This document shows, piece after piece, positions 1 to 64,000 of a stretch of DNA of 64,000 nt. The stretch comes from Hyperoplus lanceolatus (lineage: Eukaryota; Chordata; Actinopteri; Uranoscopiformes; Ammodytidae), in NCBI GenBank assembly GCA_026929865.2, contig CM049400.1:15381001-15445000 (forward strand). The letters run 5' to 3'. Every line of letters begins with the position of its first letter. Position 1 is the stretch's first letter. A program made the position numbers and the translations under genes. Under the pieces are notes generated by a model. That model was not told the DNA's origin and searched no databases. It saw nothing but the letters and a program-made list of their open reading frames with translations.

Positions 1-2949
1 ATACTGACCAAAATATTTAGATATCTTACATACATGAGACAGCTCGACTAAAATGCAACAAATTTACGTTTAAAATTTTCAGACAATTTACCTCCAACTA
101 AAGGTAAAAAGAGAAGATAGATGCACTCTCTTACGGAAACTGTGTAGAATTGTGTTGAACATCCCACCACTAAGAACTCAAACACAGACTAATTGACACT
201 GTTCTTGTCATGGTTCACAAATGTCCGAAACTGCACATAAGTGTCATTATGGGATAAATAATGTCAAAGTGATACAAAATAAATGCTATGGAGTTATCAA
301 TGATTTCTCTCAATGAAAACTAAATGCACTTGGGGACCTCACTTTAATTAGTAAACTACCCCTCACATCTGTGTTGAGTGCAGTGTCTTTATAGTGAATA
401 ATAAAGTTTTATGTTTCTCTCAAATTCACTGACCAAATATCCAGGGTTAGCTTCATTATCAAATGATCTGGAAGCTTGTGGGTCTTGATGCAAAGTAGCT
501 AAACTAGCCTCATGCATTCCCCCCTCCCCCTCCCAATTGGTATCAAATCTCCCATGAATCCACTGCAGATTCTGATGCCTCCATAATTCTTCACTTGGAC
601 ATGTATAGAAAAAAACAAACAATAAAATGACATGGTTTCACTATGGACTACTATTATCAAATTACCTCAGTATTAGATTAAATGTAAATGGCAATTTGCT
701 GCACAGTTTGAATTTAAATAAATAATCAACATAATAATCTATGCAATTATTGTATTACATATATCACAGAAGGACCCCATGGTAATAGTAATCCAATGTG
801 AATATAGGGTTTAAGATTTCTATCGTAATAATTACATTTTTTTGACATCCTAGTGACGGGATACTGAGACTATCTGCTGCTATATCTAATTTTCTCCCTG
901 CTTGTATAATGCTGAAGCCCTCAAATATGGGATTTGGCCAGTTTTTATTATTGTTTCAAATCTGTCTTTTTGGGTGAAAACAAACCACTCATAGGTTTTA
1001 AAGTCACCTGTTAAATATTTGGAGTTATGTCCACCTGATGACATGTTATTCATTGATTCTTGAATGTGGGATAGTGAACTCTTGTCGGAACTAATCATAC
1101 AGGCAAACAGTACAGATGTCGCTTATGCACTTTTGAGACTTTTCTGTGGATGTGAAGATGCTTGTTTAAGCTGTGAAAAAAACTCTATTGCCACCATTGT
1201 AATCTGCTACAATCACCACAAATCCAAGCTGATCACAGCTGAGATTTTGTAAGTTTAGTGGTGTGCATGAGGACACCACAGAAACAAATGCGACTATCTA
1301 AAACGGCAGCTTTATGAGGCATTCTCCTCTATGTAATTATTTACTGTATGAAATGAAAACACAAAATTGTTAAACATGACAGTGACCCAACCTTTTTATG
1401 CATTTTAGTCTTAGGGGAGAAGACTAACTGCACTTATTTGCTAAGAAATAAACCTGGGGGCAACTCCTTAAATGTTGGATCATACAAATGTCTGCCTAAC
1501 CTATCCATTTATGCTGCCTGGGGCTATGTTCACAATGGATACTTTAAAAAGGTTTCCTGGGTATAGGTGCCTGCAGAGTTGTGTCCATCCAAAGCCCATG
1601 GGTCACATAAATTAAAATGGAAACTGCATTAAGGGAGAGGGGGAGAGGCAGGTGCAACTCAAACATCTGGTTGATGCCCTATCCCACCCACACATTCACA
1701 CCTAAAGTATCCCACCGCATAAGCCCTGCTGCCCAGGGCCAAGTCCTGTGGTTGGCAGGGACAGGCAGCAAATGGGACTGCAAGGCACTGCCAATGTGGA
1801 AACGTGGCACAGATGACAGGAGATCTGTTCTACAGCTGTATAAAGGGTTTATGCTCTTTCTTCAGCTCCTCAGTCTACTTCTGACACCACTCATTCCAGC
1901 ACTACTGCAGGTGAGGTAAGTGATCCCAGCATGAAAAAGGTGGCTTCAAAGCAATCATCTTCATAAGCAACAGTACAAAGCATCATATGGTAAAGGTGAG
2001 GCCGTGTTACATTGGAAACATTTTGAGTCAGTGGACTTCTGATCTTTTACATGTTTCCAATTTTTTTCCCAATAAGAATTAAATTGATTCGAAACTACCC
2101 ATTAATAATGCTTGTGTATCATCTCCTTCAGAATCTCAATTGGTCCTAATGTGATTAAACTGGCTCAGAGAAGTTCGGAACGTAAGTCAAAACAAGTGAA
2201 GATTAGAGACAAAATAATATTTTTTATATACATTGGAAAGAGACAGACAAATATGAGTTTCTTTCATGTAAAATCAATATAATTTACCCCTAACAATAGT
2301 ATATTGTGCATGATAACAGATCAGAGAGTGCCCTGTATGGTGGAATTAATTAAACAGTAAATTATGATCAAATTTGGTTGTTGACAGTTCTGTCCCTTAC
2401 TGTAAACTAATGAACAGGTGTTCATTTGTCTCAGTTAAATGGTCATAACAATGCTCATCACTAAATCCACAGCTAGAGAAAATCCCTAATGTGCTCTAGA
2501 TTCCTTTAATATGTGGGCAAAATTTGGTTACCATCTCATAAGAACCAAAGTTTTAAGTAAACCAAAACAATTATTTGCTTTAGTACTTTATCTGATACAG
2601 GTGTCTTCAAACAGAGTTCCGTAAACCAACCCAATAAAATGAGAGGAAGAAAAACACACACAAAGAAAGATGAATTAAGTGCTGGAAAAATAATTGCAGA
2701 TTAAAGTGTTCTTGATTTAACCACAATAGTTTTTTTTCTTAAATAAATAACTTCTGTTTTGTAAAGACACTTTTTGAAACAGTAGACATACCCTAATTCC
2801 CAAAGTCATTGAATGAACATCACCATAGCCACTGATTTGCCAAACAGTCTGTTCCTCCATGTTTGAGCCATAGTCCTCACAACCAATCGTCAGTAACGTC
2901 TTTATGTTATTCCATCAATTTTGTAATGTTCCATTTAAAAAAAAAAGTT
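1..2949. other. lrrc4c 3' flank, including likely 3' UTR; no other gene seen
   Basis: Downstream of the lrrc4c stop on the minus strand. Possible minus-strand polyadenylation hexamers are ATTAAA at 2505-2510 and AATAAA at 944-949, so the 3' UTR could be roughly 0.45 or 2 kb; neither is confirmed. Short open frames here (for example 1617-1919 plus and 389-622 minus) show no recognisable domain. No transposon ends were recognised. Confidence 0.5.
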
Positions 2950-4893
2950 TTAGATTTGGGTCTCTTGTACATTGTCTTTTGAGCTGGCCCGGATTAACAA
3001 AGGTTCGTGCGCTGAGCTATGAATGGAGTTCATAGTGGGAGCATGGTTGTATGCAGACTTATATGTGTTATAGTGGTTGAGGTGCTCATGCTCAAGAGGC
3101 GGCAGAGTCAGGTGGCCTTCCATGCCTGGACCTCCTGTTACACAATCCTCATCCACATTGATGATCTCAATGGTGCGTGTGGGTGCATGGTGGTTCTGTT
3201 GGTGGTGTTGTTTGCGCATCTTGTAGAAGATGATCAGCATGACAGCTGCCATGAGGGTGATTGCAACAAAGCAGCCAATGATGATCTTGGTCGTCTTCAT
3301 TACTTCATCCAAGCCATTCAGGCCCTCCCCGCCCAGCTCTGTAACAGGGATTGTGTAAGTCTTCTCTGTGGCACGGGTTGATAGTGGGGTCCGGGCTGTG
3401 GTGGTAGTTGTAGAGGTGGGTGAAATAGACTCCCATATACCAGCAGAGGGAGTGGGGCCCACCTTCTGTTGCACAGTAGTGGTAAAGCCTTCAGTATGTG
3501 GCGTCTCTATGGTCTCCACTGTCACTGTGGTGAAGTAACTGAAGCTGCTGTTCTCTGTAGAGGACACGTTGAGTGTTGCAGATGCTGTTGTGTTACCTGC
3601 AGAATTACTGACCATACAGGTATATGTGCCTGTATCTTGCATGGTAACATTGGTGAAGTTCAGAGTACCGTCATTAAGCACAGAGATTCTGACCTTGTAT
3701 GCACCGTGCGTCATTATGGAACCATTTGGTGTAATCCAACTTACCGAGGTCAAGGAGCTGGCTCTGCATTTCAACTCTGCAGCGCTTCCCTCTGTCACAT
3801 TAAGGTCTGCAGGAGGCTCCACAATAACAGGAGCATAACAGTGAAAGTAGTTCTGGTCCAGCTCGCCAATGTATCGTCCCTTATGGTGGGTTGGGGAGCT
3901 GCAGCGGGCACAGCAGCTTGTGTTTGCTGGTACCATCTCCTTAAGCCACCAGCTTAGCCAGAGGATGTCACAGTTACAATTCCACGGATTATGGTGCAAA
4001 TGCACCCTCTCCAGGTGATGTAAAGGAGTGAAGAGATCATGGGGCAAGAGGGTAAGATTATTATGGGCTAGGTTGAGCTCCACTAGTGACTGCAGGTCAT
4101 CAAAAGAGTTCCTTTCTATGATCTGAATCTGGGCATGCATCATCCATAGCTTTTGCAAATGGATAAGCCCTTTGAAAGAGCCAGGTCGTACGACAGATAG
4201 CTGGTTCCCCGACATTTCCAGTTCATCCAGCTTCACCAGGGGAATAAGATTGGGAATTTCCTTAAGATTGCACATTCCCAGATTTAAGTAGCGCAGATTG
4301 CTCAGCCCTTCAAATGCCCCCTCGGAGATGTAGGAGAGCCGTTTGAGCTCCCCAAGGTCCAGCCGCCGTAATGAGGTCACTCTGTTGAAAGCATAGGAGG
4401 GAATGCTCTCTATTGGGTTATTCCTGAGCCAAAGCTCCTTTAGTTTGGACAGGTACTCAAATGCCCCGTTTGGGATAGTAGTGAGGCGATTATCAAAAAG
4501 CTCCAAGGTGTTGAGGCTTGCCAGTCCATTGAAGGCCCCCAGTTCAATTTTGCGTATGTGATTTTTGCTTAGCTGCAGGATCTCCAGATGTCTTAGGTGC
4601 TTGAAGCTGTCCACCTTTATGACCTGAATGAGATTCTCTTGCAGATTCAGGTAGCGTGTGTTGGTAGAGATGCCATCAGGGACTTCCCGAAGGCCTCTCC
4701 GGGTGCAGATGACCTTGCTGAACTGGTTACTGCAGGAACAGACAGAGGGGCACGTCTGAGCACGTACTAACCCTGCCACCACCAGCAGCTGGAGGGCCAG
4801 AAGGAGCACCAACAAAGGGTCGGACAAGGCCCGGTTCCACCTAGGACCTCGCATCATCTGCTGCTGCTGAGAGGAGGTCATCTTGTTTAACAT
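2950..4893 (-). CDS. lrrc4c: Leucine-rich repeat-containing protein 4C (netrin-G ligand 1), complete, 647 aa
   Basis: Encodes a postsynaptic type I membrane adhesion protein. In mammals it binds netrin-G1 across the synapse and organises excitatory synapses. Visible layout: hydrophobic signal segment about 26-45; LRRNT with C48, C52, C54, C63; about nine leucine-rich repeats from 77 to 300; LRRCT beginning [15 protein letters not shown] at 302; one Ig domain with C376 and C426; a Ser/Thr-rich stalk about 444-530; one membrane helix 537-557; and a cytoplasmic tail ending ETQI, a class I PDZ ligand. There are at least eight N-glycosylation sequons (for example N324, N365, N412, N415, N434). Length and sequence track mammalian LRRC4C (about 640 aa) almost end to end, including the MLNKM start, which separates it from LRRC4 and LRRC4B. 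The whole coding region is one exon, as in other vertebrates. The start is supported by an in-frame TGA directly before the ATG. No frame damage is seen. Confidence 0.97.
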
Positions 4894-4904
4894 TCATAAT
4901 TCAT
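4887..4904 (-). promoter_or_regulatory. Short upstream ORF overlapping the lrrc4c start
   Basis: A minus-strand ATG at 4904-4902 opens a five-codon frame (MNYEC) whose TAA at 4889-4887 lies inside the main coding sequence, in another frame. The main ATG at 4893 has T at -3 and T at +4, a weak context, while the in-frame ATG at codon 5 has A at -3. The overlap could lower initiation at codon 1. A regulatory effect is inferred; the ATGs and stop are directly visible. Confidence 0.5.
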
Positions 4905-4943
4905 TGACTGGTCTTCCACTCTTTGGAAAGAGGATTTGGGCTC

Positions 4944-4957
4944 ACTGGAATGAAATG
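4944..4957 (-). other. lrrc4c: Splice acceptor of the lrrc4c coding exon
   Basis: Read on the minus strand, a pyrimidine-rich run ends in CATTTCATTCCAG and is followed by TGAGCCC. The exon would begin at 4944, leaving a 51-base 5' untranslated piece before the ATG at 4893. This matches the known gene structure of LRRC4C, in which the coding exon is preceded by separate non-coding exons. The acceptor is predicted from sequence only. Confidence 0.7.
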
Positions 4958-7900
4958 ACAGACAGAAGCGATGCATTAGATATTTGAACGTGCTGCTGTG
5001 ATGCAAGTAAAAGCTGTGTTTGTCATAGGTCACTTCTAAACATTACCCCTGAACTTATGAAATTCTGAAAGACAATGGAAACCAAGCAAATGATAAACTG
5101 TTAAAATGTAAAAAGGTTTAAACTTAAAGATTTGCTTTAGGTTTGCCCATCTGCTGCAGCAAACAATAATCCCACATACATATACCCACACACATGTTTG
5201 CAACCTTGATGGGGAGCCTTATAATAATTTCTTGTTTCTTCACACCTTCAATCTTGGTCACATAAAATGAAATCACATTAAAGCGGCCAATTTCTGTGCC
5301 GTATCTCTGCAGGAAGAGGATGGGAGGGAAGAAAATCAGCTATGACTTCTGTGTTGTGTGATTTAAATTTGAAACCGGGGATGGGCGTATAAATAATAAG
5401 GAAGCTTGCCACCCACCAGTCTTTCAATCTAGAAAAGATATTGCAAACCAAAATGGGACTGGGAATTTGTTTGTGTCACTCTTTATGTGTCAAGCCAGAG
5501 GCAACTGTGTCAATACAAACAATGTCTTTGATTAAGGTTTTCTAAGTGCAAGATGGTCCCCGCCCCAAGTTGTGGAAGCAAAGCTATAGATAATAACTAT
5601 CAAATGGAAAGCAAAAAAACACTGACCTGAAAAGTCAAGAACTTTCTTGTGAATTTTGTGAATTTAAAGCTGTTTGTATCGATCATAAATACAATTTAAC
5701 ATATTAAATTACTTATACATAGTTGAGATGGCACTTGATGATTGAATCAAATCCTATCGGGTACCTCATGGCTAAGAGTTTCTGTAAATAGAATCCAAAT
5801 GTGTTACATTACTAACATGTTTAGATTAGCTTCAGTGTTCATGCATCAAACCCCTGTGTGTGACTCTAAGCTACTAAGTTAGGGGAAGTTAACTATACGT
5901 TTTGACATATTCATTTTTCAAGAATAAATTATAGCTTTACACTGACTACTACATATACAGTGCTTAGGTAGGCTTAACAACATTGATATTTGAGTGGTGC
6001 ATCAAAAGTCAATCACATTAAAAGAAGCAGGTTGGTTTTTCCCCTGTATGTGATGGACAGGGAGACACTGTGCTGGCAGGAAGTGAGTCAAAGAGCTTAC
6101 ACAGATAAATAGAAACATTTGGGTCTCTAATCTACCTGACCAGAATTATTTTGAATGTAGGAGGAAACTGGAGCACCTTCAGAAAATCAATGTGAACATG
6201 AAAAAAGTGAACTTCACCCAGAAAGTGCTAGAGTTTTACAACATCCAGTGAATTGACACAAATATCTACACTAATGTAGTCACAAAGAGAAATATGTCAC
6301 ACAAATCAGTTAATATCTATAAACAGATGAATAATATTAATTCCCTGGGACGTCAAACAGCTATCATATTTAAACAAGGTCATCAAAAAATAACATTGTT
6401 ATGTATTGTCATTGAGTTATTGTTAATGACACTTTGGGCCAGATCTAACAATAGTATATTGTGCGTGCTAATAAGTTCAATGATGTTCGGAGAAATAGCA
6501 CCCGCAATCTACCCCATTTTAGCACCCTATCCACACAATAATTTGGACTATTTATGCACTAACATGCCCACAGAGTTTGGAAGCTGAGCGCAAATGGGAA
6601 AAGCGCTCCCAGGAACCCTGCCTGCTTGGCAGTGCAGATTTGAGTGCAATTTGCGTGAATTTCCCCCTTTTGCCCATGCTTTGTGAATTGGACGCTATCT
6701 TTTATCAATATGCACAGCTTAAGTGGCAGCAAAAGCAGCACAATCCTTTTGTGGATTTGGCTCTTTGAGTTCAGAACACAAATCAAAAAGATGATTACAG
6801 TCGGAAATGGTGTATGCCATTTTGAGAAAGATTAAGGGTTGTAAATGGACCGGTCCTTTCTTTTCTTTCAGTGTCAATCTGGCAAGCAAAAGACATTCAG
6901 AAACATGATGAGCAACCCTCACTCTTTTCTAGTGTAACAGCATCAACAGGAAAGCTGATTTGTCAAGAAAGTAGAATAAATCAGCAACATAAATGCTGTT
7001 GTGGTTTTCCTGTATGTTCTGCCTCTATGTAGTATGTTCAACACACAACCTCAACAGAAAGCGCTCCACTTAAGAACCAGTGAGCTATTACTGTAACTAC
7101 TGATTAATTGCTTGATTACTGACTCCATTAATTCTTCAATTACAAAATTCAAATTCCAAGCAGCTAAAGCCTGAGGGTGGAACAAGGCTGTGTGTTCATG
7201 CAGGGGTCCAGGAAAATGTGAAAGGGATCACACGTCAGGCTGAAATCACATTCCATTATGGCGGATGTAATTTGTCAGGAACTAAAACACAACAATCGAC
7301 CATGGTACAATCCAGGACACAATGGGAGGTTTCTACTTGCAATTTCTACTGTTCATGTCAGAATCAAGTTTTAATACTTAAACCAATAATTTCCCGGTTC
7401 ACACTTATTATTAAGGGAGGTACAATGCTTTTTCAAAGTGAAGTTCTATCAATAAAATGACTAACAACAAACTATGCTGCAGTATGGATTTGTGAATATC
7501 TATCCCTTGGATAAGGGTCCCTGTTTTTATAACATTATATTTTACTCATCCCCTAAAATAGATCTTGCCTTATAAAGAGATACACGCTTAATCAGCACAG
7601 CAGAATCCAAATGATGGCCGCAGAAAAGACGAAGTTGACTTACAAAGCAAAACAAAACGTCCTCACACTGACTAAGGAATTAGATTAAAAAAAACATAAG
7701 GAAAATTAGGTTAAGAAAAGATTGCATTTTAAAACTTTCATCCAAACAGATTATGAATTGCTAGCTGTCTCTTTGTCTGGTGGAGAGCACCAAAGTATGA
7801 CCCAGATTAGCAGACAATTGAAGAGCAAGATCTGCAACATTTCCGAATTAATTTCAGAAATGGAAACAGTGCACAATGAAGCCAACCAATCAGTAAAACT

Positions 7901-9350
7901 GCTTGTGGCCACATGCAGCCACTGCATTTAGCAGAACAGATGACACAACAGTGTATTACCTTATGTCGCATAAAAAGAGGTCCTAATGTTAATGTTAATG
8001 CAATCCATGTTCATTTTATTAATCAGGTTCCACCAGATTCTATAAAATTAAAATGAAAGATTAATGATCATGCAGTAGCACAGATTACCTTGAATTTAGT
8101 AACCACTGTCATTGAGGAATTATTCTGCATGGCATTATCAGTTTGATGAATATAGCAACAGTGTAGCCTGGTATAAATCGGTTACCGTCCTGACACATAT
8201 TCCTGAATCTCATGTGCCATGTTGCTTTGTATATTGAGGAGTAGTTACATCAACCAGCTCTCCACTCATGTTCACATGAACCCTAAAGATCTATCATTAG
8301 ACATGAGAGATTCATCTATTTAAAAGACACTAAGGAATACTCTTGCTGGTATTGATCAGCTCTTCCTTTCATACAGAGTATGTACACGCTTAGTACAATG
8401 ACCACACTATTCAGTCTTTTCACCAGCTGCATCTACAGCTACAAATGACCACATGTAGCACATTTTACCCAGAGCAACTACTTGTTTACATTCTGTACAT
8501 TATCAGTGTAGAATTCACACAAACCACTGATAAATATGAAAACATTTATTTGAGAAAATGAATCAATAAAAAAACTGATAGTTACAATTATTTCTGACAC
8601 CTTTTTCATCTGATAATCTGGTCTTAAATCTATGATTAGAACAAAAGGATGCACCTGTGAGTTACCGCACTGACAATACCCCACTTTCTATACTGTATAT
8701 ATTCATTCGTCCAGCTCAGCTAGTGATCTGTCTCTACACTATTTCTATTTTAAACGTACTTTAAATGGATAGGACCTTTTGCATGAATGAGTCCCATGTT
8801 TCGTCTTAGCCGTATTTAATTTTTTTGTGGCTGAACACACAGCTAACAAATATGTTGCTGTTTTTTTTACCAGCACACATTGCCCTGCACAGCAATTTAC
8901 ATTGTGTCCTAAACTACCAGCAGCCTGTTTCATGAGTAAATTCTGGAGTCTGTATAATATTTTTGCATTACTGTATAAATCAGCCAAAAAAGGCAGAATT
9001 CATTATTTATCAGGGCTACAGAGAATTCTAGTGCACATTAATCCCCTTAAAATAGGTCTGGTGCATGACATAAGCACTGAGTGATTTTCTTTGCTCTATT
9101 TCCATGGTCAACACACGTTTCCTGTTTTCAGACTGTACAAACACATTGATGGCTTCATTTGAAAGGTGAGGGAAGTAAGAGGGGACTCTTCTGGGGTTCT
9201 CTTTACTCAGGTGATGCTTTACTGGCTGCCTATTATGAACTTTCTAGAGAGGAGTGACTGACAGAAGTTTTGGTTTCTCACACTACATGGTGATAAGGGG
9301 ATGATTAGAGATTGAAGAGAGACGTGTGTGTCAGAGGAAGGTAAAGTAAG
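4958..9350. other. Probable lrrc4c intron, unique sequence, no gene recognised
   Basis: AT-rich sequence upstream of the coding exon. Only short frames without family resemblance are present. I saw no paired terminal repeats, tRNA promoter boxes or LINE motifs. Confidence 0.5.
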
Positions 9351-9351
9351 A

Positions 9352-9429
9352 CATATAGATAATAGATATATAGATGGAGAGATATATATAGATGGAGAGA
9401 GAGAGACAGACAGAGAGAGACAGAGAGAA

Positions 9430-9464
<35 letters not shown>
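9352..9464. repeat. GATA/GA-rich simple repeat
   Basis: Interrupted ATAGATA units pass into nearly pure (GA)n from 9392 to 9464. A minus-strand frame through this tract reads as serine/leucine repeats and is not a gene. Confidence 0.9.
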
Positions 9465-12400
9465 TTAATGAGATATAAAACAAATCACTCCTTGATAATG
9501 CCAGCAATCTTGCAATCGCTCCAAATATAAACCAGAATCCTTTATGGATTCTAGTGTGGGAGGGATACCCACCACATTCATCTTTGGCCTCCCCTCGCTT
9601 TTCCTTCTCTCCAGCCTCACAGCGCCGTAAACATTCAGAACACACCATGACCAATGCAATGAATAGATTGGCAGAGTGTAAGCATCTGTATTGTAGATAC
9701 CGTGTATCATATTATTGCCATATAGACATGTGTTGCATGCAGTGTGTTCTCACTGTTTTATCTTAACCAGTATATTGCAATTCCACAAGAGACAGGACAC
9801 AACTCCCCTTGAGCCAGTTCATTTATGAAGCTGTAAACATTGTGTTTCTCACTACAACTTAGCTGCTTCGCTATTTGTAATTTAAAAAAAAATATTTGAG
9901 CATACTAGCCTATTAAAAAATATTATTTAATATCATGATAATGGGTAAAAGTCACTAACAATAGTGGAAAATGGAAAAAGACAATTATTCTATGAGGGTA
10001 CTAATAGAGACGTTTGTTTATCTGGTAACATCGCTTTAATATTCCATCCCTTTTGTTAATCTGTCTTTAATGTATTTTCTTCTGTCTATAATGCTTCACA
10101 TATGTTAATTTAAAGCCTGAAACATACTACATACTGTATTTGCACTAAAATAAAGTATTGCAAATAACCTCCTGCTGAAGCATACTGTATATAATTGTTT
10201 ATAAAGGTTGATTTCAGAAAAAGCAGAAAGCAACAGTAACGGGGGGCTAACACAAGTTTTCCTCACAAAAAAGAATACATAAGGCACTTTTCACTATTCA
10301 CTAACTATAACTATTAATAATTAAACAGTGTTTCAACTGCAGATAACCTCTCACTTTCATTCACAGGGCAACCACCACCTACACAAATAAACACATCAAC
10401 AAACGTGCTCAGCAAGCTGTGCTTTATCAGTAGATGATCATTGAATATGCATACTAATAACTAGCAACTGCTATTTTGGTCAGCTTTGTGAGTGTGGTTT
10501 CCAACAAATCATTGTCTAAAGTCCCATACAGTGTTTGGTTTTAAACTGGAACACTTTGTGAGATTCACAGAATATTGTCTGTTGTCTTTGTTTTAGGCTG
10601 GTGTGCAATACCGTATAGCTTGAATAAATTATAACTACAATAATGTAATAATTGTTCAATTAATTCTGAACCTGAATAGAGTATAAGTTCAACTTGTGTT
10701 ACTATGGAAATACGATACGTTGACAACTACTGTCCAATTTCGTATTTCAATTTTTTTAACAGCAATAGCCGAACCGTTTAGAGTCAATCATTATTATTTT
10801 CCCCTGCCAGTGTGTGACTGAACTGTTCTTGTATTATATAGCAATCTTGATTAGTTATGGTCCATTTAATACTATTACCATGCATGTGGACACTGAGTGG
10901 AGTTTCACACTTCAATGATAATACGTGTGCTTGTTCACTAGCATATACTTGCCCAGTCTAAACAGTTTTGCAACAGCATACTGTCACATACGATTTTCCA
11001 ACTACCACATTTGAACCCTCTAACTGCAAGTATTAGCTTTACTATTCAACACAGCCAATTGTTATTGTAATCCATCACATATGTAAACGTGTATTTGCAC
11101 ATTGTAAAGTTGAATCCTACACTATTCAATACTGAGTGTGAAGAGGCACTCTCAAATCCCATCATTGTGTGTGGTTGTGTATGAATTGCACTATGCTGTG
11201 CCCTTCTTTCCACAGCTTAAGACACAATTAATGTACTGTTTTTAATCCACCATAACATTAAGTGTTCAGGAAAGTTGAGATAAAAAAATTAAATTGGTCA
11301 CACAGCTAGCTCTTTTTCAGTCTTCTTTGTTGTAACTGGCCAAGTGAAACAGGCAAGCCGACATGAATTGGTGCTAACTAGCCAAGTGAGACACACTGAC
11401 AGCTGCTACCCTGCCCACAGCCTGACATCCTTCCACTCGCAGCTTGTCTGTCTCATCCATGACAAGATGGTCAAATTAATTTGAGTCATCTAACTAACAA
11501 ACCTATTTAACCAACAATCACTGCATGAACATGTAAAAGGAAGTTACTGTCCAAATGAAGCAGCCCCCATTTAGAAGCCTAAATCCTTATTTGCTTCAAA
11601 TTATTTATAAATCAGCTGAACAAACATTCCTAGCCACAGAAAGTGTAGTCTAAATAAAGCACACATGATTAATAACAATATGATCCCCTAGCTGTATTCC
11701 ATGAATGTTCTCCACTTTTCTTGATGAGCACAGTTGGTCTCCCCATTACAAAAGTCCAGTCCACACACTTCTGCCCCGTGCTTCAGGGACGGTATTTCCT
11801 GTTATTTTATTCATCCTCAAAATTCACAGTTTGAGTTTTGTAAGTACAATGGAAGAGGCGGAAAAAGGGTTCCTGCCATCTCGTTAACACTTTCACCCAG
11901 TCCTAATTTGGAAACATAAACAACGTTAGGGAGAAAAAAAAAGCCAAGACGCAAGCTCAGCTAATGAGCTGTTAACGTCAGCCACAACTAAGCATTCTGT
12001 CCCAGCTAGTCTGCCTGTGAATTATTGTATGTGTAGCATGCTTCTAAGTGTAACAGCATATGAACTGGCATTCAGGAACATCCCTCAGGCTATTTATTGG
12101 ACTGTGTTCATTAAAAATAACGTTTAATTAACTTAATTGTTTTTTTAAGGGCAGAAAACACAACTCCATAAATCATACGGACACAATGGCAGTGGGGATC
12201 CCTTTGGCCATTATTCACTAACGATATTTCTGCACAGTTCTCAAGCTGAAAACATTTCTGCCCACACAATGTTATTCAATTCTAAATATATTTGTCCTGT
12301 GACAAAAACTGAAATTCCATGTGCAAGCTTTGACAGTGGAGACAGGAAAGCCACACCTTTGAATTTGGAGCACTGTCTGAAAAAAAAGCACAATCTTGTT

Positions 12401-15400
12401 TAGATGATCTACATAACAGGGATTTTAAAAAGGCCCTGCACATAATTATCATGTGCACTGAAGACTGGAACAGAGCTGAACATGCTTCATTTTGCACTTT
12501 TTATTTTTTCTGGATTCTGGATCGTGAGCAGCAACATTTTTACCCTTTAAGTAAAGGGTCACCTGTCATTTTTGTCTCCACTAGTTCCCTTGGTTCTTGT
12601 TTACGCAAACATCTCTCTATGTTTGAATGATGCTATTGTAGGAGAAAATTAATAAAGTCATTTTGTTCCTGTATTGTCACCAGAGAACAGTGAGAAATGG
12701 TGTTAGCACAGAGACAGAGCAATTGGCCTTCCCCTTGATAAGAGGAGGACCCCCAGAGAGACATGAATTTTCTTTATGAATGAGCCACAGTCATTTCAAT
12801 TGACCTCTGCGGACTGAAGTGCCCAGGTGCAAGGATACAAACACACCTCCAAGTGCTGCTTTATACTCCACCATTTACAGGCCTGCAAATGCTCACATTA
12901 AAAATACAATGCAAAGGTTCACACCGTTTGAAGCATATCCAGTATAGGAGATGTATCCAGATAGTTATGTATACTATATAGCCAATATATAACATGAGGG
13001 AGTTTGATTTGTAGTTAAAATAATTTAGATGTTTAACTACTTGTTACCACTCCTTGTAAAGTGTTGTGATTACTCAGTTCTACCTAAAAGCAGAAAACAA
13101 TTTGAATGTAGCAACTGCAGAGATTGTATTACAGATGGTGTTTATGTGAGTGTGGGTAGTGCTTTTAGCATGTGCACATTTTCGCAAGTTCTGTATGTGA
13201 CAACCTTCTCGTTAAAGAGCAGTGTGTTAGCGGTGTGGGTGACAAGAGGTATATTGATAAAATCATTCTTCACCCTGTGAACATTTCAGAGAGGCCGTGC
13301 AGCCGTAAACTACTTTTTAAGGGTGCAAGATAAGAGAATATGTCGGTTATACTGCTGTCACACTCCGGTGTGTAGTTGAGGTCAGGGTTATAGCATGCTT
13401 TCCCTTTAAGTCTGACCAGGCCACACAGAGGTCATTCTGAGGCTGTGAACCCAGAACATCCAGGCAGTGAAGTCTCCCTGTGATTGATTTTGGGGTTTGA
13501 GATAACATGTGATATACAAGGAAGATATGGGGTGCCCTGATGATCTCTACAAACCAGAGGCAAAACCGGAGTGAAAAGAAAATATTACAAAATGAAGAGT
13601 CTGATTGAATGTGTGAATTAATTCATAAAGCTTCAAGATTAATTATTGTTCACTTATAATACTTTTGGGACACAATTTGACAGGAGACTAATGACTGAAT
13701 AACAAAAGCAATAACTGTTTTGGTTTTACAGTGACGTAGAGCAGAATTATTCCATTTCAATGAGTCAGCGAGTTGCTGTAAAAGAGCAACGACTGGATGC
13801 CTGGACAAACACTACACCTCTGTTCTCCTTCTCTGGACATATGACTGTTTTTAAGATTTGTGTTGACATTTCCAAGGGCACATGCATACAATGACTCCTT
13901 GATTGGTGTGTAAATATACCTGTGAAGCATCAATTGGACCAAAGGGCAGCTTTTATTCTGAAACTGGTTGCCAAAAATAAATAAAATGTAATGTATTCCA
14001 TTGCACAAATTCAATGTAGTTTCCAAAAAGAAACACAACCTCCGTCCCGACCCACTGAAATGGATAAAACGGCTGGATCAAATAACAGTAACACCACATG
14101 AAAAGGAGCTTTGATCTGACAGGATCAGTAAAAGCAACTATGTATGCCACAAATTTTCAATTAGTTGAATGCTATGTCGCTTTTAAAAAGATCTGACAAT
14201 CAACCTTTTTATACGTTAGTTGACAAAGAAACACGGGGGGAGCCAACAGAGTTTTTAGGAGGCCAGATAGTCATTGTCTGATTTGCTGCAGCATCAGCCA
14301 TAAAAACTGCAGAATGATCTACTGTGGCAGCAATAATAGACACATAAATAATGACAACATATGGCCTACACAGACAAACAGCATCATCAGCCTAGAGGAA
14401 CTGTGGTTGCACGTAAAAGCTCTGCGGCAGCAGTAAACGTGGAGTTGAAGTTACATGCAGGAGTAGCAGCAGGGCTGATCAAACCAGAGGCGTATTTCTG
14501 TGTGCAGTCCAGCAGACCTCTTTGAGAGAAATGAAACCGGCTGGAAACAAAAGTGAAATGTCTTGGGAAAATTAACTCCCCTACTGTGTGAGCAGAGGTA
14601 CCAGCAGCTGAAACACTGCTGAGAGTCACATTTCTGTAATTGTTTCACCTCGGTAACGTCATACTGTACTTCTTTCCATTTTCTCCACAGACTGCATGCT
14701 CCAAAGCAGCCACATGCAATTGTCTAGTGTAATGCCACGCTGTGATTAGGTACAGCCTATAGGACATGCACATTTGTCTCTGTCCTTGTCGATTAATCAA
14801 ATCCTTTCTAAGCACTTAACTCTTAAGTCACAGCGCTGATATTCATTGGGCAATTAATATTACACAAGCACACATACCATTAGTATATAACAGTTTTAAA
14901 GTTGCATGGTGTTGTGAAGTTCAGAGGCTATATTTGTGACTCTGCGTCACATGGAGGAGGTCTACAGTATGCATCTGCTTTATACAGTAACATAACTTAA
15001 AATTCAAAACTATCGCCTCGCCAGTTTATCAACACAGTTTTGACAGACTTAGAAAAAAGGACGTTATATACAGTATGTCACATGCAAAGATACTCTTGTG
15101 GTATTCTAAATAAGCTTGTATCCAACCCAATGGACAAAGACAAATAAAAAGCAAAACTAAAGTCTAAAATAAACTGATAGTTGGTGTTCTGTCAGCTAGA
15201 TGGATTTACATCAGGGACAAGTAAAACAAGGATGCCCACAATGAACTCACAACACCATTTCCAGCCTGTTAATCATGAACTTGAATTGGTAATGTTATGG
15301 TTAGCACTTTTTCCGGGGGCCATTTTGTTTAATTATTGCGTGATTGTAAAACAGCCAAGAAAGTATAGGACCCAGAACACCCAATGGTGCACTGGGTCTA

Positions 15401-15432
15401 AACTCCAAATTGGTCCATGACAACTGAGATTG
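9465..15432. other. Gene-free unique sequence
   Basis: About 6 kb with no recognisable coding domain, RNA gene or transposon terminus. Open frames are under 100 codons and lack family motifs. Confidence 0.45.
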
Positions 15433-15445
15433 AATGGGTCAAATG

Positions 15446-15610
15446 GGGGGCGCCCTTAGCTCAGTTGGTAGGGCGTCCCCCCCAGACCCAGGTTCGATTC
15501 CAGCCTGCGGTCGTTCTCTGCATGTCACTCCCCTCTCTGCCCCATTTCAACTCTGTCTCTACACTATCAATAAAACATAAAAATGCCAAAAAATATCTTT
15601 AAAAAAAAAG
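15446..15610 (+). mobile_element. tRNA-derived SINE, complete, with target-site duplication
   Basis: The head carries RNA polymerase III boxes: A box TAGCTCAGTTGG and B box GGTTCGATTCC. It is followed by the fish SINE body (TCTCTGCATGTCACTCCCC and onward) and an A-rich 3' tail ending at 15610. A 13-base direct repeat flanks it: AATGGGTCAAATG at 15433-15445 and AATGGGCCAAATG at 15611-15623, one mismatch. It is not a working tRNA gene, because the 3' half of the acceptor stem and the clover-leaf are not preserved. The same family occurs on the minus strand at 44292-44466. Confidence 0.88.
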
Positions 15611-15623
15611 AATGGGCCAAATG

Positions 15624-17560
15624 CTTACACAGATAACCTCAACACTGGCCATAGTCTCAGAGCCACATACAAATTACCTTCCTACCTTACCTACAAATTT
15701 AAAAAGAAATAAAGATATGCACTGGAAGCTGTTTTTTAGGTGATGGGTTTCTTTTTAATATAAATTGTAAGCTTACTACTATTACTACTCAATGTATTTT
15801 CAGTGCACACACAAAACAGACAAGATGGGGATTGTGAGGAGATCTTCACGGATTTTGACAAGAACGTGAATTTGACATTCTGCGGAATCACTGACTCCAA
15901 CTTTAAAAATTGATTAACTTTACACACTAAATCTTTTTCATGGTCACAGAAGGCTGGAGGATATGCCCAGCATGATGTGGTACAAGACACAGAGAAAAAC
16001 AATGCTGGTGATTTGTAGTTTCTGATCAAACATGATTAGAAACCTTTGGACTCTGCTGTGTTCCCACACTCTAAGAAGTGTGCTAGCAGTATGTTGAGAT
16101 AATAATGAGGATGTTCCTCATTTTGGTTATATTCGTAACACACTGAATGAAAAAAACATGGGTCTAAACAAACCTGTTACTGTTCCCTGTTTACTTCTCT
16201 GCAGCACTAAAATGTCTGATTATGGTTAGGTCAATAGAAGTTATTTTTTAACACATGTCACATAATTAGGGATTTAGAATTGAAAGTAGTAAAAAACATC
16301 TTTAGGTTTTGCATGCAAAAGGCTAAATATGCCATTGACATATGTGTGGACAAGTCTGTTATTAAAAAAGTACATTGAAACACATCATGCCACATCTAAT
16401 TAAGACATGTTAATACAAAAATAAATAAAAACACAACAAAAGGGAAAAGTTACCACCCAGTTCTCAAATGTGAGGATTGCTTCAGGGTTTAATACAATAA
16501 TATAACAAGCTGTGAGCTGGCTTTCAGAAGAGGCTGTCATTTCTGATAAAGATATTATCTTGATCACATATCTGACTTGACAAACACATATGCATGTGTG
16601 TGCAGCTTTCGGTTTTGTCTGTATTAACCTCTCACCTGCCAATTCAATCACAGTTCCAAGCAGTTTCTTGGCATCCTCATGTTAACTTCCAATCCACCAT
16701 ACAGCTGTCCCTGAAAGTACAAGAGGCAAACTGTGAGTAGAGTTCAAAACACATGACATATTTATGGTGATGGAGTTTGTGGCCACGCGTTTCATGGTTT
16801 CCAGCATGGAATACAGATCGTGAATAATGCACTGTTTTGGAAAGATTGGGATGTTTTTCTACTCAAATACCAAATGTGCTATTTTTTAGACCCCCAGGAT
16901 AGTGCACATCTAATTTGAAATTCCCTTTACTGTTTCTAAATAATCATTGAGTCATCTTGTTAGTTTTCCTTTCAACAACTTCCTCGGTATTCTCTGCTGA
17001 TGCTGATATGTTAGTGCCTTTGAGAGCCTCTATCTGACAAGAGGAGTTGTACTGCATGCTGCTGTACTGTAAGTCTGAAGAGCTCATTCCCCAGGGACAA
17101 GGGGACAGTCCACACCATAGAGCCTCACATACGAAAACCCAGATACATTTGCACACATGCAAAGTCTGCACACAGAAATACATGTTATGTACACACAACA
17201 TGAAGGACAGGCTCCGCTGAATAAATAATGGGGGACAAAAGCAAACAGAGATAAAGCGCTCCACCATCTCCCGCACCTTCTATTAGTTCAGTGCAGAAGA
17301 TTTGAGTGCAAATAAGTTTGAGGTTGATCTAGCGGACCATTACTGTGGTGGCCTATCATGACCCCAACCTTGGTTTTAAGATAAGGGTTTTGCCATTCCT
17401 GTCATTTATGTGGCATTTCCAGGGAGAACTTCACCTAACAGTTGCATTTCACTCAGATGAACAACAGCTAATGGCCCTTAACATGCAGGTATATCTTGAA
17501 CCATCTTTCTGATTCAGAGTTCATAGAATAAAAAAAAGCTTAAAAAAATAGGTACATTTG
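15624..17560. other. Gene-free unique sequence
   Basis: AT-rich intergenic or intronic DNA. A 110-codon minus-strand frame at 16944-17276 has no recognisable domain and I do not call it a gene. Confidence 0.45.
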
Positions 17561-17564
17561 CATA

Positions 17565-18260
17565 TTTGATTTGATTTGATTCAATTTATTTCAGACATAT
17601 CAAACATACAAAACTAAATGAAAAGCATGGAAATACAATAAACAAATTATGTTTTCACAAAAGAAATTAAAAATAAAAGAAAACAAATTATCTGTATTGC
17701 TGAGATATGCCTGAAAAGGAGCAGGAAGAAGTATATACTTATTTAATCCTACCCCTTTTCCATAGTAAAATAAAAATAAAGAATAAAAATATTTATTAAA
17801 CTAAAAAAATAAATAAAATAATAATAAAAAAATAAAATAAAATTCTCTGTACCATTGGTGATACTATAATTGCCATTTATAAACTATACATACATACATA
17901 CTTACTATACATCTTAATATACTATAAAAAAAATATATATATATTATATATTTATACAATGCATATATCTATATTTATATACATACACAATCAATATATC
18001 CATACAATCAGTATATAAATCCATATAATTATAATTTCCTTCTTACTTCACACCCTCATCCCTGTACCTATTGAAAATCATTGCTTTGAACCTTTTTTTA
18101 AACTGGATCATGTTTGGACATTGCTTTAGCTCCATGCTCATCCCATTCCATATGAATGAGCAGGTTGGAGTGGACTAGAACCGAGAGCTTTTTTGTGCGA
18201 GAAAATCCTGAAGGGAGTCAATAGTAGTCCTAGAGCACAAATCGTAATTGTGCCACTGGT
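17565..18260 (-). mobile_element. 3' end of a LINE retrotransposon (L2/CR1-like), 5' truncated
   Basis: Read on the minus strand, the left part (about 18046-18180) encodes a degenerate ORF2 C-terminus with ELKQCPNMIQFKKRFKAM and NRYRDEG, then a stop at 18045-18043. This tail is typical of fish non-LTR elements. An AT-rich 3' UTR follows and ends near 17565 in short tandem TGATT/GATTT units, a common LINE 3' terminus. Reverse transcriptase core and endonuclease are absent, as expected for a 5'-truncated copy. The exact 5' boundary is not clear and the clade assignment is tentative. Confidence 0.6.
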
Positions 18261-18718
18261 CTTTATTCATTAACAGAGTGTAGTTCTTGCACTACAAATG
18301 TCCAGTTCAGGATTTAAAACAGGTAGAAACTACTGTGTGTGTAAATCTTATTGTGAATAGTGTATTTGTTGAAGCTTATTTATGTTTGGTGCTCAAATGA
18401 ATATTTAACATAGCAGTACAGTGTATGTGGAATCCACTTACAACAAACTAAACGCCCATGTTTATCTAAATGGAAACATCAAGGAAACTATAATATCAGC
18501 AGATTAACCTGTCTTAAGTATCCTGTCTTAAGTATCCAGTCTCAGCTCTAAGTGATACTGCAGCACAGCAAGTTGAGCAAAAACTATCCAATGCTCTCTG
18601 GCTGAAACTTCACTAAGAATGAAAAATGTTGCCCAGAGCAATGATGGATAAGGGCTTTGCTGTTGTAATCATTATTATTGTTGCTATTATCAACATCATC
18701 AATATCACACTCCACAAC
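18261..18718. other. Unique sequence without recognised features
   Basis: Short AT-rich stretch between the LINE remnant and the CA microsatellite. No coding or repeat signal was recognised. Confidence 0.4.
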
Positions 18719-18740
18719 CACACACACACACACACACACG

Positions 18741-18788
<48 letters not shown>
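18719..18788. repeat. (CA)n microsatellite with two CG interruptions
   Basis: About 35 dinucleotide units, with GCACGC interruptions near 18740. Frames crossing it on either strand read as His-Thr or Cys-Val repeats and are artefacts. Confidence 0.97.
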
Positions 18789-18791
<3 letters not shown>

Positions 18792-19475
18792 CACCCTCTA
18801 GCGTGCCTTCTTTTTTGACAAAACACTGCATCATTCCATTTTTCAAAGCACGTCTCCGGTCACTGATTCACAATGTGTCTAAAAGATGAATGTATTTCTA
18901 ATTAATAAGAAAATAACCATACTCAAACCCTAACTACGCAAACTGTCTGGTCTGCCAGACACAGCTGCTGTTTCAGTAGAGTTTGGGTCTTTCTAGGATT
19001 AAGAATGAGATCAAACTGATTGGCTTCTTTTTAAACTTTCTGTGTACAGTATATGCAGTTTTGTTATTTAACAACCAGGTAAAAACACTTATATATCACC
19101 AATGTTGTATTAATTACATTTCCACAAATTATGCTTCATCCCCCCTTATTCAGCATGGAGACTAGGGCACCATTTCTTTTTGTCATCACATCTGCAACAT
19201 CAGTCAGTCGAATACATATTTCTAGTCGACATCAAAGATCTAATCAGCCATTATTTTTTTCTCTCTTTATCTCCTATGAACTCACAAAGATTAAATCCCT
19301 CTCTGAAATAGTAGTAGTCCAACAAATCAAGCCTAATGTCAGTGCCTTCTGCTCCAGATTGCAGCATATTTTGACCCGAGGTCACACTACATCACCCACT
19401 GGAAATGACCAGAAATGCATGTCAGGCTAAATCAATTGGCTGCACAGCCACTCGTTCAATTAAGATCTTGGGTGT
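18789..19475. other. Unique sequence without recognised features
   Basis: No domain-bearing frame, RNA gene or transposon end recognised. Confidence 0.4.
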
Positions 19476-19491
19476 GGGGGGGGGGGGGGGG
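19476..19491. repeat. Homopolymer G16
   Basis: Sixteen consecutive G on the plus strand, followed by GAGGAG. Such runs are prone to length error in sequencing and can form quadruplex structures. Confidence 0.95.
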
Positions 19492-19688
19492 AGGAGTATC
19501 AGTGCGGTTTACAGTGTGGTGAGTACAGGCTCCCAAAGGAGCAGTAAGTGCTGAAATCAGCTCAGCTGCACCTGCCATTTGTCATTATCTAATGGCAAAT
19601 CCATCTGTGTCTGGTAGAGGGCACTCGCCTGGCCAAACTGCTAAGTGACTGGACAGTAAGGAAAAATTAGGATATATGAAATATATAA

Positions 19689-19810
<122 letters not shown>

Positions 19811-20275
19811 GTTTAACATTAAATCTGACAGTGTGCGTGTTTAAATAGGTAGACATTGTTGTGTTATGACTTCAACATGGCTCCATTCCAACACATTTTT
19901 CTGGTAGAGGCAGAGAGATCATATCAATAAGTTTAAAATGATCCATGAAATCTCCAAGGTTTGCTTTGACATGATGCAAATGCATATAGAGATTCTGAGC
20001 CATATTTTCTATAATAAAAAGTCTGCGGAAGACGATGGTGAGGCGATAAAACAAATTAACAGACTTTAAAGTAGGCTTTAAGGAATCATTATCTGGAACA
20101 AAGAATGCAATTTTGTAATTCTCTCAATTACATGATCTGTGACTTAATTAAATTAGAATACGGCTAAATGAGTACTTTAATATGATTTTTAATTAATACA
20201 CGTCTCAGCTACGTACACCATTTGTCAGTAGACAATATGAGCGCTTACAGGCTTTTCAGGCATATTCTGTTTATC

Positions 20276-20306
20276 TGTGTGTGTGTGTGTGTGTGTGTGG
20301 GTGTCC

Positions 20307-20390
<84 letters not shown>

Positions 20391-20404
20391 GCATACGTGT
20401 GTGC
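20276..20404. repeat. (TG)n microsatellite
   Basis: About 60 TG units with an internal GGGTGTCCTTG interruption near 20299-20309 and a CGTGTGCATACG end. The frames crossing it are artefacts. Confidence 0.97.
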
Positions 20405-23400
20405 ATATTTGTAGAGGAATGCTTGAGTCTGCACTATGTAAAAAATGTACTGGCAATAATCAACACCTCTGGCAACCAGACCTTCTTGAAATACAGACAA
20501 ACATACCACCATGTATACTTTAGCCAAAGTGATTTAGGAGCAGTGGACATGTTGCCAGGTTTTTATTTTGTAGTTGGTGAAATTGGCACAAGATGAAGTC
20601 TATTTATTTTAATAGGATGGCTTCATATACTTCTTTTCAGAATACAACAAACAATATCTACTGTATAAATCCAATGGGATTGACTTGCATGGTTAAAGGA
20701 TAGTAGCAAAGAACAAAACAAAGACTGCTTATTTGCACGGTTATGCCCGACATAATAATCCTTTCCATACATTTGTTTGTGAACATGTGGCGTTGTTTGT
20801 TTGAAAAAAATAACTTTAAAAGAACTCCCTTTGCACCACAGTTCAGGATTCTGCTGCACCAAAGGGATGTCGCAGAGAAACTCATTGCAGGGTGGAATTA
20901 GTGCAATCAGGGCAGATATGGAATTAATATGTCTGATTAAGTGCCTGACTGAATTAGCATTTGGAGTCCAAAGAGAGTTCAAGAAGGAGGGGAAGGATGA
21001 GATATGTTCTGTGGAGAGAAAGAGAGGCTATGGAACAAAATAGATTAACAAAGACAGGAAGTCGCTGCTTGTTCTTTTTTTTTATATACACATTTTTGTA
21101 TGAAAGCTTATTATTTTTTGTATGATGTATTTTGATTTCATTCTAGCTCAGAGACAGCTGTTCCTTGTGTGTGTTCTTGTTGTTTCTAAAAATCAAAAAC
21201 CCAATAACTAAATGAAAAAAGACAGGAAGGGGAAGAGAAAAGGTGAATGACTTGAGAAGTTTAGCATAAAACACTCCTTTGCCCCTTACTTTTACTCAGA
21301 CCAGTCTTGTCTTTTTTGATTAATTATTTTTGACAAGGATATGTTCCTTCCACTCATCTGCCTGTATAATGTATTCTTAGTCACCCTCCTGTCTTAGGGT
21401 CTCATACACACACCAGCTGTCAGTGGTTTGAGATGGGTGAGGTAATTGGTAAAATGTTACAGTTCCTTCGACTTAGATGTTTTGATTTGTTTCGATGAAG
21501 TTGAAAGGTTGAAATAACTATATGACAATGCTTATGTGCTGAAGAAGACATTTAAATGGGGACATTTTCAGGTGGTGGCAAACTAGGAACACAATGCAGA
21601 GAAAAAGGCCAGAGAAAAAAAGATCAGGCAAGGGGTGGTTTGAGGCGAAGCAGGCAAGATGAAAGAGACAGACTGCATGTTTAGCCCCAGAGAGAGGGGA
21701 GGAAATTACCAATATGAAATCTCTCCCTCAAACTGTCTGACTTTCATATGAAAGGCCTCTGAAGAAAAATGGTTGAGGACAGATGCCATGTTACCATAGG
21801 GTGATACAAAAGGCATACCGCACTGAGCCAATAAGCACATGTAATGCAGATCAATAAAAAAAGCCACCCGCAATTGTGCAATCGGGAGGCTACTACGTGT
21901 GTAATTTTGGGCTAAAAATAAATCATGCTTAAATGTCTTATTTATTAATTGAGGTCAGAGAAAAGGGAGACAAGATCTCTTAAACATAAAGCAGACGATA
22001 TGATACATTAAAAAAGAGGAAGTTGAAGAGAGCAAGGGCTAAAGGGAACGGCAGGCAGGAAAGATGAAACCTTGGGAGTGGGATAAAAGGAGAATTCAAA
22101 TTAAGAAGAAAAGGCAAAGTGGTATGTCAAAATCTTTTTGGCGAATGAGCTGAGAGAAATGAGTGAGAAAAGCAGGTGGGAGACACATGGAAGGGAGAAA
22201 AAAGAGGAGTGAAGAACGCAATAAAGTGATTGATTATCATTCAGTTCATTTCCTGGCGTTGATGGACATCATGGTGAGTCACTGGGTTGTGTCTGTCTGA
22301 GAGCAGTAGCTGAAGTGGCTAGCTGGCTGCACCATCAAAGGAACATGACACAGAGATATTCTCTAATGTTTCCCTTCTGTTCTTTCTTCAGATTTGACTC
22401 ATTTGGAAATCAGGCTGTAATTGGTATCCCATTTGATGTAGGAACGTACTACTTGTTACAGTCAAATTAAGTCCTCTTTATGACACAATGCTCCTTTCTT
22501 GTTGTGTTGTAAAAAAAAACTCTGAAGATCTGGATTAATAAGTGTGTACGTTGTCAGAGCTCTCAGACTAAATTGCATAATAGTCCGTTTTGTCAGCGCA
22601 AGTTTCAGTTTTATTTTTTTTTGCTCTGATATCGTAATGCCTACATGCCGGTTGGTTGACCAGGGCCATTATTTACAACCAATGACTAGATTGTCATGAC
22701 ATTGAGGTTCTTCACTGACCCTACAGTATGATTTGAAGTGATTTTGGTGACCCTTCTTCACCTTTTGTATGGCGGTAGGTCAAGCACAAAGGATAAATCA
22801 TATTACTGAATATTTGATGATCCTATGACCTTTGCTCTAGCATTGGCATTGTGTAAGGTTTTCTAGTTCAATGCCAAAATATAAACCACAAATTAACATG
22901 TGTATTTATTAAGCACACTCGCGCACAGCCGAGGATGGACCCCTTCCATTACAGACACTTTTTGTGCTACAATCCAATTAAATTTTCAACTATGGCGGCC
23001 AGCAATAAAACAACTAACTGAGTTCTTCTATTTGAATCTGCTTTGGATAATTGTGCTCCCTAGAGCGTGGATCCTGTTCTCAGGAATCTTGTATTGTGAT
23101 CATACTGTGACTTTGTGAATAAACAGAGCCTAACTGACTGGCGTTTCTTGCTCGCATCATAATTAATCCAATTCTACATGGGAACTATTAAGTCCCCGTA
23201 GGCAGAAAGCAGACACATCTACTTTGCTTGTTTGTGGTCCCCAGAGATAAAACCTTTGACTTTAGTGAGACCATGACCTAAGCTCTCGTGCCATCCTGAG
23301 AATGAAGTAACTTTATAAAAAAGAAATATCAAAATATATTTAGCATATTGCAAAGCATTTCTAGATATTTTAAAGGTTCCAAGGAATTAAACCCATTTGA

Positions 23401-24936
23401 TTTAAGTGACCCCATGACCTTCCCTGTCACACTAACCTCTGGAAAAACATTACATTTTTCTTCACCTAATTGTTTCAAATAGCATGGTGTAATGAGCACA
23501 CAGAGTAACATACTCTAGAGACAGCTGCAAGGCTTGAGACTTTGTGTTACTGTAAGTGTGTGCATGGTTGTTTTAATTTGTCGCCACCCCATGTCTATAC
23601 ATGTTAAGTATGACTGTAGATGTCAATAAACACCGTACTTTACTGTCACTTTCCCTCAGCCTCAATTGAAGAAACCCAGTACTGGGAGAGCTTTTGAGTT
23701 GCATTCTGTTTTAAAAAAAAAGAAGGAAAAAACATCTATAACCGGAAATCAATTCCATGTGTTTGCTTTCAACCATACATGCATGTCTGTTTCTACATAC
23801 TGAGACAATTCTTCACCCAGTTCTCTAAAAAAGAAAAATCCGTGTGGACACATTTCAGTGATATGTGCAAAATCACATAAAAGACTTGTCAACAGGCTAC
23901 AGGCTATGAACCATACTAGAGTGTGGGCATACAGGAGTGCAGCTACCCTATTCCCTGTTGGGATCAACGCTATGGATCCTAAGAGGATTTATAGTACCAT
24001 ATCAGCAGTAGGCAGAGCATTAATTACAGTTATCAGGAGTTGAAGTTGATAGGGCAGTTAAGAAAGGAAATGCTGACATGCTACCAGAGGAAGGTAGGTA
24101 ATATGAAGGCCAAATTATAATGCCGCATGTTATCATGCTCCTCGCAGGCATTGGAGGATATAAAGGGATACATATTACGGATATGAAAAACTAAGCCTTT
24201 GTATATTAGAATATGTAATCATATGTCTTCCTAGCGCCAAGTTACAAAACTGCTGTTATGACAATGGATGACATACAGTGTAGTGAAGGAAAACCAGAGC
24301 ATAACATGGACATCATATGTTTTGTGCCATGAGCCGAAGCAAAATTATAATTCCAACATAATAATGCTGAAAGTACAATTTGTTGAGTACAAAGGGGACA
24401 TGCAAAACCAGGCAAACACACAGGAGACAGCCTTTGCTCTACTCAGCTTTTTGCACGAAAGCCCAGTAGAATAATCTGATAGCAGGGAGCACACATCATG
24501 CACAATAGGCCATACGTCTCTCTTTTGATGAGGCCGTCAGCCTTACAGCCCTTTCCAGAACAATCTTGCCCCGGACTAGCCTTTAGCCTGAGTGCTTGGC
24601 AGGACCAGCTGCTATTCTCTGCCGGTTATATTGTAGAGGAAGCAAATACGACAATGTGAAAGATATGTGTAAATGTTATTTGTAAAATGAAAAAAAAAAA
24701 AACAGTATTGTACCTTGTACTATGTACTGTGTAACAGGTTGATAGGACAGGCTTAAAGAAGACAACACTTGAACAGTGGAGGCAGAATGATGCATCTATT
24801 ACTTTATTATGTGAGTCATGAAGATGAATGTGCTCATGTGGGAAGGAATAAAGACAGAGAAATTGTGTTCATTAGGAGAAAACCTAAAGTTACTTTTGGG
24901 TTGATTTAAAATATGATACAGTATGGCGTGGCACTT

Positions 24937-24940
<4 letters not shown>
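20405..24940. other. Gene-free sequence with stretches resembling conserved non-coding DNA
   Basis: No protein domain or transposon terminus recognised in about 4.5 kb. The segments at about 20840-20970 and 21820-21960 are of more even base composition, lack repeats and contain ATTA/AATTAG-type homeodomain cores. They are listed as candidates only. Confidence 0.4.
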
Positions 24941-25017
<77 letters not shown>

Positions 25018-25052
25018 ACTTTATATATATATAGTAACTTTATATATATATA
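24941..25052. repeat. (TA)n microsatellite abutting a Tc1-like element
   Basis: Pure TA array 24941-25014, then two AGTAACTT-interrupted TA blocks that end at the element's TA target site (25051-25052). TA arrays also follow the right end of the element, so it sits inside what was probably one TA tract. Confidence 0.93.
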
Positions 25053-25265
25053 CAGTATCTCACAAAAGTGAGTACACCCCCTCACATTTCTTCACAGTTT
25101 TCTTTATATCTTTCCATGGGACAACACTGAATAAATGACACTTTGATACAATGTAAAGTAGTCAGTGTACAGCTTGTATAACAGTGTAAATTTCCTGTCC
25201 CCTCAAAATAACTCGACACACAGCCATTAATGTCTAAACTGCTGGCAACAAAAGTGAGTACACCC

Positions 25266-25629
25266 CTTAGAAAAAATTTACAAATTGGGCCCAAAGTGTA
25301 AATATTTTGTGTGGCCACCATTATTTTCCAGCACTGCCTTAACCCTCTTGGGCATGTAGTTCACTAGAGCTTCACAGGTTGCAACTGGAACCCTCTTCCA
25401 CCCATTTATGACAGCATCACAGAGCTGGTGGATATTAAAGACCTTGCGCTCCTCCACCTTCCGTTTGAGGATGCCCCAAAGATGCTCAATAGGGTTTAGG
25501 TCTGGAGACAGGCTTGGCCAGGCCATAACCTTTACCCTCAGCTTTTTTAGCAAGCCACTGGTCGTCTTGGAGGTGTGTTTGGGGTCGTTATCATGTTGCA
25601 ATACCACCCTGCGGCCCAGTTTACGAAGG
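25266..25629 (-). pseudogene. Tc1-like transposase C-terminal fragment, inverted left copy
   Basis: On the minus strand this encodes the catalytic C-terminal half: LQHDNDPKHTSK with the second aspartate of the DDE triad, SPDLNPIEHLWGILK with the glutamate, and the tail MPKRVKAVLENNGGHTKY. The frame is intact within the fragment, better preserved than its partner at 26119-26450. It lacks the DNA-binding region and first aspartate, which lie in the spacer on the opposite strand, so no complete transposase can be read. Confidence 0.9.
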
Positions 25630-26450
25630 TTGAGTGCACATGGTCAGCGTCGTACACAGAGGTTGGCTTTGGAAAATAGACGTATGAGTGCTGCCAGCAT
25701 TGCTGAAGGGCTTGAAGGGATGGGGGGTCAACCTGTCAGTGCTCAGACCATACGCCGCACTCTGCATCATACTGGTCTGCATGGCTGTCATCCCAGAAGG
25801 AAGCCTATTCTAAAGATGATGCACAAGAAACCCCACAAAAAGTTTGCTGAAGACAAACAGACTACGGACATGGATTACTGCAACCATGTCCTGTAGTCTG
25901 ATGAGACCAAAATACATTTATTTGGTTCAGATGGTGTTAAGAGTATAGAGCGGCAACCAGGTGAGGAGTACAAAGACAAGTGTGTCTTGCCTAGAGTCAA
26001 GCATGGTGGTTGGAGTGTCATGGTCTGGGGCTGCATGAGTGCTGCCAGCACTGGGGATCTACAGTTCATTGAATTCTAACATGTACTGTGACATACTGAA
26101 GCAGAGCATGATCCCCTTCCTTCATAAACTGGGCCGCAGGGCAGTACTGCAACATGATAACGACCCCAAACACCCCTCCGAACGACCACTGGCTTGCTAA
26201 AGAAGCTGAGGGTAAAGGTTATGGACTGGCCAAGCATGTCTCCAGTCTTAAACCCTATTGAGCATCTTTGGGGCATCCTAAAACGGGAGATGGAGGAGCG
26301 CAAGGGCTCTAATATCCACCAGCTCCTTGATGTCGTCATGAATGGGTGGAAGAGGATTCCAGTTGCAACCTGTGAAGCTCTAGTGAACTACATGCCCAAG
26401 AGGGTTAAGGCAGTGCTAGACAATAATGATGGCAAAACAAAATATTGACA
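25630..26450 (+). pseudogene. Tc1-like transposase, N-terminally truncated, with nonsense and frameshifts
   Basis: Starts mid-protein at the arm/spacer junction with the second helix-turn-helix region (ENRRMSAASIAEGLEG, VSAQTIRRTLHHTGLHG). The motif WSDETK, which carries the first catalytic aspartate, has its Trp codon changed to TAG at 25894-25896. The frame continues to a TAA at 26077-26079, then shifts at about 26077 and again near 26170-26185. The last part (26194-26448) reads LKKLRVKVMDWPS, NPIEHLWGILKRE and the family's C-terminus. About the first 85 residues of a normal Tc1 transposase are missing. Not functional as it stands. Confidence 0.88.
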
Positions 26451-26690
26451 CTTTGGGCCCAATTTGGACATTTTTTCTTAGGGGTGTACTCACTTTTGTT
26501 GCCAGCAGTTTAGACATTAATGGCTGTGTGTCGAGTTATTTTGAGGGGACAGTAAATTTACACTGTTATACAAGCTGTACACTGACTACTTGACATTGTA
26601 TCAAAGTGTCATTTATTCAGTGTTGTCGCATGGAAAGATATAATGAAATATTTGAAGAAATGTTAGGGGTGTACTCACTTTTGTGAGATA

Positions 26691-26693
<3 letters not shown>

Positions 26694-26741
<48 letters not shown>

Positions 26742-26766
26742 CATATTCACACACACACACACACAC
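26694..26766. repeat. TA then CA simple repeats at the right edge of the Tc1-like element
   Basis: The TA array starts at the element's right target site and passes through ATATAC units into (CA)n at 26749-26766. Confidence 0.93.
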
Positions 26767-29700
26767 CGTGAATACATGTCCGTGTTGTGAATTCATATTT
26801 TAAGCATCCATTCCTTTTGCAACAAGCACACACTGTGGACAATTACATCTCTAACTCTCGGAATTCTCAAGAAGATATTATGCGGCCAGAGAGAATATGT
26901 GACAATGTGTGAAAAAAGATTAATTTAAAGAGGTAAGACAGAGAGATAACTACATGGAAAGTGAGCCCTGCTCTTGGGATGATCTCTTCTCTCTCAGAGG
27001 AGAGCTAGGCCGTCTGAAGAGGTTATTTATTTTTCATCTGGAGATGGAAACTGAAGAGCGGTGGGGGGAGCCCCAGTGGAATTACTGACTGGAGATGTAC
27101 CCTCCCGGGGCTACTATTGCTCTCTTCTCCCTCTATCTGCCTCTCCCGCTCACTTTCCATCTCCTACCTTTCTGATCTTCACCAGAGAGCTGCCACAGTC
27201 TCTTTGAGAGACGAGGGAAGAGGAGAAGAAAGAGAGGAGGTACTCATTCTCAATGCCATCTTTGCCTGCTTTACAGTCAAACTCCATTCATCCCACACGC
27301 CTGTGGTCTGCAGAGCTCAGCTGTGACTGTGTGGAGCAAGCTGAGCTGAGTTGTTCTCCAGGCTCCTCCCAGACTTGTCTGCCTCTACATGGGAAGCCTA
27401 GCTTCTTATCCCAGCCCTCCTCATTAACAGCATTCCCATCACACTCCAACTTCATTAAAAGAGCCACTTGTCCTCCCCCATCCCCTCTGGTGTTTTCATT
27501 TCATCGTTCCATTTCTCAGTTCAGATGAACCAGCAATGTGAATGTCTTCGCTGACACCTTTACTCCACTAGGACCAAGGTGAATTATGGGGAGGCAGAGA
27601 AGTGGGACTACATGAGCTTTGTAAGTCTGCCTCTTCATGGTCTGTTCCCGACATTCCTATGTTGTCGTGGGAGCCCATGAAAGGCTGCCTCTATATTCCC
27701 TATTTCTCTTAATGAACAAAGGTGTCAAATGCATCCTTAGATTCAGGTCATTTGGGAGGTTCCCCATAGCCGCAAAAAGTCAAGATGCTAAAAATAAGAG
27801 CACTGCAGATATTTCATACTCTTTGACTGATGCGAGGTAATCCCTTCCCTTTTCTACCATCTAGGGGGGGATCCAAGCTATGTGTCAGTGCAGGTTTTCA
27901 GCAAGCATATAATTAAGATGACATTGTTGCTTCGGTACAGTAAAGTGCTCCCCAGCAGCAAAGCTCCCCCTGTAATAATTCTCACCTGGTGAGAGCGTGG
28001 TACCATGGGAGTCGGCCATTTCCAATTTCTTCCATCTTCTGATTGCCAACACAATGCCTCCCTCTCTCTCTCTCTCTCTGTCTTATTTCATAAGCTGGAT
28101 AAAAAACAAGAACGTGGAATGATTAACCATCACATGCTTTTATATTTCTATTGAGGGAGATAAAAGGGAGAAGGGTGGGGAACTTGCTAAAATAATGGAG
28201 TATGGTCTGTATAGGGACACACTCTTCATTATTTCTCAAATAAAAACAAGCAGAGCCTCTGCTAATCTCCCTTACACCAGTAACGAGAAAATGGATTTGT
28301 GACTTGCGCTGCCTCTCAAAGCCAAGAGCTAACAATGGATGTAGAGGAAATCAAATGTGCACCCACTATACAACCAACCCCACGATAACCTTCTTATTTT
28401 CTCTCTCTTTCTTTTGCCTGTCCCTTTCTCTGCTTTTCAGCCTGCCCTCTATCTTCCTCTGTACCCCCCTCCCACACACACACACACACAAGTTAGCTTC
28501 ATTGGTTGGAAAGGAAGAATGCTGAGGATGCAGGACTAAGGAGAGACTAGCATCAATTAGACGCTAAAGTGCACTTTATTTTTGTCCCCCCATGCCAAAT
28601 TAAATTACTGTATAAATTAAAAGAAAGCAACACAATGGAAAAGCAATGAACTTTAATTATCCAAGCAGAACCTCAGCATGGGTCATTGCTCATTACACTT
28701 TGGTCCACTGTGTGTACTCATACTGCACATGTCCTGGCATGGGGCCACTGTTTTGATTTGCCTGAGATGTAGGTTTCCCAAAAACATTCTTGCGTTTCGT
28801 GATCATACCAAGTCAGGTATCAGGGTTAAGCACATACCTTGCTCCCCTTCACACTCTCAACCAAATGATGACACTTGACTTACACTGTATCTAGAGAAAC
28901 AGTCTAGTATTTGTCCCAGCCTCTAATCATTCAATTCATACCTAATAAATAAATCATAGTCTAACATGTTCAAAGGAAAAGGAGTAAGGAGTGTTTAACA
29001 ATGTTTGAGATTGTTAACAGCAGAGACACATCTTAAAAAAATAATTGTATTGTTGCTTATCTCCTTTTTTTGTCGTGTTCTTGTTCTCGCTTGGTCAGCG
29101 CACACACTTTATGTGCCAACAATGATCTAACCGTTTTGATAATTCAGAACACTTGAGACACAGTGGGAAACAAATTACACACACTACCTAAGACTGTGCT
29201 TCCCCCCATGCTAGAAGGGGTAACACGATCGAGTTGGATACAGAGAGAGGGCAGAGAAAGTTTGAGTAAGCAGCTGTAATCCCCCTCTCTTTCTTTATTG
29301 GGAGAGTGGCCAGGTCAGGTGGCGTGGCACAAGGTGGCCTGTAAAAACTGTTACTGACATTTGCCAGTGTTTTATCTTTCTATTGTAAGTGCACTGTGTA
29401 CATTTTGACCTATACTGAAAAATATGTGAAAGGGCTGGGTGGAATGCCAACAGCAACCTATAATTTAAATTCAATCTTGTTCCCTGCTTCAGTACGGCAT
29501 CAATAGAGAGCAGAGAAAAGCTGAATAAATAAAATAGCTCAAGGCATCTGATGGATGAAAGAGGCAATGTGTTACCTCTGAAACAAGTGACAATAAAAAT
29601 AGAAATAACTAGATTTTAAAGCTTTCTTTCCCAAAGCATATTGTTTTGGAACTGTTAAGTAATTATACTCATGTTATCTAATTCATTTTGTTATCACAAG

Positions 29701-31370
29701 ATTGTACATGCAGACTATAAAGGTGATTGCAATCATGTGGAATTGTAGAATACATCTAGATACCTGATGATAAAAGTTGTTTGGCTTCATCAATATGGAA
29801 CACTTGAGGATTAAAAGGACATCAAGCTAAATAAGAGCCAACAAATTAAAGAGATGAGAGGATAGAGTAGAGTAGAGTAGGTCATCAGTTTAGTGTTATA
29901 GGTCAACAGATAAGCTCACCAAAATATCCAAGTTTCTGCTTCCACATGCAGATAGATAAGATTTTTTTTTGCTGCGCTGCATCGCGGCGCATCTTGGCGA
30001 AGACCGCTGTTAATGTGGTGACGTAGGGAGAACAGAGTAGACTGCTAACTACAGTCACTGAGAGGAGGTTAGCTAAAAATCTGCTTTAACCTTTTTTCAA
30101 CACTTCTGAGTCTCAAAAAAGAGAAGTAATATGTTGTTTTGTACTGCAGGGTTGATTGGGTTTTACTGTGTGTTTTTTTTCTTTCTTATAGCTCACTAAG
30201 GGTTGTTTCTATAACATTATTGTTTACATGGAGCTTACAACAACATAATTAATTTGACCCAATGGTATGATTCAATTTCAATGTCTGATTTGAAGGACAT
30301 TAGGACGGGGAAGATTGACAAGGTTGTCAGAGTCATCAGACAAATACCTTTTATGTATTTTCTAAGGTAACTTTTTCCACAAACAGTCTCAATAAAAAAA
30401 AAATACCTTTTTCCCTTCATAAATCATGACCCAGTTCAAGGATATGTTCAACTTATTTATTATCTTGTGCTAGCTGGCTTCTTTAAAGTTGCGGTTGATT
30501 GACAGATGTTGATCAGTTCTTCTTACGATATACTGCATATTGTTTGAGGGTAAAAAGTAGATTATATAGTATCAATGTGAAATCTGTTTTAGTCACAAAG
30601 ACTGTGTTAAAGTCTCACATTTGAACCAAAGCTAGCTTAGAGCCTTACATTTCCACCATCAACCAATTACATACTTAGAAAACATATTAACATTGACACT
30701 TGCAGCCACTAAGGAAACATTTCAACGAGCAGGATATGAACCAGTGGATCTTTCCATACATGCATTAGCACATACATGCACCACTTTTCATTTCCTTGTC
30801 GAAATAGGCCTGTTATACAATTGAATTATGATGAATCATTATCCGTCGGTGTTGTCTCCTGGTGGTTTACATAACCAGGATTTAATAATAGAACAAGTGC
30901 GTGAATGCTCACCCACACTACTACTGGTGCTCCCTGCCCAAGAAGCGGCACTCAGGTTTGTAACTCTATATTAAGAATGAGTCAGGCAGAGTGCCATAGA
31001 GGGACACGGAGAGAGAGAGAAAGAGAGAGAGAGATAGTGTAGAAAATAATTTAACCACAGAAGTGCATTTCCCCTTCTGCATGCCGTTCACCTTGCCATG
31101 TCACAGGCGTCTTGGCTGCTACAGTTTTACAGATGCAGAAAAGTCTCAAGGGCTTGTTTCAAATTTAATTTGGCATTTAGAAAGCACAGAGCCAAACGGA
31201 GGAGTACACAGCTTTGTTTCAGATTTGCCCCTGGGTGCTGGTTCAATTCGAACTTCGAACACATATCCCATTACTACAAGCTGCACACAGCACTCAGAAC
31301 AGTGTCTGCAGCAAAGCAGGGAGTGTGACTTCAGCCAGTAATTAATTCTTACATACTGCATGTGTGAAGC
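26767..31370. other. Gene-free sequence with short CT, CA and GA tracts
   Basis: No recognisable protein domain. Small simple repeats: CT at about 28060-28078, CA at 28474-28490, AGAGT units at 29865-29880 and GA at 30999-31033. Frames such as 27253-27528 plus lie in CT-rich DNA and lack motifs. Confidence 0.45.
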
Positions 31371-31373
31371 GAC

Positions 31374-31374
31374 A

Positions 31375-31405
<31 letters not shown>

Positions 31406-31406
31406 A
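31374..31406. repeat. Poly-C run joined to (CA)n
   Basis: About sixteen C followed by about ten CA units on the plus strand. Confidence 0.93.
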
Positions 31407-31713
31407 TATTTAACTGTGACTGGTTTAGAAATGAAGAGATAAGCATTATGGATAGTGGGCTTTTAGACCTTTCAGAGTGTGTGTTTTAAAATACACATAT
31501 CATGTGCTTGCTTCTTTCAAAACATGTGGTGTTTGAGGTAAGATAATGAAAAATACAAGGCATGTGTGTCTATCCAGGGCTGTGGCAACCCTACATGTTT
31601 ATTCCTGACAAATTACTGGCACACAAATTACAGAGCTTCAGCTGGACTTGAACAAAAGCCTGACTGAGGGACACGCTCAGCTGGCAGACATTTAACTTCA
31701 GCTTGAGGCCCAG

Positions 31714-31718
31714 GGAGT

Positions 31719-31761
<43 letters not shown>

Positions 31762-31786
31762 CGTGAGAGAGAGAGAGAGAGAGAGT
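31714..31786. repeat. (TG)n followed by (GA)n
   Basis: TG array 31714-31757, a short GCGTGCGTGA bridge, then GA array 31764-31786. Confidence 0.95.
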
Positions 31787-33378
31787 AAAATAGAGGGACG
31801 GAAAGAGACTCCACGTTAGCAGTCACATCACATCACAGTTTGCTCCCACATTGATTAAGAGAGTCACCATGCAGACTCATTTGGACATTTGGACAGTGCG
31901 GGCTACACGATTAACTTATTACCACAGATTACATGTGAAGACTTCAGAAGACCTTAATGGTTACTGCACTTACACTTAACCATCCTCACAATTTTTTTTA
32001 ATGTTATATTCTAAGTGTTTACATTATGCATGTGTACGTAAACCTGTGTAATCAGTGCTTTTGTTTGTGTCTGTGTGTACTTATCGCTGTGTGCATTTAG
32101 TACAGGGGAATTACATGTGAGTGTGTTGTATGCTCAGTACGAGCGTGGTGGTGTTGTATTTATTTCTCTCTCTCTCTATTTGAAGATGTGGTCCTTTGAG
32201 AGACTCACAGCAGATTCTATTGTAAACCTCTAGTTACCTAGGGACTGCAAGAGCAAAAACCATCCATCAGAGCTAGACATATTGCCCATACGCAAACAAA
32301 TGAATTAGCACACTCGCCTCTTGCCTGGGCCGACGACACAGCAAAGCAATATAGGGTTCGAGGATGTTAGGAGAGGGGGATGAATGCCTCATAAGATGGA
32401 GATTAGGAATCCCTTGTGTGGCACCAAAGTGAAAGGACAGGCAAATGCAAGAATAAATGAGGAAAAAGGTCAAGTGAATTGGTGCTGTGAAAATTAGATG
32501 AGGCCAAAGCAGCGCGTTAAAATTCTTCACCCTTTTATGAAAGTGCTGAAAACAGTGTGGCTGTGAAGATCTGCGCTTATCCTTTAAAGGGTGTGTGATC
32601 ACTAGGAGTGGGTGCACAAGAACCCGACTGCACACAGCTGCATGTCACTTTTTTTGCGCCACATGTGTTGCTGTCGTCCTCTAGGAATGATTAACCCAGA
32701 AGAGCTTAATATAGAAAGAGAGGAAGAAATAGATGGGAGAGAAGGATGAAAGAGGAAGAGAGAGAAGAGGGCATAGAGGACATTATTGTATTCCATGGGG
32801 AGTCTATACTCTTTACCTCTGCACATCAAGCCATGTTCACCACCGTTTAGCAATCTGTCTGCTAATTAATCATGCACTGTAATCAGTCAGAGTGACTGAA
32901 ACTGTGTGTGTGTGTGTTCAAGAGAGAGCGCGAGAGAGCGCGAGAGAGAGTGCGTGTATCATGTGTTTTGGGAAACAGGTACACACTGAGAATAAAAAAG
33001 GCAGACTGCATGTTAGTTATCTGTGGGTACAGAGTTCAAGCAATCAGGCTTTCACATTGAGGGTTACACCTAGGTTTAACTTTATGTCGTATTATGCTTT
33101 CTTCATATCCTTTTCATTTCAACACCTATGAACTACCTGGTGTTGATGATTTATCATTATTATAATAATTATGTATTATTCTATATGGAGTTTTAATATA
33201 TGGAACTATGTATTGGGGTCATGTTGTCCATTGATCCTAATTTAAAGTATCACACACCAGCAGGGGGTTAGGGGAACTCTGTCAGTCATTTTAAAGTAGA
33301 CAGACACAAATCAGCAGACAGTGTGATGTTTGCTCCTCCTGTCACATGACAGTATGAACTGAGCATAGCATGACCCAC
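31787..33378. other. Gene-free sequence
   Basis: A short GAGAGCGC-type repeat at 32918-32950 and a small CT run at 32166-32179. The 120-codon minus-strand frame at 32273-32635 has no recognisable motif. Confidence 0.4.
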
Positions 33379-33386
33379 ATCTAAAC

Positions 33387-34456
33387 TAGGGCTGGGCGAT
33401 TAATTTAATTTTGATTTCGGTTACAATTTTGGCTTCCCTCGATCATGAAAACAAGAAAATCGTAATAAAACGGTTATTGTGCGGCACGCCGGGTCATGTG
33501 TAGTAAATGCAGCGCACCCTTCTGTCTCCACCTGTGCTCCGCCCCGTCCCCGCCCGAACACTGTCGCTTTCAGCGATTCCAGTGCAATTGTTTATTCAGC
33601 ATAAAGTTAAAACGCTCGTCCAGGATGTGACACCGAAACACAAAAGCCTCGCGCGATTGAAGCAGCGTTTCACTCGGTGAAACATGGTGTGAGTGAGACA
33701 CTGTGATGGCGGTGGGTAACGGTGTCATTCACTGTGAGAACTTGCCGGTGTGAGCCGCCGCACAGAAAAGCTCTGTGGCTTTACGGGTAAAATGATAGTC
33801 AGGGATTCCTGCACGTTAACGTTGTTGAGGGGAAAGGCTTCCGCTTTCTGATTGCATTTCTTGAGCCTGAATATATTGTGCCATGTCGGCAAACCATCTG
33901 CGTGACAAGAGCAAATATACAGTGAGACGCACCCCCTCCGTTAGTTTCAGTCTACAGACGAAATGTTACAACCAGCACCAAAGCATGGACTTCGTTTAAA
34001 TAAAGCGTCTAATTTTTATTATCAGCGCTCTGATGCAAATTCTGAAGTCTGAACATTACGGTGTCAGCTGTGGTGTAGTTTTTTTTTTACAGCAACTCAA
34101 CGTGCACTGCAAAAAAAAAGAAGGCAATAAGTCGATCTTTTTGTAGATTCATAGCCTACCTCCTCTTATAAGTCGAAGTACAAATCAATGAATGGTTCAC
34201 AATCACATCCCTAGTAAAATATTAATTTTACTCTTAGATTCGAAGGTTTTACTGATTATTTATTTTGTGTGGCTTTTTAGTTGTAGGCTATGTTTGAGGA
34301 GCACAATTGGGAGTTTTGTTTATGTAATGTTGAAATAATTGGCTGAATTTTCATTTTGGTGCATCCCTACAATGAATAATCTTCTTTAATAACCATGATT
34401 ACAATATCAATCAAAATAATTGTGATTATCATTTTTGCCATAATCGAGCAGCCCTA
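33387..34456. mobile_element. hAT-like non-autonomous transposon with perfect 8-bp target duplication
   Basis: The left end begins TAGGGCTGGGCGATTAA. The right end, read on the minus strand, begins TAGGGCTGCTCGATTATGG. The 8-base direct repeat ATCTAAAC is exact on both sides (33379-33386 and 34457-34464), the hallmark of hAT insertion. The ends belong to a very common fish family with AATCG/GATTA-rich subterminal DNA. The middle, about 33480-33960, is GC-rich and contains many CpGs. No transposase frame is present. Near the right side, internal TAGGGATG-like motifs (as GCATCCCTAC at 34363 and CATCCCTAG at 34207) suggest a second, nested hAT-like piece. Confidence 0.87.
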
Positions 34457-34464
34457 ATCTAAAC

Positions 34465-37400
34465 ACATTTCATTTGATTTTAATGTATCCAGTCTTTATA
34501 TTGACAGGAGCTCATATTGAGAATAGTGTAGCTCTCTACCTTTACATTGATAAAAACATACAATTTAGACATTTTGGAAGTATGAACAATGGTGGGTTGA
34601 TTATTATTCTATATTGGGGTCAAAATGACTTTGTATGATGTCAGCAAATACACATGATACAAATAATGTTTTCTTATATAACTTAAAACTAATTCCCCTG
34701 TGTTTATCACCTATGTGGGATACGTCCCCCTATACTGGACATTGATTGGTTTGTAGATTGGCATGTGTCTGACGTCTGTGTTTCTATTCGATGGTATAGC
34801 CTTCATCAGTTTTAATGAATGAATGAAGAACAACGTATAAACAGATTCATTTCCTGCAGCACTGTGTAGTTCAGACGGCCGTCCAGACAACGCACACTTT
34901 CCGCTTTGACAACCTTTGTATTAAAAGAATAATTAATAAAAAAGACCGAACCATCCAAAAACTGTTTTAACACTGGACACTGACAGAACCATGGTTCAGT
35001 ATAATCTCGACCTAGACTTCCTCTTATTAGGTCAGACCAAATAAGGTAGATGTGAAAGCCCCTTTACTCTGGCATGCACGTGTCTGCCGTGAGCGTATTG
35101 TCCTAAGCAATCAGTCCAATGAACCATGCAAAGTATATCTCCTTATTTTGGGAAAGCATTAGCAACTATAGGTGAAAATGGGTGCATTATTATTTGCAGT
35201 GATTGGAGATGGATTGAATGCATTGCCGCCAGGACGAGCAATCATTTATGCAGCTATTCTGGCTAATTGTGACATGGCAGTGGCAGCAGGGGTGGTCTGG
35301 GTTAGCGTCAGACACAGAACACCAGCCAAGCCTGCTAGCTCACGTACAGCCATCAGCGCTAATCTCCCGCTATGTTCTAACAATACCGCTGATGTGCTTG
35401 CTTTGTGGTGGATCTTTCCTCCCCCAAAGCCTGCCGTGTGTGTGCGCCGTGGCCCCAGCAGCCAGCCAACTTTAGCTCTCCCATTACGGAGCAAACAGTG
35501 GAGCTGAAATCAGCCGGAGTATTGTCGCTCCCATGGAATTGCCTGGAGTGATTGAAGGCAAGCAGGCTACTGAATTTTGGCATCGCCTGAGCTGTGGAAT
35601 GGGGGGAGGGGGCGATGTGGATAAACAGTTCTCTAAACCAATTAATTTGCATTATGCACATTGAGATTAGCAAAGGAGGAAAATGTGAAGCAAGATAGTG
35701 GAGATGGGAGAGGAAGATACAGTGCTTTGAGTTTGATACAGTGGATAAGGATAAGACATTTTGAGTAGATAGAGAGATAAAGAGAGAGAGAGAGAGAGAG
35801 AGAAAACTGCAATGGCAAGACAAAAGACAAGACAAACACATACAACAAAGCAGGAGCACCCTTTACAATACGTCCACAGAAAGACAGGTGAGTGAAAGGC
35901 CCTCGCCATTAATGCTCTGCTTTATATTTATAGTATGCACTAATTGTAGTTCCAATTGTTCATGCGGATTGCTGTCCTACTGTCAGCTGCTCCACCAAGG
36001 GATAAATATTGTCCATCTAAAGGATACCTTTAATCACAATAGCTGCTAAAGGAAAGGCCTCATAGTTTTCAGTTTTCAAACTAAAATGATGTAATTTATG
36101 TGCCCTATCCAAATGTTGTGTTTCCTGCTACCAGAGGTTGTTGATCACAGCAGTTTACAGTAAATACAAACGACCACTTGACCTATTTTGTTGGTGTTTG
36201 TGCTGGAATGTGTACATAATCTGCATAATCTAGTATGCAAAGTGTCTCATTAGTTATAGTCATGAATAAACAAATGACTAGTGTCTGTCTATTGCTGCTT
36301 ATTTCTAAGTTTTAACGTAAATAAGTTTAAACATGCATTGTTGCTTAATTGATATTCAATGGTAAAAGCAAGTTGTTTTCCCACTTGTTATTCTGCCACA
36401 CATCCTCCTTTTCATTCACTAATTGGAATAATAAATGTGTCCCTACTAAGGCTATACTCTAATGTACATGTATGTTAGCCAGGATAAGATCACTCTTTTT
36501 CACAGTGGTTCCGTCTCACACCCAGTATTTACTTCCATATTTATAAGCATATGTGGTCTAGCACATTTTGTAAGGGCTTTAAATCCTGTAACAGCTCCTG
36601 GGCATTGATCTTAAAACATGCAAAATTACAGTGGACCTCAGCTGCATGGAAAAAGGGGAGGGCTCCCCCCACGGTATGTCAAAGTGTAATCCTCCATTTT
36701 AACACACTCCCTCAAGCTTTCTTTATTTGTATGTCTGTATTCTTCCCTTTCCTGCACCTTAAGATTATTCCAAAACATGTGGGTAATGTATGTGATGTTG
36801 CTGGCTCCTGCAAATTTCATCTAGCATTATAGAAATGGCAACTGCCATCTGAATGCTTATTTACTGCAAAGTTCAGAAGTAGGGACATTTTGACACTTTC
36901 TGGATTAGATAGGGAGAGAGAGAGAGAGAGAGAGTGTGAGAGAGAGACACATAGAGGGATAGAGAGAGAGATCATCATCATCATCATCTTTATTGGCAGC
37001 CTCATGGTCCATATACAACACACACAATAAATAAAGACATAAACACAAGAATATATATAAAAAAAGAGACATCACAACAGAGATTTGTACCAGAACTTCC
37101 GTAAGGAAGACTGGTATCGCACACAACTACATGCAGGATTCACCAGCACCAGAGAGAGAGAGCGAGCGAGAAGGTTTTCAAATCCAGTTTAGCTGAGTGA
37201 CAGCCAAAAACATATTGTAGTTGGAGAAAGTGGGACTGCAATGTCACACACGTAGGTTACGAGCAATGAGGCCAGTGGCAAGCGGACATTAACTTGCTGT
37301 CGGAGTTCACAAGCAGGTCTGACACACCGAAAGCCACTGCAACCAAAATCCCCACGCAGGATGTCCGGAACACACAGCAGTCTTTTTGGCATGTTACCAA

Positions 37401-38076
37401 TGTTCAAGGTGATGTAGGCAATACACTAATACGGTAATACAATTCACAATCACATGACAAATATATATATATAATGATCGGCGTATATATTCGGTGCCAA
37501 AATACAATATGTTGACCTGATTAAACAAAGGTGAATTGGAGTGCATTGCATATTCAGATGAAATAATGCCTCTTCATTCATACATTTGTTTTTCTCTGTC
37601 TTGGCTTATAATTACCTGAGTACAGTCCAAGTTCTCAGATTTAGATCTGTTGATTAATTTCATGCAGCTCAGAATGGTATTTACAACTTAAATATATAAC
37701 AATACACTACTCTGCTTCAATGGGTGTTTAAACCTGGATTGAGATATGTTATGCCAAACAACTGGCTGTTAGGTAGCTTGTTAATCAGCCTGGGACCCTT
37801 TTATTTCTTAGTAATGTTTTAGGCCTAGGCGCCATTTTTGAAAACAATAATTATACTTGAGGGAAGAAATAACATTATTCCCCTTTTATATGACGTTTAA
37901 AAATTCAGCATCGCAGAAACATAATGCATTATAAATATTACTCAATATATAAATATGCTACTTACTTTCCACCTTTAATTTAACATTCTGAGCCGGTAAT
38001 TCTGACATGTGCTGTGTTTCTTCTCGGTGTGTAGATTGCAGAGGCATAGTATGGGGCTATTGATGAATAACACTCT
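34465..38076. other. Gene-free sequence with GA tracts and a possible conserved segment
   Basis: GA-rich simple repeats at 35766-35804 and 36908-36971, the latter running into a short ATC repeat at 36972-36989. The DNA after that ATC repeat (to about 37420) may be the 3' end of an unidentified minus-strand LINE, but no coding motif was recognised. The segment 35500-35690 is non-repetitive and includes a TAATTTGCATTATG octamer/homeodomain-like run. No gene was recognised. Confidence 0.4.
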
Positions 38077-38080
38077 TCAA

Positions 38081-39200
<1,120 letters not shown>

Positions 39201-39204
39201 TTAA

Positions 39205-39800
39205 TCTAAAACATATTAAATGATTTGCAATAGATCCATCTGCCCAGGTAAGATGGTGTTTGATACATCAGCAGTGTTGTGAAATGAGAAAACAGTGAAT
39301 GAAAGATCGTATCCCATTTCAAGAATGTGCCAGCGCTGCAGCCATTCATTTGGATCAAGCAGATCCTTTTATCTTGGAACAAATGAGTACAAAAATGTCA
39401 GAGCAGTCTTATGAAGATTTGTTCTCCTATTTCACCAAAGAGAACAAAATATCTCCTCTAAATCAGTGAATCTCTGTCCCCTGACAATGATGAAATCCTC
39501 CTATGTCAGGGTAAATGAGAAGATGGAGGATCCAAACTTTTCTGGGGGATAAGCCCTCCTCCACACTCCCACCGGTCACTCAGCCATCCATTGAAATTGA
39601 TTTGCATTTTTTTGACATTTATGTGTGCTTCCTACACTTGCAGTATAATTTATGTGGCTTACACAGCTCGTTTGCAGATTGATAGCTTTCATTCTTAACT
39701 GGCTGTAATGAATGCCACATCACTGCACAAAGGTTACTGTGCTGGATCTGATGGTATACCAGAGACTCCACGAGCCACTTTCATTCTTCATTAAAATCAA
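39205..39800. other. Unique sequence without recognised features
   Basis: Unique-looking sequence between the piggyBac-like element and the next repeat; no gene recognised. Confidence 0.4.
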
Positions 39801-39805
39801 ATTTT

Positions 39806-40240
39806 GCCTCGTTTCCACTGAGCGGTGTGGTTTGGGTTGGTGCGGCTCTGATCAGGCCCGCTCGGTTACGCTAGGTCTGGCTTTCGTTCCCACCGTAGAC
39901 ACTACCCTTTTGGTAGGAGGGGTTTATGCCGGATGGTGACAACAGCTACGTAACTATGGTAACATCGTAGCAGCAACACATTGTAGACAGCTGACAAACT
40001 CAATGAAGAGAAAAAAAGCGATCCAATAAACTGACAAATGCGTGCCGCCATTTTCAGCTTAACACAAGACTCTCTTCACTCTTGCCGAGGAGCCTTCACA
40101 TGGCGTTTTAACGTAGAAATGATTCTGTGGACGAATCAACGGACTACAGTGTGCAGCTCCACCCTTTTGAGACCCTTTCGAGACCCTTTCAGACTGGGGG
40201 GATCCTACCCAACATTTGACCGTTGAAACGCAAATAATAG
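39806..40240. mobile_element. Probable degraded MITE with GTTTCCAC-type ends
   Basis: The left edge reads TTTGCCTCGTTTCCACTGAG, followed by GGTT/CGGT-rich DNA and the internal AACAGCTACGTAACTATGGT block seen in abundant fish elements. The right edge on the minus strand reads TTTGCGTTTCAACGG, an imperfect partner. No target-site duplication could be fixed, so boundaries and superfamily are uncertain. Confidence 0.42.
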
Positions 40241-40739
40241 CAGGCTGAACCGCACAAACTGAGGTGCACTGCTCGATGTTAACAAGGTTTTTGTCTTTGG
40301 AAGACAGAAGCCAGTGTAACACCCTCTGTTTTTGTATGCATCATTTTACTCCATAGAAGGGAAAATCATTTTTCTTTCAAAACTGAAAACTGAAGAGAAA
40401 CCAAAAGGAGATTTCCAATTAGGGAAGAGTGAAGGAAATGTAGGGCAGTACAAGGTTCTTGGTTGATTGTTCTCGTTCACAGCTATAAGGAAATGGTTTG
40501 GCAGCTGTTCCTAACGTATACATACCACAAGCAGGATGTCGCACTCATTTGTCCTTCAAAAGACCTTGCCCTGTCTTATCAGTTAACCAGTCATGTCTAT
40601 TGTGTCCAGGCTACAATGGCAGGAACTTGTTATATTTCTTTTTATTCCAGATCAAAGTGGTTAAGCGTTCTTAGCTGTAAGGGAAACCTCACATTCATGT
40701 GACCTCTCCAAAATAACATTCAAGAATTGTGCCTTGGAG

Positions 40740-41577
40740 CAGTGGCGGCTCGTCCATAGAGGTCGATAGGGCGACGCCCTCCTTGAGCCATACCAGCAAA
40801 AAACAAAAATATAATAAGGATAATAATAATGATGAACATTTTTTATATTTTTGGATTTATAATCATAATTTATTATTTCAATACAGTTTTTACCTGCATC
40901 TAAGTCTGAATATCATTGTACAATCAGCGTCTGTGCTCTGTACTGTCACTCTGGGGCGATTTCGGGCTGGTTGAAAATCGCCCTGAACGCTCTCATAGAC
41001 TTCAATGTAAAACTTTTTTTTTCAAACTGCAGGCTACGCAATGCAATCTCTATGGGTTCCGGGGGTGCTCGCCCTAATGTGTTGTCGTCATACGTACAGT
41101 AAACAATGAACAAATTACAGTGACTGATACAGTCACATGTTCGGTCCAAACATGTGATGATTGCACATGTGCTATGCCAGCATCCATTTTTGTTTAATCA
41201 GAACACAACTGTCAAGTCAATCAGATTATTGTGATTAATTGTAGAGCAGGTCTCTTAACTTTTAAATGAAGCCTATCTGAGGAGCACACTGGTAGATGAC
41301 AACTTATCTGTGATGGCCACAGCCGGATAATTAAATCATTTTAGAGCTAAAATAATTTTATTTAAGAAATTAACTAACTTAAAGTCCAAAATACTGTACA
41401 GTACAATGCTTGTCTAATGTTGCCATAATGGTTATGCCAGATTGAACAGGAAAGACACACTGTTAAATGCAATATGACATTGTCATATTAGCTATCTGAT
41501 TTAGGTTAATTTTGGGTCATTTTACCCATCATGGCAACAATTGCCCCCCCCGAGATTATTGTCAGGAGCCGCCACTG
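40740..41577. mobile_element. hAT-like non-autonomous transposon with perfect 8-bp target duplication
   Basis: Terminal inverted repeats are CAGTGGCGGCTCGTCC on the left and CAGTGGCGGCTCCTGA read from the right. The flanking direct repeat CCTTGGAG is exact (40732-40739 and 41578-41585). Length 838 bases with no transposase frame. CAGTG termini and 8-bp duplications define hAT elements. The sharp ends and intact duplication suggest a fairly young insertion. Confidence 0.93.
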
Positions 41578-41585
41578 CCTTGGAG

Positions 41586-44279
<2,694 letters not shown>

Positions 44280-44291
44280 ACAGAACACATT

Positions 44292-44466
44292 TGGGCGTTT
44301 TTAATGCTGTATTTATAGTGCAGAGAGACAGAGATGAAATGGGGCTGAGAGAGGAATGACATGCAGAGAACCGACCACGGGATGGATTCGAACCAGGTCT
44401 GCTACTATGAGGACTGAGCCTCATGGGGGAAGACACTCTTTCCACTACAACACACGCACCCCACAT
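44292..44466 (-). mobile_element. tRNA-derived SINE, second copy, with 12-bp target duplication
   Basis: The minus-strand head carries a B box GGTTCGAATCC and the same body as the 15446 copy (GGTTCTCTGCATGTCATTCC, then CCCCATTTCATCTCTGTCTC). The direct repeat ACAGAACACATT is exact at 44280-44291 and 44467-44478. The A box is poorly preserved and the poly-A tail has decayed, so this copy looks older or from a different subfamily. Confidence 0.85.
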
Positions 44467-44614
44467 ACAGAACACATTATTAAGTCCACCCTGAAATGTG
44501 TGATTGCTTTTCTTTAAGGTTTTTGTGTGAGTCAAATATTCAACAGTAGGTGTGTTTCCTTGTGATTTAGTGGACTGGTGTGTGGATATGGGAATATTTG
44601 GTCCCCCCGCACAC

Positions 44615-44841
44615 TAGTCTGGCTTGACCACTTCCGCCAGCGTCTATTAAGCGCTGGCGTCGGCAAACAACGCTATGCCTCCATTGGCTGCTTCCCGGGG
44701 TTAGCCCCGCCGTAGATGATTGTGATTGGTTTAAAGAAATAAAAACAGGCCAGCCCAGTTTCCCCCCAGAATAGACGGCTCTAAACGGAGTGCTTCCAGA
44801 CCATACTACTTGCTGTAGTTTGGTCTGGCTTTGCGAGACTA
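44615..44841. mobile_element. Short hAT-like MITE (about 227 bp)
   Basis: The left end is TAGTCTGGCTT; the right end on the minus strand is TAGTCTCGCAA. The direct repeat CCCGCACAC is present on both sides (44606-44614 and 44842-44850), 8-9 bases. The interior includes TCTGGCTTTGCGAGAC, a motif of a widespread fish family. No coding capacity. Placement in hAT rests on duplication length and end sequence. Confidence 0.78.
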
Positions 44842-44850
44842 CCCGCACAC

Positions 44851-45120
44851 AGAATGACCAAATATACGATGTCTGTAAGGCTCAACCGTCTGGGAGTGTG
44901 CTAAGTGAGGTGTGAAATATCGGTGTTGTATTGTGGGGCTTTGACTGATGACCAGGCTCCTGGTACAAAGCTGAGCTGAGCTACCATCTGATTGCCAGCC
45001 TGATTGGGTTTATGAGTTAAAGGCAGATCTGGGAGACAGACGGCCAAGCTTGACCCAGATGTCTAGATCCCAGACTGTCATTCTGCACCCCTTGGTCTGC
45101 AGAAGGCATTTGTTTGGGAA
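44851..45120. other. Unique sequence between MITE and microsatellite
   Basis: No recognised feature. Confidence 0.4.
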
Positions 45121-45127
45121 CACACAC

Positions 45128-45159
<32 letters not shown>

Positions 45160-45163
45160 GCAT

Positions 45164-45238
<75 letters not shown>

Positions 45239-45246
45239 CACACACA
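45121..45246. repeat. (CA)n microsatellite with CG-rich interruptions
   Basis: About 60 CA units with a GCGCGCGC interruption at about 45136-45143 and a GCATGC one at 45159-45165. Confidence 0.97.
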
Positions 45247-47820
45247 ACCAGCACAACTATACAGACAATAGTAGTAGGGTTCATTATAAGCACTCTGTTT
45301 TGATAATATGTGTTTGTGACGTTCCCGACAGCACAGCATAGCTTTGAAATGTAGGACATTTTATGTACCCTTGGCTCTAAGTGCACATTAGTGCAATATT
45401 CATCCATCAAAACTCAATTCACATGCACAATTATAGATGCAATTCCTACCATTCCATTATTCAACTTATAGTTGATGTGAAGGTGATTAAATTACAATGT
45501 GTAACGGACTGCTCTCCACAAAACACAACTGCTCAGATTTCACTTTAATACAATTTTTATCCATGAATAAAGTTATTTTTTTCTTAACTAATGAACAAGC
45601 ATCACCTGTTCTGTATTCACATCATGGAACTAGACTGCACCTTCTGGCAGCTTGGCCAAGGGACAACCCCTGATGAAGGCTCTTGACATGCATTGGTTTT
45701 AAGTAGCACAGTTGTGTGAGGTGTTCTCAAAGAGCAGTTAAGTATAAATATCACACATATTTGCCCTGCAACCAATTTCAGGTTTCCTGCATTTTGATTA
45801 TATCACTTGAGAAAATGAACATGTCTTGAAAATTAACTGAATCTTAGTCTTAATGCTGCATGTGCTGGAAGAGTTAATTATCTGCACAGATAGAACTTGC
45901 AATATGTGTTGGACAGAACACTGTGAAAAAAAAGAAAAAGGCTTCATCTCTGGGAGAAGCACATCAGCTCTAACAGGTCAGATATCCATAGCAGCTCTAG
46001 GGGATTTTCTTTTCATCTCAAAAACCACATTATGAGTTACTGTGAAAGGTAAGTGAATACATCCTCTGGCATGACCATGCTTGTGTTTACCATTGCAGAG
46101 CCCATCTTTATCTTAAATGAAGCACACAATGTGATTGAGAAAGTATGTTATTTACTTTGAAATAATATTTTGACGGCCAGCTGTATGTAAAGAAAAGTCC
46201 CTATAATGAACCTAGTTTCCAGCATGCTAACGACCAGTGCGATTTAAAATAGCCTAAAGTATTAAATCAAAATGCTTAAAGGTTTTGTCACCGAAGGTGG
46301 GTGTCCATTGACAACCCTCTATTTTAGCTAGCAGCTCATAAGCTGCCTGGTGAAGCGCAAGTCGTGGCTCTGTTGCTATGCGACCACATGGAAACCTGTT
46401 TGAAGGGCATCTCTCCAGTTCAAATGTTTTAAACTTTGAGTGTTTAGAGCACAGAGCACCAAGCTTGCTTAGATCACTATATATTCCATTGTCAACACAA
46501 CAAGATTGAGAAGACAGCACTTGGGAGGAAGGTCTCGTTTTCTACCCTGCCTTCAATTTCCTCTTTTATTGTCCTTTGCTTTTTTTTCTAAGGAGGACTC
46601 AAATATCTTCCACAAGGCATAATCTGTAAAACTAAAGGAAGGCAGTAAGAGATAACTCAACCCTTTCCCAGCCCATTTAACCTTTACATTTAGTAGCCGG
46701 AATTAATGTGGTGGCCTGGGCCTGAATCACCTTAAAGAGACCGTGCCCTGGTGCCCCGAGGCAGTTAGAGTGATCGTGGTGCACATGTATATACGTATTT
46801 TTGTGAGACCTCACATTAGTCCTTCCTCGGGTGATCGGGTCATTGTTTCCCCATGTGACGTTACAGTGAGGTCAAACAAAGAGAGAGTGGCAGCGGAGAG
46901 GAAGGTTGGTATAACTAAATCAACATAGACACCATAATCACGACTGGCAAGGTGGGTGCTGTAAGGCAAGTGGTGAGTAACGATGCACCCTGAATTCAGG
47001 TCAGTGCCCTTCGCTGGATGGTACGAAGGTAGTGGGGGAAATAGGGAGATAGCTATGGTGTTGAAAAAATTAATTTTAAGCCCTGAGTCACAGCAGCAAA
47101 AATATTTCATCCTGTATTGTTAAAAAAAAAGAAAGACAGACCACACAGAAGCCCATCACAGTGTTGCCACGCTGAACACTCATCTATATTCATTTTAATC
47201 CACTCCTGTTCCCACGATAAGAGTGGCAGTGGAGAGAGGGAGTAGGGGGGAAAAAATGGAGCGATGCTCCTCGGCCTCTAGAATGACAGAATGGCACTTT
47301 TATGATGTCTCCCAGATTATTCCCCGAGATGGATGGGCTGAGTTGGAACACCAATTGATTAATCCATCGACTGACGGAATGTGCTGCTGCCGTCCCCCTA
47401 CTCAGCTGTTCTTTCCCAGGACAGAACATTCAGCCAGACATGCTGGAGAGGATGACTAATGAGTGGGGCTACTGCAGATACCATTCATGTCTGTCTGTAT
47501 AAGTGTGCTACACCCAGGATGCTTGCCTTCTTGTGTCTGGCCAATAGAGAATAGTATACTTTACAAGCATGGATAACACACACTCTCAGGTTCAGATGAT
47601 CGCCCTCAGAGTAATAGCAGATTGGAAACCACTTTTTTATTTCTCAATATATACAACACGGAAGTTTCTATTGTGACAGTTAGCTATTGGGACGAACCAG
47701 TGAACAAATTGCTACATTTTCCAAATCTAACAACAACAATCACTTCAAAACAGTGCATGCACCATCTACCAAAAATGAAATACTTGTGGTTTGTGGTCAA
47801 ACGCTGGGTGGAGAATAGAT
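45247..47820. other. Gene-free sequence
   Basis: No recognised gene or transposon end. The segment about 47270-47460 is non-repetitive, contains CAATTGATTAATCCATC and is a candidate conserved non-coding element. Confidence 0.4.
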
Positions 47821-47823
47821 AAT

Positions 47824-49098
47824 GGGCCTATTTCAGGTAGCTGGTTTTGAGGCAACCCAGAGTTTGTTCGCTCTGAGTTAGTGGAAACTCTGGGTTTTCC
47901 GTTTCAGGTAGCAGGTTCAGCGCAACAGAGAGTCAGTTACTGCGGCAACATACGCCGTGGGTCTAACCTGCTGGATAGGTGGAGACCTACCCTGAGTTTG
48001 TTTTCACTTTACGCTGCAGCTCCGACTGAAGAAAGAGTGTCACTGTCACACGCGTCCCTGTACAGTTTGAAGCAAAATCACTCCATAGAAATCTCCATTG
48101 GGATGTTTTTATCATTTCCTGATGATTTTACGTTTGACCGATCATTTATCTGATCAGTAGCCTTGTTCTCAGCCCTCGGTCCGTTCATATAGGCGGCCAC
48201 CTTACACATTGTGACATGCTCTACATTCAGATTAATAAACCTATTTGTATTGTATGCTTTTTAACGTCTGTGCCACTGAACAGATGTAGGTCAGGTGGAT
48301 TCATGTAACGCTGCGGCTGCACGCGATTGTTACTGTTCACTTGTGCGATCCTAAAGTCACAGACAAGCCTCGTTAAATAGCCTAATATGAATATAAAAAT
48401 TATATAAGAATTTAAACTGTGATCACTTGAGGAAAATGGATCTGGTAATAAATCAATCAGGCTCTTCAATGGAAACTGTCACCTTATGCGTCAGATGTCT
48501 TTCACTCCCCATTTAAAAGAAGCGACAGTCTGTTTACTGCACAGTGGGCTATCAGGCTATAGCTTCCCAACATATTATACAGCGAATATAAAACACTGTC
48601 AGAAATGCTGTGCCGCGCCAGCTTTATTACTTTACTGCTGATATGCGTAACTTTTTTAAAATAGACTATGGCTTCTCATACGGAAGTGAAATGATTGTTC
48701 TGTTTTTTTCTGAATTGCCGAGGAGATTAGATCAGAGTTATGTGACAATATCCCCGTTAATTCTTCTCCACAGGCTACCATAAACTCAATCGTTAATATT
48801 TCTAACTCCAGTGGGAGGAGCGGAGAATTTTTTTTTTTTTTTTTGAGAAGTGGGAGGATCACGCATTTGTTTCTTCTGTTTCCATGGTGAATCATGTTAT
48901 CAGCGATCCATTGACGATGGCTTTTATGCACACGCTCCACCCAGAGTGAACACGCTCAGAGTTGATTGACCCAACGCTGATCCACTGTTCTGTAACCGAA
49001 AACCCAGAGTTACTCATCGACCCTGCGCTCTGAGTTGACCAACTCAGAGCGCATGATTAAACTCAGAGTATGTAAAACCAGCTACCTGAAATAGGCCC
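47824..49098. mobile_element. Harbinger-like DNA transposon, defective (1275 bp)
   Basis: Perfect terminal inverted repeats of at least 20 bases: GGGCCTATTTCAGGTAGCTG on the left, with the exact complement on the right. AAT is present directly outside both ends (47821-47823 and 49099-49101), consistent with a 3-bp duplication. Subterminal DNA on both sides repeats an ACTCTGAGTT/CAGAGT motif many times. A plus-strand frame ends FPDDFTFDRSFI near 48115-48150, which faintly resembles the N-terminal region of Harbinger transposases; no nuclease domain remains. A GGG terminus and 3-bp duplication favour PIF/Harbinger, though AAT is not the usual TWA target. Confidence 0.75.
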
Positions 49099-49101
49099 AA
49101 T

Positions 49102-51240
49102 ATAAGAAAGCATATTCATTGTTTTTGTTTGTTTTGCAATATACTTTGGAACGTTATCAGTGATTTGAAGCATCTGCCACAGTGTTCACACCTGATGTTA
49201 CTACAAAAATCCAAAGTACTTGAGATATCCCTAGTAATAAGGGAACATTCATTGTGTACAGGAACCTGTTCATTATAATACAGATGTGCCTGCATGCTTT
49301 AATGGGAAGCAAATAGGTAAATGTGGATCCACAGACACACCTAGAATACTTTATTTTATGTGACTACAAGGCTCTGAATTCTGAACCTTTAACCATTCAA
49401 ACTTATCATTATATGCAGGCTTCTTTCACCTCCAGCATTTGAGCTCCCAGTTCCTATCTGGCCAACCACTTCTAAACTAGCAGGGGAGCAGATAACAGAT
49501 CAATGTTACTTCTTCTCTTCCTTGTTGAATGAAACCCCCTGAGAGGCGTTATACCCAGAGAAGATGAGAAATGTAGGGGTAGCCCCATTATCGATACAAG
49601 TCCCTGGCAGTGATAGAAATGACTGCTAATGGTGTCCTAAGCTCTGCTTTACAGAGATTAATCCGTTTTGAGAAATGAAGATTTTTATTACATGGCACAA
49701 AGTGCTGGCCCCGATCTGAACTGAGTCACAGGCTGAGGAGAGGAAAATAATGACAAAGAGAGGGACGGGAAGGAAAGGGAAGGGAGCATGGGTATACAGC
49801 CTGTCGCAAGACCCTAGCACCTCATTGCCGTAGTACCTTTTTCCACCTGACAAGTTCATTAGTTTTCTGACACAATAGCTGGAGAAATTGGACCAAAAGA
49901 AAGGATTTCTATGGCAGCGACATTATCATCCCAAGACTGGCTTTGTGTGAGCAGTAGGGAGTCCCTCTTGGTCTCTCTAGTGCACCTGCTCTGAGGCTGT
50001 TTCCTGCTGCTTAGAAGGACTAACAGGGACACACTGGGGATATAGCTGTTGTCACTCTAGCATAGTCAAATAAACAACACTGATCCAGAGTCTGTGAATC
50101 AGTCAGTTTTAAATTGATGTCCTCCTTATGCTGGCAGAGGTTTTGCAAAATCTTATGACATCCCAAAACCTACAGCCCCATATCATTCCTCCGAGAAAAT
50201 CTCCACGGGGATGAGAGGGTTTGAGAAGCGTTAAATGGGGAGGAGGGAACAGCCTCCCGACATATTACTATGCATCACTCTGCATCAGTTGCCAACAAAT
50301 AACTGCAATCCTGGGAATATGCAAGGAGGATTCATCACGCTAAAGCTTCTCACAGGGCAAGCATAAAATGAGCAGACTAATTTGTCTCCCCAAGGTTATG
50401 TCACACACCATCATATGGCGGGCTTTTCTTTTAAAAGGTGAATCATTTCCGCTGTGACTTTTGCACGTGAGAGATGCAATTCCTTATTTGTCTGAAATGT
50501 GACATCCACATCTATTTCTTTTCCACCAACACTGGTTAATCACCAACATGACATACATTATGTATTTGTAAGCTCACTTGCTACTGAGTTCAAAGGCACT
50601 GAGATAGAAAAAAAATCAACACATGTATGAGTTTGTACTAACATTTGCTCAGAGCAATTCCTTTTTAACTTCTTGTATGAGGCATACACCCTCACATGTG
50701 GCATCTGCTGCTTCCTCGCATACTGGGGTGGGATTATATTCAGCTGACCAGTGGCTCAGATCTTCCAGCTATGAACTACAACGTCCATATCTCCCCCAGC
50801 AGTAGTAGAGCAAAGACGGCAGATTTCATTTCAGCACCATGTAGGGTGGACAGCTCCCTTTCAGGCAACCACAGCGGCAGTGAACAAGCACCTTCTGTGT
50901 AAGCCATGAGAAGGGCAGGGGAGGAAAAAAAAATACAAATGTCTAACAATTGAGACAAAAGTTAGGGATACCGGAGAATCAATCTTTGCAAATGAAATCC
51001 CAACTACTACATCTTATTGGTTACTAGCATACAGATACTTGTGCTCAATATGGCATATTTTCAGATACTGAATGCAGGTTGAGAGCATGCAGGTATAGAT
51101 TGGATGGAGAGATTTTGGTTTCATTGTCCATATTCAGCATATTCCAATGTGAAAGGAAGACACAAACGATTGTATGTTACTGGATTTTGCAAATGTTCGC
51201 CTTGATCCTTTTTGAAATGAAAGCTAAACTCTTCCTTTCT
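49102..51240. other. Gene-free sequence with possible conserved segments
   Basis: No recognised gene or transposon. The segment 50170-50430 is repeat-free and of even composition, and is a candidate regulatory or conserved block. Confidence 0.4.
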
Positions 51241-53230
51241 TGTTAATCTGAGCTTGATGCTCGCGCTCAAATCAAGGTGCGCGCAGTGAAACGCGAGCAT
51301 ACCCACGCATGCACGCGCATGTTTCCTTATCTTCCAAATCAGTGCATGATTAAATATGCTTTAGTTAGTGGCCGCAGCATGAGTGAGGGTAAAAGCCTTG
51401 GCAGTGCTTTGCCTTGCTTGAGTTCATATCACTGCAGTGATCACAAAAAAAGAAGGAACAACTACAACATGTGGACACCACACAGGAGCAACCTGGATGG
51501 GGTAGTCTAACTGTATGTTATAAGGAAGAGTGAGCCCAAAATATCTCTACACCACAAACAATAACTTACTTGTTCAGAAAGACGCGGAGGTCTGCAGGAT
51601 CTCTGCTTTAGACGGAGCGGAACGGCCCCTCTCACGCTCCCTCCCAAAAGCTGCATCGAAAAAACATCCGCAATTCTCAGGCGATTTTACAGAATCCGTG
51701 GTGATATGTTCTTGTCAGACACATGGTGCTCCCATTCTCACAACGACGTGGTATGTAATCCGCACACATCAGTCAGTAGCACAACTCTTCGCCGCGATGA
51801 TAATGCACCCGATGATATTTCCTCTTTTTCTCTCAGGACGCACAGAACACGTAGGCACCCACAGGTGCCATGGTTGAAACGACTCTCCCGATGCAAAGCG
51901 ATACCCACTGTGGTCCCGGTTGTCTTCCAGTTAATGAGTTTGGAGAATCTGTTGACAATGAAACAGTTTTTTTTTTACTTTTATTTCACATCTAAATTAA
52001 ATGTTAAACAAAACTAACCTGTGTCCACAATGTGTAGAGCACGGAGAATCTCGTCATTACACTGAATGACAGACCATCATCCATACATTGAGGGGAGATA
52101 TTGGATTATTGTAATGTCTCGTTCGCTATCGTTTTTAAACGTAACTTTTCTTTAAGTCAATATTACTTCTTGATAAACAAACCTGTCTGAATCTGATTAG
52201 ATGACATCTCACAACCCAGTGCGGATTTCGGCATGCTATTTTCTATTTTCCCTCGTGGGTATAGTGCTTAAGTCCCACAGTTTGGTGGCTTAATTGGCAT
52301 CTCATACATGGCAGAATTGATAAAGTTGCCTACATTAATCATGTCTCTCTTGTCTTCGGGTTCCTCCGTTCTCCATGTTCGAAAGGGGATGGGGGGGGGA
52401 TCCAGCAGTTATCCTCAAAAAAACCTTTAAAACCCCATCAGAAATTCAGTCAGCAACTTCAAGTGTGAGGAGATTTCATTGTAGACACCAAAAGCGCAAT
52501 TATAACATGTTTTCCGCGCCGAGCCTCGATAAGCCTGTCTGGACGAGAGTTATAGTTCACCAAAGGCAGTCATCTCTTCTCCGCCCCGCGTTCCATCTAT
52601 GTATGCATTTCGAAAATTCAAGCCTTGCCTATCCATTTGATGTGACACGCGCGGGGGTCTGGCATTTAAGAGATATTATCCAGTGCCGATCGTCCAAGCC
52701 CAGTCTTTTTTCCCTCTTCGGTCGACTGCAGTATGTTCTAGACTGCTTCAAATGTTATCACAAATTATCCCGGTCCAATAAGGGCATTTTTTTCACAGTA
52801 CCTCAGCGCTTACGTACCCAAATAATACGCACGGCACAGCACTGACGGACACTGAATTGATGAGTGCACGAGGGGGGCATCATGTAGGTTACCTCCCACC
52901 ACTGACGAGCCGTTCTCTCCAAGTGAGGCTGTTCCGGCAGTCGCTGCGGTGGGTCGGCCACAGCAGAGAGTGCAGGAAAATACTGCTTTTCCACTCTTTC
53001 AGTCTTCACATTTCTCTGTTTGAACTTATACAGCTCCCAACATTACTCCACTGCAAGGAGTCTGTGCAGAATCTCATTCAGAACACTGCATTAATAGATA
53101 CGGTGTTCCTTTGAATCCAATGCTGTGTCCATTGTATTCATTGGTCAGTTTTAATAGAGGCTAACAAATGCTAATTATCGTTCAAGTCCGCACTCATTTC
53201 TGCTGTATGTGCGTGCGCGCTTCAGAAGAG
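51241..53230 (-). promoter_or_regulatory. CpG-enriched region with minus-strand splice donors; candidate lrrc4c 5' exon/promoter
   Basis: CpG density rises sharply compared with flanks: I counted about 23 CpG in 51541-51960 alone, and 52500-52960 is similar. On the minus strand, a full-consensus donor GTAAGT lies at 51569-51564 after GAACAA, and a second donor, CACAG then GTTAGT, lies at 52023-52013. Both point toward the lrrc4c coding exon some 47 kb away. In mammals LRRC4C has several distant non-coding 5' exons, so an exon here would fit. No transcript evidence is available. Plus-strand frames of 115 and 156 codons (51530-51877, 52375-52845) have no family resemblance and are likely chance openings in GC-richer DNA. 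Confidence 0.4.
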
Positions 53231-56160
53231 GACAGAGAGGGAGAAAGAGAGAGAGAGCTCCCATGTGTCTCTTGCAAATGGGACACGACTGCCACCTACC
53301 GGCTCCCCTCACCTGTTTGCTGTATGCTATTTGCCTCTTGCTGATTGTCGCATAGGTATGTTCTCCCTTGACAGATCACGTTTGGTTACTAAAGGGGTTA
53401 TATACACCATGTATATGTGCATTATAAAACACTGTAGTACAATAAGAAACATACAGGTATACATAATTAACTATGGAGAAGAGAACAGTAACAACACTTT
53501 AAAAACAATGGGATTACTGTGAAGCACATGAGGGGAGTGCTGTGACAAGTTTGACAATCCAGAAAGGAGTGTATGCGTTATCATCTCTCCCAGGCTTCAG
53601 CACTTTATATCCCATCTATAAATGCTAGCTCGGTGTTATTAATTCAGCATTACACATAGCAGATTTTTAGCAAGGCTGCTTACACCGGAGACGTCAGGTC
53701 TTCATAGAGATTATTGCTTGTGAAACATTTATCTCAGGCAACCTGCTGTATGGCATATTTTATGCTAGACTCAGTCATTTGACACAACATGCATAATGGA
53801 GCTTAAAAATGGTGCGTTTGCAGTTCGCATGGTGAAAATATGTTGCATCTAAGAGTAAGCATTCACAAGGCTTGTGATGAGAAATGTGAGAGAAAAAAAA
53901 CAGTTGAATGCCAGGCAAGAGATACTATGTCCATCTAGCTGTCAACATCTGATATCAATTCCCTCAGTGCTGAATGTGTTGCATCATTCATCTGTCCTCA
54001 TAACTGTCGGCCAGCCTGTTTGTGTGTCTGGCATAAAGAGCACCGCCCTCTTGCTCGCCAGTCAAAAGAGACACCATTAAATAACTCTCCTCTCCTCACG
54101 TTTTCCTCAGCTTTGGCTAACAGATGTACTTAAATCTATCAACGCTCAATACCCATCCTGCTTTTTCAGATACCATAGCAGTGTCTTTGTATCCACTTCC
54201 TTTATGTGTCATTCTCATGTAGCTACTGGGGTCACTTGTAAATGCTTACTTCAGTTATTTGTGTCATGTTGCTGCACAGCCTTAGCTAAAGGTTTTGTGA
54301 AAAAGCTTTTACGTTTCCATCAGCTGGGAGTTTGTTGCTCTTTTTGTGGCTCTTTGGTAACTACTCCTCAGCTCTTAAGATCCGACAGTATATGCTGTGT
54401 GGGAACCATCAATGGGGGCAACACTTTTTTTGTCCTGATAAACTGTATATCACTTTTGAGACCACAGAGTCTTTTTGGTGGAAATGACCCGCCTCCTCAA
54501 AGTGTAGCTTTGGGATACTTAGATAGTGTTACCAGAATATATCACTGTAAACAAACCATTCATGTGTTAATTGTAAATTATATAATTCATAATGTTTTCA
54601 GTGAACACTGAACTGCTGATGTGAGCTAAGGCCATGGACAGTATTGAAACATAATAACAAAGATAACTATCTCTTTGGATAACGTTAAAGAGGTGTTGTG
54701 CTGCCATTGTAAACAATGTCACATTGTACCCCGGCAAGCCAAGACACACATAGGACTCATGGGGCCAGCTGTTCCTGGAGTGGCAAGGGGAAATAAAAAT
54801 AAAGAAAGAAAGAAATACATACTTAAGGTTATGCAATGGTTTTGCTTTCAGCGTCCGTGTAAAAATGTATACGGCTTGACATTAACAATGTATATTGCAG
54901 ACACAGTGGTGGTGCAGGCTTTCAAATTATCATTATGACCAACCCATGCTATAATTGTAACTTTACGGAGACCAACCAGAACACGCTGGAGTTTTGACAG
55001 AAGAGAGAAAGAAATGCAGCAAACTGCTGTTCAGCGACGACTTGAGGCATACGTATCGCTTCCTTTCCTAGAGGGTTTAGTGTTGTCAGGGCCTGAATAA
55101 TACATGTGTTGGGATGCAATTAGATAATGTAATAATCATGTTGAGTATGCCATGTAGGTCTCATCCAGGGATCAAAAGGAATATACGTACATATGTATCC
55201 AAACGTAAGGAATTACGAACATGAATAACAATGACAGTGATACCATGTCTTACCCTTTTACGTGGGATATGTATAGTATATACAATATAGACTACTACTA
55301 ATTTCAATTTGCACTGCTGAGATACAATTTACATCTCATCAGATGGGTTTTCATATTCTCTGAATGTCATTCTTATTTGGTAAAACACACATAATAGGTA
55401 ATAACTGTTCCACTGTCTTGTGTTCTTTAGAAAAAAAAATGTTACATCTACCTTCCTAAAGACTGAGTGAGACGGGGGTACTATGGAACCTACAGTTGCC
55501 TCTTTTGAAGGGGTCTGAGAATACATTAATAATGTGATTTGGCATTAATTATTCACAATGTTGTTTTTGAGTGTATGAAGCATTACTACTGATATCCTGC
55601 AATGCTCAGGGGCAATGGAATAATGTTGTCAGGTGTGTTGTGTGAGAGGTACAATGGAGAAGCAAGTCTGTGGGCCTGTGATTGTGTCACATGTTGCCTG
55701 CTTCCATTCTGCCCCATCAGTCTTAGAGCCACCCCAGGATGTGCAGCGTAGGAAGTTTGTCTTAATCTGTCAAATTTTTGATGTCCCTTTGTGATTTTTG
55801 CTGCTTCCACTATAGTTTTTTTAATCGCACATTTCAACCACAAAATTAGTTTAGCCTGCAGAGTCAGTGAGAGAAATAACCCAAACTCCTCTGTGATGAT
55901 TGATTTTGGTATTCAAAACAATTCAACCCATTTCACAGACTTGAATATAAGGTGTATCAATGTGTTTGCCATTCAGTTACCATTGGACCTTGATTGAACA
56001 ATTACATTTCTTAGTGTCCTTTCTAGGCCTGGAGTAAATTAAAATAATTCAAAGCATGCTCCACTTTAATAACACTCTCTAAGCCACTTCAACTCCTTAA
56101 TAAAATGGTAAAGGAGAAGACTTGATAACTGGGTTCAGTCATCAGATATTGGCAGCAGCC
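53231..56160. other. Gene-free sequence
   Basis: A short GA run at 53237-53258, otherwise no recognised repeat. The 135-codon plus-strand frame at 54204-54611 has no recognisable domain or splice context and is not called. Confidence 0.42.
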
Positions 56161-56164
56161 CAAA

Positions 56165-56905
56165 GCAGTAACAGAATCAGAATAAGGTTTACTGTACTGC
56201 CAACGCATAATTTTCACATACAAGGAATTTGCATTGGTCTACTGGTGCATACAATACACATAGATAATTAAAGACATCAAGTACTGAGAAAGCAGGAAAG
56301 TAAATAGAACATGTAGGATAAAAAATATTATAAAATGCACATCAATTAATGTATATTTCTTTTTAAATTTAAGGAGCTGTACAGCTTTGTGAAGTATGAA
56401 GAGTAAGTACAGTGTATAGGGATAAAAGTCCCAAAGATTTGCATTAAGAGTCCCAGTGCAGCTGGCATGGTTGATGAGGCTGCAGAGGGGAAGAAACTGT
56501 TATCATGGCACCTTGGTGGTTTTCGTCCGGATGGACCGTAGCCTCCTGCTGGAGGGGAGTGTCTCAAAGAGTTTGTGACCAGGGTGGGAGGGGTCAGCGG
56601 CAATTTTTCTGGTCCTGGAGGCGTACAGGTCATGGAGGGATGGCAGATTACAACCAATCATCTTCTCTGAAAAGCAAATGCTCTGTTGCAGTCTGCCCTT
56701 GTCCTTGTCAGTGGCGGCAGATGGTAATGGAGGGGGTGAGGATGGACTCATTGATGACTGTGTAGAAGTTCTCCATCAATGACTTTGCCAGTTTGAACGT
56801 TTTCAGCTGCAGCAGGAAGTACATCCTCTGCTCAGCTTTCTTGGTTAGGGAGCTGATGTTCCCTTCCCACTTGAGGTCCTGGGTTATGACGGTGGGGAGT
56901 CACAT
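56165..56905 (-). mobile_element. L2-like LINE, 3' portion (RT thumb, C-terminus and 3' UTR)
   Basis: On the minus strand, about 56900-56700 encodes VITQDLKWEGNISSLTKKAE, QRMYFLLQLKTFKLAKSLM and NFYTVINESIL, the conserved region after the reverse transcriptase core of fish L2-like LINEs. It is followed by LPSLHDLYASRTRKIAADPS and RRLRSIRTKTTKVP, the ORF2 C-terminus. A 3' UTR ends near 56165 with the common fish LINE tail around CAGAATCAGAATAAGGTTTA. The C-terminal frame is open at 56751-56503 but shifts are needed upstream. The endonuclease part of the same kind of element lies at 57833-58036 on the same strand. Confidence 0.75.
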
Positions 56906-57216
56906 AGCATGATAGCTATGGTTTGACGGACAATTGCTAGTAAATCATACTCATGCAGTGTTTGTTCAGACCGAGATCATCATACTAATCATTTAAAAAT
57001 GTGCATCCTATGGTGTGCAACTGAGTAGGAACGCAGATTCAAAAATGTGCACATGGGCCACTTTGGTGCACTGCATGGGACTGTGTAAGGGCAGTTGGCT
57101 CCGTCTTGGAGCAGTTGGGGGGACTCTGCTGCACGGGGGCCTAAGTATCAAACATGTAGGCTATGGAAGTAGTGCGCTGCTCTTTATGATAAAAATACAC
57201 GGCACAACATTCAGCT
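56906..57216. other. Sequence between LINE parts, origin unknown
   Basis: No RT motif recognised on the minus strand. It includes repeated ATGTGCA motifs and GGGGACTCTGCTGCACGGGG. It could be degraded LINE or another insertion. Confidence 0.35.
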
Positions 57217-57832
57217 TAAAGCTGGGGTGGGTGACTTTTTCACTGTAATATTTGGCAAAAATGTCATATTAGCCATTCAGCTATATCTAGGTGAAGTGGT
57301 CTGAGAATATCTACTCACTAATATGCACCCTGCCTCTGTGTGCTGCTCCCAAAAATTGCCACCGCTCATGTACACTTTGACCAATCAGAGCTTTCTTATT
57401 GGCTGTTGGGATTGTCCGTTCACTATTTAAAACAAATGTTTTTGGTTGAAACTGACATAAATAAGAAAATATGTTGGAGCAAACAATTTACATGTGTAAG
57501 TAACATTATCTTGATAATCTGAGTTACCGTGTCGAAATTCAATGTTTGTTATGCTATGGAAATGGCTTTCTGCAATATAGACTACCTTTGCAGAATGTTA
57601 TAATTCTGTATTATTTGCATTCAGAACTACAACTACCTATGAAACTGACGGTCCATTGCGACTACAAGGGCAAGTGAGCAAGTGGGTTCCATTTAAATCC
57701 CCCGCTCCTCCCCGGCCCAGTCTCCCTCCGCACTCCAAGTTCCCTCCGTGCAACGTATGCTGTTACGTCATACCAAGGGCTGAGGGTAAATGAACGAGGG
57801 GAATTGCAACTACTAATGGAACGCAGGGATGG
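57217..57832. mobile_element. Unclassified interspersed repeat inserted within the LINE
   Basis: Begins TTAAAGCTGGGGTGGGTGAC, a start seen in abundant fish repeats, includes GACCAATCAGAGC, and runs into GC-rich DNA that ends where the LINE endonuclease frame resumes at about 57833. No terminal inverted repeat or target duplication was found, so class and edges are uncertain. Confidence 0.42.
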
Positions 57833-58036
57833 TCATTCCAAACATGCCTGACGATCCTCCATGGCTCCACTTTTCCTCTGCTTTGATGTCCTTTCAATGG
57901 GTTTGAAGAGCTTTGATTTCTGCTTGTAGACGGGAATCAGGTGGACCATGACGTGGTCTGAGTGACCCAATGCACCATGGGGAATGGTGTCATAGGCACT
58001 GGTCACGATCGTAGGCACAGTGTAATGTAACAGCAA
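57833..58036 (-). pseudogene. L2-like LINE endonuclease C-terminal fragment
   Basis: The minus strand reads YDTIPHGALGHSDHVMVH then LIPVYKQKSKLFKP and MEDRQACLE. GHSDH is the conserved SDH motif that closes the apurinic-like endonuclease domain, and the following residues match the linker to the reverse transcriptase in fish L2-like elements. The frame stops where the element is interrupted at about 57833. The RT core between this piece and 56905 is not found, so this copy carries an internal deletion as well as inserted DNA. Confidence 0.75.
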
Positions 58037-59646
58037 TTCAAAATATTTTCTCTGTTAGGGATTCAATAGACTGTCATTTATGGAGTTTATGGTTGAAATT
58101 TAATTTGATCAGTCATGTGAAGCAAGAAATGTTTGTTTTGCCCACCAGTAGCTGAAAAATATTCCGTTCATTGCATAATGAAAGCATGTTGGAGAAACAT
58201 ATTCCCAGCTCAGTAACACTCTGCAAAGTCTGAGCTGCCGCACACACACAAGCACATCGGCACGTTTCCCTTACCCCCCATGTTTCGCATCATTGACCAA
58301 GGTGGGGATACATTTGGCTAGAATGTCCAAATATTCCACATGAGGTGAGAAACGTGGAATAGAAATCTGCCGAAGTTGTTTCCCTGGTGTCCATGAGCTG
58401 TTCTATGGTAAGAGTAGGTACTGTAGCAAGACATCTGAATTGACACACAAAACAAGTCAACACAATGCAGGAGCAGCCATATCCGGCACCAACATGGGAA
58501 CTTATAGAGATGAGATATGTTAGCCTGAAAAGGCCAGCATCTGATGAAGGATAATCAGTTGTTGTTCCTTATATAATCAGTAATACTCATGTCATCGAGC
58601 ATCACAATCTGTCATTCGTGTTCATTACTCTAATTAGCTTTAGGAACACATGAAGACTTAAAATCTGAGCACACAATTAGTATAATTTCTAACAGGCCGC
58701 CTATCTGCCCGGTTTATACCCATCCAAGCATGCTTCCAAAAAAATAAGGTCCACAGAAGCACAGGAAGCTCTCTTCCACTGTGCCAGTGACTTTGAGTGG
58801 TGTATTTAAAATATAAATGAGTCCTGGTTCAGTGCAAAATACAGGCTAGCAATGCCAACCAATAAATACATATGTATACTTGAGTAATATCACAAAATAA
58901 ACATTCAAAAGCAAATACTTACTATAATAAAAACACAAATAACTATCATTTGAAATGCACCACTTACCAAGTAAAAAGTACTATATAATGAAAATTATTT
59001 AAAAAAAATAACATCTAATCTCTTTAGAAGGGGATTTGTGAGTGAAGCTGTGAATGAGTAACGTCAAGCTGTTTTCAGAATTTAGAGGCAAGAGGAAAAT
59101 TAACTCTTTCTCCTGTTTTAATTTGAAATAATTAACACTTCAAAGCAATTGATTTTCACTAGGATAGTTTGTTATGACAGTTTAGTATTATACATAATTT
59201 CTTTAGAACATGTGCAATGTTTTGCCATGTTAACCAAACTGCATACTCAATAGTCATAAGGCATATTGACTTAAACTCTTCTGTGCAATATTGTCTTATT
59301 ACAACCTTCTCCATTAATAAATAGGATATTTTAGCGTGATGACACTGGGGAATAATTGATAATTTACATCTCTCCTGAGATAGGAGATAACTTGAGTTTG
59401 CCTTTGATGTGAACCAACCCTGTCAAAAATCAAAGAAGACACTAATGGAAGTTCAGAAACAACTGGCTAATTTGCTACAGGTTATGCAGAATGTGGGCCT
59501 TACACCATGTGGAAAGAACCCCCACAGCTCAGGGTGGTCCCTGGACTCTGTCATATAGGGAACAGAGAACAAATAGGCTGAGTTTGCAATGAAAAATTGA
59601 ATGTATATTGATTCATATGTAAAAATTATAAAATATGTAAGACATG
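58037..59646. other. Gene-free AT-rich sequence
   Basis: No recognised gene, RNA or transposon terminus up to the TA site of the next Tc1-like element. Confidence 0.42.
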
Positions 59647-60036
59647 TACAGTGTCGTGCGAAAGTTTGTGAACCCCTTGAGCCTTTTGGAATTTTATTTA
59701 TTTTAACCATTATTAATTCATTTTTTTCAATACCAGTATTTTTTATATGAAATAATAGATGTTTGTTTATCAATTCAACATTTTTCTTTTCCAGAAATCA
59801 ATTGTTAAAACAGTTAAAACAAATTATTTGACAAATGTTGTATGTGCAAAAGTTTGTAAACCCTAAGCTGCATTGCTTAAATCGAGCAAGGTAAACACAA
59901 TCAGGTGGGCCAAATTGATTGATGAAATAGACCAATGTAATGAGAGATCTTTAGGGAAGAAATTGGGCGCCACTATAAAACAGAGATAAAACCAGACCAG
60001 TTTAGGCCCACCAAACTGAATCCATACAGGTCAGAC

Positions 60037-60599
60037 ATGCTAAAAGGGAACAACATCTCAGAAGATCTCAGGAATAGAGTTGTGATGCTGCACATTTGTC
60101 TGGGGACAGCTATAAATTAATTCAAAAAAAGTTTGAGCTCCATCGGTCCACCGTGAGGCAAATAATCTACAAATGGAGAGCTTTAAGAGTGACTGAACAT
60201 CTGCCTAGAAGTGGACTTCCTTCAAAAATATCTTCAAGCGCCACAAGAAAAGTATTTTTTTAGTTAAAAGCCAACCCACACATTACATCTAGTGATTTGC
60301 AGACCTCTCTTGCAACATCTGGGACAGATGTGCATGGTTCCACAATAAGAAGAAAACTCAGTCAACATGGCTTTCAACGGAGGGTTGCTGAAGAAGCCTC
60401 TGCTCTCAAAAAAGAACAAAACTGCTTGTCACAGCTTTGCCAGAGAGCACCTGGAGACACCTGAAGTCTTATTCTGTGGACAGATTAGTCCAAAATGGAT
60501 CTGTTTGGTCATAACCAAAACCACCATGTTTGGGCAAAAACGCAACTCTGCCTACCACCAACAGAACCTTCTCCCAAGTGAAGAATGGTGATGGCAAAT
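60037..60599 (+). pseudogene. Tc1-like transposase, C-terminally deleted and broken
   Basis: Begins with ATG and reads MLKGNNISEDLRNRVVMLHI, then after a shift FELHRSTVRQIIYKWRALRV and LPRSGLPSKIS, the paired-like DNA-binding domain. The spacer continues VHGSTIRRKLSQHGFQ. At the first catalytic aspartate the frame reads LWTD, then a TAG at 60486-60488 where Glu is expected, then SKMDLFGHN. The sequence then runs into the inverted arm, so the second Asp and the Glu of the triad are absent. Several stops and shifts; not functional. Confidence 0.88.
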
Positions 60600-60768
60600 G
60601 GTCTGCAAATCTCCAGATGTAATGTGTGGGTTGGCTTTTACCTGAAAAATCCCTTTTCTTGTGGTGCTTGAAGATATTTTTGAAGGAAGTCCACTTCTAG
60701 GCAGATGTTAAGTCACTCTTAAAGCTCTCCATTTGTAGATGATTTGCCTCACGGTGGGCCGATGGAGC

Positions 60769-60966
60769 TCAAACTTTTTTATACGAATGTATAGCTGTCC
60801 CCAGACAAATGTGCAACATCCAAACTCTATTCCTGCGATCCTCTGAGATTTTTTCCCCTTTGAGCATGTCTGACCTGTATGGGTTCAGTTTGGTGGGCCT
60901 AAACTGACCTGGTTTTATCTTTGTTTTATCTAGTGGCGCCCAATTTCTTCCCTCAAGATCTCTCAT
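60769..60966 (-). pseudogene. Tc1-like transposase N-terminus, inverted right copy
   Basis: The minus strand encodes the mirrored start of the same transposase, including SDMLKGEKISEDRRNRVWML. It is open for 65 codons, including upstream non-coding DNA read in frame, and then breaks. It is the partner of 60037-60140 in the left arm. Confidence 0.8.
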
Positions 60967-61259
60967 TACATTGGTCTATTTCATCAATCAGTTTGGCCCA
61001 CCTGATTGTGTTTACCTTGCTCGATTTAAGCAATGCAGCTTAGGGTTCACAAACTTTTGCACATACAACATTTGTCAAATCATTTGTTTTATCCATTTTA
61101 ACAATTGATTTCTGGAAAAGAAAAATGTTGAATTGATAAACAAACATCTGTTATTTCATATAAAAAATACTGGTATTGAAAAAAATGAATTAATAATGGT
61201 TAAAATAAATAAAATTCCAAAAGGCTCAAGGGGTTCACAAACTTTTGCACGACACTGTA

Positions 61260-63960
61260 TATAGCTATATTAACATTCCAATGTGCGTTCATTTAGCCAT
61301 TTTATGCAGGAACAACAACAGAATTGACAGGAACTGTTGTTGCCGATCAGGTAATCATGGGGGATATGCCATATGTTGTGTGGACATGGATGTAATGCTA
61401 TATGAAGCACATATATGAGCCTCAAATAACAGACAATTTAAGTTTGTATGCCGAATCTTACATTCCGTATTTTTTTTAATAACATTGCTCAGCCTCAAGC
61501 GGAGCACATTCCTTTGATCCATAAACTGGATAAGTATTGACTTTATATTAATGCACTATGAAGTTATTCACACCTACAACAACAGACATACATATGGTCA
61601 GAATAGCAAATGTTTGCAATTAATGACATTTGCCTGCATATAAAAGGCAAATGCGTGATTGCTACCAACAATTAAACATTCCATGAAGTAGGAAGGCATT
61701 ATTTAGCTCTAAATCTCTGTTATCGATTTAGTCAGACCTGCTCTGGTGGCTGGGCTAACTACAGTCACTGGAGCAAGTCCGGCTGTTTTCAAAAGCATCT
61801 GTCATCTCAAAAGCAACAACACACAGATCGCAAATATCATCAGAACGCACCAAAGAAACGTATACATCCCTTTATTTACGGTGTTATGTTATGATATAGT
61901 GGAACAGACCAAATATATATAGCTATACATTCACGGCAATACTTGACGTGAAATTAAAGGGGGAGGCGGGGTGTGCTGGTGTGATGTAAGGAGCGGGAGA
62001 AGCCATAAGGGGTGCTGGATACCATTGTTGGGACCGGAATTTACCGTTACTAAGTGGCACATGCCATGGTATGTCATGTTAAAAAAGTGACAATAGTATT
62101 TTTAGGAATAATCAATCTAAGCTATATATGTACATAAACAGATCTTGTTGTGAGGATTTTGATTTGGGTGAGTATCCATTTAATGTTGTGCATGCATTGT
62201 TGAATTAGTAATTAAGACAGTATATGAGCCAGTCATGGAGTGGTGCAAAGGTTAGTACTTTTCAATAAAAAACAACATCTTGCACTGCAGGGTTGTCATA
62301 CAATGTCATTCTAAGCCGAAATCTTGCAAACACATACAGTTCAGTTTGTGTCTTCTTCTGCTTATAGTTCTGCTTATAGTTCAGCATCAGTATGCCGTAC
62401 ATATTTTAACTCCCATATTCTTGCTAGAAGTGTCTAATATTGCACAACCATTACAGGCTTATTAAGTTTGCCACTGAGAAAATCTTGACTGACAATCAAG
62501 GGATAAAGCTTTAAGCATGACATAAACCTTGTAATCCTCTATCATGGCAGATTAAGGCCGGTGTTACCTCAGTTTCAGCTTGTTTATCTCCTTTGCTGTG
62601 TTTCTGTTAATGCAACAAAAAAACTACAGTGAGCAGTGCTCCAGACAATGTCGTACCTACTCACATGTGAGGCAGGGAATGGATTTGCAGCATCTGGATG
62701 TGAAGGCCGATCCCCTGTCCCTCTAATCCTCCTTGTGGCTGTCTTTCTGCTCAGACACATAGGGGATCAAGTGGGCCATCCATTCACATCCTCTCTGCCA
62801 TTGGGTGGATAAACAGGGATGAAATAAAAAAACAGAGTAAGTTGCAAGATAATCGACAAGAAACGTTAACACGGATCTGGATGTTCAATTGGCTGTTTGT
62901 ATGCTCGTACCTGGCAAAAGGGATGTAAATTGATTGGCTTTTAAACTTCAGTCATTAAAGTTGGTAAAAAAAAAGGTCAAATTGCATGTGAGAATTAGAG
63001 TTACACTAAGTTGATACATCCGATTATAATGTTTGCCATTAAATGGCATCAGACCTTTAGGAAGCATTTTTGTAACCCTTCATGTTTTCCTATTTAGAAT
63101 ATTTAAGCAGTATACAAACATGTAATCACAAACTGCAATGCCGTTGTTGTTGCCAAAATATCAATGGCAATTTAAAGGAACAGCTGAATTTGCCAATGCC
63201 AGATACCCTTATTTTCTTAGAAAAGAAAAAAAATAACTTTAAAAGGTGAAAAAAGAGCCCAGTCTGAGCTTTATTTGGCCACTGCAAGGTATCACCTTGA
63301 AAGGTTGGAAATAATTGAACACCATGAGATACACTCCTGATTACCTTAATCGCCTTTCTCCTATAGGTCATTTTACAGTCTGGTTAACTAGGGACAATAA
63401 GAATCAATGACTGGTAAATGGTGCCATGCATTGGAGCTGCTTGTGGTAATGTCTAATGGGCAAGCTAACACTATTTTAAAAAGATTAGCAAGATGAGGAA
63501 TTGATTATGGAGCCAGATGTGACATGGCATGAAAAACTGTGACCATTAAACAAAGTCGATGACTGTAAAGTAATTTACCACCTCAGCTCTTGCCATAGTG
63601 ACTAAATGGTCACATCGTGATTACGTATTAACCTTTTTATCCTTTTTCAAATAAATCTGACAAATTGGATGGTCCCTACTAGGTCATTCAAGTAAACCTC
63701 AGTGGTATATTTGGTCCGGAATTAGTACAGATGGCAGTGGTCATATAGAAATCCTCAAACTGGAGTTGTCATTATTCTTCTTTTTTTCTTTTTTTTTTTA
63801 CTTTTTTTTTACTTTTTTTTTTACGTGATGCAGGACAAGACAGGTGAAAGACGTAACATTAGGTGAGGGACATGGCAATTTAAGTGTTCACATTTAAGAC
63901 AGAACGGACAAGACAAAAACAAGCAGGAGGTCATTGCATATTTTTACATTGTTGTTGACA
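61260..63960. other. Gene-free sequence with T-rich tract
   Basis: No recognised gene. A T-rich run at 63779-63822 with ACTTTT interruptions could be the tail of a minus-strand retroposon, but no body was recognised next to it. Confidence 0.4.
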
Positions 63961-63962
63961 GG

Positions 63963-64000
<38 letters not shown>
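63963..64000. repeat. (TG)n microsatellite, cut by the window end
   Basis: At least 18 TG units running to the last base of the window. Confidence 0.95.

Follow-up and report, generated by a model that had tools for sequence, protein, structure and literature searches.

A foldback Tc1-type element in which an inverted 5' part stands in place of the 3' part

The sequence at 59649-61257 is a dead, non-autonomous copy of a Tc1-type transposon; it extends from the 5' end roughly halfway into the transposase gene and then continues with its 5' 657 bp in inverted orientation. Rearrangements of this kind are already known from mariner MITEs of Drosophila, and 59649-61257 is such a case in a Tc1 family. 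We put a probability of roughly 60% on an origin in which the element's own 5' 657 bp, inverted, took the place of the 3' part (the remainder of the catalytic domain, together with the 3' end), through repair with strand switching or through fold-back. Positions refer to the window, which is the whole 64-kb stretch of DNA analysed. The features discussed are:

59649..61257, plus strand: whole foldback Tc1-type element, 1609 bp (self-BLAST, inverted repeats, flanking TA)
59647..59648, no strand: left TA target-site copy (read directly)
61258..61259, no strand: right TA target-site copy (read directly)
59649..60305, plus strand: left arm, with 5' terminal repeat, leader and transposase N-terminal region (93.8% identity to the inverted right arm; HTH_SB-like piece and start of HTH_Tnp_Tc3_2)
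60306..60599, plus strand: single-copy middle, where the second HTH ends and the first catalytic Asp region lies, with stops and frame changes
60600..61257, minus strand: right arm, the inverted 5' 657 bp replacing the usual 3' part (self-BLAST; tblastn of left-arm HTH pieces)
59656..59675, plus strand: left outer direct repeat, IR/DR-like layout (direct-repeat search)
59844..59863, plus strand: left inner direct repeat, 188 bp from the outer one (direct-repeat search)
61043..61062, minus strand: right-arm inner direct repeat, identical to the outer one (direct-repeat search)
61231..61250, minus strand: right-arm outer direct repeat (direct-repeat search)
60600..60605, plus strand: candidate junction microhomology GGTCTG, reverse complement of 60300-60305; its catalytic side is by analogy with an element of another family
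25053..26693, no strand: mirror foldback of another Tc1 family, with the 3'/catalytic end inverted and replacing the 5' end

The initial annotation had described a foldback with arms of about 657 bases, and self-comparison bears this out: in self-BLAST, 59649-60305 pairs with 61257-60600 at 93.8% identity over 659 columns. Left arm (657 bp), middle (294 bp) and inverted right arm (658 bp) make up the full 1609 bp. By sequence reading and self-BLAST this is a single TA-flanked Tc1-type element, both ends of which are the 5' end; its tips read CAGTGTCGTG...CACGACACTG. The middle is single-copy within the window, and self-BLAST of the element finds no other match there at E 1e-5. Each arm carries two 20-nt direct repeats 188 bp apart; judged by the position of the inner one, the terminal repeat is about 215 bp long.

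An inverted-repeat search recovers the arms as three ungapped pieces (348 nt at 95% identity, 155 nt at 88% and 181 nt at 94%); they are split because of small indels. A scan of the whole window with at most 4 kb between copies gave 174 ungapped pairs. Among the 25 longest, the top four belong to 59649-61257 and to the element at 25053, and none of the remaining 21 exceeds 83 nt. RNA folding of 60250-60660 predicts a strong hairpin (z -9.3), which simply restates the inverted repeat. Elsewhere in the window, 18713-18791 with 20270-20416, and also 38947-39120, show inverted-repeat pairing in many registers, as simple-sequence arrays do. The minus strand at 2950-4893 holds an open frame of 647 aa that combines leucine-rich repeats with an Ig-like part and a membrane stretch; we assume that it resembles the vertebrate LRRC4/netrin-G-ligand gene. 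Taken with the two transposons, this gene suggests a fish as the source of the window.

The arms contain inverted copies of the transposase N-terminal region, as had been proposed. In the left arm, Pfam gives an HTH_SB-like match (E 3.2e-9; 36.9 bits, under the curated cut-off of 43) and the start of an HTH_Tnp_Tc3_2 match (E 2.2e-10; 41.1 bits, over the cut-off of 31.5), which crosses into the middle at 60306-60599. The left-arm HTH pieces are found again in the right arm by tblastn, at 60779-60645, 60826-60776 and 60641-60600. The middle is broken by stops and frame changes; read through and compared with solved structures, the frame matches the first catalytic Asp region of Sleeping Beauty (5cr4, E 2.3e-4) and its second HTH (5unk, E 0.006).

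The proposed loss of the catalytic C-terminus is borne out, with one refinement. A DDE C-terminal probe from the 25053 element, which comes from another family and itself matches Sleeping Beauty at E 1.5e-26, finds nothing in 59649-61257 by tblastn at an E limit of 1, in agreement with a missing C-terminus. The extent of the deletion is smaller than a loss of the whole catalytic domain; the 5cr4 match places the first catalytic Asp region in the middle.

Like fish Tc1 elements of the Sleeping Beauty kind, for which we take IR/DR to be the group name, the element has TA on both sides, a bipartite HTH N-terminus followed by a match to the first catalytic region, and terminal inverted repeats that are about 200 bp long and carry two direct repeats each. 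Unlike them, it has an inverted 5' half in place of the 3' half and a broken frame; both ends are 5', and the inverted repeat extends to 657 bp. The DDE domain is represented by its first Asp region only. Since a complete DDE domain is missing, 59649-61257 is a derivative of a Tc1-like element of IR/DR type rather than an autonomous member.

Long inverted arms also define the FB element of Drosophila, a classical foldback transposon. Other classical foldback elements such as Galileo and Tetris likewise have long inverted arms. Galileo is placed in the P superfamily and has internally repetitive TIRs, whereas the arms of 59649-61257 are mostly transposase-gene and leader sequence.

The closest likeness is to rearranged mariner MITEs. 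According to PMC4161770, 7 of 27 mariner MITE sublineages in Drosophila have had their 3' portion replaced by 5' sequence and have unusually long TIRs; the 5' end is the duplicated one in all seven. How such rearrangements arise is, in the authors' word, elusive. The sublineages Dromar7, 11, 28 and 36 share with 59649-61257 the Tc1/mariner affiliation, the long inverted repeats, the inverted 5' part in place of the 3' part, and a sequence that is traceable throughout to the parent element. The MITEs differ in size (460-1000 bp, compared with 1609 bp), in occurring in at least two copies, compared with one seen within the window here, and in having parents with 28-30 bp TIRs, compared with TIRs of about 215 bp with direct repeats here. 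Two other papers touch on the subject: PMC4877112 describes a Bari1 variant whose two long TIRs are identical, as well as MITEs rearranged in a manner reported to be distinct from abortive gap repair, and PMC4678618 discusses abortive gap repair for deletions in Rhodnius.

A second foldback lies in the same window at 25053-26693. It had been described as the mirror case, and this agrees with the domain content: its 3' end is duplicated, with a DDE_3 region in both arms, compared with the 5' end and HTH at 59649-61257; its middle holds the second HTH and the first catalytic part. The element is TA-flanked and inserted within an AT-rich microsatellite. Its arms (577 and 575 nt) differ at 40 of 575 sites (K2P 0.073), and the coding differences fall 10, 10 and 8 on the three codon positions (28 sites, P 0.87). 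The two foldbacks do not match each other by blastn at E 1e-5; for this reason they are assigned to different Tc1 families, as had been suggested. The 25053 element keeps 121 open codons of the DDE C-terminal frame at 25278-25643, in the left arm and 14 bases of the middle, and its right arm has a frame change.

The best mechanism for 59649-61257, as read from its sequence, would be repair-type template switching between terminal repeats. A break or an excision gap in an ordinary copy would have been undergoing repair when the new DNA changed template from one inverted terminal repeat to the other, the two being near-identical and about 215 bp long. The new strand would then have copied the 5' half backwards and joined within the catalytic region through a microhomology of a few bases. 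Inverted terminal repeats could supply both the wrong-way copying and the return to the exact end, as a strand that enters one repeat can continue on the other. Alternatively, a broken 3' end may have folded back, primed on itself and been resolved in the terminal repeat; either route, excision-gap repair with a strand switch or priming by fold-back, would fit the anatomy. What the anatomy needs is a junction in the catalytic region, reverse copying of the 5' half, and an exact-end return to the right flank. The repair route and the direction in which the strand copied are inferred, as are the microhomology and the near-identity of the parent's two repeats.

Several observations argue for a repair origin. 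No foreign sequence is present, 657 + 294 + 658 bp accounting for the whole element; both ends are the same (5') end, and each adjoins TA. The window holds an element of opposite polarity, and PMC4161770 documents a layout like that of 59649-61257 for mariner. The flat codon-position spread of the arm differences, the lesions confined to one arm and the GGTCTG at the start of the right arm, all described below, count on the same side. Other observations argue against it. The alignment on the catalytic side needs a 4-nt gap and the GGTCTG match is broken under a second setting, the differences between the arms are clustered, and a frame change near 60083 occurs in both arms.

The inner junction (60593-60611) reads GGCAAAT-GGTCTG-CAAATC. 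The right arm opens with GGTCTG, and at the corresponding catalytic motif the 25053 element has ATGGTCTGGGG in a local alignment with a 4-nt gap; a global alignment, the second setting, puts the gap inside GGTCTG and breaks the match. A 6-nt GGTCTG microhomology at the junction, seen by analogy between the two families in one of the two alignments tried, is possible.

The arms of 59649-61257 agree at 618 of 656 aligned sites; the 38 differences (K2P 0.060) are accompanied by two indels. In the coding stretch, 11, 5 and 9 differences fall on codon positions 1, 2 and 3 (25 sites, chi-square P 0.33). Such a flat spread is expected from neutral decay after duplication. It gives no hint that two working genes were under selection, although two dead copies would look the same. 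At both of the terminal-repeat differences that can be polarised by the direct repeats (two of seven), the left arm carries the odd letter.

Read by eye, a stop at 60261 is confined to the left arm, while a stop at the place of 60195 and an indel at 60124 are confined to the right arm. The frame change near 60083 occupies one and the same site in the two arms, where the letters differ; because of it, a complete lack of shared lesions cannot be asserted. It may represent two separate deletions or one lesion that predates the duplication. Most, not clearly all, of the decay in the coding stretch of the arms postdates the duplication, and the parent was perhaps already defective.

The differences are clustered (dispersion P 0.005), with 7 adjacent pairs between 59649-60305 and 60600-61257 against 2.1 expected (P 0.004). 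The 25053-26693 element shows no clustering (dispersion P 0.31; 4 adjacent pairs against 2.7 expected, P 0.29). Error-prone synthesis, two different source copies or misplaced indels could all account for the clustering in 59649-61257; the pairs at 60082-60083 and 60119-60123 may be misplaced indels.

It is only a little short of an even chance that the rearrangement took place once elsewhere, and that 59649-61257 is an inserted copy of an already amplified foldback lineage resembling long-TIR MITEs. This is compatible with a repair origin and moves the repair to an earlier copy. Clean TA-flanked ends and direct repeats kept in both arms are consistent with such a lineage, as is the occurrence of all rearranged Drosophila sublineages in at least two copies (PMC4161770); self-BLAST, on the other side, finds no second copy within the 64-kb window. 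The outer 215 bp are also less diverged than the inner arm when exact arms are compared, with 7/215 against 31/441 differences in 59649-61257 (Fisher P 0.073) and 8/213 against 32/362 in 25053-26693 (P 0.026). This gradient is weak and shrinks when stratified by G+C class (one-sided P 0.21 and 0.058, respectively).

With arms that overrun the junction by one or two sites, the contrast gave P 0.011 (240-bp boundary), 0.037 (215 bp) and 0.043 (without CpG) for 59649-61257, and 0.036, 0.018 and 0.014 for 25053-26693. Better-kept terminal repeats, as a hint of later mobility, were rejected as weak; the signal fades with exact arms and G+C stratification.

Two ordinary copies might instead have inserted nearby in opposite orientation, followed by a deletion that took both 3' halves and the intervening DNA. 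The TA flanks are as compatible with two insertions as with one, and the clustered arm differences could be old differences between copies. This course of events is nevertheless improbable: it calls for two insertions plus a fitting deletion, and this twice within 64 kb and with opposite ends. Formerly active copies should also show an excess of third-position differences, and the counts are 11, 5, 9 and 10, 10, 8 in the two elements; this codon argument is weak, because copies that were already dead would show no such excess.

Long inverted repeats are a known class of artefact, but a misassembly or library artefact (hairpin or inverted chimera) is, judged from the sequence alone, highly unlikely, because identical arms would be expected and the arms differ by about 6% in 59649-61257 (38 of 656 sites and two indels) and about 7% in 25053-26693 (40 of 575), with indels, and end exactly at transposon tips adjoining TA.

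Replacement of the 3' part by the inverted 5' part through repair is thus the preferred reading, and a recurrent process behind such foldbacks is plausible; it fits the seven published mariner sublineages, although two cases in one window are no proof. According to PMC5953449, Tc1/mariner elements make up about 20% of the repeats of channel catfish; two Tc1 copies in 64 kb of a fish-like genome are therefore not odd in themselves. The 25053-26693 element has its 3' end duplicated, unlike all seven cases in PMC4161770. Among the titles and abstract beginnings of open-licence literature on Tc1/mariner foldbacks, gap repair and fish elements, no report of both foldback polarities was found, and sequence words from the terminal repeats are absent from the open-licence papers searched.

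Searches for relatives of the two elements gave no confirmed match in the collections covered. Five viral contigs share an 18-nt match, and none of them matches either element by blastn at E 1e-3; further pattern scans of viral contigs gave 81 and 4 pattern matches, none confirmed, and two other patterns had no match. Pattern scans of a genome contig collection and distant blastn against plasmids and phages found no relatives.

Two opposite foldbacks of different families within 64 kb would be a first sign of a regular process. It is a tentative idea, and on balance an unlikely one, that foldbacks of both polarities (either end duplicated) are a regular repair by-product of Tc1-type elements with long, near-identical terminal repeats, and that, if transcribed, they produce long double-stranded RNA spanning the transposase gene and could act as silencers of their own family. 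If foldbacks of both polarities are common in the genome, the origin of long-TIR MITEs becomes testable by comparing the junctions of many events with their parents; otherwise, 59649-61257 simply adds to the number of decayed transposon copies. For such a comparison, long terminal repeats may make a family better suited than mariner, as differences between the 5' and 3' repeats could mark the strand switch.
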